46,897 nucleotides of DNA from a virus. Under the pieces are notes generated by a model. The model did no database searches, was not told the DNA's origin, and saw only the letters and a program-made list of their open reading frames with translations. The stretch's first letter is position 1. Each line of letters starts with the position of its first letter. Positions 1 through 46,897 of this stretch are shown piece by piece. The position numbers and the translations under genes are program-made. The stretch spans positions 1 through 46,897 of the IMG/VR virus record IMGVR_UViG_3300025012_000148. One strand, written 5' to 3'.

Positions 1-87
1 AACAGAAACAAACGGTAATATCTTCGGAAGATTAGTTAAAATTCCATGTTGCGGACAGAATAATCCCTCACGTATTATCTCAAGCAT
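1..87 (-). CDS. Small membrane protein, partial copy at window edge
   Basis: This is the 5' part of the 42-codon gene that is complete at 46727-46855. It is cut here by the window start. The ATG at 85-87 has a strong GGAGG ribosome binding site, and the rest of the frame is found only across the circular junction. Confidence 0.75.
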   Translation of the reverse strand, partial: MLEIIREGLFCPQHGILTNLPKILPFVSV

Positions 88-126
88 ACTACCCTCCTTT
101 ACTTAATGATAATTGTAGTAGTTTTG
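1..126. repeat. Terminal direct repeat, left copy
   Basis: The first 126 bases are identical to 46769-46894, after which the copies diverge in the last three bases of the window. The length is close to a common assembler overlap, and the gene order is continuous across the join, so a circularly closed contig is the simplest reading. A genuine short terminal redundancy is not excluded. Confidence 0.95.
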
Positions 127-281
127 GATACCCAACAACAAGTTTTATCATAACCAGCTTTATTGTTGGGTTTAGAACATTTGTACATAGTAAAGTCCCC
201 ACTAGGAGTACTCTCTGTTCCAAAAGCACAGTCTTTGCAGGTGTGGATTTTAACACACTCCCTATAGGTTAGTAAGCACAC
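99..281 (-). CDS. Small cysteine-rich protein, unknown function
   Basis: A 60-residue protein of unknown function. The start is GTG, chosen because AAGGAGT lies at good spacing upstream. It has CKDC near residue 15, a single Cys in KCSK and a CC pair in the last third, which suggests a small zinc-binding fold. It ends 11 bp before the start of the junction-spanning membrane gene, so it belongs to the leftward cluster of small genes. No specific family was recognised. Confidence 0.7.
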   Translation of the reverse strand: MCLLTYRECVKIHTCKDCAFGTESTPSGDFTMYKCSKPNNKAGYDKTCCWVSKTTTIIIK

Positions 282-300
282 TTTTACTCCTTAACAGATA

Positions 301-507
301 CTACGTATCCGTTTGGTCAGTCGGATGCAAAGCATCTGACGCTTCCCATTGACAATGTTTTAGGTTTTGTGGATAACCAGTTTCCCATGGAAAACAGGAC
401 TTACAAGGGAAACTTTTTGTAACGGAGTTGCCTTGATGTTTGCAAGTAGCACATAAATGTTCTGCGTGTGCTATTCCTTGACTACGATTACGGACAATAC
501 AGCCCAT
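301..507 (-). CDS. Small zinc-ribbon-like protein
   Basis: A 68-residue protein with CATC (about residues 19-22) and CKSC (35-38) spaced like a zinc ribbon, plus further Cys and His residues. The ATG is preceded by AAAGGA at good spacing. It lies in the leftward early-type cluster, just downstream of a near-perfect inverted repeat at 522-542. The function is unknown; binding to nucleic acid or a host protein is only a guess. Confidence 0.75.
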   Translation of the reverse strand: MGCIVRNRSQGIAHAEHLCATCKHQGNSVTKSFPCKSCFPWETGYPQNLKHCQWEASDALHPTDQTDT

Positions 508-521
508 ATATTTCCTTTCTC

Positions 522-542
522 GTCATTTGTTTCACAAACGAC
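522..542 (-). promoter_or_regulatory. Hairpin upstream of the 301-507 gene
   Basis: GTCATTTGT at 522-530 and ACAAACGAC at 534-542 are inverted with a 3-base loop; the single mismatch becomes a G-U pair in RNA. It sits in the 5' leader just before the ribosome binding site, so it may stabilise the message or mark a processing site. That role is inferred. Confidence 0.5.
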
Positions 543-561
543 TAGGCAAATCATGTAATGA

Positions 562-762
562 TTAGACGATGCCACAAAATTCTTTCTCTTGTTCGGTTAA
601 TGTCTCGTCACAATACTGGCGGGTTTCCTCGCATTGAGACGCAAGGAATTTGAGATGAGATTCTTCGATGAGATTTCTTCGGTGAGTTTTGAAAGCAGGT
701 GTGAGTGACAGGGCCAGATGTGGAACATCCGGCATGACGAGACGTGTGTTGGTGGGTTTCAT
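562..762 (-). CDS. Small charged protein, unknown function
   Basis: A 66-residue hydrophilic protein rich in Glu, Arg and Thr with a probably helical C-terminal half and Cys residues within it. The start is well supported: AGGAGG lies 9 bases before the ATG. A competing frame (608-847) overlaps it but has a weaker case. No known family was recognised. Confidence 0.7.
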   Translation of the reverse strand: MKPTNTRLVMPDVPHLALSLTPAFKTHRRNLIEESHLKFLASQCEETRQYCDETLTEQEKEFCGIV

Positions 763-900
763 GCGATGATACCTCCTTTGGCAGTGACCAGCTATTGCTG
801 GGCATATTAAAAGTCAAAACCTCTCTTGTAACGTCATAAGAACACATAATAAATCCATCCTTTTGGTTAACTTCCCAGCCGTTTCCGCCTGGAAATGACG

Positions 901-914
901 TTTAGAAAACTAAA
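901..914. repeat. Palindrome TTTAG-N4-CTAAA, site 1
   Basis: The arms are TTTAG and CTAAA with spacer AAAA. On the leftward strand it supplies the TAG stop of the 910-1176 gene (final codons ATT TAG) and lies about 138 bp upstream of the next gene start at 762. It is one of ten copies and may be an operator, RNA processing hairpin or gene-boundary element. Confidence 0.85.
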
Positions 915-1176
915 TGGGCCATTTTAGTTCGCGTTGCGCTTCTCTAATTGCTTCAATTACTTCTGCAAAAGAGTTAGCTTCCGAATTGGTTACTTTTAAT
1001 TGCATAACATACTTACACACCCCCTCAAATGATGAGAACCATTTGACAGGTACCCATACCATTTTGACTTCCCCGGTATCCTTATTTTTATGTTTAGACT
1101 TATGTCTAATTTCAAAAATAGCATCTTCACCACATAACATAATTTCTCTTTTTCCATCATGTATCAAGATTTCCAT
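910..1176 (-). CDS. Hypothetical 88-residue protein
   Basis: A mixed alpha/beta soluble protein with a basic KSKHKNK segment near residue 26, an MVWVPVKWFSSFEG core and a helical C-terminus. The ATG has AGGAG at good spacing. It is the first gene after the terminator at 1338-1365 and the structured leader at 1192-1325, so it probably begins a separate leftward unit. Its stop codon lies inside palindrome site 1. No family was assigned. Confidence 0.75.
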   Translation of the reverse strand: MEILIHDGKREIMLCGEDAIFEIRHKSKHKNKDTGEVKMVWVPVKWFSSFEGVCKYVMQLKVTNSEANSFAEVIEAIREAQRELKWPI

Positions 1177-1191
1177 AATAGCTCCTTTTAA

Positions 1192-1325
1192 AATATGTTA
1201 TTCTATGGGCCTAATAGCCTCTAGGAATGGTTTTTATATCTTCCCCTATAGGGGAATATACCTTGCTATACTAAAACGCCTTATACGTCAAATTTGGAAT
1301 GCTTCTCGGACTAAAATAGTCCGAT
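1192..1325 (-). promoter_or_regulatory. Structured leader with two dyads and a weak promoter
   Basis: Between the terminator and the 910-1176 gene lie a perfect 16-base palindrome (1241-1256, arms TTCCCC and GGGGAA) and an 8-bp stem with a 3-base loop (1306-1313 with 1317-1324). A weak leftward promoter candidate has TTGACG at 1286-1291 and TATAGC at 1265-1270, but its 15-bp spacer is short. No ORF of note is seen. It could be a folded 5' leader or a small RNA. Confidence 0.4.
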
Positions 1326-1337
1326 TAGTAGAATAAC

Positions 1338-1365
1338 AAAAGGCCGGGAGAATATCCCGACCTTT
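1338..1365. terminator. Terminator after the 1392-2324 gene
   Basis: AAAGG and CGGGA pair with TCCCG and CCTTT around a short loop, and on the leftward strand a T-rich run follows. This is a good intrinsic terminator for the preceding leftward gene. The symmetric A and T ends mean it could also stop rightward transcripts. Confidence 0.75.
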
Positions 1366-1391
1366 CATTGCCTGATTACTACCTAAATATC

Positions 1392-2324
1392 TTACGCGGC
1401 GCGTTTACTCTTGGTTGTAATCTTTACAGAGGGTTTTGTCACCTTAGTACCGGCATTGACACCGTTGGCAACAAGGAGCTTCTGCAATGCTTCGATATGT
1501 TTCTTTGCTTCTCCGATGTTCGTAAAATCGCCGGAAGTAACTCGGCTTGCAAGCTGTTCAATGAGAGTAGAGGCACGCAGTTCGGATATAGACTTCGCTG
1601 GAACAACCGGACGACCTGCGGCCTTTAGTGCTTCTATGATTGTATCGCCGTCAGTTTTGGCAAGCTGGACAAATGCTGCTGCTTTCTGGTCTGATTTCAG
1701 TGATTTCAGCTGTTTTTCATTGACATTCCCCTTCATATCAAACAAACGAGGATTAGGGGCTTTTGCGTGTGCAGCACGTACGGCCTTAGTTGCAGCACGT
1801 TCAATACCTGCTAATTTTTCTTCTGTGCGCTCCTTCTTAGGGATAGTTGCAAGCAATTCGGACTTCTTCGCCTCTACTTCTGCCTGAAAATCCTCATTCT
1901 TATGCTCACGCAATACTTGCATCTTAAAACCAGCATACCAATTAGAGAAACGGTTAATACTGTCATACGCGGTAGACTGTTCATCAGAAAGTTTCCCCTC
2001 TTTCTTGAGCGTAGCTACGGCAGAAAACGAGGTGTCAGTTTTCTTTGTTCCACCCTCTACAATGATTTCAGTTTGGGGCCAATTCTCGAATTGCTTCGAG
2101 AGATAGCCAGTGATACCGGGAAATCCGTCTGCATACAGGAAAGTCAGTTTCCCCTCCTTTTCAGCAATACTGTACGGGAATTCTTTGTGCATGATACCTG
2201 CAACGTCCATGTAAATTTCGCCTTTGCGCTTGTCCATTACGTTCGCAAGCAACAACATTTCCTTCACGTTCGCGCCTTTGCCAATGTGACCCACCGCTTT
2301 AATCTGTTCTTTGAATTTTCCCAT
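1392..2324 (-). CDS. Large early-type protein with basic C-terminus, unknown
   Basis: A 310-residue soluble protein and the largest gene of the left-hand cluster. The start is the ATG at 2324, with AAAGGAGA 7 bases before it; an in-frame TTG 21 bases upstream is less likely. The N-terminal half is mixed; the middle (about 150-215) is rich in Lys, Glu and Ala and probably helical; the last 15 residues are Lys/Thr/Arg-rich like a nucleic-acid-binding tail. It has its own consensus promoter (2455-2483) and terminator (1338-1365), so it is probably strongly expressed as a single gene early in infection. No family was recognised; a DNA-binding or host-takeover role is only inferred. Confidence 0.85.
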   Translation of the reverse strand: MGKFKEQIKAVGHIGKGANVKEMLLLANVMDKRKGEIYMDVAGIMHKEFPYSIAEKEGKLTFLYADGFPGITGYLSKQFENWPQTEIIVEGGTKKTDTSFSAVATLKKEGKLSDEQSTAYDSINRFSNWYAGFKMQVLREHKNEDFQAEVEAKKSELLATIPKKERTEEKLAGIERAATKAVRAAHAKAPNPRLFDMKGNVNEKQLKSLKSDQKAAAFVQLAKTDGDTIIEALKAAGRPVVPAKSISELRASTLIEQLASRVTSGDFTNIGEAKKHIEALQKLLVANGVNAGTKVTKPSVKITTKSKRAA

Positions 2325-2381
2325 GATGTATCTCCTTTTCTCCAAGTTTATAAGGCTTGTCTTGGGTGCCTGATACCGTCA

Positions 2382-2395
2382 TTTAGGTTTCTAAA
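2382..2395. repeat. Palindrome TTTAG-N4-CTAAA, site 2
   Basis: The spacer is GTTT and the flanks extend the dyad to ATTTAG and CTAAAT. It lies between the promoter at 2455-2483 and the ATG at 2324, so it falls in the transcribed leader. A second half site (CATTTAGG on the leftward strand, near 2414-2421) pairs with its CCTAAATG arm around an inner ACTTC/GAAGT stem, giving an alternative longer hairpin. Confidence 0.85.
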
Positions 2396-2454
2396 TACTT
2401 CTTAGAAGTAATCCTAAATGATCGGTTTTGCTGAACAATTTTTATTATAGAACA

Positions 2455-2483
2455 ATTATAACACAACACAAAATAGAAGTCAA
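2455..2483 (-). promoter_or_regulatory. Consensus sigma70-type leftward promoter
   Basis: On the leftward strand TTGACT (2478-2483), a 17-bp spacer and TATAAT (2455-2460) form a near-ideal promoter. It should start near 2448 and drive the 1392-2324 gene through palindrome site 2. Confidence 0.8.
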
Positions 2484-2717
2484 TCAGAAAGTTTTGCGAC
2501 TTTTTAGATCCACCCGCTCAGCTCCTTCGCCAGAAACAAGCACTTCAATTTCACGAGCTTCTGTTTTAACTACCTGTACAATACGGTAAACTTGACCGCG
2601 TAACATGAAATATTTGTATCCAAGTTTCTCTGCCATCTCTTTTGCCTGCTCTGGTTTCATGTTAGCTGAACCACTACAACGAATTTCTACCACTTCTTTC
2701 CATGTAAGTTTTTGCAT
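2484..2717 (-). CDS. Hypothetical 77-residue protein
   Basis: A small soluble alpha/beta protein with an N-terminal helical part and strands after about residue 35 (FMLRGQVYRIVQVV). The ATG has AAAGGAG at good spacing. It lies 2 bp downstream of the 2720-2866 gene in a tight four-gene leftward cluster driven from 3219-3247. No family was recognised. Confidence 0.7.
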   Translation of the reverse strand: MQKLTWKEVVEIRCSGSANMKPEQAKEMAEKLGYKYFMLRGQVYRIVQVVKTEAREIEVLVSGEGAERVDLKSRKTF

Positions 2718-2719
2718 TG

Positions 2720-2866
2720 TTACTCTCCTTTCATTTTCGAGATTGTAATTAACATACTTGCATGATAGCGTTCACCACATTTGGAGCAGAGAAGGATTAA
2801 CTCATTCTTCCCATAGTCCATGATTACTTCAAATTGAGTATTCTCACAGTCACAATGTAGTTGCAT
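2720..2866 (-). CDS. Small zinc-ribbon protein
   Basis: A 48-residue protein. The ATG at 2866 was chosen over an upstream in-frame start because GGAGG lies 8 bases before it. A CDC pair (about residues 5-7) and CSKC (about 29-32) flank a beta segment, as in short zinc ribbons. The partner or target is unknown. Same cluster as its neighbours. Confidence 0.65.
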   Translation of the reverse strand: MQLHCDCENTQFEVIMDYGKNELILLCSKCGERYHASMLITISKMKGE

Positions 2867-2868
2867 GG

Positions 2869-2991
2869 TTATTTCCTCCCCTGACGATGTATGAAGTACA
2901 GAATGATAAATACTACTATCCAATAAATCAGATAATAAGCCACTTCCTGGCCAGATGATATTGTTTCGCAATTACGGATAGATTCTAACAT
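2869..2991 (-). CDS. Small single-pass membrane protein
   Basis: About 40 residues with a hydrophilic N-terminus, one strongly hydrophobic segment (YLIYWIVVFIILYFI, about residues 21-35) and a basic tail (HRQGRK), so an N-out, C-in inner-membrane topology is likely. It begins 2 bp after the stop of the upstream gene, with a purine-rich GAAGAG site. A longer frame to 3072 would overlap that gene and lacks a ribosome binding site. The function is unknown. Confidence 0.6.
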   Translation of the reverse strand: MLESIRNCETISSGQEVAYYLIYWIVVFIILYFIHRQGRK

Positions 2992-2993
2992 TA

Positions 2994-3188
2994 CTATATC
3001 TCTTCTGTGGAAATCAAGAGGCTGAAATGTTTGCTTTTCTCGAACCAGTAATAAAGCTGACAATGGGGCCATGCTTTCCGGGCATTCCGTACAACCTCAA
3101 AAAAGTTATTACCAGTGTTGATACAAGAAACTTCCCCGCGTGTTTTAGTAGCTATATCCTCAGCTACTATCTTATGAATTCTTTGCAT
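2994..3188 (-). CDS. Hypothetical 64-residue protein, first gene of a leftward cluster
   Basis: A small soluble protein with a helix-strand pattern and an aromatic stretch (WPHCQLYYWFEKSKHF, about residues 40-55). The ATG has AAGGAG at good spacing. It is the first gene behind the promoter at 3219-3247, so it should be made very early. No family was recognised. Confidence 0.7.
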   Translation of the reverse strand: MQRIHKIVAEDIATKTRGEVSCINTGNNFFEVVRNARKAWPHCQLYYWFEKSKHFSLLISTEEI

Positions 3189-3218
3189 GTTTTGTCTCCT
3201 TTCAAAAGTTTTTATTTG

Positions 3219-3247
3219 ATTATATATCTATTGTTTCGGATTGTCCA
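3219..3247 (-). promoter_or_regulatory. Leftward sigma70-type promoter
   Basis: On the leftward strand TGGACA (3242-3247), a 17-bp spacer and a perfect TATAAT (3219-3224) form a promoter for the 3188-to-2484 gene cluster. Palindrome site 3 lies about 38 bp upstream of its -35 box. Confidence 0.75.
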
Positions 3248-3284
3248 GAAAAAACTTTAACGACATTTGATATTTTATTTCTTG

Positions 3285-3298
3285 TTTAGATTTCTAAA
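3285..3298. repeat. Palindrome TTTAG-N4-CTAAA, site 3
   Basis: The spacer is ATTT. It sits upstream of the leftward promoter at 3219-3247, at the edge of the divergent control region, where an activator or a replication protein could bind. Confidence 0.85.
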
Positions 3299-3329
3299 TA
3301 TCTGTCGCAGCCTCCGGCCCGACTTCTTA

Positions 3330-3540
3330 TCTATATATTATATAAGATATAAAATATATAAGATATAAAACTATATAAAAGAAACATATATAAAAACCTT
3401 ATATATAAAATATATCCCTTAAGGATATATTTTTATATTATAATATAAAGACTATATAAAAGAAATATAAAGACTATATAAGAATCTTATATAATACAAG
3501 ACTTTCTAAAGAAAGTCAACATTTTTCTTTTCAAGAAAAA
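3330..3540. other. AT-rich divergent region with dyads, candidate origin
   Basis: This gene-free stretch is almost pure A/T from about 3340 to 3500, with repeated TATATAA blocks and a direct repeat of AAAGACTATATAA. An 11-bp inverted repeat lies at 3407-3417 and 3423-3433. Two further stem-loops follow: 3500-3506 with 3511-3517, and 3522-3529 with 3533-3540. It lies between divergent arms, where origins are often found in phages. Bases 3541-3690 hold no gene and no clear signal. Confidence 0.5.
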
Positions 3541-3691
3541 CGTTATCAAGAGAAAAGATTAGAGACTAATAAATTCTTTCTGCTAAGAAGTACAAGCATT
3601 CCTTCTGCCAAGGGAAGCAATAGCTCCTCCCTCCCGAAAACCTGGCTTTTTTCCCCTCCCTCCAACATTTCCATTCTGGAAACGTTCTGCA

Positions 3692-3705
3692 TTTAGTTTC
3701 CTAAA
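3692..3705. repeat. Palindrome TTTAG-N4-CTAAA, site 4
   Basis: The spacer is TTTC. It is the only copy next to the rightward promoter, 30 bp upstream of its -35 box, so any factor bound here could affect virion gene expression. Confidence 0.85.
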
Positions 3706-3735
3706 TGGATATCGTCAAGCTTTTGACGTTTTATC

Positions 3736-3764
3736 TTTACTTCTCATTAAAACTATGGTATAAT
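3736..3764 (+). promoter_or_regulatory. Rightward sigma70-type promoter
   Basis: TTTACT (3736-3741), a 17-bp spacer and a perfect TATAAT (3759-3764) precede the rightward arm. Start is expected near 3771. It is the only good promoter seen for the packaging and virion operon. A 17-codon ORF (3771-3824) overlaps the first gene but lacks support. Confidence 0.75.
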
Positions 3765-3807
3765 ATTAGTATGGAAGTGATAGCTGTACTAAATAATCCA
3801 AGGTCTT

Positions 3808-4224
3808 ATGCCAAAGATAGTTGATAAAGAAAAGATAAAGATACTTAAAGGTAAAGGCTTATCCCAAAGGGAAATAGCTAAGATAGTAGATTGCAATCCT
3901 AACACTGTTAATACTGTTTTAAAGCTATCCGACAGTGAGTCTAAAAGCCTAGAATCATTCAATAGAGACCTTCCAGCACACCTAACCAAGGTTATATCCA
4001 AGCTTGTCGCTAGGTTCCATGAGATAGATTTAGATAAAGTTTCCCCATACCAATTAGCTGGTATGTTGTCTCTCTTGATAGATAAGCAAAGATTATTATC
4101 CGGCCAATCAACAAGTAATCAACAAGTATTATTTCATATTGTCGAGCAGGCTTGCAAAGCATCCAGGCACGATGGAAACGAGGGAGGCGACTCATCTCTT
4201 GAAAGAGAGACCGGGGGTAGCTAA
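3808..4224 (+). CDS. HTH protein, possible small terminase subunit
   Basis: A 138-residue protein. Residues about 15-40 (GLSQREIAKIVDCNPNTVNT) form a clear helix-turn-helix of the resolvase/transposase type. The rest is helical, with a conserved-looking segment around SPYQLAGMLSLLIDKQ (about 85-100) of the kind seen in phage HTH proteins near terminase genes. It is the first gene of the rightward arm. It could be the small terminase subunit that recognises DNA for packaging, or a transcription regulator. The large subunit lies 5.4 kb away, beyond the tail fibre genes, which is unusual for a terminase pair. Confidence 0.75.
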   Translation: MPKIVDKEKIKILKGKGLSQREIAKIVDCNPNTVNTVLKLSDSESKSLESFNRDLPAHLTKVISKLVARFHEIDLDKVSPYQLAGMLSLLIDKQRLLSGQSTSNQQVLFHIVEQACKASRHDGNEGGDSSLERETGGS

Positions 4225-4664
4225 TGAAGGGGTGGGGTGTAGTGGTGTTTAGTTGCCCTTTAACCCGTGCAAAATTAAAAGAGTACCCTTCTAGCGAATG
4301 TAAAATTAAAAGGACACATGTGAATAGTTCTCATAATATAAAGTTGGGTATTCATAAAGGTAAGCTAAAGTTTTGTGAGGATGTAATAGCTACGTTAATA
4401 CAAGATGAACCTAGAGCGGCAGAAGAAATGAAGGAATGCACTGGCTTGTATGGGGCCTATGCGGATAGTTGTAAAACAATTTATCTGAGTAAAGGGCAAG
4501 ATACTACTAATCTAAAGGAAACCTTAGTTCATGAGTTGATTGAGGCATCAAACTCTATCTTAGACTTACAGCTCAACCATACACAAATACAGTGTCTTGG
4601 AAATTTCATGACAGCTCTTATTTTAGAAAACAAAATAATATTAAGTACTCTAACTAAGGGATAA
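4224..4664 (+). CDS. Putative zinc metallopeptidase-like protein
   Basis: A 146-residue protein with the sequence TLVHELIEASN (about residues 97-107) followed by LNHTQI, giving an HExxE core with a downstream His. Small phage proteins with this pattern are usually annotated as predicted metallopeptidases. The classical second His of HExxH is replaced by Glu, so catalysis is not certain. The start overlaps the stop of the HTH gene by one base. The first 40 residues are basic and poorly conserved in appearance. The substrate is unknown; maturation of virion proteins is possible given the location. Confidence 0.6.
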   Translation: MKGWGVVVFSCPLTRAKLKEYPSSECKIKRTHVNSSHNIKLGIHKGKLKFCEDVIATLIQDEPRAAEEMKECTGLYGAYADSCKTIYLSKGQDTTNLKETLVHELIEASNSILDLQLNHTQIQCLGNFMTALILENKIILSTLTKG

Positions 4665-4668
4665 TGCT

Positions 4669-4842
4669 GTGTTTATAAAGATAGGGAACAATAAATCCTT
4701 CAGATATTCAAGGAAACGAGGCTCTAAGACAGCTACTCACAGGTATGTTTCTGATGATAGATACACTGTGAAAGTACTTATGACTGAAGATGGAGTAAAG
4801 ATTCTTACGGAAGATGGATTGGAGATAATAATTGAAACCTAA
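4669..4842 (+). CDS. Hypothetical 57-residue protein
   Basis: A short gene with a GTG start behind AAGGG at good spacing. The product is basic in its first third and beta-rich and acidic at its C-terminus (VLMTEDGVKILTEDGLEIII). Its last 11 bases overlap the TTG start of the tail fibre gene, so the two are probably translationally coupled. No family was recognised. Confidence 0.65.
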   Translation: MFIKIGNNKSFRYSRKRGSKTATHRYVSDDRYTVKVLMTEDGVKILTEDGLEIIIET

Positions 4843-7800
4843 TAAGTTTATTTGTACGATAATGTTAGGGATAGCGACTCTATCTTCTATCTGTTTTGCA
4901 ACAGAAGGGATTAAAGGTTCCGCTTTACCAACCGCATCTACGGGAAGTATAGGTGACACAGCGATCATAGTGCAGGATGGCGTAACAAAGAAGCTTCCTT
5001 TAGGGAATATTCCTCATAATAATCTTTCTGGTAGGACTGCTACTGGTGCGCACACTACAGGCGCTATTATTGGTCTTGATGATGCTCTTGCTGCGAAGCA
5101 AAATGCTTTTACTAACGCTACTTCTCTGGATAAGATAGGGACAGGCGGTGATGGAAATCCCACTTGGAGTGGTTCTGCTTGGCCTGGTGGTACAGGCAGT
5201 GGTGTTTCAGATCATGGTGAGTTAGATGGTTTGTCCGATGACGATCACCCCCAGTACCACAACGACACGCGGGGGGATGAGCGGTATGTGCAACAGTCGT
5301 ACACCTCCGCAGGCGGGGGCAGGGCTACGAATGATGAGGTGGCGGCGGGGTATGAAGCCAAGACCGGCATCACCTATATTCAAGGCGCGGTTCAGCACAG
5401 CTACTCCGGTGCAAGTATCTCGTCCGGCTCGAACGAAGTCACATTCTCAGATATAACCTGTTCCGCCGCAACGCATGTAGGGAGATACGCGGTAATTCAA
5501 AACGCTGGCGGGTCAGGCGGTCAAAACCTCGTATCTGAAATCACCGGGTGCAATAGCGGTAAATTTGTTTTAACTGATAACGCAGCAGTTACTGTGTCCA
5601 GTGCTAGAGGCATTATAGCTAGAGATGATACACCAACTGTGCAGGCAGTCATAGACGCATACAGCGGTTCAGATTTCACGTATCCCGGTCTAACTATTCA
5701 CTTCTCTAGCGCAGTGTTTCTTAAATCTTCCGCCGCTCAACCTGCAAGAGCAGTGCTGATTGATGGGAAAAACAACATTACAATTACCGGCCCTGGCACG
5801 ATCTACTTTAACGATACCATTGCTTTCATGGTCGATGGTGGGACACGTCTTAGAGATGATAACGCGGCTAATACGAGGGTGGGTAATAGGTTTATAGGGT
5901 TGACTTTTGATGGTATGGAATCCCGCTATCTTACCGGCGCGGTTGCTCCTGTGTATTCGACAGCCATAGGATTTGGCAGCACGCGGGGGGCCTATGGATA
6001 CGGCGGGACCTATGAAGAGTGGGTAGAGAATCAGAACGTTGACCAAGTAAAGTTCTTCAACATGAAGCGGGGCATTGATGCGTTTTTAGGTACGTCAATC
6101 ACGCTCAATTCTACAACCGGAGTTATTACCTACACGGACGACCCAACGCATCCTTTCCACACAGACGATCCTTATGCAGGGCATTTGTATATTACCAACA
6201 TTATCGCGGTCAACAGGGATGTACCTGATTCGATAGCTATCTGTTCTAACGGGCGGGACAGTCACATTCATAACGTCTACTCTTCGGGACCGCAGATAGG
6301 CGTTCTTTTAGGTGGGCCTGGTTATCTGGTCGGCGGGACTCGCGTAAGCTCGGTGCATACTTGTGAAGGGATGAGCCACGACCCTGATGCAGTAGTCGTA
6401 ATTAAAGATGCTACCGCAACAGGTGGCAGTGCCAACACGCTTGTAGATAGCAATCTGACACATGCGCAGAGTGACGGCTTGCCGATCATCACTGATGAAT
6501 ATATTGGACAAACAATCACCATAACCGCTGGAACTGGCTCAGGGCAGTCTCGGACGGTAAGCGCTAATACTGCCACATCTTTTACAGTATCAGTTAATTG
6601 GACAACCCAACCCGACAGCACCTCAGTTTACACCGTGACCGGAACCATCTCTGACGTTGCCGCCATATTCGCCGGGCATGGCAAAGGATCACCTATTCTC
6701 TACGGCATAGTTACCTCTCACGGTGGTATGTTTTACAGCAACTATATCGACAATGCCAAGTTCGTCGGGTTTAAAACTTATAGACATGCCAACACGATAA
6801 TTAACGGCAATCGTTTCGATGGGTGGCTGTGGAACAACTACATTCCCCTGGAAATAGACAGCCCCACGGAGGGCGCTACGTTCTCACGGTTTGTCGTAAC
6901 AGGCAACCGCATTACGGCAGGGAATGCCTACAACACACCTACACAGCCAACAGGCGGGGCGATTCAGTTTACTAATCCTACATCTTTAGTAGGGGCAGTG
7001 AGCAGCGTTTTTTCAAACAATACCGATTCAGACAGCGACACCAATACAACCAGTTCGCTGAAAATATCGGAAGTAGATGGTGCTCCCGCTGGATATATCC
7101 ATAAACTCAACGTGCCTAACGCCTCCCTCACTGATGAAGGGGATGGGGAATATACATTGAGCATTTCCGGCAGCGCCTCATTGCCAACCGGCGCAGCGGG
7201 AGACTTTTTGTACTACACCGGCAGCGAGTGGGACGATACAGACGGCAGTAAGCTGTTTTGGGATGATTCTGCCGGGAAGCTAGGTATAGGAATTACCTCC
7301 CCCGAAGGCGTGTTTCACGCCAAAGGAGCAACCAGTTCATATTTCGAACGTACTTCCAGCGGCACCAACGCAGTCGGTACGGCACTATCAGTCACCAGAA
7401 GCACAACAGCAGGGATGGTAGACGGTTTTGGCGCAGCTACTACCTTCTTTGCTAAGGACAATGCTGGCGGAACAGTAAGTTCAGTTGACGCTTCTGCGAA
7501 CACTCTCACCATCTCGGGGCATGGACTCACAGATAACGTCTTTGTTACCTTTACTGGCACCGTTCCTGACGGCATTACGGCAGGCTTGAACTACTATGTT
7601 ATAAACGACGAAACCAATACATTCAGCGTATCTACAACTCTAGGCGGCAGTGCTGTCGATATAACCGGAACACAAACCGGGGCAGTGGCAAGCATGGCTT
7701 CAACGCCAATAGCAAGTGTGGCGGCGGTACGCAGCGGCAACGATGCAACTGGCAGCGTGTCATTCAGGCCATATATCAATGGCACTCCTACAGAGAAGTT

Positions 7801-8719
7801 TTTAGTGAACAGCAGCGGGGCAACCGTCACCGGAGATTTGAGTGTCAGCGGTTCATTGACAGACGATACTACCACCAAAAGCGTGACCGAGTTATGGAAT
7901 AAGCCCGCTTTCACCGCAATCTCCAGCTACGGTGACGGTGAGAATATGTCAGTTGATGATTATGGCAAGGTAGTTGTTTATACGGCAGGGACAGCGCATA
8001 CCGTTCCGCAATTGATAGGCACCGGCTCAACATATATAAGTTCTCCAAAACGCACTTTACTTGTCAACAATACAGCGTCAGATATTACGATAGATAGTGC
8101 CTCAGTGGGCGATTACTTTAACATTAACGGAACCAATAGCACATCGGCATGGACTTTAGGAGCAAGAAAAAGTGCAGCCCTCGTTCCTATTAGTTCCACA
8201 AGCGGTATCTGGCAGGTCGAGCATATTTTGTCTGGCTCAAGTCAATGGACGACCACCGGCAGTGATATTTACTTTGCCAACAAAGTGGGAGTGGGTAGCA
8301 CTGATGCACCGGCTAAAATATTCCACGTAAAAAGCAGCGACAATTCACGGCTTGAGCGCACTTCTACCGCCACCAATAATTCAGGGTCAGCAAGCGAATC
8401 TGTGAGAACTACCAGCAACGATATGGCCGATGGGTTTGGTGTGTGTCACTTGCTGAGTATTCAAGATTCGGCTGCTGTGGTCAATGGCGTTGCTCAGATA
8501 TGCGCGGTAAGGGCTGGTGGAGATACAACGGCAGATTTTACGGTGACTACGGCAAACGGTGGAGCCCCTGCTGAAAAGTTTAGGGTTACTGCTGCCGGAA
8601 TTGGTTCTTTTCAGGGCGGCGGCTCAGCCAATAAGGCAATTTGCTGGAAGTCTGACGGGAAAACATTGGGCTACTGTTCTTCTGCCGTCGATTCTGGCGG
8701 GGGATGTACCTGTAACTAA
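4832..8719 (+). CDS. Tail fibre/tailspike with beta-helix region
   Basis: A 1295-residue fibre. The TTG start is chosen because GGAG lies 7 bases upstream; no closer ATG fits. Residues 1-24 look like a signal peptide, followed by an attachment-type segment with VQDGVTKKLPLGNI. A DDDHPQYHNDTRGDERY collar motif sits near residue 135. From about 266 (TPTVQAVIDA) to 670 the sequence looks like a pectate-lyase-type beta-helix, so polysaccharide binding or cleavage is possible. Two related modules follow (about 825-1000 and 1160-1260, each with FH-K followed by an ERTS-type segment). It ends in a Cys-rich GGGCTCN. Bases from about 5235 to the end are GC-richer than the flanks, suggesting import by recombination. 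Confidence 0.85.
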   Translation: MKPNKFICTIMLGIATLSSICFATEGIKGSALPTASTGSIGDTAIIVQDGVTKKLPLGNIPHNNLSGRTATGAHTTGAIIGLDDALAAKQNAFTNATSLDKIGTGGDGNPTWSGSAWPGGTGSGVSDHGELDGLSDDDHPQYHNDTRGDERYVQQSYTSAGGGRATNDEVAAGYEAKTGITYIQGAVQHSYSGASISSGSNEVTFSDITCSAATHVGRYAVIQNAGGSGGQNLVSEITGCNSGKFVLTDNAAVTVSSARGIIARDDTPTVQAVIDAYSGSDFTYPGLTIHFSSAVFLKSSAAQPARAVLIDGKNNITITGPGTIYFNDTIAFMVDGGTRLRDDNAANTRVGNRFIGLTFDGMESRYLTGAVAPVYSTAIGFGSTRGAYGYGGTYEEWVENQNVDQVKFFNMKRGIDAFLGTSITLNSTTGVITYTDDPTHPFHTDDPYAGHLYITNIIAVNRDVPDSIAICSNGRDSHIHNVYSSGPQIGVLLGGPGYLVGGTRVSSVHTCEGMSHDPDAVVVIKDATATGGSANTLVDSNLTHAQSDGLPIITDEYIGQTITITAGTGSGQSRTVSANTATSFTVSVNWTTQPDSTSVYTVTGTISDVAAIFAGHGKGSPILYGIVTSHGGMFYSNYIDNAKFVGFKTYRHANTIINGNRFDGWLWNNYIPLEIDSPTEGATFSRFVVTGNRITAGNAYNTPTQPTGGAIQFTNPTSLVGAVSSVFSNNTDSDSDTNTTSSLKISEVDGAPAGYIHKLNVPNASLTDEGDGEYTLSISGSASLPTGAAGDFLYYTGSEWDDTDGSKLFWDDSAGKLGIGITSPEGVFHAKGATSSYFERTSSGTNAVGTALSVTRSTTAGMVDGFGAATTFFAKDNAGGTVSSVDASANTLTISGHGLTDNVFVTFTGTVPDGITAGLNYYVINDETNTFSVSTTLGGSAVDITGTQTGAVASMASTPIASVAAVRSGNDATGSVSFRPYINGTPTEKFLVNSSGATVTGDLSVSGSLTDDTTTKSVTELWNKPAFTAISSYGDGENMSVDDYGKVVVYTAGTAHTVPQLIGTGSTYISSPKRTLLVNNTASDITIDSASVGDYFNINGTNSTSAWTLGARKSAALVPISSTSGIWQVEHILSGSSQWTTTGSDIYFANKVGVGSTDAPAKIFHVKSSDNSRLERTSTATNNSGSASESVRTTSNDMADGFGVCHLLSIQDSAAVVNGVAQICAVRAGGDTTADFTVTTANGGAPAEKFRVTAAGIGSFQGGGSANKAICWKSDGKTLGYCSSAVDSGGGCTCN

Positions 8720-8811
8720 TGTACCAACCCCACGAACATTGCCTTCTTCGCGAACGCAAGGTGAACGCACAGCACCTTCTCACAAATGCCCAATACGAAC
8801 AAGGAAATTAA
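8719..8811 (+). CDS. 30-residue fibre-associated peptide
   Basis: The ATG overlaps the fibre stop as TAATG and the stop abuts the next ATG, leaving no free bases between three genes. The peptide is hydrophilic and probably helical, ending NAQYEQGN. The base composition matches the GC-richer fibre block, so it probably travelled with it. It may be a fibre chaperone or assembly peptide; that is inferred. Confidence 0.5.
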   Translation: MYQPHEHCLLRERKVNAQHLLTNAQYEQGN

Positions 8812-9369
8812 ATGCCTGGAATTAAAATTATACCTACAGTAAATTCTGTAAGTCCCTCTGCTGAACAAATTGCTGCGGATACAGTAGATGGATTTCATGC
8901 TTCTCAAACAGCCGGCGCAAATGAGATTCCAGTTAAGGATTCTAGTGACAATCTTACGATTGCCAGTGGGGATTTAAAACTTACTGCTGGACATATCCAG
9001 TTAGAGGGGAATACTAAGTACATTAAGTTCACACCTACTTCTGGTTATACTGGTATAGGTTCTGTCGGGGTTTCTCGTTTAGATTTGTATGCTGGTCCTG
9101 CAAACGAAGTTCGATTGAGTATTACCCAAACTGGTAACGTCCTCATCGAAACTACTACAGATGCAGGAACAGGTAAGTTACAAGTGAATGGGGATATAAG
9201 TACAACTTTAGGTTACAAAGTAAATGGGACACAAGTTCTGTATGCACGTGTAATTGATGCTAGAATAGATGATACTATTAATACTTCCGCGTGGGACGCC
9301 ACTACAGCAGGTGTATTAGATGCTATTAGGGATGCTCTTGTTACACATGGGATAGTAGCAGCATCTTAG
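8812..9369 (+). CDS. Second tail fibre-like structural protein
   Basis: A 185-residue, Thr/Gly/Ser-rich beta protein. A VDGFHAS motif (about residues 25-31) is typical of phage fibre proteins, and NVLIETTTDAGTGKLQVNG (about 109-127) resembles fibre-shaft repeats. The last 40 residues are helical. The ATG has AAGGA upstream. The codons are AT-rich, unlike the preceding fibre, so this gene is native to the backbone. It is probably a fibre tip, adaptor or short fibre. Confidence 0.7.
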   Translation: MPGIKIIPTVNSVSPSAEQIAADTVDGFHASQTAGANEIPVKDSSDNLTIASGDLKLTAGHIQLEGNTKYIKFTPTSGYTGIGSVGVSRLDLYAGPANEVRLSITQTGNVLIETTTDAGTGKLQVNGDISTTLGYKVNGTQVLYARVIDARIDDTINTSAWDATTAGVLDAIRDALVTHGIVAAS

Positions 9370-9379
9370 AGGAGATTCA

Positions 9380-9640
9380 ATGTCAGATTATAAAGAGAAT
9401 AGTATTACTGGAAAGAAGTGGCAACGCGCAGTTCGTGTTGTGATAGAGAATCCCTACCAAGCCCTACCGTCTATTCTGTTTGTAGAGGAAGAGGTTGTAG
9501 AGGCAGAAGATAAATTATTCAAGCAACCTTGCGCTAATCTAAGTACTGCCTTTGATTTGAATAACTCACTACACGTAGAGATATATACAAAGCTAAATGA
9601 ATTGTATACTCTACTGAGAGAAGCTAGGGATGCTGGATAA
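9380..9640 (+). CDS. Hypothetical virion-region protein
   Basis: An 86-residue acidic protein with a strand-rich start (AVRVVIENPYQALPSILFVEEEV) and a helical C-terminus (ELYTLLREARDAG). The ATG follows AGAGGAG. Its end overlaps the terminase start by 11 bases. Proteins of this appearance occur beside tail fibre genes in other phages, so a fibre or tail role is more likely than a terminase one, although its position would also suit a small terminase subunit. Confidence 0.6.
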   Translation: MSDYKENSITGKKWQRAVRVVIENPYQALPSILFVEEEVVEAEDKLFKQPCANLSTAFDLNNSLHVEIYTKLNELYTLLREARDAG

Positions 9641-11165
9641 GAAACAACTAGAGATAGCTACCAAGCAGATTCGCCATTGGCAAACACATCCGTTGGATTG
9701 GGTTAAGGATATATTTGCTAACAATATATTGGATAAGAGCCGTTGTAAGACTACAGAGACAGGCTTATCTACTCAGCAGGAAAAGGCGCTTATCGAATGG
9801 GGCAACTTAATTTCAGCGAAGTTGAAAGCAGCCGATGGTTTGAAACTTACCGAGGCGGAACAGAAGTTATCAAAGAAGATTGGGATGTCTATTATGTCTG
9901 GAACCGGAACGGGGAAGGACTTTACTGCCTCCCTATTGATCTTCCACTTCCTGATGTGCTTCGATACTCCTAAACTTCTCTGTACAGCTAACACACAGAA
10001 ACAGTTAAAGGACGTTCTCTGGTCAGAATGTTCTAAGATAATGCGTTTGAGTAGGAAGCTAGACCCAACCAACCCACTTAGCTTGACAGAACTACAGAAT
10101 CTATTTGAATGGCAGAGTGAGTTGATCTTTGCTAAGCCCTTCAAGGGACAGCAGTGGTTTGCTCGTGCTTGCACTATCAACGCAAAAGCAAGTCCTGAAG
10201 AACAAGGGGAGACACTTGCAGGACGACATGAAGACCACCAGCTATTTGTGTTGGACGAGGCAAGCTCTATACCAGAGGCGGTCTGGAAACCTGTTGAAGG
10301 AACCCTCACTGGTAGGCTCAATCTTGTTCTGCTAATCTTCAACCCAACCCGTTCGACTGGATTTGCCGTCAGAAGTCACTACGAAGAAAAAGATAAGTGG
10401 GTAAGTTTTCGTTGGAACTCAGAAGAGTCAGAATTAATTGAACCTACTCATATTGAAAACCTTGCGAAGTATGGCAAAGACTCTAATACCTATCGCATTA
10501 GGGTTCTTGGTTTACCACCGCTTACAGATGAATCAACTCTTATCCCTTCTGATTGGATAGAAGATGCGGTTAATAGAGAATTTGAAGAAGATAATTCAGA
10601 CCCAATAATTGCTGGTATAGACGTAGGGGGTGGTGGAGATAAGTCTGTTGTCTGTATTCGTAAGGGTGGAACAATAGTTGATATTGTTTATAACAACTGC
10701 AAGGATACAATGCAGGTAGCAGATTGGGTAGGTGAACAACTTGATAAGTTCGACGCTGCTGTTGGTTACGTGGATATTATTGGCATCGGTCGTGGTGTTT
10801 ACGATAGACTTCGTAGGATGGGTTATAATGTTCGTGCTGCGGATAGTAGAGGAAAAGCCAAGGACTCTGATAGGTATTATAACACTAGGTCGGAGATGTA
10901 TTGGAGACTACGTGAGCAGTTTGAACAAAGAGTAATCTCCATACCTGAAGACAGAGAACTAATCAATCAGCTTAATGCAATAGGCTACGACCCTGAGAAC
11001 AAGAATAAGATTGTAAAGAAGTCTGAGATAAAGAAACTGGTTGGACATTCTCCTGATGAAGCAGATGCTCTTGCTATGTCTTATCTTGCTAATGACTCTC
11101 TATTTAGAAAACAACGAAGGAAGGATGCTAGTCGTATTGATTTCTCTAGTGTCTTCTTGAGGTGA
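9630..11165 (+). CDS. terL: Terminase large subunit
   Basis: A 511-residue packaging motor. The ATPase has Walker A SGTGTGKDFT (about residues 90-99) and Walker B LFVLDEAS (about 205-212). The RNase H-like nuclease begins at IAGIDVGGGGDKS (about 327-339) and carries further acidic residues near 380-390 and 470-480 (HSPDEADALAMS). It drives ATP-dependent DNA translocation into the prohead and cuts the concatemer. The length is normal for the family. The start overlaps the preceding gene, and portal follows after 7 bp. Confidence 0.95.
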   Translation: MLDKKQLEIATKQIRHWQTHPLDWVKDIFANNILDKSRCKTTETGLSTQQEKALIEWGNLISAKLKAADGLKLTEAEQKLSKKIGMSIMSGTGTGKDFTASLLIFHFLMCFDTPKLLCTANTQKQLKDVLWSECSKIMRLSRKLDPTNPLSLTELQNLFEWQSELIFAKPFKGQQWFARACTINAKASPEEQGETLAGRHEDHQLFVLDEASSIPEAVWKPVEGTLTGRLNLVLLIFNPTRSTGFAVRSHYEEKDKWVSFRWNSEESELIEPTHIENLAKYGKDSNTYRIRVLGLPPLTDESTLIPSDWIEDAVNREFEEDNSDPIIAGIDVGGGGDKSVVCIRKGGTIVDIVYNNCKDTMQVADWVGEQLDKFDAAVGYVDIIGIGRGVYDRLRRMGYNVRAADSRGKAKDSDRYYNTRSEMYWRLREQFEQRVISIPEDRELINQLNAIGYDPENKNKIVKKSEIKKLVGHSPDEADALAMSYLANDSLFRKQRRKDASRIDFSSVFLR

Positions 11166-11172
11166 GGATAGA

Positions 11173-13167
11173 ATGAGCTTGAAGAAAGCAAATGATTTTG
11201 AGTCACAGTTTTATTCTTGGTTTGATTCTGGACTAAAGGATATATTAAATGATAATCGCAGACGGTATAGGATGGAACTTGCTGATAAAGACGAGCGTAC
11301 TCTCCGAGGTCTTTCGGCACTTCCATCTACTAAATCCACCTCAGTTGTTGATATTGCAGTTGAACGTGCTTTACTAGATTATCACGGCGACCCTGAAGCC
11401 CTATCATATACTGCGAAGTCTGCTGATGACCCAATGCAGGAGCAGTTTGCTCAGTGGCTCACTAAGGTATTTCACTACAGAGCGGAGCATACATTCCCCT
11501 TCTTCACATGGCACAACTCCTCTCTTACTTCTGCTTTCACAGATGGTATGGAAGCTGCGCTAGTTACTTGGAAGAAGGAAGCGTACGATAACAAGGAGAC
11601 TGTCTATGTTGATCTTCTGAGTGGACAGCAGATAGATGAAGTAGCCTACAAAGAGGGAGTTGCTACAGATGATCTGCGATTCTACAAACAAGATGTTATC
11701 AATGAAGTTATAGTAAATGATACGTGGTGGATAGATCAGCTTAAACCCGGAGAGCAGCTACTGTGGGATTTCAAAATCCCTTACATGGATATTAACTTAG
11801 GGCAGGTTGCTCTGGTTAAGATTCCCAAGACAGTAGATCAGATAATGAAACTGTCTGATGCTGGATTCTTTAAGAAGATTAAGCGAGAAGAAGTAGAGAA
11901 GTACACTAGCTCTGGCCCCACTACTAGAAATTACATGGATGTTTCTACTACAGTAACTAATCCTGATACTGTAGATATGGATGAATACAACCGAGTAGAA
12001 CTCTGGTACTTCTTTGAGAAGAAAGATTGTCAGTGGTATGTTACTTTCAGTATAGAAGGTAAGCTAGAACTCTCCAAGCAGATTAAAGTAAACGATGTGT
12101 TCTTTGGCGGCCGTCCCGTTAATAGATTGCCTATAGTTCTTGGTTGTACTAAGTTGAAACTGTGGGAAACGATTGGGCGAGGGCTTCCTGAGACTATCGC
12201 CTCTATTGAAGATGAATGGATAGATCATAGGAATAACCTCAACGATGCTGCGAAACTTGCCGTGCAAGGTAAGTGGAGGATAGAACCAGACAGTGACGTA
12301 TATATTGATGATATTCTCAATGCTCGTGCTTTTCACGCTCGTCAAGGAGAGGTCGAAGCAATAACGCAGAACTTCGGTCTGCTGGAAAACCTTAGAGCAA
12401 CTGATCCGCTCACTGCTGATATGAATGAGCTTATCCCTGTAGGTATGGGTAGCCGTTCTGTAGTACCGAAGGGAACAGATAAGACTCTTGGAGCAACACA
12501 GCTTGCTCTGCAAAGTTCACAGGACAAACTCTCTGTTCAGTTGATGGTACGTAATCAAACATTCATGAAGCCTCTTATGTGGCTTATCGCACAGCTTGAG
12601 TTTGCCTATGAGTCTGATGAAAACATACTGAGGATTGCTGGTAAGCAGGCTGGAATGAATCCTCCTGAGACTTTAGTAGATGGTAAGCTCGGTGTAGATA
12701 TATCAGTATTTGACTTTGATGTAAACGTGCAGGTTAACGCGGGACTCGGTTCTGCTCCCCGTACGCAGAAAGTTAATAACCTGATGCAGATTGTTCAGAC
12801 AGGTAGGATGCTAAACATTCCTCTGGACAATGTAATGATCTTCAATCAGCTACTTACGGTTGCTGGTTACATGCCTGACCAGTTTATAAACAAACAGCCT
12901 CCTGCTCCTGTTCCACCGCAAGTGGAATATAAACTTGATCTAAAGACTACGTGGGCAGAGGTAGTACAGTTTGCGCCTGAACTCTTACAAGACCTAGTTA
13001 AGAAGTACCAAGAAGGGCAGGTGGAAGTAAAGACTACAGTAGATGATGCGATGTTGAATGAGCAGATACATAATGGACAACAGGCTCTACAGACAGCAGA
13101 GAATCCAATACAAGATATGACTCAGGGCGCAGCAGCAATGGGTATGTCCCAAGGAGGGCAACAGTGA
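11173..13167 (+). CDS. Portal protein
   Basis: A 664-residue protein directly after the large terminase, as expected for a portal (dodecameric head vertex through which DNA passes). Its size matches podovirus portals. The N-terminus is helical and charged; the middle has alternating strands; the last 100 residues include a Pro-rich stretch (PPAPVPPQVEY) and a Gln/Met/Gly-rich tail, as seen in large portals. Identification rests on position, length and overall character rather than a single motif. Confidence 0.9.
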   Translation: MSLKKANDFESQFYSWFDSGLKDILNDNRRRYRMELADKDERTLRGLSALPSTKSTSVVDIAVERALLDYHGDPEALSYTAKSADDPMQEQFAQWLTKVFHYRAEHTFPFFTWHNSSLTSAFTDGMEAALVTWKKEAYDNKETVYVDLLSGQQIDEVAYKEGVATDDLRFYKQDVINEVIVNDTWWIDQLKPGEQLLWDFKIPYMDINLGQVALVKIPKTVDQIMKLSDAGFFKKIKREEVEKYTSSGPTTRNYMDVSTTVTNPDTVDMDEYNRVELWYFFEKKDCQWYVTFSIEGKLELSKQIKVNDVFFGGRPVNRLPIVLGCTKLKLWETIGRGLPETIASIEDEWIDHRNNLNDAAKLAVQGKWRIEPDSDVYIDDILNARAFHARQGEVEAITQNFGLLENLRATDPLTADMNELIPVGMGSRSVVPKGTDKTLGATQLALQSSQDKLSVQLMVRNQTFMKPLMWLIAQLEFAYESDENILRIAGKQAGMNPPETLVDGKLGVDISVFDFDVNVQVNAGLGSAPRTQKVNNLMQIVQTGRMLNIPLDNVMIFNQLLTVAGYMPDQFINKQPPAPVPPQVEYKLDLKTTWAEVVQFAPELLQDLVKKYQEGQVEVKTTVDDAMLNEQIHNGQQALQTAENPIQDMTQGAAAMGMSQGGQQ

Positions 13168-13514
13168 AGAGGTATATAATTGGTGGACTTGTAGCAGTAG
13201 GGCTTGTAGTAGCAATGGGGTCTGGATACCAGCCTAGAGATACTAATGGTGGTGTCGTTTCAGACTTCACTCCAAGAAAATATATTCACTATAGTTCTAC
13301 TAAGGTAGACTATACGTACAACGTAAGTAACGTAGCAAAGTTTAAGGTGAAACCCACAGCGGCTACTAATATGTATCTAGGTTCTGCTACAGGTGTTCCT
13401 AAAGTACTTGCTGCTAATACAGAGTATGGCCCTGTCGGTGTGGGTGTTGACGCTATTGTATTTGATATAGCTAGCTCTGCTACTAAAACAAAAATCTGGA
13501 TAGAGGAGCAATAA
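13164..13514 (+). CDS. Membrane-leader beta-domain protein
   Basis: A 116-residue protein with GTG start overlapping the portal stop and a perfect AAGGAGG upstream. Residues 1-20 (MKRYIIGGLVAVGLVVAMGS) form a hydrophobic leader that could be a signal peptide or membrane anchor. The rest is Thr/Val/Ala-rich and beta-structured. Its place between portal and scaffold suggests a head-associated or decoration protein, but the export-type leader is odd for a capsid component. The function is unknown. Confidence 0.7.
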   Translation: MKRYIIGGLVAVGLVVAMGSGYQPRDTNGGVVSDFTPRKYIHYSSTKVDYTYNVSNVAKFKVKPTAATNMYLGSATGVPKVLAANTEYGPVGVGVDAIVFDIASSATKTKIWIEEQ

Positions 13515-13786
13515 TGTCTCCCGAAGACAAGAAGAAAACTTTGAGGGATTGGGTAAAACATCCAGGGACTAGGCTTATAGCGGAGGAACTGAGACAGATA
13601 GCTAAGGCTACAATAAGGGAGCAGTTGAAGTATGACCCTTACCTTGAGCCAGAAAGGATAATGAAAGCCAAACAACTTAGATTTATTCTAAAGAAAACAT
13701 TACCTGATATGATTGAGAAGATAATGAACTATCAAGAACCTGTAACCAAACCTAAGTGGTCTATACTTAATCTGTTTAAAAGGTAG
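13514..13786 (+). CDS. Small helical basic protein
   Basis: A 90-residue protein, strongly basic and helical, with no cysteines. The ATG overlaps the stop of the previous gene by one base and has GAGGAG upstream. Located between the head genes, it may take part in assembly, but nothing in the sequence shows how. Confidence 0.7.
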   Translation: MSPEDKKKTLRDWVKHPGTRLIAEELRQIAKATIREQLKYDPYLEPERIMKAKQLRFILKKTLPDMIEKIMNYQEPVTKPKWSILNLFKR

Positions 13787-13827
13787 CACATTTCGGATAC
13801 GGCAACGTCAGCCGCTAGGAGAATAGA

Positions 13828-14730
13828 ATGTCAGTCGAAGAACTTGAAGTCGCAACCGTTAGCGAGGAAGTTCCTGTTGCGGAACAGGAAGAGGTTAATG
13901 AGGAAACTGAAGTTACGGAAGAAGAGGTAGTCGAAGAAGAATCTTCTGAAGAGGAATTAGTCGAAGAGGATGAACATAAGAAGACTGCCAACGAACGTAT
14001 CAGAGAACTCATTGACCGTTCTAAGAAAGCAGAAGAAGAACTTAATGATCTGAAACAGAAGTTTGAAGCGGAGCAGAAACAGAAGGAGCTGGCACAGAAA
14101 CCCTACTATGATCTGGACATGGAACGTATTGAAGCTGATATAGCTTCCATGTATGACCAAGTAGAGGAGCTTAGGCTGGAAGGTAAGGCCCTTGCTGCTG
14201 CGGAAGTTCAACGCAAGATCGTTAAGCTGTTGGATGCTGTAGACAAGAATGAAGAAATTAAGAAGAAGTGGGCTGCTGAACAGGAGCTTCGCAATTCAGA
14301 AGAAACGAAGTCCCAAGGTAGACTGAAAGAAATAGAAGATGCCGCTAACTTCTATCAGAAGCAACTTAGTATTCCAGATGATGTGTGGAAAGCTGGTGGT
14401 GAATGGCTTAGATCAGAACTGGATAAGAACCCTGTACTTGGTAAGAAGTTTGTAGAGCTTATTGATAGGCAGGGAGCTGTTGCTGGTGTAGAATGGGCGC
14501 ATCAATATATCATTCAGAACATGGGTAAAGAAGCAAAGGAGAATAAGGAAAAGAAGGATGCCGCTAAGAAGCAGAACATAGGTGGTACAACTGCTACAGC
14601 TTCTTCTGGTAATGTTCCTAAATCCTTTGATGAACTGATGAATTTGAAAAGCACTGAGATAGTTGCTCTTGAGAAGTCCAACCCTAAACTGTTTAATAAG
14701 TTGATTAACGACAAAATGAATAGGAGATAA
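13828..14730 (+). CDS. Scaffolding protein
   Basis: A 300-residue protein placed immediately before the major capsid gene. The first 50 residues are almost entirely Glu, Val and Ser; residues about 55-175 are predicted coiled coil; the C-terminal part has Lys-rich helices (near 235-250) and a basic end (KLINDKMNRR). This acidic N-terminus, coiled-coil middle and basic capsid-binding C-terminus are characteristic of phage scaffolds that guide prohead assembly and then leave. The ATG follows AGGAG. Confidence 0.9.
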   Translation: MSVEELEVATVSEEVPVAEQEEVNEETEVTEEEVVEEESSEEELVEEDEHKKTANERIRELIDRSKKAEEELNDLKQKFEAEQKQKELAQKPYYDLDMERIEADIASMYDQVEELRLEGKALAAAEVQRKIVKLLDAVDKNEEIKKKWAAEQELRNSEETKSQGRLKEIEDAANFYQKQLSIPDDVWKAGGEWLRSELDKNPVLGKKFVELIDRQGAVAGVEWAHQYIIQNMGKEAKENKEKKDAAKKQNIGGTTATASSGNVPKSFDELMNLKSTEIVALEKSNPKLFNKLINDKMNRR

Positions 14731-14732
14731 AA

Positions 14733-15755
14733 ATGGCTGTCACGAAAATTGCTGATATTATCAAACCAGAAGTACTTGGTAAAATGGTTCCTGCGCTTCT
14801 CACTGAGCACATGGATTTTCTGTCCACTGGACTCGCATCATCTGATTATGATAATGTGAAGATCAATGAAGGTGGTGTATTTATTAATGTTCCTTACTAT
14901 CAGGAACTGAGCGGGGATGATGAGGTTATCTCTGACTCTACTAGCTTGACCCCTGGTAAGATCGCCACTGGCAAAGACATTGGCGTTGTGTGCCACCGTG
15001 GTAAAGCATGGGGTTCGCGTGAACTTGCTAAGATTCTTTCTGGTGACGACCCGATGAAAGAGTTTGCTCGTCAGCTTGCTAAGTACTGGTCGTACCGTAT
15101 GCAACAGGCTTGTCTGTCTGTTCTCAACGGTGTGTTCGAACCTACTAACGGTGTTCTCGCTGGTGCTGGTGCTGCTACTAACACCCACTTCTCAAACGTA
15201 GCGCAAGGTTCTGGTACGGCAGTTACGATTGCTGATTCTAATGCTATCGACGCTATGCTCAAGTTGGGCGACCAGATGGGGCAGTTTGATGTTATGATTT
15301 GTCACTCGAAAGTGTGGGCTGACATTGTTAAAGCGAAACTGGCTACCAATACTCAGTTGTTTACCAATGAGAATAAGAGCCTTAAAGATGTTCCGACCTA
15401 TATGGGCATGCGTGTTATCATCACTGATGATGTTCCTGCCTCTACCAACGGTTCCACGACTGCTTCCTATATTGCACAGGATACCAGCAAGAACCGCTAC
15501 GTAACTTACTTCGCTAAGAAAGACTGTATGTATCTTGGTATGCAGCAGTCCCTCATGACCGAAACTGATCGTGATATTCTGGCGCAGGAAGATGTGATCG
15601 CCTCTACTGTCCACTTCGTTCCTCACCTCAAACTGTGCAAGTGGAAAGTAACGACTGAGAACCCGACCAATGCTGTTCTTGCAACTGCTGGTTCTTGGGA
15701 GAAGATTGCCACTAGCGATAAGTTCATCCCGATTGTTGGTCTGGTAACTAACTGA
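14733..15755 (+). CDS. Major capsid protein
   Basis: A 340-residue protein following the scaffold by 2 bp, with a strong AGGAGATAAAA leader. The N-terminus (IADIIKPEVLGKMVPALL) and the VPYYQELSGDDEVIS segment (about 50-64) match the style of podovirus coat proteins with an HK97-type fold. Codon use is cleaner and somewhat GC-richer than its neighbours, as expected for a very highly expressed gene. It forms the icosahedral shell with the portal and scaffold encoded upstream. Confidence 0.9.
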   Translation: MAVTKIADIIKPEVLGKMVPALLTEHMDFLSTGLASSDYDNVKINEGGVFINVPYYQELSGDDEVISDSTSLTPGKIATGKDIGVVCHRGKAWGSRELAKILSGDDPMKEFARQLAKYWSYRMQQACLSVLNGVFEPTNGVLAGAGAATNTHFSNVAQGSGTAVTIADSNAIDAMLKLGDQMGQFDVMICHSKVWADIVKAKLATNTQLFTNENKSLKDVPTYMGMRVIITDDVPASTNGSTTASYIAQDTSKNRYVTYFAKKDCMYLGMQQSLMTETDRDILAQEDVIASTVHFVPHLKLCKWKVTTENPTNAVLATAGSWEKIATSDKFIPIVGLVTN

Positions 15756-15759
15756 CAGA

Positions 15760-15778
15760 AGGGGAGCTAGTCTCCCCT
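15760..15778 (+). terminator. Hairpin after the major capsid gene
   Basis: AGGGGAG (15760-15766) pairs with CTCCCCT (15772-15778) across a 5-base loop, 5 bp after the capsid stop. No T-run follows, so it may be a partial terminator or an RNA-stabilising 3' hairpin. Confidence 0.5.
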
Positions 15779-15819
15779 ACCGTCCTGTAAAATCATAAAT
15801 CAAATAGGAGAAATAATAA

Positions 15820-16146
15820 ATGGCAACTCTCACGTCTTCAATTGTTAAATCGGCTTCCCTTGCTGTGGGGAATCCAATCCATATCTATGAGGGGGATGTT
15901 GACCTTGTAGAAGTAGCTGCTAATGGTACAGCTATGGCAGAGCAGGATATTGCTGTTGCTGGTCTTGGGGCTAGTGATATTGTTCTTTCTGTTACTGTGA
16001 AAGAAGCTGCTTTTAAACTTGCTATAGCAAACTACTATGTTAAAGCGGCGGGTGTGTTGGCGGTTGTTCTTGCCAACCCTGATGATGCAGCTGTTGACCC
16101 TGCTGCTACTGTGACGTTCCGTATTGTCGCTGCGGCTATTGGGTAA
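15820..16146 (+). CDS. Probable head decoration or minor virion protein
   Basis: A 108-residue, Ala/Val-rich protein, almost wholly beta-type in character, with no Cys. The ATG follows AGGAG. It is the first gene after the capsid hairpin. Small beta-rich proteins directly after a coat gene often stabilise the capsid surface, so decoration is a reasonable inference. No specific family was recognised. Confidence 0.65.
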   Translation: MATLTSSIVKSASLAVGNPIHIYEGDVDLVEVAANGTAMAEQDIAVAGLGASDIVLSVTVKEAAFKLAIANYYVKAAGVLAVVLANPDDAAVDPAATVTFRIVAAAIG

Positions 16147-16156
16147 GGAGTAACTA

Positions 16157-16345
16157 ATGGGTCTTGCTGGATTTGAACGAGCAAGACGTAGGTTGGAACA
16201 GGCGGAGGCTTCGGCCTCCCCTGCACCAAAATCAGCCTATGTCAAACGTCCTGAAGAACGTAAACCGTGGTGCGCTTTCTGTGATAGAACTTTTCAGAAT
16301 GCCAGAGCATATGATATTCATATGAAAGGGAAACATCCGAAATGA
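16157..16345 (+). CDS. Small C2H2 zinc-finger protein
   Basis: A 62-residue protein with a basic N-terminus (MGLAGFERARRRLEQAEAS) and a C-terminal classical finger: CAFC (about residues 39-42), then H and H (about 55 and 60), in the arrangement C-x2-C-x12-H-x4-H. It lies between head genes and overlaps the next gene by 4 bases. It may bind nucleic acid or a virion protein; which one is not shown. Confidence 0.75.
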   Translation: MGLAGFERARRRLEQAEASASPAPKSAYVKRPEERKPWCAFCDRTFQNARAYDIHMKGKHPK

Positions 16346-16983
16346 GTTATGTGACAACCAAAGGAATATTAGATGATGTTCAAACTCTAATATCAGATAA
16401 TTCCGCCGCGCTACGTGCTAGGATGTTGACTTGGTTGAATAACATTTTTCAACGTACTGCAATAGCCTTCCCTTGGAATTGTCTGTTGAAGACTGCCTCC
16501 ATCTCTGTTACCACTAATGCTATTACGCTTCCTGCTGATTTCAGAGAAGTGGATAGTATTGTAGTTGGAACTATTACACTTACTACAGATGATGAAGTGG
16601 TGGATAAAGATGGTTATCTCTGGTCTGGTGGGGGAACTACTCCTATAGGATATACTATAGTGGGAAGCACTCTTACCTTCGTACCTGGAACTGCTGCTTC
16701 TACTGTTAGCCTTAGGTATATACAGGAAGTACCGGCTTATGCTGATGGAACTAGCGCAACACTCTTTACTCAAAAGTTTAGTCCGTTGTTTCAGCGTGGT
16801 CTGCTTGATATTTATTATGAGTATGATGCTGACGAAAGAGTTGCTGGTAAGGTAGACATTCCTCTGAATACTGATCTAGTTAAAAACCTTCTTGTAAGTG
16901 AAGTGCGGAATAAAGATTTGCTAAGGAAGCACAGACGTTACATCGACGCTATAGGAGCAAGTGCTAATGGCGCTGCAAGTTAA
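16342..16983 (+). CDS. Head-tail connector protein, first paralogue
   Basis: A 213-residue protein. Pattern: an N-terminal helix pair (DDVQTLISDNSAALRARMLTW), then strands with TLPADFREVDSIVVG (about 64-78), then a helical C-terminus. This matches the P22 gp4/T7 gp11-type adaptor that joins the portal to the tail. It is clearly similar to the next gene, so they are a tandem duplicated pair. The ATG overlaps the previous stop (ATGA). Confidence 0.75.
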   Translation: MSYVTTKGILDDVQTLISDNSAALRARMLTWLNNIFQRTAIAFPWNCLLKTASISVTTNAITLPADFREVDSIVVGTITLTTDDEVVDKDGYLWSGGGTTPIGYTIVGSTLTFVPGTAASTVSLRYIQEVPAYADGTSATLFTQKFSPLFQRGLLDIYYEYDADERVAGKVDIPLNTDLVKNLLVSEVRNKDLLRKHRRYIDAIGASANGAAS

Positions 16984-17575
16984 TGATATACTAAACCAAG
17001 TTCAAACTTTGCTTGATGATGTTACTCATTCAGACAGGCAGCGTCTTCTTGTATGGATGAATCAGGTAATGAAGTCTATTGCAGATATGCGCGATTGGGA
17101 CTTCCTGATAAAATATGAGGAGCTTACTATTACAGATGGTGAGCTAACTCTTCCAGCAGATTATAAAGAGTTTATCAATCTCTCTGTTGGTGATACGTTC
17201 TTCTATGATCGCACGTCTGTCCTTACAGACATTGAGGCGTGGCATCAGTTTGGAGTAGAGACAGACGTAGGGATAGACCTTACTACTTCTTCTGGGACAG
17301 CTACGTTAAAGTACAAAGCTGCTCTGCCGACATATGCTCAAGGAGATACTACACTATTTCCAAATGAGTTTATCAATGCTCTGGTGGATGGTGTTCTCTA
17401 TCGATACTATCAATCTACTCCAACCATCAAGGATAGTGGTGGTGTAGATATTAGTCAGACTACTTTGTATAAGCAACTGTATGATGATGATATTAAAGCA
17501 TTGAAAAAGAATTACAACAGGAACCAACCAATTCCTAAGTACTCTTCTCATGGGTATGTGCGTCGAAGACAATGA
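16967..17575 (+). CDS. Head-tail connector protein, second paralogue
   Basis: A 202-residue protein with the same order of features as the preceding gene: VQTLLDDVTHSDRQRLLVWMN near the start and TLPADYKEFINLSVG about 50 residues later. The ATG at 16967 was chosen because AGGAG lies 9 bases before it, while the in-frame GTG at 16961 is too close. The C-terminus is basic (KKNYNR, YVRRRQ). It probably forms the second ring of the neck. Confidence 0.75.
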   Translation: MALQVNDILNQVQTLLDDVTHSDRQRLLVWMNQVMKSIADMRDWDFLIKYEELTITDGELTLPADYKEFINLSVGDTFFYDRTSVLTDIEAWHQFGVETDVGIDLTTSSGTATLKYKAALPTYAQGDTTLFPNEFINALVDGVLYRYYQSTPTIKDSGGVDISQTTLYKQLYDDDIKALKKNYNRNQPIPKYSSHGYVRRRQ

Positions 17576-19077
17576 GATATTTACTCTTGCTTCTAATCCT
17601 GTTAGCAGGTTGTGGGCAGAAGGATACTAACGATATGTGGCAAGTGTTTAGACAAAGAGATTTTACTGGTGGTGAGAATCTTTCTGAACTGCCAGAGAAG
17701 ATTAAGAACAATCAGCTTATCAGGTTAGAGAACTGCCTTATCTCCCCTGAAGGATATATTAAGGAGTTCTTTCAAACAGATACAGATGTTGTTGTGGATA
17801 GTACTGGTGTTGCTCCTAATGGCGGTCTAGTTTTAAATAAGACAGACATATATGGAACCTATGATGTATATACTCCTTATGGGGGAGATAATGCACTAGG
17901 CCCAATCTATACTGGAAATTATAGCCCAATTACTAATACAACAATTAATGCTGTGGATTTTACTTCTCACGCTGTAACCCCCGCAGGAGTGCAGCCCTGG
18001 TATCATATTCAGCATGCTATTAGATTTCTTGATAAAATCTACACACCTAATCAAGGTGGTTTGGGTATAATTAATCTTACTGATTTTGCTGTAATTAATA
18101 ATGGCGCTATTGGTCTAGGTAGTGGTAATCCAAGAAAATTAAGAGAATATGCAAACCGTCTTTGGTTAGTTGTAAATAATGGCCCACTTTATTTCTCTAA
18201 TAATGGTGATGCTTCTACTTGGGATGCTCTCAATTTAATCTATCTACCTAATCGGGATAGAATAATTGATTTTATTCCAGTGCAAGGTGGTGCTATTGTT
18301 CTAGGTCTTACCTCTGTCTACGCAATGTATGGCACAGACTATACGGATATTACTTTTATAAAGATAGCTGATAATTTGCAACTAGGTCAAGATAGTTCGG
18401 TTGCGGTAGGCAACACTGTCTTTGTTTATGGCATGACTGCTATTTATCAGATCACGTTGAACAGTATACAAGAAGTTCAGCATGACCAGTATTCTTATTT
18501 CGTAGGTAAGATGAATTATAATCTTACAAATATGACCTCTCGAATTAGGGGGGCATATCTACCCAAGCGCAATCTTATACTTTTCTACTACCCCAAAGCA
18601 TATACTTATCAAGGTTTGTGGTTGGATTTAAAACACCAAGCTATGGGTAAAATGGATTTTCATGCAGACGAAGTTTGTCCTATAGATAGTCAGTATGCGG
18701 ATATGATCTTCCGTACAGAGACTACTAAAATACACCGTAACCGCTCAGTAACTACAGATAGAACTACAGCACTTGCCTCTGTGATACAGACTAAGCACGA
18801 AGACTTTGGTTCCACTAAGGATAAACTATTCAGAGAGTTTGTAATCAATAACCACACGGTTCTTGGTTCCGGTGTGACTATAAAGTATTATCTGGATGGG
18901 AATGCTTTTGGAACTACTATCTTGAATAACTCCTCCCTCGCAGCAGGAGAAACTTCTTTCTTTTTAGATAATGCTAGAGGAAAGACAATCAGTTTTGAGA
19001 TTACAATAACTACAACTAAACCTTTCACAATCAAGGAACTTAAAGTAAGACTTAGAGAGGTTGGACAAATTGAGTAG
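17572..19077 (+). CDS. Tail hub protein, P22 gp10-like, with lipobox-like leader
   Basis: A 501-residue protein. Its body begins at MWQVFRQRDFTGGEN (residue 22) and has the spaced beta pattern of phage tail-hub or DNA-stabilisation proteins. In front are 21 residues, MRYLLLLLILLAGC plus a short linker, that look exactly like a lipoprotein signal with an LAGC lipobox. The first ATG overlaps the previous stop and has only a weak site; the internal ATG at 17635 has AAGGA at about 10 bases. Either two products are made or the leader is decayed. Confidence 0.75.
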   Translation: MRYLLLLLILLAGCGQKDTNDMWQVFRQRDFTGGENLSELPEKIKNNQLIRLENCLISPEGYIKEFFQTDTDVVVDSTGVAPNGGLVLNKTDIYGTYDVYTPYGGDNALGPIYTGNYSPITNTTINAVDFTSHAVTPAGVQPWYHIQHAIRFLDKIYTPNQGGLGIINLTDFAVINNGAIGLGSGNPRKLREYANRLWLVVNNGPLYFSNNGDASTWDALNLIYLPNRDRIIDFIPVQGGAIVLGLTSVYAMYGTDYTDITFIKIADNLQLGQDSSVAVGNTVFVYGMTAIYQITLNSIQEVQHDQYSYFVGKMNYNLTNMTSRIRGAYLPKRNLILFYYPKAYTYQGLWLDLKHQAMGKMDFHADEVCPIDSQYADMIFRTETTKIHRNRSVTTDRTTALASVIQTKHEDFGSTKDKLFREFVINNHTVLGSGVTIKYYLDGNAFGTTILNNSSLAAGETSFFLDNARGKTISFEITITTTKPFTIKELKVRLREVGQIE

Positions 19078-19582
19078 GAAACTAGGTATATTTCCAGACT
19101 TACTGCTTGATCGGCAGGTTAGAGAGTTAGTAGATGCTGATGCGCACCCACAGGGAGTAAAATTCAAAATTACTCCCGAAGGGGGATATGCTATTCGTAT
19201 GATTAATAGTACAGGTGGTGTCTCTGTCAAAGGAACTGTCGTCACTATTGGAACTACTGTTCAAGACTCAGTTCAGAAGATTGTAGTAGATGTCCCTAAC
19301 CCTATTGGTATTATTTATGAAGATAACGTTGCTGATGGTTTAGAAGTATGGGTTATAATCTCAGGTATTGCTGATGTTTACTTCGTAGGGAATACTACAA
19401 GAGGGCATATAGCTAGAGGTTTCCTAACAGCAGATGGTGCTTCTTATGTAACAGGGCAAGCTCTCTCAGAGGCTTATCCTATTGCTCCCTTTGCTTCTGA
19501 TAAACATTTCTACGAGATAGGCCATGTGCTTGAATCTCGTACAGGCGCAGGACTTGCTAAATGTATCCTTCATTTCAATTAG
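19070..19582 (+). CDS. Tail or virion structural protein
   Basis: A 170-residue beta-rich protein. The TTG at 19070 is preferred because GAGAGG lies 9 bases before it; another TTG 9 bases upstream sits directly on that site. It has Gly-rich turns and a GHVLESRTGAG segment near the C-terminus that recalls capsid-cement type (DUF2190-like) proteins. It overlaps the tail hub gene by 8 bases. The role is structural by position; the exact part is unknown. Confidence 0.65.
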   Translation: MSRKLGIFPDLLLDRQVRELVDADAHPQGVKFKITPEGGYAIRMINSTGGVSVKGTVVTIGTTVQDSVQKIVVDVPNPIGIIYEDNVADGLEVWVIISGIADVYFVGNTTRGHIARGFLTADGASYVTGQALSEAYPIAPFASDKHFYEIGHVLESRTGAGLAKCILHFN

Positions 19583-19980
19583 CCAATGAGCTGTTAGATG
19601 AAATCTCTACATTCCTTCAAGACTGTGGGGGTGTATATGAAACTATCACAGGGGATTGCCAGAGAAATATTCTTTTAGCTATAGTAGCTAATCAGTATAT
19701 TATTTCAAGAGATGAAGCCGGGAAGATTAATCACTTCCTCTGTTACGCTAAGATAATGCCAGAAGATATTGAGTTACTAAAAGAAGGAATAGAACCGCAG
19801 CATCTATTTGATGGTACTGTTATATGGGTTGTTGAGCATGGTAATAAATCTGGTCGTAAAGGTCTGATGGATTTTATCAAAGAGATAAGACGCAGGGCCG
19901 TAGGCTGTCAAGGAGTTCTATGGTATCACAAGGGGCAAGACCTTGTGTATTATCCAAACCAGAAAGGTTCTTGTGAATAA
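19561..19980 (+). CDS. GNAT-like internal virion protein
   Basis: A 139-residue protein resembling the acetyltransferase-like internal virion proteins of T7-type phages (gp13-like). A strand-helix pattern with FDGTVIWVVEH (about 83-93) and a C-terminal GQDLVYYPNQKG are typical. An acetyl-CoA loop is not obvious, so it may be a structural relic of the fold. It overlaps both neighbours, indicating a tightly coupled operon. Confidence 0.6.
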   Translation: MYPSFQLANELLDEISTFLQDCGGVYETITGDCQRNILLAIVANQYIISRDEAGKINHFLCYAKIMPEDIELLKEGIEPQHLFDGTVIWVVEHGNKSGRKGLMDFIKEIRRRAVGCQGVLWYHKGQDLVYYPNQKGSCE

Positions 19981-20968
19981 TACTTTTGCTATATGCAGTA
20001 CCTGTTATAAGAAAATACCCGCAGGAATCTCACAAGATTCTACTGGCGTATATCTACATAAGCATTGCTGTTCTGAAGAGAAGGTGCTTATTGAACGTAG
20101 CGCGGATTTCTATAATTGGGTAAGTGGTTTGTCTTATAACAACATTATGGGAAAATACCTTAGTATCCCTATTACTACAAGATGCAACACTACCTGCAAA
20201 GCATGTTACAATAAAGACTTAGGTACAGAGCTTAGTGTTGAAGAGATAAGAGGACTAGCTTTCTCTGCCCCAACAAGCATTAACAGATATATCTTTACAG
20301 GCGGGGAACCTACCTACCACTCCAAGTTCTTGGATGCTCTGGCGGCAGTTCCGAATACAGGACTAATAACTAACGGTCTTCTGTTTCAAGATAGTGAGTT
20401 TCTAAAGGAAACTCTTAAACATACTTCAATAGATATTCCTGGTGTTCTACCGTGGATGTTCTCGTTGAATACAAAAGATACACCTGATTATGAAAACAAA
20501 CTTAAAGCCTTAGATAACATCAAAGCTCTTGGCTTTAAGGTTTCAATAATAGTAGCTACGGTCTTTAGCTTGGATGAGATACCTACTGTTATAAACGAGT
20601 TTAAGAAGCTAAAGGATGTGGGACATACATTTAAGATAAGAGCAGCATTTAATATTGGTGAGTATAATCAAGCGGATAGAATATTTCTATCTGATTTAGT
20701 ACAGACTGCTCTATGTTCTGTTGAATCTGGTGAGTTTATTCCCGGCCTTAACAATCACCAGTACTTACTTAACTTCAACCTAGATGGTCTGCATACTATC
20801 CTTGTAGTTTGTCCCGATAAGACGACAATAGATTTACTTAACATAGGCCCCTGTGGACCTTATCAATATACCAAGTTGGGCTATATAGATAATCTCATGG
20901 CAGCTCTTATTGCTGACGAGGGACTACTTAAAGGTTGGGTTGGTGGGAATAAACTGGAAGGAGTATAG
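19973..20968 (+). CDS. Radical SAM enzyme with N-terminal Cys/His segment
   Basis: About 331 residues from a GTG behind AAAGG. Residues 8-33 contain CSTC and HKHCC followed by an LIERSADFYNW segment. This layout resembles the N-terminal domain of the COG1964/MJ0619-Tes radical SAM family. The SAM core has CNTTCKAC (71-78, CX3CX2C) for a 4Fe-4S cluster and TGGEP (109-113). Two further Cys lie near the C-terminus (VVCPDK, GPCGP). Known relatives make carbon-carbon bonds or methylate unactivated carbons, but the substrate here cannot be read from sequence. It lies inside the virion operon and overlaps the previous gene. Confidence 0.85.
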   Translation: MNNTFAICSTCYKKIPAGISQDSTGVYLHKHCCSEEKVLIERSADFYNWVSGLSYNNIMGKYLSIPITTRCNTTCKACYNKDLGTELSVEEIRGLAFSAPTSINRYIFTGGEPTYHSKFLDALAAVPNTGLITNGLLFQDSEFLKETLKHTSIDIPGVLPWMFSLNTKDTPDYENKLKALDNIKALGFKVSIIVATVFSLDEIPTVINEFKKLKDVGHTFKIRAAFNIGEYNQADRIFLSDLVQTALCSVESGEFIPGLNNHQYLLNFNLDGLHTILVVCPDKTTIDLLNIGPCGPYQYTKLGYIDNLMAALIADEGLLKGWVGGNKLEGV

Positions 20969-20970
20969 TT

Positions 20971-21534
20971 ATGGGTGGTGGTAGCAATAGTCAATCAAGT
21001 TCAAGCAGACCTTTGACCGGTCCGGAAAGAGCTAATGTCTATAATTGGGGATTAGACTCTATTGTAGGACAACATGGGTTACCATATAAGGGGAGGGAAG
21101 AATATCAACCTTATATTAGATACGATGCTGTAAAACCACAGACTCTTACTGATGGTGATTATGATAAGCTGCAAAGTGATATGCTTTCTGGTTATGTCTC
21201 TGGTATAGATAGAGCTAAAGCTGTAGATAGCGAGAGACTTGATGCTGATCTAGCTAAACGTGGTATTTGGTCTAGTGGGCTTGCTGTCCGTGCTCAGAAC
21301 GATCTTACTGAGAGATATGCACCACAGTATACGGCTGCTGGTGGGCAAGCTACACAAGCTCGGTATGGTCTACAATCACAAGAGCTTGGTAATGTGAATA
21401 TGATGAATGCTTCGGAAGCAGATAAAGTATACCAATCTAAGTGGCGACCTGCGGAATATCTTTCTGGATTGTGGAATGGAACTGGTGGTGCTGTCAGTTC
21501 TGGTTCAGGTTCTGGTTGGAACTTCTCAATCTAA
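20971..21534 (+). CDS. Internal virion protein, gp14-like
   Basis: A 187-residue protein that begins MGGGSNSQSSSSRPLTGPE, the style of N-terminus found on T7 gp14-like ejection proteins. The middle is Ala/Gln-rich and helical; the end is Gly/Ser-rich. It is encoded 2 bp after the radical SAM gene and before the other ejection-type proteins. It probably enters the cell envelope with the DNA. Confidence 0.7.
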   Translation: MGGGSNSQSSSSRPLTGPERANVYNWGLDSIVGQHGLPYKGREEYQPYIRYDAVKPQTLTDGDYDKLQSDMLSGYVSGIDRAKAVDSERLDADLAKRGIWSSGLAVRAQNDLTERYAPQYTAAGGQATQARYGLQSQELGNVNMMNASEADKVYQSKWRPAEYLSGLWNGTGGAVSSGSGSGWNFSI

Positions 21535-21546
21535 GGAGATATAAAT

Positions 21547-21846
21547 ATGTGGGGAGCAATACTTAGTTGGTTAAAGGGTGCTTTGAGCAGTGCTGGTAGT
21601 GGTATTGCCGGAGCAGCCAAAGAGATAGGGGCTGGTAGTGGTGTATCTGGAATAGTGGATGGTATAAAAGGACTCAGTAGCAATGGTATGAATCTTGGTG
21701 ATATGAAAATACTAGGTCAAGGTTTAGATCAAGCCAATATGCTAAATCAACAACAGTTGTCAAAGAACCAAGTAGGGCCGTTGCCTAACTATTCACAACC
21801 ACAACAGAATCCTTACGCCAGTGTATATATGCAGTACCGGAGGTAA
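21547..21846 (+). CDS. Small Gly/Ala-rich internal virion protein
   Basis: A 99-residue protein. The first 45 residues are amphipathic and rich in Gly, Ala and Ser (WGAILSWLKGALSSAGSG), suggesting membrane activity; the last third is rich in Gln, Asn and Pro. The ATG follows AAGGAG. Position among ejection proteins suggests a virion component, possibly membrane-active during DNA entry. Confidence 0.6.
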   Translation: MWGAILSWLKGALSSAGSGIAGAAKEIGAGSGVSGIVDGIKGLSSNGMNLGDMKILGQGLDQANMLNQQQLSKNQVGPLPNYSQPQQNPYASVYMQYRR

Positions 21847-21849
21847 ATA

Positions 21850-23004
21850 ATGTCCTTCTCTGATGTAATTAATCTTATTGAATATGTTCGTGGTCGTAAT
21901 GACGCAAATAAACTATCTACAGTACAGAGAGATATAGGCTATGCGCGTACTCCTGATGATATTGAGACTATACGTTCACAACTTCCTGAGTATCAGATAA
22001 ACAATCCCAACATCGCAGATAAGGCAAATACTGATTTAGATCAGTGGCTTACCAGATATACTAATACAAATAAACTTGTGGCTGAGCAGGCTAATGAAAA
22101 GGTCGCACAAGATGCCTTCACTAATACAGCTAATCTTTTTGGTAAGTGGCGTAAAGAGAATCCATATGAAGGGCAGAGTCAATTCTTCGATCAATACGCT
22201 TCCGCTGTAGAGGGGCCACCTGCCATTGACCCTCGCGCTTTGATGTTAGATCAGTATAAGAAGGGTTTTGATTTGTTAGCAGGAGGCATGTCTGAGGGAG
22301 AAGATAGAGCAATCAAAGCAAGAGAGCGTGTTGAAGAAAATAGGAATGGTACTCAGTTTAATACTGATATAGCAGAGATAAATAATCAATCTACTCTCTG
22401 GCCTTATAAAACTTTCAGTGATCTTGAAACAGATGTATATGACTCTGCTGCTCGGGCCAGGATTAAACCGGAAGAGGCTCGTCAGTATCTGGATAGTCAG
22501 CGGCAACTGTGGGATAAGAGAACATACCTTGAGCCATACACTATTAAGCAAGGCGAATCTACTGAACGAGGCTATAGAGAGAAGAATCCTTTTGGTTATA
22601 CTGGTAAGACTCTTGGCTCTGTAAGTAGCAATGCAGCTAATGATGCTGCTGCTAGGGCTAATGCAACTAAGGCTGCTAAAGAGAAAACTACTCCCGATTA
22701 TCGTACAGCAACTTTCCCTGATGGGGAGATTAAACAGTATAACATTAATAATCCCAATGAGTTAGCTATCGCGGAAGCTCTTAGACTAGACAATAAAGCT
22801 ATTATTACTAAATCAGATACTCCTGATTCTACTACAACTACTGTTGTGGATAAAGAAGGTAATGAAACGAAGATCAATAAGAAGATTAAACGTCCCATCA
22901 AAGGTGGTAAGTATACCTTGCCTAATACTCCACAAGTTAGGGAGGCTAGGAAGCAAGGCTATTCAGATAAAGAAATATTTGACTTCCTAAATAAAGGTAA
23001 TTAA
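21850..23004 (+). CDS. Internal virion protein
   Basis: A 384-residue, largely helical, hydrophilic protein without cysteines. The C-terminal 130 residues include Ala-rich (NAANDAAARANATKAA) and Lys-rich linkers. It lies immediately before the giant internal virion protein in the position of T7 gp15-like proteins. Identification is by position and composition only. Confidence 0.65.
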   Translation: MSFSDVINLIEYVRGRNDANKLSTVQRDIGYARTPDDIETIRSQLPEYQINNPNIADKANTDLDQWLTRYTNTNKLVAEQANEKVAQDAFTNTANLFGKWRKENPYEGQSQFFDQYASAVEGPPAIDPRALMLDQYKKGFDLLAGGMSEGEDRAIKARERVEENRNGTQFNTDIAEINNQSTLWPYKTFSDLETDVYDSAARARIKPEEARQYLDSQRQLWDKRTYLEPYTIKQGESTERGYREKNPFGYTGKTLGSVSSNAANDAAARANATKAAKEKTTPDYRTATFPDGEIKQYNINNPNELAIAEALRLDNKAIITKSDTPDSTTTTVVDKEGNETKINKKIKRPIKGGKYTLPNTPQVREARKQGYSDKEIFDFLNKGN

Positions 23005-23006
23005 CG

Positions 23007-26000
23007 ATGGCTGAAAAACCGTCACTTGATGAAATCTTTGCAACACGTTCTACTCTGGATGAAATCTTTGCGCCCCCTAAACCCCCTTCTACTTGGGATA
23101 AGGTAAAGAAGGGGGCTAAGGCTGTTCTCCAAGAAGCAGGGGATGCTGCTGAGGGACTGCGTGCTACTGCTGGCATGATTGCTACACTTCCTATTGACAT
23201 AGGAAACTATGGTGGTGCGTTAGTTGATTCGCTTGTTCAGGAAGACTTTAGTAAAGAGAACATAGATAGGAACGTAGATAGAAGAAATCAATCAGTACAA
23301 AAACTAAAGAGCTTCTTGAATCCTGAACCAGTATCTGAGCGTGGTAAAGCTATTCAGCAAACTGCTGGTAATGCTCTTGCTGCCCCCGGAATACTTACCA
23401 ATAAGGCCGTTACTGCTGTTGGTAATGAAGTTATTAATACAGAGGACTATCCTAATATAGTTCCTAATCTTGCCGGTGCTGCTAGTGTTCTTGCTGACAT
23501 AGTAGTGCCTCTTGATATAGTAGCTGGTGTAAAAGCAGCTAGACCCAAACCTATTATAGAACGTCCTCTTGGTATTGGTGAGAATACTACTCCTTCTAAC
23601 TTTCAGCTTAGGGAAGAAGGTAGTCTTGTAACTCCTCCTAAACCTTCTAGGTATAACCAAGAGCCTGTTCTAAATGATATGCCTCAACAGCCTCTTATGC
23701 TCCCTGAGCCAACTCGGATAACTAAACGGCGAGGTGACGTAGAGGCCGCTATTGCTGCGGATAATGCTTCTCTAGCAAACGAGATTGCTGCTGGCCGTAA
23801 TAGACCTGAACGTGTAGCTGAAAACTACGGGTTGCGTCAAGAGTATTCACAAGAACCGCAACTAAATGACAGACCAACTCAGTATGTAGTAGAACCACGT
23901 TTAAATGATTATCCAAAACCACAACTTCCACCCACTAACAGGGAGCTGGCAAGACAGGCAGCAGAGCCTCTTACTGCCTTATATGACACTGCTGTTCAGA
24001 TTAAGAATGAAGGTCGTCCTTATGAAGATTTTAGGAATGCTCTGCTAGAGAGTGGTGTTCCTGTAAATGATCTTGTAGGTATGTTTAATAAAGCCGGTTT
24101 CAAAGGAGCACAGGATTTCTTTGAAGCTGCTCCTACGAAGAATGTTAAGGGTGGATATCAACCTCTTGTAGATCGTATTGCTTTTGATCATGATAATCTC
24201 TCTGGCCCTACAGTAATTACTGCTAGAGATTCTATGCTTACTCCTCCGACTTCTAAGCCTGTAGTTAAAGGTACTGTTGAAGAAGTTAAGTCTATGGTCA
24301 AAGGTAAAGAACTTTCTGCTAAGAAGCATGAAGTATTCTATCCTGAAGGGACACAGAACCCTGATGCCCCTGCCTACATTATTCGTAAAGAAGGAACTAA
24401 GAAAACTCCTACTAGCCAAATAAAAGCTGAGCTAGTAAATCCAGAAACAGAATCTCGTTGGCTTGGGTATCCCGACAGATCAAACGTCGATCCGTCTAGT
24501 AGAGCAACAGCAGCTGTGACGAAGCAAGGAGAAGTTGTTACTGAACCTGCTCGTATTATAGAAGAATCTGCAAATAAGAATCTTCAATGGTCGGCAGAGG
24601 GAGCGCCTGAAGAAGTAGTCGCTAAGGCTAACGAGATTGCTAAAGTAGAAGAACCTATAGTTACCCCTTCACAAGAAATAAAGTCCAGCCCTACGGGCAA
24701 TATGGAAGCCGTAGAGGTATCTTCTGCGATGGGAGATAAACCAGCGGCACCTATCCCTGAAGATATAAAAGACCTTCATGCAGGACTTCATCCTAAAGAA
24801 ATAGTTAAGGGTGTAGATAAGACTGTTGATACTATCAAGAAGTTATGGGAAGGTAAAACTACTTTCTCCATGAAGAACTTTGCTAGGGGATTCTCAGAAG
24901 TACAATTCCTTGCCGAGAAAGTTCCTAGTGTCGCTGATCTATATGAGTTTAATAAAACTAGGAGACACAATAGAAAAGCAATAGAGACAGACTTGTATAG
25001 GGATAATCCCACTACTGGATATAAAGGTGTAGAGTCTCTTGGTTATCTCAAGAAGCAAATGAGTAAGAACGAACTACGTGATCTAGATAGTCTTATTGAA
25101 TCTAGTGATGCTTTCCAAGTATTTATGGATAGAGATACTCTCAGAACAGACAACCACTTTATAGGTAGACCTGTATCTGAAAAGGTTATTGACGCATATC
25201 ATTTGTATAAAGAGATTCAGAACGCTACAACTGTTGCTGAATTTAATTGGCGTAGAAGTCTTGCGATAGAACCTTATCGTGAGCATCCTTGGTTTCCTGA
25301 AATAGAGAGGATAGCTAAAGGTGAAATCGAACTGGAAGATTTACCTAACTATCTGGATGATACCGGGCTTGCTTATAATGCTGAGTTTATGTCTGTTCTT
25401 AATAAAATTCAAGAACGGTTAGGTGAAATCAACGAGACAGAAAGACAGTACTTGGAGAAGCCTTACCATGCTAGCCGTGTTCGTGACCAAGGTGATTGGG
25501 AAGTCAGAGTCTATCCAGTAATAGACGGTGTAGTATCTCCTCAAGAAATCTTTATGAAGATGGCGAAGACAGAGGACCAAGCCAAAGCCCTTGAGAAGGA
25601 CCTACTAGCTAATCCTGAGAAACACTTTAAGTACAACCTAGCTAATGCGAAAAGAAGTAATGTTCTAGACGGTTGGGGCAAACCTAAAGAAGTTACTTTT
25701 ATAGCTAAGAGCAAAGAAACCACTGCTACCCCTGAAAGTATATATCTTTACTCCGGTACTGAAAGTGCCAAGTCAGCTCTCCTTAGAGATATGTTAGCTA
25801 ATGCTAAAGAAGCTGGAAAAATATCTACAGACCATTATGATAAATTAGTAGATAGTTTGTTTACTTCTTTGGATGAACAGATATGGTCTAGGGGATACAA
25901 CAGAACTAAGATACAAAGAGAATCACATCTTATAGAAGGATATAAGAATACTGATTATATTCAGCAGTTGCAAGATCGTATCAGTAATATGGCTGGCTCC

Positions 26001-27617
26001 GTAACTAAAGCCAAGTATGCTATGGATTCTCTGCGCTTGATGAAGGACGCTTCTACTTTAGATAAGGTTCTGCTTGATGACCTTATCAGGAACTCTCTTG
26101 AGAATAGAAACAGCCAGTTGAATAAGTGGGGAGCTACAGCAAGAACAGCACAAGCTATTATTCATCTAGCTGGTAAACCTTCCGCTGTCTTAGTGAATGG
26201 TTTTACTAACGTAGTATCCGGCGCGGGTGAGATGAACATGCGCCTACGTAATATGGGACTATCGGCTAAGGCGGATATAGCTGTTCCAAAAGCACAAGCT
26301 GATCTTTCTATCAGTAGCGCTAAGTATGGTTTGGAGTATATTAAATCCAGAGTAACAGGAGCAGAGAAACCTAAGAAACACACTAGCAACTTGTTGTCTG
26401 GTGAGGAGCAAAGATTCCTGGCTGATACTGAAAGGCTTGGTGTTGATGAGCCGCAGTTGATTAGGGAGCAGTTTGGATTATCCGAGGAAGGAGTTAATAA
26501 GAATCTTCAGAAGGTTGCTGACTATACTATGAGTATGTTCCAGTGGGGTGAGAAAACTTTCAATAGACAGTCCCTCGCTTTAGCGATGTTTAGGGAACTA
26601 CGTAAGAATAAAGTTCCATATGAGAAAGCATCACAAGAAGCCTGGAATCTTTCTGATACTGTGCATGGTGATATGAGTCCTGAGAATATGCCTCCTGCTT
26701 TACAAGGTGGCAAGTACAAAGGAGAAGCTGCTAGGACAGCCCTCACTCTCAGACGATGGCAGATACACTACCTTAACTGGATGTTCAATAGGATAGCACA
26801 GAAACAATACCGTCCTGTAGCACGTGCTGCTTTTATGACAGGTATCCTTGGCGGTGTTATGGGATTACCTACTGCTTATGTTATTAACGATGTAGCAGAG
26901 AGAAAGTTTGGTAAGAGTCCTAAACTAGCAGTGAAGAAATACTTCCATAGTATGCTAGGTAAGGATGAATTTGCAGACGTAGCTTCTAATGCTATCCTCT
27001 ACGGTATGCCTTCTGAGACTATAGGTGTAAACTTCTCTAGACAAATGTCTATTGATGTTCCCTTCTTGTTTGAAGAGGGTGAAAAAACCTTTGGTGAGAA
27101 GCTAGCGGGCGTATATGCTTCTGATACTAAAGCTCTTGGGAATAGTATTGATTACTTCAAGAGAGGACTTCCCTATAAGGGAGTAGAAACATTCCCACTC
27201 ACTCCTGATGCAATATCCTTACCTATGGCAGCATATCGTCAGAGAACAGAAGGAGTTACTAATAACAAGGGAGTACAGGCTAAAGATAAAGAAGGAAAGC
27301 CAGTTACGTTTACAAACTCAGAGGCAATAAAACGCGCTGCTGGTTTCTCTCCTGCTCGTATAGCGGGGATGCAGAGCATGAATCAATCTGAGTTTAACTT
27401 GGAAGCATATTACTCACAACGTAAGAAGCTAGTTAATGGTATGCCTAGAAAAACTCCTGATGATAGGAAAGCATACTATGAAGCGAAGAAGGAATTGAAT
27501 GCAGAGATTTCTAAACTATCGGGATTAGTACCTAAACTAACCTCCCAAACTAGAACAGATTATCGCAGTAAGCGTAGGCGTAGATTTGAGAATAATTATT
27601 TGGGAGGAGATGAGTAA
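23007..27617 (+). CDS. Giant internal virion protein, gp16-like
   Basis: A 1536-residue protein, the longest in the window. The N-terminus has a tandem motif SLDEIFATRSTLDEIFAPPK, and residues about 215-310 have three related EP-LND-P segments. A hydrophobic stretch occurs near 145-170, and another near 1275-1290 (GILGGVMGLPTAYVI). The rest is helical and charged. No lytic transglycosylase motif was seen. Size and place match the large ejection proteins of T7-like phages that form a conduit for DNA entry. Confidence 0.75.
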   Translation: MAEKPSLDEIFATRSTLDEIFAPPKPPSTWDKVKKGAKAVLQEAGDAAEGLRATAGMIATLPIDIGNYGGALVDSLVQEDFSKENIDRNVDRRNQSVQKLKSFLNPEPVSERGKAIQQTAGNALAAPGILTNKAVTAVGNEVINTEDYPNIVPNLAGAASVLADIVVPLDIVAGVKAARPKPIIERPLGIGENTTPSNFQLREEGSLVTPPKPSRYNQEPVLNDMPQQPLMLPEPTRITKRRGDVEAAIAADNASLANEIAAGRNRPERVAENYGLRQEYSQEPQLNDRPTQYVVEPRLNDYPKPQLPPTNRELARQAAEPLTALYDTAVQIKNEGRPYEDFRNALLESGVPVNDLVGMFNKAGFKGAQDFFEAAPTKNVKGGYQPLVDRIAFDHDNLSGPTVITARDSMLTPPTSKPVVKGTVEEVKSMVKGKELSAKKHEVFYPEGTQNPDAPAYIIRKEGTKKTPTSQIKAELVNPETESRWLGYPDRSNVDPSSRATAAVTKQGEVVTEPARIIEESANKNLQWSAEGAPEEVVAKANEIAKVEEPIVTPSQEIKSSPTGNMEAVEVSSAMGDKPAAPIPEDIKDLHAGLHPKEIVKGVDKTVDTIKKLWEGKTTFSMKNFARGFSEVQFLAEKVPSVADLYEFNKTRRHNRKAIETDLYRDNPTTGYKGVESLGYLKKQMSKNELRDLDSLIESSDAFQVFMDRDTLRTDNHFIGRPVSEKVIDAYHLYKEIQNATTVAEFNWRRSLAIEPYREHPWFPEIERIAKGEIELEDLPNYLDDTGLAYNAEFMSVLNKIQERLGEINETERQYLEKPYHASRVRDQGDWEVRVYPVIDGVVSPQEIFMKMAKTEDQAKALEKDLLANPEKHFKYNLANAKRSNVLDGWGKPKEVTFIAKSKETTATPESIYLYSGTESAKSALLRDMLANAKEAGKISTDHYDKLVDSLFTSLDEQIWSRGYNRTKIQRESHLIEGYKNTDYIQQLQDRISNMAGSVTKAKYAMDSLRLMKDASTLDKVLLDDLIRNSLENRNSQLNKWGATARTAQAIIHLAGKPSAVLVNGFTNVVSGAGEMNMRLRNMGLSAKADIAVPKAQADLSISSAKYGLEYIKSRVTGAEKPKKHTSNLLSGEEQRFLADTERLGVDEPQLIREQFGLSEEGVNKNLQKVADYTMSMFQWGEKTFNRQSLALAMFRELRKNKVPYEKASQEAWNLSDTVHGDMSPENMPPALQGGKYKGEAARTALTLRRWQIHYLNWMFNRIAQKQYRPVARAAFMTGILGGVMGLPTAYVINDVAERKFGKSPKLAVKKYFHSMLGKDEFADVASNAILYGMPSETIGVNFSRQMSIDVPFLFEEGEKTFGEKLAGVYASDTKALGNSIDYFKRGLPYKGVETFPLTPDAISLPMAAYRQRTEGVTNNKGVQAKDKEGKPVTFTNSEAIKRAAGFSPARIAGMQSMNQSEFNLEAYYSQRKKLVNGMPRKTPDDRKAYYEAKKELNAEISKLSGLVPKLTSQTRTDYRSKRRRRFENNYLGGDE

Positions 27618-27835
27618 TGGAACATAGCGATGACATGGTTTTAGATCATGTTCAGAGGATTACTACATTAGAGGATAAGGTGCGGGTTGTGGAAAGCGTT
27701 ACAACAAATATAAGCACGTCCCTTGATAAAGTCACAAAGGAAATATCAGCAATTAAGTGGCTTACTGCTGGTGGTTTTGGGTTCTATATTATTCATGAGA
27801 TAGGTTTGATAGAGGCTGTGAAGCTATTATTCTGA
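27617..27835 (+). CDS. XhlA-like membrane protein, possible holin component
   Basis: A 72-residue protein with an N-terminal coiled coil (about residues 8-48) and one C-terminal hydrophobic segment (WLTAGGFGFYIIHEIGLIEA). This is the arrangement of XhlA-type holin partners. The start overlaps the previous stop as TAATG. It is next to the end of the rightward arm, close to lysozyme on the facing arm. Confidence 0.65.
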   Translation: MEHSDDMVLDHVQRITTLEDKVRVVESVTTNISTSLDKVTKEISAIKWLTAGGFGFYIIHEIGLIEAVKLLF

Positions 27836-27842
27836 GGTATTT

Positions 27843-28175
27843 ATGTCACGCATAGCTACGAAGATAAGTGTTATTGATGATAAACATTATGAACTGCTGG
27901 AAGATACTACTTACTATTCTGAAAGATATAATAAGTATGTAACTGTTAGGGCAGGGATTTATGATGGTGCTACTGGTGCAACTGATATAATGAGTGCAAG
28001 CTGGTTAGTTCACGATCAGCTATGTAAGACAGCTCTTTGGGATGATGGTACGTCTGTGACAAATTGGCAAGCCTCACAAGTACTGCAAGATATTCTAAGA
28101 TCAGAAGGAAGGTGGTTACGCTCTAAGTATTGGTTCTGGTTCACATACCTCTTCGGAGGAAAGAAATTGAAATAA
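27843..28175 (+). CDS. DUF1353-like protein
   Basis: A 110-residue protein. The pattern VRAGIYDGATGATDI then SASWLVHDQL (about residues 36-61) matches DUF1353, where an exposed GF-DGAS loop precedes an HD pair. A C-terminal aromatic segment (YWFWFTYLF) may touch the membrane. DUF1353 proteins are common near phage lysis or tail genes and their function is unknown. It is the last gene of the rightward arm. Confidence 0.7.
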   Translation: MSRIATKISVIDDKHYELLEDTTYYSERYNKYVTVRAGIYDGATGATDIMSASWLVHDQLCKTALWDDGTSVTNWQASQVLQDILRSEGRWLRSKYWFWFTYLFGGKKLK

Positions 28176-28178
28176 ACA

Positions 28179-28210
28179 AAAGGCGGAAGGGAATTAACCC
28201 AACCGCCTTT
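28179..28210. terminator. Bidirectional terminator between convergent arms
   Basis: AAAGGCGG pairs with CCGCCTTT, with an inner GGG/CCC stem, around an AT loop. A and T runs on both sides let it stop transcripts from both directions, exactly where the arms meet. Confidence 0.85.
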
Positions 28211-28216
28211 CTTGTA

Positions 28217-28230
28217 TTTAGAATTCTAAA
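28217..28230. repeat. Palindrome TTTAG-N4-CTAAA, site 5
   Basis: The spacer is AATT, which makes the copy a perfect 14-bp palindrome. It lies just after the bidirectional terminator and 4 bp beyond the end of the last leftward gene, and is the only copy not upstream of a gene. Confidence 0.85.
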
Positions 28231-28233
28231 TGC

Positions 28234-28389
28234 TTATTGTTTATTTGTAAGATAACCTCCGGTTGCTGCTGACCAACCCGCAACATACAATGCCGGGTTT
28301 CCTGTTTTGTATCCTACATATCCAAGAGCAGCTTCCGTAGCAAATCCTAAGAGGGTAGTCAGAAGATCATTATTTAGTTTAGTAGGCAT
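28234..28389 (-). CDS. Small Gly/Ala-rich membrane-type protein
   Basis: About 51 residues from an ATG that overlaps the end of the 28379-28663 gene. Two weakly hydrophobic stretches (LLTTLLGFATEAALGYVGY and PALYVAGWSAATGGY) suggest membrane association. The ribosome binding site is poor, so translation may depend on the upstream gene. With lysozyme and an exported protein beside it, a lysis role such as holin is possible. Confidence 0.5.
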   Translation of the reverse strand: MPTKLNNDLLTTLLGFATEAALGYVGYKTGNPALYVAGWSAATGGYLTNKQ

Positions 28390-28663
28390 AGTAGACGCCG
28401 CCGCGCATTGTGCCAAATAGAAGTTGCCTACCTGTATTAACATCTTCATTTGGATTTAGTTCCTTCCAAGTGTTCTTTTTCAACTGCCCACAAGGATAAA
28501 CTCTATATGAGATATTATTTCGGGTAACTATCTCAATATAATCCTTAGAATCATCCACTTGTATCTGTATAGTTCCATCTTTAGTCTTAAAGACTTCACT
28601 TGTTTCTTTCGCAGATACTACAGACGGAATCAACAACGCTAATGTTATAATAAAGTATTTCAT
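28379..28663 (-). CDS. Small exported protein in the lysis region
   Basis: A 94-residue protein with a clear signal peptide (MKYFIITLALLIPSVVSA, cleavage after Ala18). The mature part is beta-type with one Cys. The ATG was chosen because GGAGG lies 7 bases upstream; a longer frame is unlikely. It follows lysozyme by 1 bp. It may act in the periplasm during lysis or exclusion of other phages; neither can be shown. Confidence 0.65.
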   Translation of the reverse strand: MKYFIITLALLIPSVVSAKETSEVFKTKDGTIQIQVDDSKDYIEIVTRNNISYRVYPCGQLKKNTWKELNPNEDVNTGRQLLFGTMRGGVYYAY

Positions 28664-28664
28664 T

Positions 28665-29141
28665 TTACTTCCTCCCCAATGTGATTTCTTTAACAATACG
28701 CTTTGCCCTTCCTCCGACCTGAGTATACCACTTAGACATAGTTAGATTATATCCTACTCTAGCCCAATCAACTACATCATAATCAAAGATATGTCCTAAC
28801 GTATTCTGAAAACTCTGTAAGCCTCCTAGTTTGGGTTTGCCTTTTACTCCCGGCCCCATGTTATATATGAGATTCACAAATGCTTCTGCTCTTACTGCCC
28901 CTTCCTCTCCTTGGAATTTAGTTTCATGCCCTTTGAATATCTTTTCAAAGTCCGTGATACATTCTTCTATCTTAGGCAGGATACTCTTATCAGCTTCCTC
29001 TCTTGTGATTGTTGCTCCCTTACCAGGAGCACGTTGTCCGTACCCATAAGACCATTGTTTTACATCCCACTTCGCTTTTGATATAAAGCCTTCATCTTCC
29101 TTAATCTGTTTTATCAATCTCTGCTTGTCTATGTTTATCAT
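28665..29141 (-). CDS. Endolysin, T4-type lysozyme (GH24)
   Basis: A 158-residue muramidase that cuts peptidoglycan between MurNAc and GlcNAc. The catalytic region has Glu17 (EDEGF), Asp26 and then Ser31-Tyr-Gly-Tyr-Gly, where most family members have Thr. AFVNLIYNMGPG (about 92-103) is the usual second signature. It has no signal peptide, so release needs a holin. The start overlaps the upstream stop as ATGA. Confidence 0.85.
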   Translation of the reverse strand: MINIDKQRLIKQIKEDEGFISKAKWDVKQWSYGYGQRAPGKGATITREEADKSILPKIEECITDFEKIFKGHETKFQGEEGAVRAEAFVNLIYNMGPGVKGKPKLGGLQSFQNTLGHIFDYDVVDWARVGYNLTMSKWYTQVGGRAKRIVKEITLGRK

Positions 29142-29266
29142 ATACCGAGTTTATCTCCTATAACCCCACAGGTTATACATTCCCAAGTATTTCTCCAATG
29201 ACCTCGTGAGTCTTTATATGGATAAGCGCGTCTGTATATATGCCTACACTCCACAGATTCCACCAC
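29138..29266 (-). CDS. Small zinc-binding protein overlapping the reductase end
   Basis: About 42 residues from a GTG with AGGAGG 9 bases upstream; the upstream part of the frame lies inside the reductase gene and is ignored. Residues Cys8, His10 and a later CITC could bind zinc. The stop overlaps the lysozyme start. The function is unknown. Confidence 0.55.
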   Translation of the reverse strand: MVESVECRHIYRRAYPYKDSRGHWRNTWECITCGVIGDKLGI

Positions 29267-30911
29267 TACAGGTTGCCTCCTCTGAATATACGATACCTTC
29301 ATTCTGTACTGCTTCATCATAAGGTACTTCCGTCAGTGGTTGAAAACCCCTCGAACCAGAAGGAAAGCAGGTAATACCACGAAGACGATTCGCATAACGA
29401 AGTATAGTGTCTCCAAGTTTAGCTGCGGTGTCCTCATTATTTAACTCACTTCCCCATTCTGGCAGGTTGATGGTGGAACTAATTCCCATGTCAACGTAAT
29501 CTTGTATATCTGCTTGGAATCTGATTCTCTGCTCAGGTACTCTTGCAAGGCTATAACTTGTATCAATTCGTTCTGCAGAGCAGCCATACTCTTCAATAAG
29601 TCTTTTGGCGGTAGAGTCAATGACATACTGATACTTCCACTTTGTTCCATCTACGAGATACCTCCTTTTGTAAGCAACTGCAAACAACGGCTCAATACCA
29701 CTCGAAGTTGAAGCCAGGATGGAGAGGGTTCCTGCTGGCGCAATAGCTCTATATTTCTTCGGATGTGAGAGATAGAATCTGTCACAATGTTCATTTGCAG
29801 CTCTTTCTGATTCACTCTTATACACCTCCAACCATTCTTTCAGCTCCGGTACAACTTCGTACTGGTAGTTTCGTTTAAGTAACCACTCATGGATTCCCAT
29901 CAATCCGAGTCCTATCTTTCTATTATTATCCCTAACGATACGGACTTTATCGTAAGGAACCTCACCCCGAATGGTGCCACATACGAGAAATTTTGATGCC
30001 AAGGATACCACATCTTTGAGTTCATCCAAAGTCTCAATATTGCCAAGATTGATTGAACCAAGATTACATACGTCAGAATCATCTTCGCTCGTAAACTCAG
30101 TGCAGGCATTACGTAGTGTCTCCTTTTCATTTTCATAGAAATTAAAACACATTCCAGGTTCGCCGGTCTTACACATCTGAGTAACTACATCGTGCCAAGG
30201 TTGTGGAACAACAAACTCACGAGAACGATCTTGACAATTTACTAAGTTTATAAAGTCTGTATCAAAATTTACAGAGATATTTGTCATATCCAACGGAGCA
30301 GGAAAGTTGAAGTCCTGTGACTTCAGTGCTTTTACTGAAGGCAGCCAGTCCTTTGCACTTATAAACTCCCTAATGTCCTCATGCTGCCAGTTGAGACTTG
30401 CAAATATTGCGCTCCGTCTACTTCCTCCCTGCATAACATTGCGCCCGATTTCGTTAACAATGTGCATAAGAGGAACTGGCCCAGAGGAGATTCCTCCAGT
30501 ACGAGATAATGTGCGACCCGAGGGACGTAATACACTGTAGTCAACTCCAATTCCTCCTCCTGACATCAGGGCGCTAGTGCTTCTTTGCGCTAGTGCCGCC
30601 CACTCTTCACGTGTATCCTCCTCCGCTTTCAAACAGAAACAATTATTCCAGAAGGACGCTGGCCTACCCGCATAGTATAGGTAGCGCCCTCCGAAAATCA
30701 CTTTCATATCTTTAAGATATTCAACCAACTGCTTCTGATCGTCTTTAGACATAATATCTGTAGTTAGCTTACCGTAGCTACAACTGCGATTTCCACAAAC
30801 ATCATTTACTAATCTTTCGCAGAGATTATCCCAAGTATCATTTGAGCCTTGAGCATATTTTTGGTAAAAAATATCTCTGGCAAAGGGAGTTTTAAATCTA
30901 TCTTTTACCAA
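29244..30911 (-). CDS. nrdJ: Ribonucleotide reductase, class II (B12-dependent)
   Basis: A 555-residue enzyme that reduces ribonucleotides to deoxyribonucleotides. It has SGGGIGVDYS (117-126), the catalytic NACTEF pattern (NxCxE, near 267), DVCNLGSINL shortly after, and a C-terminal CSGGIC pair (near 550) for re-reduction. No small radical subunit gene follows and no ATP cone is present, which fits adenosylcobalamin-dependent class II. The start is TTG behind GGAGGGG; the frame overlaps the HNH gene by 7 bases. It would supply dNTPs during replication where oxygen or host enzyme is limiting, given host cobalamin. Confidence 0.9.
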   Translation of the reverse strand: MVKDRFKTPFARDIFYQKYAQGSNDTWDNLCERLVNDVCGNRSCSYGKLTTDIMSKDDQKQLVEYLKDMKVIFGGRYLYYAGRPASFWNNCFCLKAEEDTREEWAALAQRSTSALMSGGGIGVDYSVLRPSGRTLSRTGGISSGPVPLMHIVNEIGRNVMQGGSRRSAIFASLNWQHEDIREFISAKDWLPSVKALKSQDFNFPAPLDMTNISVNFDTDFINLVNCQDRSREFVVPQPWHDVVTQMCKTGEPGMCFNFYENEKETLRNACTEFTSEDDSDVCNLGSINLGNIETLDELKDVVSLASKFLVCGTIRGEVPYDKVRIVRDNNRKIGLGLMGIHEWLLKRNYQYEVVPELKEWLEVYKSESERAANEHCDRFYLSHPKKYRAIAPAGTLSILASTSSGIEPLFAVAYKRRYLVDGTKWKYQYVIDSTAKRLIEEYGCSAERIDTSYSLARVPEQRIRFQADIQDYVDMGISSTINLPEWGSELNNEDTAAKLGDTILRYANRLRGITCFPSGSRGFQPLTEVPYDEAVQNEGIVYSEEATCSGGICGV

Positions 30912-31366
30912 TCTTCCCCTCCATGATGTGTTAGCCTATGGCAGTTAGCACATAGCAAAATACATTTATCTAATTCTTCTGTAACACGTTCCCACTTTAA
31001 ACTTAAAAACTTACTAGGGTCACGATCTCCTTTAGAAGTAGCATCTATATGATGAAATTCAAAGACTGCTGGATGATGTTTTAAATTACAAATAGCACAA
31101 ACTCCACCTAGATATTTAATAGCCTCTAACTTTCTTTTTCGTTTATCTAGTCGCTGTCTAATCTTAACATAGTCTTTATTCTTCTCTCGCCACTGCCTAG
31201 CGCGTTCCGCACACTCCTCCTTATGAGTATGGTAGTATTTATTTGCAGCAGTAGCATATAACTGCATATTCTTTTTTCTATATCTTTCAGTCCTTTCATA
31301 TACCTGCATCTTTTCTTCAGGTAGCATATCTTTAAACTTCTTAGAACTGGAATTCAAGCTGCTCAT
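30905..31366 (-). CDS. HNH endonuclease
   Basis: About 153 residues. The N-terminal 90 are basic and coiled (KYYHTHKEECAERARQW). The nuclease part has CAIC, then FEFHHIDATSKGDRD, then CANCHRLTHH, giving a zinc-stabilised HNH core. It directly overlaps the reductase start, a common site for free-standing homing enzymes. The ATG lies only 3 bases after AGGAGG, so the start could differ by a few codons. Confidence 0.8.
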   Translation of the reverse strand: MSSLNSSSKKFKDMLPEEKMQVYERTERYRKKNMQLYATAANKYYHTHKEECAERARQWREKNKDYVKIRQRLDKRKRKLEAIKYLGGVCAICNLKHHPAVFEFHHIDATSKGDRDPSKFLSLKWERVTEELDKCILLCANCHRLTHHGGEDW

Positions 31367-31511
31367 CTGCCTCCTGTAGTTCCTCTTCAAAGATATGAAG
31401 CAACTCGTATTCAGTAATAATATCAATTACATCATCAATAGTGAGATGCTCCGCTATCTTTTCCAGTGCTTCCAAAGGTTCGTATCTGTCTTTAATATAT
31501 TCTACTACCAT
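31341..31511 (-). CDS. Small acidic protein
   Basis: A 56-residue, strongly acidic, helical protein (many Glu and Asp, ending EADEQLEFQF). The ATG overlaps the preceding stop as TAATG. Acidic phage proteins of this size sometimes mimic DNA or bind host polymerase, but nothing here shows that. Confidence 0.6.
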   Translation of the reverse strand: MVVEYIKDRYEPLEALEKIAEHLTIDDVIDIITEYELLHIFEEELQEADEQLEFQF

Positions 31512-31741
31512 TAAAATATCCAATCATCTATTCCAGAAATTTCTAGTGCTTTCCAACCAGGAACCACAACAACTTTTCTACCATCCTTTAGGTTTAATCT
31601 ATGGCTACCAGAAGGTCTAATACAGACTGACTCGATATTTTTAAAGCACAGAGAACCTTCTAAATAATGATAGGTTCTACTACCTTCATTAACTGTTGTA
31701 AACTCTGTAGGTTTGTCCATTTTATACTCTTTACCTAACAT
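31511..31741 (-). CDS. Hypothetical 76-residue protein
   Basis: A beta-type protein ending in the DDWIF pattern. The ATG at 31741 has AGGAGG at 8 bases and overlaps the end of the MazG gene by 11 bases. The segment RLNLKDGRKVVVVPGWKALEI suggests a small beta barrel. No family was recognised. Confidence 0.65.
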   Translation of the reverse strand: MLGKEYKMDKPTEFTTVNEGSRTYHYLEGSLCFKNIESVCIRPSGSHRLNLKDGRKVVVVPGWKALEISGIDDWIF

Positions 31742-32057
31742 CTCCACTACCTCCTATAGCATCTCGCTCTTGTCTATCAGTCAGCTTACTGACGTTCACA
31801 TCTATTACGTCTGACATATCCCAGCCCACCGTGTCAGCAATCCTAGCGACGTACCATAATACGTCCGATAATTCTGATACAATATCATAGGAATCTTGTA
31901 CGTCTACGATTCCATCCTTGTCTCTAATAATCTTCTTATACTTACCAGCTACTTCTCCTGCTTCTGAACATAGGCCAGCTACTAAATAATCCATCGCCCT
32001 CTCAGGAGGGTAAATTGCTGTAGTCTTAGTCCAATCTTGATAATCATTAATTGTCAT
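31731..32057 (-). CDS. mazG: MazG-like nucleotide pyrophosphohydrolase
   Basis: A 108-residue all-alpha NTP pyrophosphatase. LCSEAGEVAGKYKK (about residues 29-42) and ELSDVLWYVARIADTVGW (about 62-79) are the two metal-binding halves of the MazG signature. Phage MazG proteins hydrolyse dNTPs or may lower alarmone pools to keep the host active. The ATG has AGGAG at 5 bases and overlaps the upstream stop (ATGA). Confidence 0.85.
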   Translation of the reverse strand: MTINDYQDWTKTTAIYPPERAMDYLVAGLCSEAGEVAGKYKKIIRDKDGIVDVQDSYDIVSELSDVLWYVARIADTVGWDMSDVIDVNVSKLTDRQERDAIGGSGDVR

Positions 32058-32233
32058 ACACTCTCCTTCTGTTGTTCTGCCCATTCTACTCCGTGACCAA
32101 AACCATGTGTCAGCGCACTGCGATAGTGGAAGCCAATGATTTCAATAAGTTCCGGTTGATGTTGATGTGCGCTTAACAGCGCGGAGATATAATTCCAATG
32201 AGCTTCAGCAAGTTCTTCTGCTTTAGATTGCAA
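32054..32233 (-). CDS. Small helical protein with HG-HG pattern
   Basis: A 59-residue protein with TTG start behind AAGGAG (9 bases). It is helical, with many His residues and an FHYRSALTHGFGHGVEW segment near the C-terminus; small phage proteins with this pattern are widespread but uncharacterised. It overlaps MazG downstream and the SH3-like gene upstream, so it is firmly inside the operon. Confidence 0.7.
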   Translation of the reverse strand: MQSKAEELAEAHWNYISALLSAHQHQPELIEIIGFHYRSALTHGFGHGVEWAEQQKESV

Positions 32234-32426
32234 GGTTCTCTTCTCCTTTCAATGCCCAACGTATTTCATTCTCTGCAAGACAGCCTGTAAATTCACGTAA
32301 TTGAATAGGATAGTCAGACATGCTATAAATCATCCGGATAGTTCCATATGTCCCAACAGGAATCTGGTGGGGCAGCTCACTACCATTAACAATTACTTTA
32401 ACTCTATCTCCTACTTTATAGTTCAT
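32223..32426 (-). CDS. Small SH3/KOW-like protein
   Basis: A 67-residue protein beginning MNYKVGDRVKVIVNG, with GTYGTI following: the strand-turn pattern of small SH3 or KOW-like barrels. The ATG has AGGAG at 7 bases; the longer frame is ignored. A similar N-terminus is found in the 41668-42150 gene. The function is unknown. Confidence 0.7.
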   Translation of the reverse strand: MNYKVGDRVKVIVNGSELPHQIPVGTYGTIRMIYSMSDYPIQLREFTGCLAENEIRWALKGEENLAI

Positions 32427-32436
32427 ACAATCTCTC

Positions 32437-33150
32437 CTAAAATAATTCCTGTATCCAGCGCCCTGTATTATCAACAACCATTGGATATATCTTGGGAACG
32501 CCTCTGTCTACTACGCCACACATCAGAGTAGGTTTGAATTTGTGGGACTTAGCGTACTCAAACGCGTACGCTTTCTCGTCAATCAAACAGCCAACATTCA
32601 TTCCAAAAATCATATCTTGCCTGTTAGCGATGTAGTGTATACCACCGAATCCATGATGGTGCCCCATTACAGTAGACTTCCTATTCACTATAGCTGCTGT
32701 ACGGGCAGCATACATCCCATCAAAGTTGTGTCCGTGCTCATAGATAATGTTATCTATCTCAGCAGACTCAACGAACGACCAAGAAGCAGGGGCTTCTACA
32801 AGTTCCGCATAAGACTTTAAATACTCCTTTGGTATGCCGGCATCGTATGCTCGTTTATAGATACGAGCATTATGGTTACTCTCAACTTCTATACCGGCTG
32901 GAAATATATTATAAAACTCCTTGAGAGTTTCTAAAGTTAGTTTGTGCTCCATACCAGCAGAGTATCCGTCAGGAGATGTTATGTATCTGCTGATAGCATT
33001 AGCATCAATGGAATCACCTATATTAATTACTATTGTAGGCCCCTCTTTTCTAGCAACTGCTTTAAGAAAGGCAAAAGCATCTGGATGTTGAAAGGGTATC
33101 TGCAAATCTGGTACTATAAGGACACGTTCCGTTCCTATTTGTAATTTCAA
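32437..33150 (-). CDS. Calcineurin-like metallophosphoesterase
   Basis: A 237-residue enzyme with the ordered motifs PDLQIP (D-x-Q variant of the first block), GDSID, SNHN (GNHE-like), HGH and GHHH, which bind two metals. Phage members may act on nucleotides, nucleic acid ends or phosphoproteins; the substrate is not predictable. TTG start overlaps the HNH stop as TTGA, with GGAG at 9 bases. The variant Gln in the first block is shared by a known subgroup. Confidence 0.8.
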   Translation of the reverse strand: MKLQIGTERVLIVPDLQIPFQHPDAFAFLKAVARKEGPTIVINIGDSIDANAISRYITSPDGYSAGMEHKLTLETLKEFYNIFPAGIEVESNHNARIYKRAYDAGIPKEYLKSYAELVEAPASWSFVESAEIDNIIYEHGHNFDGMYAARTAAIVNRKSTVMGHHHGFGGIHYIANRQDMIFGMNVGCLIDEKAYAFEYAKSHKFKPTLMCGVVDRGVPKIYPMVVDNTGRWIQELF

Positions 33151-33566
33151 TACACTGCTCTCCAATCCCCATAAGATTTATTTAAACTACCTCTCCTAGA
33201 ATTTTCACTATGAGTAACCCATTCCATATTATCCAAAGAATAACCCCGCTTAGAATCTACACGATCTACAGAGGGCGTTAGAGTTCTTGGAAAACCATTG
33301 AGTTTCCAAATAGTAAATAGTCTATGAAATTCACCCGATGCTCTGGCCCATTCATAGAACTCTTCTTTAGGAAGAAGATAGCAACCTGCATATAGATAGA
33401 ACTTCTGTCGTTGAACTCCTGTAACACGCGACTTCATGTTTCTATATAAACGCATTAGAAATCCAGATTCAGTCTTCTCATACTTCTTAGTTTCTGCATT
33501 TCCTGTACGCTTTCTTCGTTCACGTTGCTGTTTATTCTTCTCTTCTCTAGTCAACTTCTGTAACAA
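33147..33566 (-). CDS. HNH endonuclease
   Basis: About 139 residues. The N-terminus is basic (NKQQRERRKR). The C-terminal TPSVDRVDSKRGYSLDNMEW segment and NSRR form the single-motif HNH layout of many phage homing enzymes. A TTG 9 bases after GGAGG is the best start; an ATG at 33587 has no site. It lies between small genes and overlaps both. Confidence 0.75.
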   Translation of the reverse strand: MLQKLTREEKNKQQRERRKRTGNAETKKYEKTESGFLMRLYRNMKSRVTGVQRQKFYLYAGCYLLPKEEFYEWARASGEFHRLFTIWKLNGFPRTLTPSVDRVDSKRGYSLDNMEWVTHSENSRRGSLNKSYGDWRAVY

Positions 33567-33678
33567 ATACAACGCCCTCCATTTCATCTAGCAAAGTATA
33601 TAACACTTTCTTTATCTCAGATACTTTCCTATATCCCTCCTTGCACTTAACTGCACTGTCACACCAATCACTATTCAT
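33547..33678 (-). CDS. Small hypothetical protein between HNH genes
   Basis: A 43-residue protein starting at an ATG that overlaps the stop region of the upstream HNH gene. It is helical with a hydrophobic C-terminus (MEGVVFVTEV) and one pair of Cys residues. The site is weak and coupling likely. The function is unknown. Confidence 0.5.
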   Translation of the reverse strand: MNSDWCDSAVKCKEGYRKVSEIKKVLYTLLDEMEGVVFVTEVD

Positions 33679-34102
33679 CTGTCTTTCTGCGTCTCTTAGG
33701 TTTCTTACTAGCGCCACAATCTGGGCCACTTGAGTTTTGCTTCCCTTTGGTCTTCCGATTTAAGCCTCCCTTGCGAAGCAAGTTCTCTTCTTTGGATTTG
33801 ATTTTATGGTCAGTAGTACAAATGACCTGTAAGTTAGTTATGTCGCAGAAGATACGTTTGATAATTTCATCCCACGTCATACTTTCTGCTGTCTTATCTA
33901 AAGGAACGACACAATCTATATGGTCAACGTGCACTTCCTTTATTCCGAAGGACTCTCCACAGATACAACATCTATATCGTTTACCTCCCTTTGGGCCTAG
34001 TTCATCTGTCTTTGCCATATTCAACACTTCGCGGTGTGTTTTACTGCGAGAGAAACACCTACGTATCGCAGAGAGGACTTTATAAAAATCAGCTTTCTCC
34101 AA
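33671..34102 (-). CDS. HNH endonuclease
   Basis: About 143 residues with CCICG, then VHVDHIDCVVPL, then a CTTDH that completes an HNH fold with zinc ligands. A very basic C-terminus (KKPKRRRK) suits DNA binding. The start is taken as TTG behind AAGGAG, within the end of the nuclease gene. In some phages such an HNH next to terminase assists packaging, but here it lies among replication genes. Confidence 0.75.
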   Translation of the reverse strand: MEKADFYKVLSAIRRCFSRSKTHREVLNMAKTDELGPKGGKRYRCCICGESFGIKEVHVDHIDCVVPLDKTAESMTWDEIIKRIFCDITNLQVICTTDHKIKSKEENLLRKGGLNRKTKGKQNSSGPDCGASKKPKRRRKTDE

Positions 34103-34967
34103 GGTACTCCTTCCACTGCTGACAATAATCACGCACGGAACAATAATCTGAACAGCGAGTTCTCTTTCCTGGTCGTTTGACTACAGACATATAACGAGCA
34201 TCTTCATATTTAGCTTCATTCATATGCTGCCAAGCTTCCTCTTCTGTATCAAAGACTCTGACCGCCGACTTGCGTCCCTCTTTCATAACTGCCCACTTGT
34301 TTGGCTGTTCCCACATTTCATCTGGATAACACCTAAAACCAAGAGACAAGTCTTTATCAGGTATATCTTCAGCTCCAATATGAACTAACATCTTCCTATG
34401 TAGAAACTGTAGTTGCTTACCCTCTGTCCACAATGTCAGAGGAATAACTTGTATAGGTGTCTGTGGATACTTACTATCTGCAAGAGCGCGGTTCTTATCC
34501 CAATCTCTTAACACGCAGATAACTCGCAACCTACTAACTGGATACCCATTCTGTGCTAGGATGTAAGCATAGATATTCAGTTGAGCAGTCCATTCTTCTA
34601 TACGAGAACCGTACACCAGAGTCCAAGCAGAGGTTACTTTGAAATCAGAAATTGTTTCATCTCTGTAGTTGTCAAACTTACCTCCAACTTTTCTATCTAG
34701 TATATCAACGTACAACCTTTGTTCTACTGTAGCATCTTCATGTGCATTACGTTCAAATATGTTGTGTACTGCTTCCCCAAAGATACTCCAACATCTATCC
34801 ATAGCATCTTCAGTGAGTTCGTCTGAGTGTCTTCGTTCTAGTTGAACCATTTGCGGAGGCTTCAACAAAGTAGTCACACTATAATCTGACTCACCAGAAT
34901 CGTAGTGTTGTGCAGCAAGGGCTTCGTATACTTCGTGTGGAATATTATGTTTGTTTGTTATTTTAAT
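34089..34967 (-). CDS. PD-(D/E)XK nuclease, Cas4/RecB-like, with ATT start
   Basis: A 292-residue nuclease. FGEAVHNIFER (about 63-73), GGKFDNYRDETISDFKVT (about 95-112, D and D-x-K core) and a Q-x3-YAY helix form the catalytic fold. The C-terminal CSDYCSVRDYC may hold a metal or Fe-S cluster as in Cas4. The only start at proper distance from GGAGGAG is ATT, giving MKITNKHNIP, which matches the usual start of this phage family. A TTG 39 bases upstream has no site. It probably processes DNA ends in recombination or replication. Confidence 0.8.
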   Translation of the reverse strand: MKITNKHNIPHEVYEALAAQHYDSGESDYSVTTLLKPPQMVQLERRHSDELTEDAMDRCWSIFGEAVHNIFERNAHEDATVEQRLYVDILDRKVGGKFDNYRDETISDFKVTSAWTLVYGSRIEEWTAQLNIYAYILAQNGYPVSRLRVICVLRDWDKNRALADSKYPQTPIQVIPLTLWTEGKQLQFLHRKMLVHIGAEDIPDKDLSLGFRCYPDEMWEQPNKWAVMKEGRKSAVRVFDTEEEAWQHMNEAKYEDARYMSVVKRPGKRTRCSDYCSVRDYCQQWKEYLGES

Positions 34968-35065
34968 ATCATTCTCCTCCGCACGGTATTGTTTCTTCCG
35001 TCTCAAACGTAGGGTTCGTGCATCTGTTTCTATAGTTGAATTTACATTGTTCTTGTGAACACCAC

Positions 35066-35239
35066 TTACTCGTAGTTGTTCTTGGCACGGAACCCCCTTA
35101 CTATAAAGTCAGGAGACGTAACTACTTCCACAAGTTTCCCTTCACATTTGTTACAGCGGAATGCGGATTTTAAGGAATGATGACAAAGTATTTCCTCTGT
35201 AATCCCACACTCTTCACATTTGAACTTATAGATAGGCAC
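35066..35239 (-). CDS. FmdB-like zinc-ribbon protein
   Basis: A 57-residue protein starting MPIYKFKCEECG, with CNKC later and a C-terminal SPDFIVRGFR segment: this order matches the FmdB-type zinc-ribbon family. The GTG overlaps the upstream stop (TAGTG) with GGAGG at 10 bases. Family members are thought to be small regulators; no target is known. Bases 34968-35065 downstream hold no further gene. Confidence 0.8.
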   Translation of the reverse strand: MPIYKFKCEECGITEEILCHHSLKSAFRCNKCEGKLVEVVTSPDFIVRGFRAKNNYE

Positions 35240-35421
35240 TATATAGGAACCTCCTGCGTTACTCGAATGGTGTTCATATCTAAAGTCTTCTCTACAATAA
35301 CGTAGCGAATACAGTTATTCTGAGACTTAATAAACTTCTCAGCTTTTTCTCTGGAAGAACATACAACATCAACATATACCCCACCTAATGCTGTATAATA
35401 ACCAACTAAGTAAACTTTCAT
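35239..35421 (-). CDS. Small DUF7336-like protein
   Basis: A 60-residue alpha/beta protein that starts MKVYLVGYYTALGGVYVDVV with a following SREKAEKFI helix, the pattern of short phage proteins grouped as DUF7336. The ATG has AAAGGA at good distance. It is the first gene after palindrome site 6 and the GC-rich island. The function is unknown. Confidence 0.65.
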   Translation of the reverse strand: MKVYLVGYYTALGGVYVDVVCSSREKAEKFIKSQNNCIRYVIVEKTLDMNTIRVTQEVPI

Positions 35422-35478
35422 ATTATCCTTTCCGTCAGGAAATGCCATTTAGTTCCATACCTTACGGTACGGAAGGTA

Positions 35479-35492
35479 TTTAGATTTCTAAA
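35479..35492. repeat. Palindrome TTTAG-N4-CTAAA, site 6
   Basis: The spacer is ATTT and the arms extend to a 22-bp dyad (GGTATTTAG at 35475-35483, CTAAATAACC imperfectly on the other side). It lies 58 bp upstream of the 35239-35421 gene and at the edge of the GC-rich island. Confidence 0.85.
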
Positions 35493-35589
35493 TAACCAGC
35501 CCACCAGATACCCCCACTCGGCTCTGTAGTCCGACACGGTAAGCAGCTTCAGTCTCCCCTGGTGCGTTACCTGCTGCCACGGCTGGCAT
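35488..35589 (-). CDS. Possible 33-residue ORF in the GC-rich island
   Basis: An ATG-to-TAG frame covers the whole island and has GC-rich third positions unlike its neighbours, with an Ala/Gly/Val-rich product. No ribosome binding site precedes it, and the same bases can fold into an RNA structure. It could be a relict coding fragment. Confidence 0.25.
   Translation of the reverse strand: MPAVAAGNAPGETEAAYRVGLQSRVGVSGGLVI
35496..35586. ncRNA. GC-rich island with strong pairing potential
   Basis: The 12-base segment 35496-35507 pairs in two adjoining blocks: CCAGCC with GGCTGG (35581-35586) and CACCAG with CTGGTG (35559-35564). An inner stem joins 35518-35521 with 35531-35534. The surrounding genome is AT-rich. 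It does not match tRNA or a riboswitch that I recognise. The transcribed strand would be the leftward one. It may be a structured leader, small RNA or imported fragment. Confidence 0.4.
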
Positions 35590-35595
35590 TATTAA

Positions 35596-36123
35596 TTAGT
35601 TTGGAAAGGGAGTCTCCTCAAACTCACCACCCTCTCCACTGATAGAGGAACTATCCGCCGTAAGAGCATCCAAATCTTCTGACAACGTGAGGTATCCTTC
35701 GAAGCTCTTACACAGCATAAGAATCTCAGCGGCAGCGGCATCTGGTTTAATTGTTTTCTTCACTGCACCATTAGCAACCATTGCAGCAAACGTCTCTACT
35801 GCTGCTTTGATACAGACTGCGCGGGCAATAGCAAGATCTTTGTTAGTTGGTTCTTGTGATCGTACGCCTCCACTTTCCCGTTGGGAAGGAGCAGAAGATA
35901 CTTGCTTTTTAATTTCCCCAATATTCCAATACTTTCCATTCTTAACCATTGTGACTTCAATGTTATCTCCTACCTTCAATTCATTCTGTATCGTCTTATG
36001 CACTGGTGCATTCGTAAAGATGTTATATGATTTCTCTTCACCCTTTACATCAAGAGTAAGTTTAGTTACTTTATATGAACCCATCTGTACGTTATATTCA
36101 ATCTTCAAAACTGTTGCTGTCAA
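35596..36123 (-). CDS. Probable single-stranded DNA-binding protein
   Basis: A 175-residue protein. Residues about 1-75 show a beta pattern suited to an OB fold (KVTKLTLDVKGEEKSY, KVGDNIEVTMVKNGKYWNI). The middle is helical. The C-terminus is acidic and ends EFEETPFPN, like the acidic Phe-containing tip of SSB that recruits replication partners. The TTG start is 6 bases after AAGGAG. It lies among polymerase and nuclease genes, supporting the role. Confidence 0.7.
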   Translation of the reverse strand: MTATVLKIEYNVQMGSYKVTKLTLDVKGEEKSYNIFTNAPVHKTIQNELKVGDNIEVTMVKNGKYWNIGEIKKQVSSAPSQRESGGVRSQEPTNKDLAIARAVCIKAAVETFAAMVANGAVKKTIKPDAAAAEILMLCKSFEGYLTLSEDLDALTADSSSISGEGGEFEETPFPN

Positions 36124-36250
36124 ATGTTTCTCCTTTATTAAAAACATATTGTTGTAGAGCTTTTACTTGCTCCTCAGTTCGGGCTACACGTTCTTCTAGT
36201 TCTATGATACGGCGTTTTAGCGCGTATGTAGTTGGTTCGTATGGGTCAAT
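36098..36250 (-). CDS. Small coiled-coil protein, possible ATT start
   Basis: About 50 residues, mostly a heptad-like helix (LKRRIIELEERVARTEEQV). The ATT at 36250 overlaps the previous stop (ATTGA) and follows a GGGGG site at 9 bases; an in-frame GTG at 36289 lacks a site. It may multimerise or bind a partner in the replication complex. No family was recognised. Confidence 0.55.
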   Translation of the reverse strand: MDPYEPTTYALKRRIIELEERVARTEEQVKALQQYVFNKGETFDSNSFED

Positions 36251-36434
36251 CTTCTGTATCCCCCTTTGAAAGAATTGCGTGACACTCACATATCTCTACA
36301 GAGGAGAGGGAAGGAATCTCCTTCAAGACTAACCTCTCTGGTGCAATCAAATCATCTATTGTTTCAACTTGAGTAGGCTCACCAACAAACGTGGAACCAT
36401 CTTTATCCCTATAGATACTGACAAATGTTTTCAA
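36246..36434 (-). CDS. Hypothetical 62-residue protein
   Basis: A mixed acidic protein with two Cys in a VEICECHAI segment near the end. The TTG start is placed by AAGGAG 6 bases upstream; the longer frame to 36473 has no site. It is 35 bp after the small zinc protein gene. The function is unknown. Confidence 0.6.
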   Translation of the reverse strand: MKTFVSIYRDKDGSTFVGEPTQVETIDDLIAPERLVLKEIPSLSSVEICECHAILSKGDTED

Positions 36435-36469
36435 ATATATCTCCTTTAGAGAACTGTTTAGTGTAGACT

Positions 36470-36658
36470 TCACTGCTTCGGTCTTTTTCTAAGGCAATGT
36501 TTGCAGGTTACGTATTTCCACTCTCTATATACTATGTAACTGTTGCCGTTATACACGGCTTTAGCTCCTACACAGAGTGGGGCGGCTATGTCCTCATACT
36601 GACCGAATCCTATATACCTGTTGACCTTCTGTTTCCCGGCCTTATGGATAACAATCAT
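36470..36658 (-). CDS. Small protein with C-terminal CxxC
   Basis: A 62-residue basic protein of beta type with CKHC near the C-terminus and a KRPKQ end. The ATG follows GAGG. It lies 7 bp after the polymerase C-terminal ORF. It could bind zinc or nucleic acid; that is inferred from composition only. Confidence 0.6.
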   Translation of the reverse strand: MIVIHKAGKQKVNRYIGFGQYEDIAAPLCVGAKAVYNGNSYIVYREWKYVTCKHCLRKRPKQ

Positions 36659-36665
36659 ACCAACC

Positions 36666-37391
36666 TCACAGTTTGTATTTCTCTAGTTTTCCCCATGCCT
36701 CACCCGTTTTGCACTCACCACTAAACGGTACGTTACATGGATAACCAAAGAACTGTTCAATAGATGTACTCAACCCTACTACTCTAGTATATAATGTTTC
36801 TGCTACAAAGTCAACATATTTTTCAGGACAATCGAAAACAAGTTCATCATGCACCATCATTATAAATTTTATATCTGGATACTTGCTGAAATCTTGTTGA
36901 CATAAGACCATCCATAGTGCCATAAAATCAAATGCAGTTCCTTGGACTGCGTAGTTGCAAACCTCCGCCCATTTGTACTGCATTCCATCTCTCGTTTTAT
37001 ACTGTTTAAAGCGCCATAGGCGCCCTGTGGCTGGACTTTTTAATTCGCCTGACCTCTGCACCTCCCTATAGTTATTTTTCTGCCATTTCCCCAACCCTTT
37101 ATACTTGGAATAGTAGTTGTCCATAATCTTTTCCCACTTCTTGAGAGAGAAGTTTGGCATCTTACTGTCCATGTAGAAAGCGTAGGGAGTCCCACCGTAC
37201 AAGGTTCTGAACGAAGTTACTTTCGCGGCTGTCCTGTTATCATCAGTCAATGGAAGTTCCATAACCTCAGTACAGTTCATTGCATGAGCATCTACTCCAT
37301 TCCAAATTTCTTGTAGCATAGCTTCATCTTGTGAGAGGAGAGCCGCTACGCGTATTTCCAACTGAGACGCATCGCAGGATACTATTGGCAT
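36666..37391 (-). CDS. DNA polymerase family A, C-terminal part (catalytic palm)
   Basis: A 241-residue piece with motif A CDASQLEIR (about 6-14), motif B RTAAKVTSFRTLYGG (about 53-67) and motif C MMVHDELVFD (about 179-188). These are the fingers and palm of a Pol I-type enzyme. It starts 1 base after the stop of the N-terminal piece, in the +1 frame, and joining the two would leave no residues missing. The ATG has an AGG at about 8 bases. It may be a separate subunit or the result of a frameshift. Confidence 0.85.
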   Translation of the reverse strand: MPIVSCDASQLEIRVAALLSQDEAMLQEIWNGVDAHAMNCTEVMELPLTDDNRTAAKVTSFRTLYGGTPYAFYMDSKMPNFSLKKWEKIMDNYYSKYKGLGKWQKNNYREVQRSGELKSPATGRLWRFKQYKTRDGMQYKWAEVCNYAVQGTAFDFMALWMVLCQQDFSKYPDIKFIMMVHDELVFDCPEKYVDFVAETLYTRVVGLSTSIEQFFGYPCNVPFSGECKTGEAWGKLEKYKL

Positions 37392-37392
37392 A

Positions 37393-38580
37393 TCAATACC
37401 TACTTACAAAAATTCTTTTGACAGGGCCAGTACTGCCTCTAGGCATGTTGGTTCCATTCGGCGAACTACTACTTAATCTACCTGTTCTCGTTATACAATT
37501 ATTCATGGAGGGATGAACAGTATCATCTGGACATAGCCTTTCTACTATCCCATCGAAGTAAGTGGACTTCAACTTGGATAGCTTTGCTTTCTCTTGGAAC
37601 AGTTCTAAGATGCGCTTCTGAGCAGGGGTCGTACATTTAAGGCTTTTAAGGGCTTCCGCGTCTGTGGAGTACACACCTTCTTTGGAAGTTTCAGCAGATG
37701 GCCGAAAGCCCAATCCTTTGATTCGCACATTAGATACACACTTCCGAAAGTAGGAACGGATAGAACCATCCTTACGTGGTTTCTCAACCAGTTCTTGTCC
37801 TTCTCCTCGTATATATCCACCATACAGGATTGCCGAGAGCTGGTCTTTGCTGTTAAGGTTAAGGCTAGACGTATCAATTCCGATTTCAGATTGGAGCAGC
37901 TCGTGTATTTCTCTGTCAATATCACTAAGTTTTCGCCCATACTCTTCTCCATAGTTTTCCGCTAGAGTTCTATCGACCTTCATTCCATTGTATTCAATTG
38001 TTGCGAGTACTTTACATAGTTCAAACTGCAATGTTGCCAGAGCTGATACATTTTCCAAGAGAAGTCGCTTGCTCTGTCGCTGATAAAGAGCGAGAGTGTT
38101 AATGCAATCTTGTTCACAATAAGGCAGCAGTATATCGCTAGGTATTTCATCAGTTTCATAACCACTCTCCCAAAATACTTTGACTTTATCTATCTTGTCT
38201 GAGATACCATAATCTTTACTGAGTTGTTCAAGAGTTAATTCCCCCCTTCCTCCTTGCTGTCCTCGTAAGAGATACTCTGCTACTTGCGTACAGAATACTT
38301 TATACTTTGATATGTCTATTCCGTAGTGCATAAGCCACAGTAAATCAAACTTAGCATTATGTGCTACAATTCTGGTTGCATTATCCAGCTCCTGCTTTAT
38401 CTCTGAGATACTTTGTGCGTGAGACTGCTTACATTCTGGATGATTCAACAACCAAGTCCTAGTTGTCCCATCCTCCCTCGCCACGGCGAAACAAACGGCG
38501 TAGGAATTGCTGCACCATGGAAATGAGTTGGGCAGCTTCGTGACTTCCCAATCAAACGCGATGGCCCCCGTGTTTTTCAT
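37393..38580 (-). CDS. DNA polymerase family A, N-terminal part (exonuclease and thumb)
   Basis: A 395-residue piece with a 3'-5' exonuclease: FDWE (D10, E12), VAHNAKFDLLWL (72-83) and YCEQD (154-158). The thumb and TGRLSSSSPNGTNMPRGSTG (near 370) follow, and it stops in KRIFVSRY just before motif A. The start is the ATG with GGGAG close upstream. Total length with the next ORF is about 636 residues, normal for a phage family A polymerase, so together they form one complete replicative enzyme. Confidence 0.85.
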   Translation of the reverse strand: MKNTGAIAFDWEVTKLPNSFPWCSNSYAVCFAVAREDGTTRTWLLNHPECKQSHAQSISEIKQELDNATRIVAHNAKFDLLWLMHYGIDISKYKVFCTQVAEYLLRGQQGGRGELTLEQLSKDYGISDKIDKVKVFWESGYETDEIPSDILLPYCEQDCINTLALYQRQSKRLLLENVSALATLQFELCKVLATIEYNGMKVDRTLAENYGEEYGRKLSDIDREIHELLQSEIGIDTSSLNLNSKDQLSAILYGGYIRGEGQELVEKPRKDGSIRSYFRKCVSNVRIKGLGFRPSAETSKEGVYSTDAEALKSLKCTTPAQKRILELFQEKAKLSKLKSTYFDGIVERLCPDDTVHPSMNNCITRTGRLSSSSPNGTNMPRGSTGPVKRIFVSRY

Positions 38581-38857
38581 TGTACTCCCTAACTGCTTGG
38601 TTAATTTCAAAGATACGTTCAGGATTACTTACGTAGCAACTTTGTGCATCTCTGTGCGGTTCATCACTACGAACATAAAGCAATTTATCATAAGACAGTA
38701 ACTCGGGAACAGAGCATGATTCAATTCTCCAACCATTCTTAGCTCTAAAGTAGCAGCTATTGTGCGGTGCAAACTCTCGTCCTCTATGTGTCTGTTCTGT
38801 TATGTGTAGATAAACATCTGGCCCATCGTAAGTATACTTAATCTCTAGCTTTCGCAT
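38552..38857 (-). CDS. Hypothetical 101-residue protein
   Basis: A soluble protein with beta segments in the first half, three scattered Cys and a helical C-terminus (EINQAVREYNEKHG). The ATG is 4 bases after AGGAGG. It overlaps the start of the polymerase by 29 bases and lies 9 bp after helicase, so it is coupled to replication genes. No family was recognised. Confidence 0.65.
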   Translation of the reverse strand: MRKLEIKYTYDGPDVYLHITEQTHRGREFAPHNSCYFRAKNGWRIESCSVPELLSYDKLLYVRSDEPHRDAQSCYVSNPERIFEINQAVREYNEKHGGHRV

Positions 38858-38866
38858 CAATCCTCC

Positions 38867-40102
38867 TTATCCCACATCCTTATATCTTGCTTTCTGTGCA
38901 TCAAACAAGACAGTGTGTTTGCCGTGAACACCATCATTACATTTATTCTTACATAGGTGGATGTATCTTATCTCTTCGTCACCTTCTACAAAAGAGCAGC
39001 CAATACCTATTGCGTAGTCTAGCTCACCTGGCTTTCCTGTTTTACTATTATTCATATGTTCCATAAGTAACCACTTCTTTCCCTCTGCTTCACCAGATGC
39101 TTGTCCCGCAGTGATAATATCACAATTAAATTCCTTTGCTAACTCGCGGTACTTCTGATATAACTTCTGTAATCTGTCGGGGTTACTGAAATCCCCATCC
39201 TTGGGGAAGGATACTTTGTCTCCTTGATCTATGAGAACTACCTTCGGTTTGAACTTCTTGATTAACTTTTTAATGTCAGAGACAGAAATCATAGCATCAT
39301 CATACAGCTTTATCCTATCACCACCACGTTCCCTGAACATCTCCTTTGCTTTCTCTACGTTCGCAACAATAGAGGCAGTCAAAGCATTCAGAGAGGATTG
39401 GTACGTCCTTAGCTTTACCTTACTACCCTTCTCCTCATTGTTAATCCAGAGGATGCACTCATCTTCTTTCAGTTGGGAAGCCATGTACGTAGCTTCTGAC
39501 GCAAGGAAAGAGGTCTTGCCAGTATCAGGCCGAGCGAACACATGACCAAGGCTCCCGCCACGCAACATGCCCAAATCATTGTTAAGGCAATTAAGACGCC
39601 AAGAAATACCGGAGCCAGTAACAGTTTCCTCAAGCAGTTTCTCAAGATCATCCTCCACAAAAGGATTATCTTCATCCTGTTTCAACTGACAGACTTCCTC
39701 ATATTCCTCTATCAGTTTCTTGACGTCCTTGATAATATCAAAAGCAGAATCCTCAAGGACAGGAAGCAGAGCATTAACTATCTTGTTGCTGTACTCCTTC
39801 TCTATCAGGTTCTTAACGACAGTGTGTGCTATCGTCTCAGAAACATCTAGCTTCTCTAGTCTATCGAACAGAGAATTGAAGAGGTCAGCGTCCTTGATGT
39901 TGGGGTTGTTGTGGAAGAACCACAGAGACAGCTCCTCCACAGACATATATTCATGTTCTGGTAGTTTATCGTAATACTCTTTAATACAGTTGATGATAAA
40001 TAAAGTTTCTTTATTGCAGTTACTTTTATTAATGTACGTTATGTACTTATTGTACAAGGTCTTACTTCGAATAAACAATTTTAAAATACACAGATCACTC
40101 AA
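38867..40102 (-). CDS. Replicative helicase, DnaB-like
   Basis: A 411-residue protein. Residues 1-160 form a helical N-terminal domain; the RecA-like motor has Walker A FARPDTGKTS (189-198) and Walker B VVLIDQGD (288-295). The layout matches the DnaB/T4 gp41 helicase superfamily that unwinds DNA 5'-3' at the fork. TTG is the only available start, with AGGAGG 12 bases upstream, which is long. The promoter at 40183-40211 drives it with the polymerase genes. Confidence 0.85.
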   Translation of the reverse strand: MSDLCILKLFIRSKTLYNKYITYINKSNCNKETLFIINCIKEYYDKLPEHEYMSVEELSLWFFHNNPNIKDADLFNSLFDRLEKLDVSETIAHTVVKNLIEKEYSNKIVNALLPVLEDSAFDIIKDVKKLIEEYEEVCQLKQDEDNPFVEDDLEKLLEETVTGSGISWRLNCLNNDLGMLRGGSLGHVFARPDTGKTSFLASEATYMASQLKEDECILWINNEEKGSKVKLRTYQSSLNALTASIVANVEKAKEMFRERGGDRIKLYDDAMISVSDIKKLIKKFKPKVVLIDQGDKVSFPKDGDFSNPDRLQKLYQKYRELAKEFNCDIITAGQASGEAEGKKWLLMEHMNNSKTGKPGELDYAIGIGCSFVEGDEEIRYIHLCKNKCNDGVHGKHTVLFDAQKARYKDVG

Positions 40103-40182
40103 TAATAAGGTGAACCTCCTTTCTATATTATATTATATTATATCTTTTATTATATTTCTTATAATATAATAGAATATATTAT

Positions 40183-40211
40183 CTAATACACTATTCTGAT
40201 AAAGATGTCAA
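40183..40211 (-). promoter_or_regulatory. Leftward promoter for the replication genes
   Basis: On the leftward strand a perfect TTGACA (40206-40211), a 17-bp spacer and TATTAG (40183-40188) precede a very AT-rich leader (40110-40180) and the helicase gene. The -10 box is imperfect but the -35 is ideal. Confidence 0.6.
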
Positions 40212-40226
40212 CTCCTTTCTTTAAGG

Positions 40227-40586
40227 TTAGTGTATCAGCTTAAAGCTAACACTTTCTGAGTAATATCCATTAGAGGTTCCATACCAACGGATAGTTACAT
40301 AACCTTTCAGTGTAGCAAATTTATAAAATGTCCACGTAAAACTGTCATAATCATCTGTCTCACCTGAGCTGCTCTCTTCCTCCGCCATAAGTATAGGAGT
40401 ACCTTCTAAATCAGACAGTTCACCAACTATATCTTCTATACTAACGTGCTCACAACAATCTTGTTCATGATACATTTCCCACTTACGGCCATCCTCTGCC
40501 GTGAATATTAAACAATCATCTTCACAATAAGCCTTCCGCTCAACACTTTTTAAAACAACACCAACCATATCCTTTAAGTTAGCCAT
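40227..40586 (-). CDS. DUF7448-like protein
   Basis: A 119-residue protein. The order [35 protein letters not shown] and [13 protein letters not shown] matches the small phage family grouped as DUF7448. The CC pair and many acidic residues are typical. The ATG has AAAGGA and follows palindrome site 7 by 14 bases. The function is unknown. Confidence 0.75.
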
Positions 40587-40601
40587 TGTATTGTCCTTTC
40601 A

Positions 40602-40615
40602 TTTAGAAATCTAAA
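40602..40615. repeat. Palindrome TTTAG-N4-CTAAA, site 7
   Basis: The spacer is AAAT. On the leftward strand it gives the stop (GTT TAG) of the 40611-40832 gene and ends 14 bases before the ATG of the DUF7448-like gene, next to its ribosome binding site. Confidence 0.85.
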
Positions 40616-40832
40616 CGTCTTTCTTATCACCAAGCACAGGAGCAAACGGCCTGTTACACTCTACACATGTAGAGTACCAAACAATGTTTCTCTTACTGTC
40701 TCTGTACGTATGGTAGATATAGAACTCCTTACATTCCCCTGCTAATCTCTTTGGACATTTCTTACAATCCCCTTTACAGGATTCTTTCTCGCATATATAA
40801 CAGCGTGTTGGTTTGAGAGAGTCACTTCCCAA
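40611..40832 (-). CDS. Small cysteine-rich zinc protein
   Basis: A 73-residue protein with CYIC, CKGDCKKC, a single C and CVEC, enough for two zinc sites. The start is TTG, overlapping the end of the membrane peptide gene, without a clear site, so it is probably coupled. The stop falls inside palindrome site 7. The function is unknown. Confidence 0.6.
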   Translation of the reverse strand: MGSDSLKPTRCYICEKESCKGDCKKCPKRLAGECKEFYIYHTYRDSKRNIVWYSTCVECNRPFAPVLGDKKDV

Positions 40833-40920
40833 AGAAGTGCTCTATTATAAATTGTGTGCCAAACCAACCAATAGCAAGCCCTACTAGCATAGAAACTACA
40901 TATGTAACTTTCTCTAACAT
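40822..40920 (-). CDS. 32-residue membrane peptide
   Basis: A short gene with a strong site (AAGGAGG, 5 bases before ATG) overlapping the primase stop. The peptide is one hydrophobic helix (YVVSMLVGLAIGWFGTQFII). It resembles small phage membrane peptides that act on the host envelope, but no function can be assigned. Confidence 0.6.
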   Translation of the reverse strand: MLEKVTYVVSMLVGLAIGWFGTQFIIEHFFGK

Positions 40921-41696
40921 ACCAACCTCCTTATCTCCTCATCGTTCTGATCTTTAGGGTCTAACTCCGTTATAATAGACTTACACTTCTTTCCTGTGAA
41001 CAGTTTGATCTTGTTACAGAACTTGATACTAGACATACGCTTGTCATAGTCAAGGTATACATATATCATATCATACTGTCCTACTTTTTGCAAGACTTTT
41101 GTGGAAAGGTGTGAGCCAAGTAAGGGAATGGCGTGTATTTGACGCCCTACTTTTATGGCGTCAAGGATACCCTCCACTATCACAACCTTGCTACCATCGC
41201 TGTGTTCAGCGTTGATAACAACCGCGCAGTCCTTACTGCTTCGCACATTCAAGTACTTAGGATTATCACGCGTTGCCTTACCCAAGTTACGACCTTGCCA
41301 GAAAACAAGTTCACCCTCCTGATTATATAGTGGTAGGATTAATCTATTCAGTTTCTCTGAGTATCCGAAACGGTACTTCGCAATCTCGCTCTCTCTAATG
41401 TCATATCGTGATAACCAAAGCATAGCTTGAGCAGGTAGCGCCATATTGACATCATGCGGAAGCGATATGCAACGCTGGCCAGATTGCAAAGGGTACGAAC
41501 TATAATCCAGTGCAGCATTAACTCTCTCCTTTGTGTCCTCTAGTGAGGCTCCTTTAGATGGTTTAAAAGCGGAGTAACCGCAATTAAAACAGTTGTATAA
41601 AGTTCCTTTGCGAGTACGCTTTACGTACAGTCTATCGCGCGTATCGCCACATTTTTCATGGGAGTACCTAACTTCTTGGTCGAGAGGAAGTGGCAT
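40914..41696 (-). CDS. DNA primase with zinc finger and TOPRIM
   Basis: A 260-residue protein. An N-terminal zinc finger has H13, C16 and CFNC (36-39). The TOPRIM domain has VVIVEGILDA (171-180) with E175 and YLDYDKR (214-220) with acidic metal ligands. It makes RNA primers for the DnaB-like helicase and polymerase encoded downstream. It is short compared with T7 gp4, fitting a stand-alone primase whose helicase is a separate gene. Confidence 0.85.
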   Translation of the reverse strand: MPLPLDQEVRYSHEKCGDTRDRLYVKRTRKGTLYNCFNCGYSAFKPSKGASLEDTKERVNAALDYSSYPLQSGQRCISLPHDVNMALPAQAMLWLSRYDIRESEIAKYRFGYSEKLNRLILPLYNQEGELVFWQGRNLGKATRDNPKYLNVRSSKDCAVVINAEHSDGSKVVIVEGILDAIKVGRQIHAIPLLGSHLSTKVLQKVGQYDMIYVYLDYDKRMSSIKFCNKIKLFTGKKCKSIITELDPKDQNDEEIRRLVC

Positions 41697-42150
41697 AAAG
41701 GCTACTCAGTCTAACTGTCTGAATATCATACGAACGTGTTTCTGCACAAGGATTGGGCATTGACAATTCAAACGGATTAAATTCATCTTCCTCTTCCGGT
41801 ATAAACTCTACGTCCATCTCTGCGCAGTGAGGAGCGACCTTATTAACCAACTTCTCTCCGTTAGATAACATTATATCCATACAGACAGAGCATTCAAAGA
41901 GAGGGACAACTTCCCATTCTTTGACTTCACCAATCCTTATCATCTCTCTTCCACAACACTCTGCTGAGGTAATAGGTTCAATAGGACTGCCCAATATGTC
42001 CTGTATATTCACATATGATCTACGAGAACCGGTAGTACAGAGAAGAGACCCATCACACACTTCTACCACGACAACCCTATCTCCGTTCTGAAATCTATGC
42101 GCGCTAGTATTCCCAATAATAGTAACAGTATCCCCAACTTTAAAGCTCAT
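41668..42150 (-). CDS. SH3/KOW-like protein with zinc ribbon
   Basis: A 160-residue protein starting MSFKVGDTVTIIG, an SH3 or KOW-like start, then ECCGREM and FECSVCM, which can form a zinc ribbon (about 64-90), and an acidic tail (FIPEEEDEFNPFE). The ATG has GGAGG at 6 bases. It overlaps the primase start by 29 bases. The role is unknown. Confidence 0.7.
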   Translation of the reverse strand: MSFKVGDTVTIIGNTSAHRFQNGDRVVVVEVCDGSLLCTTGSRRSYVNIQDILGSPIEPITSAECCGREMIRIGEVKEWEVVPLFECSVCMDIMLSNGEKLVNKVAPHCAEMDVEFIPEEEDEFNPFELSMPNPCAETRSYDIQTVRLSSLYATSSRPRS

Positions 42151-42331
42151 TGTATTCCTCCCCAAGTAAGTTCTCTATGTCAAGAAGTTCCGTTAAGTCC
42201 ATGTCCTCATCTTCCAACAAGGAACGGTTATAGTCAAAGACAACTGCCATACAAGCATTACATAGTTCCGGGTCGCCTATTCCATCCAGCGGTGAATCAC
42301 AAGCGCGGCAATGAAGTCCAGGTCTTAGCAT
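42140..42331 (-). CDS. Small zinc-ribbon protein with acidic tail
   Basis: A 63-residue protein with CRAC (8-11) and CNAC (24-27) followed by an acidic helix (EDEDMDLTELLDIENL). The ATG has GGGAGG at 4-5 bases and it overlaps both neighbours. This layout suits a small regulator that touches RNA polymerase or DNA, but that is inference. Confidence 0.65.
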   Translation of the reverse strand: MLRPGLHCRACDSPLDGIGDPELCNACMAVVFDYNRSLLEDEDMDLTELLDIENLLGEEYNEL

Positions 42332-42531
42332 TGTTCCTCCCTAAATCCAAACATAACAAGGTTATCTGCTTTGAATTTCTTACCGTTCTGTATCTGTGTC
42401 CAAATATCTGCTGGTAAATCATTCTTAGTGAGGTACTTTGCTGTGTCCCAACCAAGATCAGGACTATATATCTTTAGTTGTGCATACATACTATTATACT
42501 TAGTCAATGTCGTGCGTGTGTTAAGTAGCAT
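42325..42531 (-). CDS. Hypothetical 68-residue protein
   Basis: A small mixed protein with KIYSPDLGWDTAKYLT in the middle. The ATG has GGAGG at 7 bases within the end of the ATP-grasp gene. It overlaps the zinc-ribbon gene by 7 bases. No family was recognised. Confidence 0.6.
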   Translation of the reverse strand: MLLNTRTTLTKYNSMYAQLKIYSPDLGWDTAKYLTKNDLPADIWTQIQNGKKFKADNLVMFGFREEQC

Positions 42532-43313
42532 TTAATTGCCTCCACGTATGCAGCAAGAGTTGTTGGGCTTGACAATCCCGGTGCAGTGTTTACTTCCAAG
42601 ACCACTGGTTGTTCTGTTCTTTTCTCAATGATAAGATCAACTGCTCCGAAGTCCAGACCAAGCGCTTGTACGGCGGCCTTCGCTTGTTCCTGTGCTTCAA
42701 GAGATAGTTCAATGTTGTTGTGCGCAAAGACCCAACCACCCGCAAGATTACGAACATCCATGTTGAGACTACCTTCTCCAATAGCTTCATTCCTCCTCCG
42801 CTTCTTCTGTATGTCAATTACTTTATACTCCCCATTTAGATTTCTAAATACGTGTACTCTATATTCTCCTTTCACATCTATTCCTACTGTGTAGAGGGGA
42901 GCATCTACGATCTCGTCAAGAGAGCGTGCAACTGTTATACCAGAACCAGAGTGTCCTGTCAACTGTTTTCTACAGTACACCTTATTGCTTTGATCTACCC
43001 ACCAACTAGCTACACGAGGATTCTGTGTAAATTCGGGGATAGTAACGCCTCTGTCTTTTAGATACTTAAAGGTCTGTAATTTATTAGCTGCGTAACCTAC
43101 TCTTGTGGGGTCATTTAGCATTAAGCGCCAGTTATATCTCCATGCAGGTAATTGGCTGTTGCCCCAATTAATTATCAGATGATTTGCTCTTGGCCTGTAC
43201 GTACCTTCTGGTCTGATACGCAAGCAGTCTATTCCTGCCCCTTGCAACGCTAGTTGCAAATTCTTTGCACCCTCACTGCCAAATTTATATGGCCAGATTC
43301 TAACTTTTTGCAT
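42504..43313 (-). CDS. ATP-grasp ligase
   Basis: A 269-residue carboxylate-amine ligase. It has a preATP-type N-terminus, a KQLTGHSGSGI loop (116-126), EYRVHVFR (150-157), KKRRR, then DFGAVDLII and VVLEVNTAPGL (237-247) with E240 and N242 for magnesium-ATP, as in RimK-type enzymes. It would form an amide bond through an acyl-phosphate. It is the third member of a block with a glutamine amidotransferase and an amidoligase. The ATG has AGAGGA at 6-7 bases. Palindrome site 8 lies inside its coding sequence. Confidence 0.85.
   Translation of the reverse strand: MQKVRIWPYKFGSEGAKNLQLALQGAGIDCLRIRPEGTYRPRANHLIINWGNSQLPAWRYNWRLMLNDPTRVGYAANKLQTFKYLKDRGVTIPEFTQNPRVASWWVDQSNKVYCRKQLTGHSGSGITVARSLDEIVDAPLYTVGIDVKGEYRVHVFRNLNGEYKVIDIQKKRRRNEAIGEGSLNMDVRNLAGGWVFAHNNIELSLEAQEQAKAAVQALGLDFGAVDLIIEKRTEQPVVLEVNTAPGLSSPTTLAAYVEAIKCYLTHARH
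42835..42848. repeat. Palindrome TTTAG-N4-CTAAA, site 8 (inside a gene)
   Basis: The spacer is ATTT. It lies in the ATP-grasp gene over codons for VFRNLN (about residues 155-160), the only copy inside a coding region. On the leftward strand a GGGGAG follows it. Confidence 0.8.
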
Positions 43314-43342
43314 TAGCAATCCTCTCTTTGCGGAACGTAAGT

Positions 43343-44494
43343 TCAGCAAGCCTGTTTATCTATCTTAGCCCTGACAGATTCAATCGTTGATTTAATTTCC
43401 TCTGTCTCCACGACAACATCGTTTGCAACAGCATACTCCAAGCAATCTATGCAGATTGTATGTGTATAGTGTTCTTCCACTACCTCCACCATCTCTACTT
43501 CCGCACACCACTCATTACACCACTTACATTCCACTGTCAGAAGCGTGGGTTTGTGCTCTATCTGCTTTGTCTCATATTGCGAACGGCAGAAAGCATTACA
43601 GAAATTACCGAGCACATGACCTGTTAAATCATTACCACAATGTAAACATTCAAAGGAGTTAGCGTCTGCCTCCAAGTGCTTCTCCTTACAATACTGTGAA
43701 CAATAATGGAACTCTACCTTGTCACGATACAACGTAATGTGTGTGTTGTCCTTCCCACAATAATCGCACGGATGTTTCTTGTAACTATTCATCCACTTGC
43801 TTTTGTAAATATCCTTACAATTTGCAGAACAAAAGTTTACATTATTGACATTAGCATATACATTATTACGAATCCAATTATCACATTGAAGACAGCGATC
43901 AGTATGTGTATATGTCTTGTAATATCCTGAATCATAATGACTTTTACGAGGTTCCCACAGAAGATTGGAGTACCATATACCGCCCTTCCAACTGCCCTTT
44001 GTTTCATTAAAGAGGGTGATTTCTCTGCTTCGCTTATCCAGCACAGCAAGTTTGGAGAAACCAATGTACTCCTCAATCATCAGCTTGATTGCTTCATTAC
44101 CTGTCCAACCATCGGGTAGTTTCTGCAACACCAGCTCATTGAACATCTGCGTATCTGATCGTATCTTGTCAGGACAATCATCTATCTTTGATATAACACC
44201 GTTATGAATGAAAGCAATATTCTCATCCACTTTAAATGGGTGGCAGTTGAACAAGTCCTTGGTTCCGTGCGTCTTGATACGGAAGTGAATCAGCATCGGA
44301 CTATCAGGATGCTCAAGCTGCACTGGCTCGAACTCTGCATAGAAAGCATCAAACTCCATGCTCTTATGTATCCGCAGTTCACCAGCACTATTGATGTAAG
44401 CAAACCCACATCCATCTGGATTTTGTGTAAAACACTGTTGTAATGTTTCTTTGTCTATGACTTTTCCAGCTGGCTTTGCTATTGCTACGCACAT
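43343..44494 (-). CDS. Class II glutamine amidotransferase with zinc-finger tail
   Basis: A 383-residue protein. Cys2 is the expected catalytic nucleophile of an Ntn hydrolase; IHFRIKTHGT (69-78), NCHPF (83-87) and FIHNGV (95-100) are the usual glutamine-binding blocks. From about 195 on there are four zinc units: pairs CLQC, CDYC, CLHC and CKWC, each followed by FCSANC, YCSQYC, FCNAFC or CIDC. The start has AGGAGG at 6 bases, 21 bases after palindrome site 9. It probably supplies or transfers an amide nitrogen to the neighbouring ligases. Confidence 0.85.
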   Translation of the reverse strand: MCVAIAKPAGKVIDKETLQQCFTQNPDGCGFAYINSAGELRIHKSMEFDAFYAEFEPVQLEHPDSPMLIHFRIKTHGTKDLFNCHPFKVDENIAFIHNGVISKIDDCPDKIRSDTQMFNELVLQKLPDGWTGNEAIKLMIEEYIGFSKLAVLDKRSREITLFNETKGSWKGGIWYSNLLWEPRKSHYDSGYYKTYTHTDRCLQCDNWIRNNVYANVNNVNFCSANCKDIYKSKWMNSYKKHPCDYCGKDNTHITLYRDKVEFHYCSQYCKEKHLEADANSFECLHCGNDLTGHVLGNFCNAFCRSQYETKQIEHKPTLLTVECKWCNEWCAEVEMVEVVEEHYTHTICIDCLEYAVANDVVVETEEIKSTIESVRAKIDKQAC

Positions 44495-44516
44495 CTACTA
44501 CCTCCTAAATTTGTTA

Positions 44517-44530
44517 TTTAGAAAACTAAA
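44517..44530. repeat. Palindrome TTTAG-N4-CTAAA, site 9
   Basis: The spacer is AAAA. On the leftward strand a TATAAT (44542-44547) lies just upstream within the end of the amidoligase gene, and the amidotransferase ATG follows 21 bases downstream. Confidence 0.85.
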
Positions 44531-44537
44531 TGCAAGA

Positions 44538-45920
44538 TTAAATTATATAACCTTTCTGCTTCAGGAACGTAATAAGATTATTGTAATACACTGGTTCTTT
44601 ATGCACAAACTCCACAAACTTCTGCACTGTCAGGTTAGTAATGGAACTTACTTTACAGAACTTATACAGAGCGTGTGTAAACTCCACGTTCTTGGAGAAC
44701 TGTTCTTTAGTTATTGCCCCCTGGAACATACGAACTTCCACAGTATGCTCCGGCTGTAGATTTACCTGACCTCTATCTCCTCCTGATTTCTCTATTGCTT
44801 TACGAATCATCCCATCTTTCTCGACAGCAGAACAATAGTCGTTGGGATGCCTCTCCGCTATGATAGTTGCAAAGTCCTGGTTTTGTTCAAGAAATTGCAT
44901 AAACTTGAATAGTTGTGCGTTACTGAAAGCATCTTTGCTGATGTGTACGTGCATACCACATTGGTCTGAATGTATATACTTTTCGGATACGTTGAAGATG
45001 TTATTCAGCGGGAAACTTTCCTTGAAATACTCAAACGTAAACGGGTGCGTAACAATCTCAAAGCCGTGGTAGACGGACGCATCCTTCTTCATGTAGTAAT
45101 AATCTTCTTCCGGGTCCTGGTTCTGCAACTCCTTACAGATACGGAGTTTTGCTATGCTATCTTCTTCAAAATTAACTTCATTCTCCACTCCGAAATATTC
45201 CTGTCCTTCAACGAAAGATGGTTTGAACTTCCCTACTGGTTTATAGTGATAGCGTTTTATTGTCCCGAACTTCTCTTCAAGCAGACACGTCCCACACAAA
45301 TGAATGTGAGCCTCTGCTGCTTGGGAATGTGGTGGAAACGTATAATTAACTATCAACGCAGACTCCCCACAACAGTCGCAATATCCAGTAGTTAAGTGTC
45401 TTTTGCAGATAAACTTACCAGGATAAATCTCATGCAATGTACTGTTAAAAACCAAGTTACCACAATGGTAACACTGTTTCATATCAGCAGCACAAGTCTT
45501 ACAGGCATTCTTGGTTGTGAGGTAGTTCTTTCTTGTATGCCATGTTTCACAATGAGAACAGAAATAGAACTTATTTTGTTTAACGCATGTCATACAAACA
45601 TCCCCAATGGGAGTTTTCTCTAACGTCTTGTGTAATTTACCACAAGAGTTACAGGGCTTAAGTGTTGTAAGACAGGACGGACAAGCATTGTCCTTTAATT
45701 CTACTCCACCAGCTCCACAATAATGACAGATACCTGTAGCACAGGTAGCGCAGTACATATTTCCTGCTTGAGCGTGGTAAATACCATTAATTCCTACGGT
45801 TTTACAACTACCGCAGATGAAGGCATCGTTAATACAGACAGAACAGATACAGGCTTTTTGATTCTTAGGAAGGTGCTCTATGATTTTACCTTCATTACGA
45901 CCACAAAATTGACACAGCAT
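44538..45920 (-). CDS. Amidoligase with long N-terminal zinc-finger array
   Basis: A 460-residue protein. Residues 3-212 hold 13 CxxC pairs and one CxxH, enough for about seven zinc ribbons. The C-terminal amidoligase domain (Amidoligase_2-like) has GVENEVNF (245-252), KKDASVYHGFEIV (278-290), CGMHVHISKDAF (321-332) and VNLQPEHTVEVRMFQG (386-401), matching the Glu, His and Arg pattern of the glutamine-synthetase-like fold. It would form amide or peptide bonds using ATP. It is the first of a block with GATase and ATP-grasp genes. The start has AGGAGG at 7 bases. Confidence 0.85.
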   Translation of the reverse strand: MLCQFCGRNEGKIIEHLPKNQKACICSVCINDAFICGSCKTVGINGIYHAQAGNMYCATCATGICHYCGAGGVELKDNACPSCLTTLKPCNSCGKLHKTLEKTPIGDVCMTCVKQNKFYFCSHCETWHTRKNYLTTKNACKTCAADMKQCYHCGNLVFNSTLHEIYPGKFICKRHLTTGYCDCCGESALIVNYTFPPHSQAAEAHIHLCGTCLLEEKFGTIKRYHYKPVGKFKPSFVEGQEYFGVENEVNFEEDSIAKLRICKELQNQDPEEDYYYMKKDASVYHGFEIVTHPFTFEYFKESFPLNNIFNVSEKYIHSDQCGMHVHISKDAFSNAQLFKFMQFLEQNQDFATIIAERHPNDYCSAVEKDGMIRKAIEKSGGDRGQVNLQPEHTVEVRMFQGAITKEQFSKNVEFTHALYKFCKVSSITNLTVQKFVEFVHKEPVYYNNLITFLKQKGYII

Positions 45921-45995
45921 GCCATTTCCTCCTCGCCATTTGTTATTACTCGTCGTAAACGTCCAGGCTTCTCCTTTCAGGCAGAAATGACTGAC

Positions 45996-46166
45996 CTAAC
46001 CTAAACGTTTGAGTTTGATTACATTCGCATTAATACGTTCAGCCATAGGTACACGCAGCGCCTTTTGCTTAACCTCCTGTCGGACGGATTGTTTACAATC
46101 TGTCGTGAGTAGATGTGTGTATGTGTGGATTGATACTCCCCTTAAAACTCTTTCTTCGAATAGCAT
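45996..46166 (-). CDS. Small basic protein
   Basis: A 56-residue basic protein (last third VPMAERINANVIKLKRLG). The ATG at 46166 has GAGG at 6-7 bases; an upstream GTG is less likely. It lies 19 bases after palindrome site 10. Nucleic acid binding is possible from charge alone. Confidence 0.55.
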   Translation of the reverse strand: MLFEERVLRGVSIHTYTHLLTTDCKQSVRQEVKQKALRVPMAERINANVIKLKRLG

Positions 46167-46184
46167 TCTGTACCTCACAGGCCA

Positions 46185-46198
46185 TTTAGAAACCTAAA
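46185..46198. repeat. Palindrome TTTAG-N4-CTAAA, site 10
   Basis: The spacer is AAAC. On the leftward strand it supplies the stop (ATT TAG) of the 46194-46334 gene and ends about 19 bases before the start of the 45996-46166 gene. Confidence 0.85.
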
Positions 46199-46334
46199 TG
46201 GTGATATTTATTGGAGCCTTAAATTTGATCTTCTTCTGTGGAATAATTCTTCCCTTCTCGTCTGTCTCAATTACACACTTACAGCGACTGCAAGGTACGA
46301 GACAGGAACAAATTGTATTAGGCTTACACAACAT
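46194..46334 (-). CDS. Small cysteine-rich protein
   Basis: A 46-residue protein with six Cys in its first 20 residues (CK, CSC, CSRCKC), probably binding one or two zinc ions, and a basic beta-type C-terminus. The ATG has AAGGAG upstream. The stop lies inside palindrome site 10. Confidence 0.6.
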   Translation of the reverse strand: MLCKPNTICSCLVPCSRCKCVIETDEKGRIIPQKKIKFKAPINITI

Positions 46335-46380
46335 TTCTCTCCTTCCACTTTAGTTTTGATAATCCTGAGAAACGTTCGGG

Positions 46381-46539
46381 TTAAAGACCTTTAGCAATCG
46401 CTTTGATTAGGCTATTAAAACTATCATCAACTTCTTCTAGTGTACTAATAAGTTCTCTTGCTTCCCAAACGTGTTCAAACTCGATGGTTACAGAAAATGG
46501 TTTAAATTCCGTTTGATCTAATGTTGTTGTAATTTTCAT
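46381..46539 (-). CDS. Hypothetical 52-residue protein
   Basis: A small soluble protein with a strand-rich first third (MKITTTLDQTEFKPFSVTIE) and an acidic helix after it. The ATG overlaps the upstream stop as ATGA and has AAGGAG at 5 bases. No family was recognised. Bases 46335-46380 upstream of the next gene hold nothing notable. Confidence 0.65.
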   Translation of the reverse strand: MKITTTLDQTEFKPFSVTIEFEHVWEARELISTLEEVDDSFNSLIKAIAKGL

Positions 46540-46724
46540 ACTATCTCCTTTGGCTCAAAGAAACAGCCTCTTATTGGGTTTTCAGACGCACTGTGACAAT
46601 GAGAACATATCCCATCTTCAAACTTCTTCTGAAATTCTGCACTCCATACAGGGTTACCATGTTTACAGATACGGCAACTGTGTAGGGCGTGGCTTGGTTC
46701 TCTAATCCAATGTAAACAACCCAT
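46536..46724 (-). CDS. Small zinc-ribbon protein
   Basis: A 62-residue protein with CRIC (about 17-20), CSHC (about 40-43) and further Cys and His residues, typical of a zinc ribbon. The ATG at 46724 is preferred to an upstream GTG because AGGTG lies just before it. It overlaps the next gene by 4 bases. Confidence 0.65.
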   Translation of the reverse strand: MGCLHWIREPSHALHSCRICKHGNPVWSAEFQKKFEDGICSHCHSASENPIRGCFFEPKEIV

Positions 46725-46726
46725 AG

Positions 46727-46855
46727 TCACCTACCATTCTTAAAGAAGTAGACAACATACGCTAACGTAACAGAAACAAACGGTAATATCTTCGGAAGAT
46801 TAGTTAAAATTCCATGTTGCGGACAGAATAATCCCTCACGTATTATCTCAAGCAT
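46727..46855 (-). CDS. Small membrane protein spanning the circular junction
   Basis: A 42-residue protein with one hydrophobic segment (LPFVSVTLAYVVYFF) and a short basic tail. The ATG has a strong GGAGG site. Most of the gene lies in the right-hand terminal repeat and it is complete only here; the copy at 1-87 is cut. Its continuity shows that the two ends belong together. Confidence 0.7.
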   Translation of the reverse strand: MLEIIREGLFCPQHGILTNLPKILPFVSVTLAYVVYFFKNGR

Positions 46856-46894
46856 ACTACCCTCCTTTACTTAATGATAATTGTAGTAGTTTTG
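46769..46894. repeat. Terminal direct repeat, right copy
   Basis: Identical to bases 1-126. The final three bases of the window (AGA) differ from what follows the left copy (GAT), which is most simply end-of-contig noise or a strain variant. Confidence 0.95.
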
Positions 46895-46897
46895 AGA

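Follow-up and report, generated by a model that had tools for sequence, protein, structure and literature searches.

An early-region phage cassette of amidoligase, glutamine amidotransferase and ATP-grasp genes with long zinc arrays on two of its enzymes

We analyzed a 46,897-nucleotide stretch of viral DNA (IMG/VR record IMGVR_UViG_3300025012_000148; hereafter the window), in which a sequence-only reading had singled out three neighboring genes for enzymes of amide- or peptide-bond chemistry. These open reading frames are real and form an operon-like block at 42504–45920. The amidoligase, glutamine amidotransferase (GATase) and ATP-grasp genes lie on the minus strand, each with its own Shine-Dalgarno-like sequence. 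The block belongs to the early region and adjoins the primase, helicase and polymerase genes. The features are as follows.

44538–45920, minus strand: amidoligase gene (Amidoligase_2, PF12224), 460 aa, ribosome-binding site GGAGGA; N-terminal zinc array and glutamine synthetase (GS)-like catalytic domain
45276–45920, minus strand: amidoligase zinc array, residues 1–215; seven four-ligand units (13 CxxC, one CxxH)
45285–45380, minus strand: core zinc unit of the amidoligase (C181, C184, C209, C212), near-universal in the family
44547–45230, minus strand: GS-like catalytic domain of the amidoligase, residues 231–458; invariant G244, E246, E248, D280, E288, G322, H324, R357, N387, E395, R397
43343–44494, minus strand: class-II GATase gene, GATase_6-like, 383 aa, ribosome-binding site AGGAGG
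43940–44494, minus strand: GATase catalytic domain, residues 1–185; invariant Cys2 nucleophile, R72, N98-G99, D114
43442–43894, minus strand: GATase zinc tail, residues 201–351; four units, three of them CxxC...CxxxC; structure model of low confidence here
42504–43313, minus strand: RimK-like ATP-grasp ligase gene, 269 aa, start ATG at 43313

For the ATP-grasp gene, the ATG at 43313, preceded by AGAGAGGA, was preferred over the TTG at 43349 given in the ORF list. Profile searches matched the amidoligase to PF12224 Amidoligase_2 over residues 270–373 (E 3.7e-9, 37.3 bits, above the cut-off of 22) and the ATP-grasp protein to ATP-grasp_3 (E 1.1e-6, 29.3 bits, above the cut-off of 23.2) and to phrog_2599 (E 1.2e-81), with a weak RimK alignment that includes the C-terminal LEVNxxPG motif. 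The GATase matched GATase_6 at slightly below the Pfam cut-off (E 8.4e-6, 26.3 bits; cut-off 27). The structure model of the amidoligase has a glutamine-synthetase fold, with Foldseek matches to GS, PafA and YbdK, and that of the GATase has an Ntn fold matching the GlmS glutaminase and also EgtC and PurF. The catalytic fold that the amidoligase has in common with PafA/Dop, YbdK and glutamine synthetase comes with only 8–13% identity in structure alignments, and a search with the family profile found no PDB chain related to it by sequence. The likeness to PafA is one of fold alone, and no Pup-like partner was identified for the window amidoligase.

The catalytic residues of the amidoligase were invariant in an alignment of 40 diverse relatives, as were C2, R72, N98, G99 and D114 of the GATase in 39. 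Loss of such residues had been named beforehand as grounds for abandoning the reading; none was seen, and their retention supports catalytic competence. The trio genes evolve under purifying selection, with dN/dS values against one close relative of 0.085 (amidoligase), 0.022 (GATase) and 0.24 (ATP-grasp). The same relative retains all 33 cysteines of the amidoligase and all 23 of the GATase (56 in total). Single-protein scans found only one relative.

A kinship to trios of podoviruses had been proposed, and the combination of ATP-grasp, amidoligase and class-II GATase in the early region is indeed that of the phiRIO-1/phiEco32-type cassette. The same three enzyme types lie in the early region of phiRIO-1, phiEco32, LUZ24, PaP3, tf and CW02 (PMC5498523 and PMC6256558, citing Iyer 2009 and Hardies 2013). 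Phage records of the classic cassette number 309 for the ATP-grasp, 280 for the amidoligase and 315 for the GATase, and the counts are near-identical for most host genera. We conclude that the trio is a copy of an already known phage cassette and not a new system. To call it little-described was too strong, because descriptions of the cassette exist for several phages (PMC5498523, PMC3890496, PMC10580990, PMC6256558) and databases already contain versions with zinc units.

The resemblance to known copies differs from gene to gene. The CW02 ATP-grasp is about 45% identical to that of the window, and the class-II GATases of CW02 and T5S1 end in a zinc unit, like the window's GATase, whereas the CW02-type amidoligase has no zinc array. 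For the amidoligase and GATase of the window, the pair found in OM43 phages MEP401 and MEP402 (PMC10580990) and in mycobacteriophage Marvin is a much closer match than the CW02-type cassette. In these three phages the amidoligase is likewise followed directly by the GATase, whose catalytic part is 34–46% identical to that of the window, and the amidoligase has one or more zinc units; no ATP-grasp gene was seen alongside. The number of CxxC pairs in the amidoligase rises from two in MEP401 and four to five in Marvin to 13 in the window, and the MEP401 GATase has none, in contrast to the zinc tail of the window. Viral contigs from groundwater and elsewhere (L010, L011, L014–L017, L093) also contain zinc-rich pairs, with amidoligase arrays of 16–18 CxxC, a GATase zinc tail and mostly an ATP-grasp gene at most a few kb away. 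Their GATase tail is a single unit, compared with four in the window, and their ATP-grasp gene precedes the pair, whereas that of the window follows it.

Among the relatives, the amidoligase gene lies immediately upstream of the GATase gene, frequently overlapping it, in almost every locus that has both flanks, and every paired GATase starts with Met-Cys. Pair distances over the same 31 loci correlated at 0.95 between amidoligase and GATase, versus 0.82 for either with the ATP-grasp, and roughly half of the relatives have a RimK-like ATP-grasp gene nearby. Given this near-constant adjacency, amidoligase and GATase most likely constitute one glutamine-dependent ligase. MurT/GatD is a two-protein ligase of this kind and likewise has zinc in its ligase subunit. 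Its folds, those of a Mur ligase (MurT) and of a GATase of the class-I type (GatD), are unrelated to those of the window pair (GS-like and class-II). An apparent amidoligase-GATase fusion (L180) was rejected: the true end of the amidoligase lies in another frame beside a G-rich run, so the fusion is a frameshift or assembly error.

In phiEco32-, LUZ24- and CW02-like phages the cassette has been labeled “peptidoglycan modification”, a prediction (PMC5498523, PMC6256558, PMC10580990) for which we found no biochemical proof in the literature. Under this proposal the trio would amidate or extend the stem peptide of a cell-wall precursor at the D-Glu or DAP carboxyls, like MurT/GatD on lipid II, blocking superinfection or altering lysis, and the zinc would be structural or bind cell-wall enzymes. 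Glutamine-dependent peptidoglycan amidation by two proteins does exist in S. aureus MurT/GatD (PMC3267633), and in phage PSA-HP1 the homologs are expressed as soon as infection begins (PMC7082346), which is consistent with superinfection exclusion. However, the COOH-NH2 ligase of the full phiRIO-1/phiEco32-type cassette had no profile match in the window, and its class-I GATase and gamma-glutamyl cyclotransferase (GGCT) had none among the window proteins scanned. Moreover, seven to nine zinc units are poorly explained by a lipid-linked substrate, and the copies on bacterial mobile elements adjoin defense genes and not recognized cell-wall genes. We consider a cell-wall target possible but less likely than not.

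All 13 CxxC pairs reported ahead of the amidoligase catalytic domain were found, within residues 3–212. Together with a CxxH at residues 172–175, which completes the seventh four-ligand unit, they form units at 3/26, 36/57, 65/80, 90/109, 121/140, 150/172 and 181/209. The mean number of CxxC in 20,000 composition-matched shuffles was 3.7 and the maximum 11. The four units reported C-terminal of the GATase catalytic domain were also recovered (201/222, 243/265, 283/299, 323/348), and the tail has 9 Cx2-3C motifs against a mean of 3.0 and a maximum of 9 in composition-matched shuffles. The two arrays had been described as matching, yet the amidoligase units are CxxC...CxxC (one CxxC...CxxH) and those of the GATase mostly CxxC...CxxxC (three of four). 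Similarity of the arrays as copies of each other was unconvincing (E 0.061, one pairwise test). In the loci read, the zinc units lie within the enzymes and not in separate unrelated genes. The sequence-only reading thus holds for the enzyme chemistry, the podovirus kinship, catalytic competence and the placement of zinc, and fails on the array match and on the claim of a little-described system.

Across the family, a single core zinc unit is joined by additional units in varying number. In 40 diverse relatives C181 is invariant and C184, C209 and C212 are each at least 90% conserved. In a large marine clade the amidoligase has just one unit and the GATase lacks them altogether, so the long arrays are in principle dispensable. 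The window is not alone in having zinc on both partners: the core unit is near-universal, relatives reach 18 CxxC in the amidoligase and the CW02 GATase has a zinc unit. It is the combined array length on both partners that is unusual and sets this copy apart. The two array lengths co-vary across the family (Spearman 0.75; independent contrasts r 0.44, resting on only 2–4 independent changes on the tree), which may come mostly from shared ancestry and was therefore not accepted as proof of the shared scaffold or common target suggested by the sequence-only reading.

Successive units are separated by 4–8 residues rather than the two that a LIM domain needs between adjacent ligand pairs, and LIM structures matched only marginally (E 0.07–0.4 in structure comparison). 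Among the zinc-bearing versions in databases, a viral entry annotated “LIM domain containing protein” aligns over most of the length of the model. The arrays are at most LIM-like. Across 30 arrays the mean net charge per residue is −0.06 (acidic or close to neutral); the window's own array carries +5 in 216 residues, and its relatives with long arrays are slightly positive. Non-basic arrays count mildly, as a weak indication, against a nucleic acid target, the first suggestion of the sequence-only reading, and their charge and weak LIM likeness are consistent with protein contacts.

GS-like and ATP-grasp ligases are frequent makers of metabolites, and replication genes, RNR and MazG lie in the same early block as the trio. 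The trio might accordingly yield an amidated metabolite, a nucleotide or a modified DNA base, for instance one protecting phage DNA. Against this stand the charge of the arrays, the lack of a recognized base-modification enzyme among the window proteins scanned, and the occurrence of the amidoligase-GATase pair across unrelated genomes and mobile elements. We regard such a product as quite improbable.

The distribution of the pair bears on a further explanation, namely that it is in itself a defense or counter-defense module that travels as cargo in phages and integrative elements, with the same chemistry aimed at a defense component. The pair is patchy in Coriobacteriia (7 of 300 genomes), and bacterial copies have defense genes no more than a few kb away: Gabija (L176), a PDC-S06-like gene (L180), AbiE (L181), PDC-S30 (L174) and a type IV restriction enzyme (L170). 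Integrative elements are, however, rich in defense genes regardless, PADLOC gave no match for the window's three proteins or for one bacterial copy, and no defense gene was recognized next to the phage copy. This role appears improbable.

We tentatively favor, at somewhat less than even probability, a cassette that attaches amide groups to a host macromolecule, most likely a protein, at a carboxylate. The GATase would hydrolyze glutamine at its N-terminal cysteine (Cys2, once Met1 is removed) and pass the ammonia to its partner amidoligase, the two products acting as a single glutamine-dependent ligase. In its glutamine-synthetase-like site the amidoligase would activate the carboxylate with ATP, probably as an acyl phosphate, and then amidate it. 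The RimK-like ATP-grasp enzyme may append an amino acid to the same or a related substrate, as RimK-type enzymes add glutamate. The zinc units could be docking modules that position the ligase on its target or connect both subunits. More speculatively, and in our view unlikely, widespread zinc-scaffolded glutamine-dependent protein amidoligases of phages and bacterial mobile elements might covalently amidate or tag host proteins, perhaps those of defense or transcription, with array length tuning the target and the window copy among the most elaborate.

About 300 sequenced phages carry the cassette, which has been labeled as peptidoglycan modification for more than ten years; we found no biochemical test of this label in the literature. 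The tightly linked amidoligase-GATase pair with its conserved zinc unit, found in phages and bacterial mobile elements, offers a clear two-protein enzyme for purification and assay. The long arrays provide a means of finding the target, and whether this is a protein or the cell wall is therefore directly testable.

In the window, which is the whole virus record G000 (46,897 bases), the plus strand encodes the terminase, portal and major head proteins, and the early block is on the minus strand. Three consecutive genes, each preceded by a Shine-Dalgarno-like sequence, are found toward the upstream end of that block:

44538-45920, minus strand: amidoligase, first of the three
43343-44494, minus strand: class-II glutamine amidotransferase (GATase), second
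42504-43313, minus strand: ATP-grasp ligase, third

Upstream of this trio are small ORFs of uncertain status, and downstream are small ORFs, primase, helicase and DNA polymerase. Several small early-block ORFs contain CxxC pairs (40611-40832, 42140-42331, 46194-46334 and 46536-46730, all minus strand); on visual comparison, the one at 42140-42331 looks similar to a small zinc-ribbon protein present in 24 of 64 related loci. The family A DNA polymerase (36666-38610, minus strand) is encoded by two adjoining ORFs, 37393-38610 and 36666-37391, that meet at TGATATG near profile position 150 of DNA_pol_A; the break may be natural or a frameshift. The early block also holds MazG, a metallophosphoesterase and a ribonucleotide reductase (29244-30911, minus strand) whose best NCBIfam model, B12-dependent NrdJ, scores below cut-off (E 9.4e-62). 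Within the late virion-gene block, a radical SAM protein (19943-20968, plus strand; PF04055, E 6.3e-10) has a possible N-terminal zinc ribbon; its nearest NCBIfam models, MoaA and others, are all far under cut-off.

Counting in the sequence confirmed the 13 CxxC pairs on the amidoligase and the four zinc units in the GATase tail that the sequence-only reading had claimed. A CxxH at amidoligase residue 172 evens the count to seven four-ligand units. Both arrays stand out from composition-matched shuffles; they differ in spacing and sequence, so their description as matching does not hold. The ATP-grasp protein of the window has no zinc array. Among 40 amidoligases (down to 17% identity with that of the window), C181 is invariant and conservation reaches 90% or more at C184, C209 and C212; one zinc unit right before the catalytic domain therefore belongs to the family, and conservation indicates that the remaining six are extra.

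The loss of catalytic residues that would have argued against working enzymes was not seen in these 40 amidoligases (invariant G244, E246, E248, D280, E288, G322, H324, R357, N387, E395 and R397) or in 39 GATases (C2, R72, G77, N98, G99 and D114). The close relative IMGVR_UViG_3300025010_000095 keeps 33/33 amidoligase and 23/23 GATase cysteines. Its dN/dS against the window (amidoligase 0.085, GATase 0.022, ATP-grasp 0.24) indicates that purifying selection acts on the trio genes. In the closest relative locus, L007, the GATase and ATP-grasp genes are separated by a short ORF of about 47 codons with a good RBS, located between 7565 and 7725; the corresponding gap in the window is too small for it.

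Scanning IMG/VR with a GATase profile gave 457 relatives (80 kept), and a second scan gave 257 (80 kept, overlapping the first set). The amidoligase directly precedes the GATase in almost all loci having both flanks, although amidoligases without a GATase would escape notice because loci were picked by GATase similarity. In one Brachyspira locus the GATase comes first. Overlap of amidoligase stop and GATase start is common, every paired GATase starts with Met-Cys, and an ATP-grasp gene lies within a few kilobases in 28/64 loci. Across 65 pairs (clustered at 80% identity), CxxC counts range from 0 to 18 per amidoligase and from 0 to 5 per GATase, the window GATase having the top count. The counts correlate (Spearman 0.75), also as independent contrasts on a tree from the catalytic parts (r 0.44, p 3e-4). 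Since array length changed independently only 2-4 times on the tree, this co-variation is suggestive only. Amidoligase and GATase distance matrices show a correlation of 0.83 overall, and of 0.95 when limited to the 31 loci that have ATP-grasp, versus 0.82 for ATP-grasp against either partner.

The amidoligase model (mean pLDDT 83) matches glutamine synthetase, Pup ligase PafA and YbdK, with LIM proteins among the matches of its array at marginal E-values. The GATase model, very good at residues 1-180 and poor across most of the zinc tail, matches GlmS glutaminase, EgtC and PurF. The ATP-grasp protein aligns weakly to RimK, including the LEVNxxPG motif. A glutaminase beside a glutamine synthetase-like ligase is the arrangement typical of glutamine-dependent amide-forming enzymes, and amidoligase and GATase probably constitute such an enzyme; by family, the ATP-grasp partner is a peptide-type ligase. 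Because the arrays are weakly LIM-like and generally not basic, and the fold is akin to PafA, the product may be made on a protein. Chemistry on the cell wall is a strong rival, and we found no biochemical test of either reading in the literature.

The corresponding set in phiRIO-1, phiEco32, LUZ24, PaP3, tf and CW02 has been named a peptidoglycan modification cassette (PMC5498523; PMC6256558), and its genes appear in the gene list of a LUZ24-like phage (PMC3890496). Predicted peptidoglycan modification genes of Pseudoalteromonas phage PSA-HP1 are transcribed immediately on infection (PMC7082346), and an amidoligase-GATase pair has been described in OM43 phages, with Marvin cited as another carrier (PMC10580990). 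Phage records with ATP-grasp (309), CW02-type amidoligase (280) and CW02-type GATase (315) are near-identical in number for most host genera, as matched at genus level rather than per record. CW02 and T5S1 GATases end in a CxxC...CxxC unit, and the window GATase likewise bears a zinc tail. From this likeness we conclude that the window trio is a reduced, zinc-expanded variant of the classic cassette.

A genome-contig scan returned 24 bacterial loci, most with the pair. Several Coriobacteriia copies lie near relaxase-like genes (judged by reading sequences alone), and pairs there adjoin Gabija (L176), AbiE (L181), PDC-S30 (L174) and a PDC-S06-like gene (L180); a Victivallis pair adjoins a type IV restriction enzyme (L170). 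The L176 and L180 amidoligases are near-identical (97%), yet their defence neighbours differ. Nocardia sp. CDC159 has two tandem pairs (L168, 4799-8859); in both, the amidoligase has 11 CxxC and the GATase 4. Such neighbours, and the presence of a copy in only 7/300 Coriobacteriia genomes, suggest that the bacterial copies are mobile cargo, perhaps with a role in conflict.
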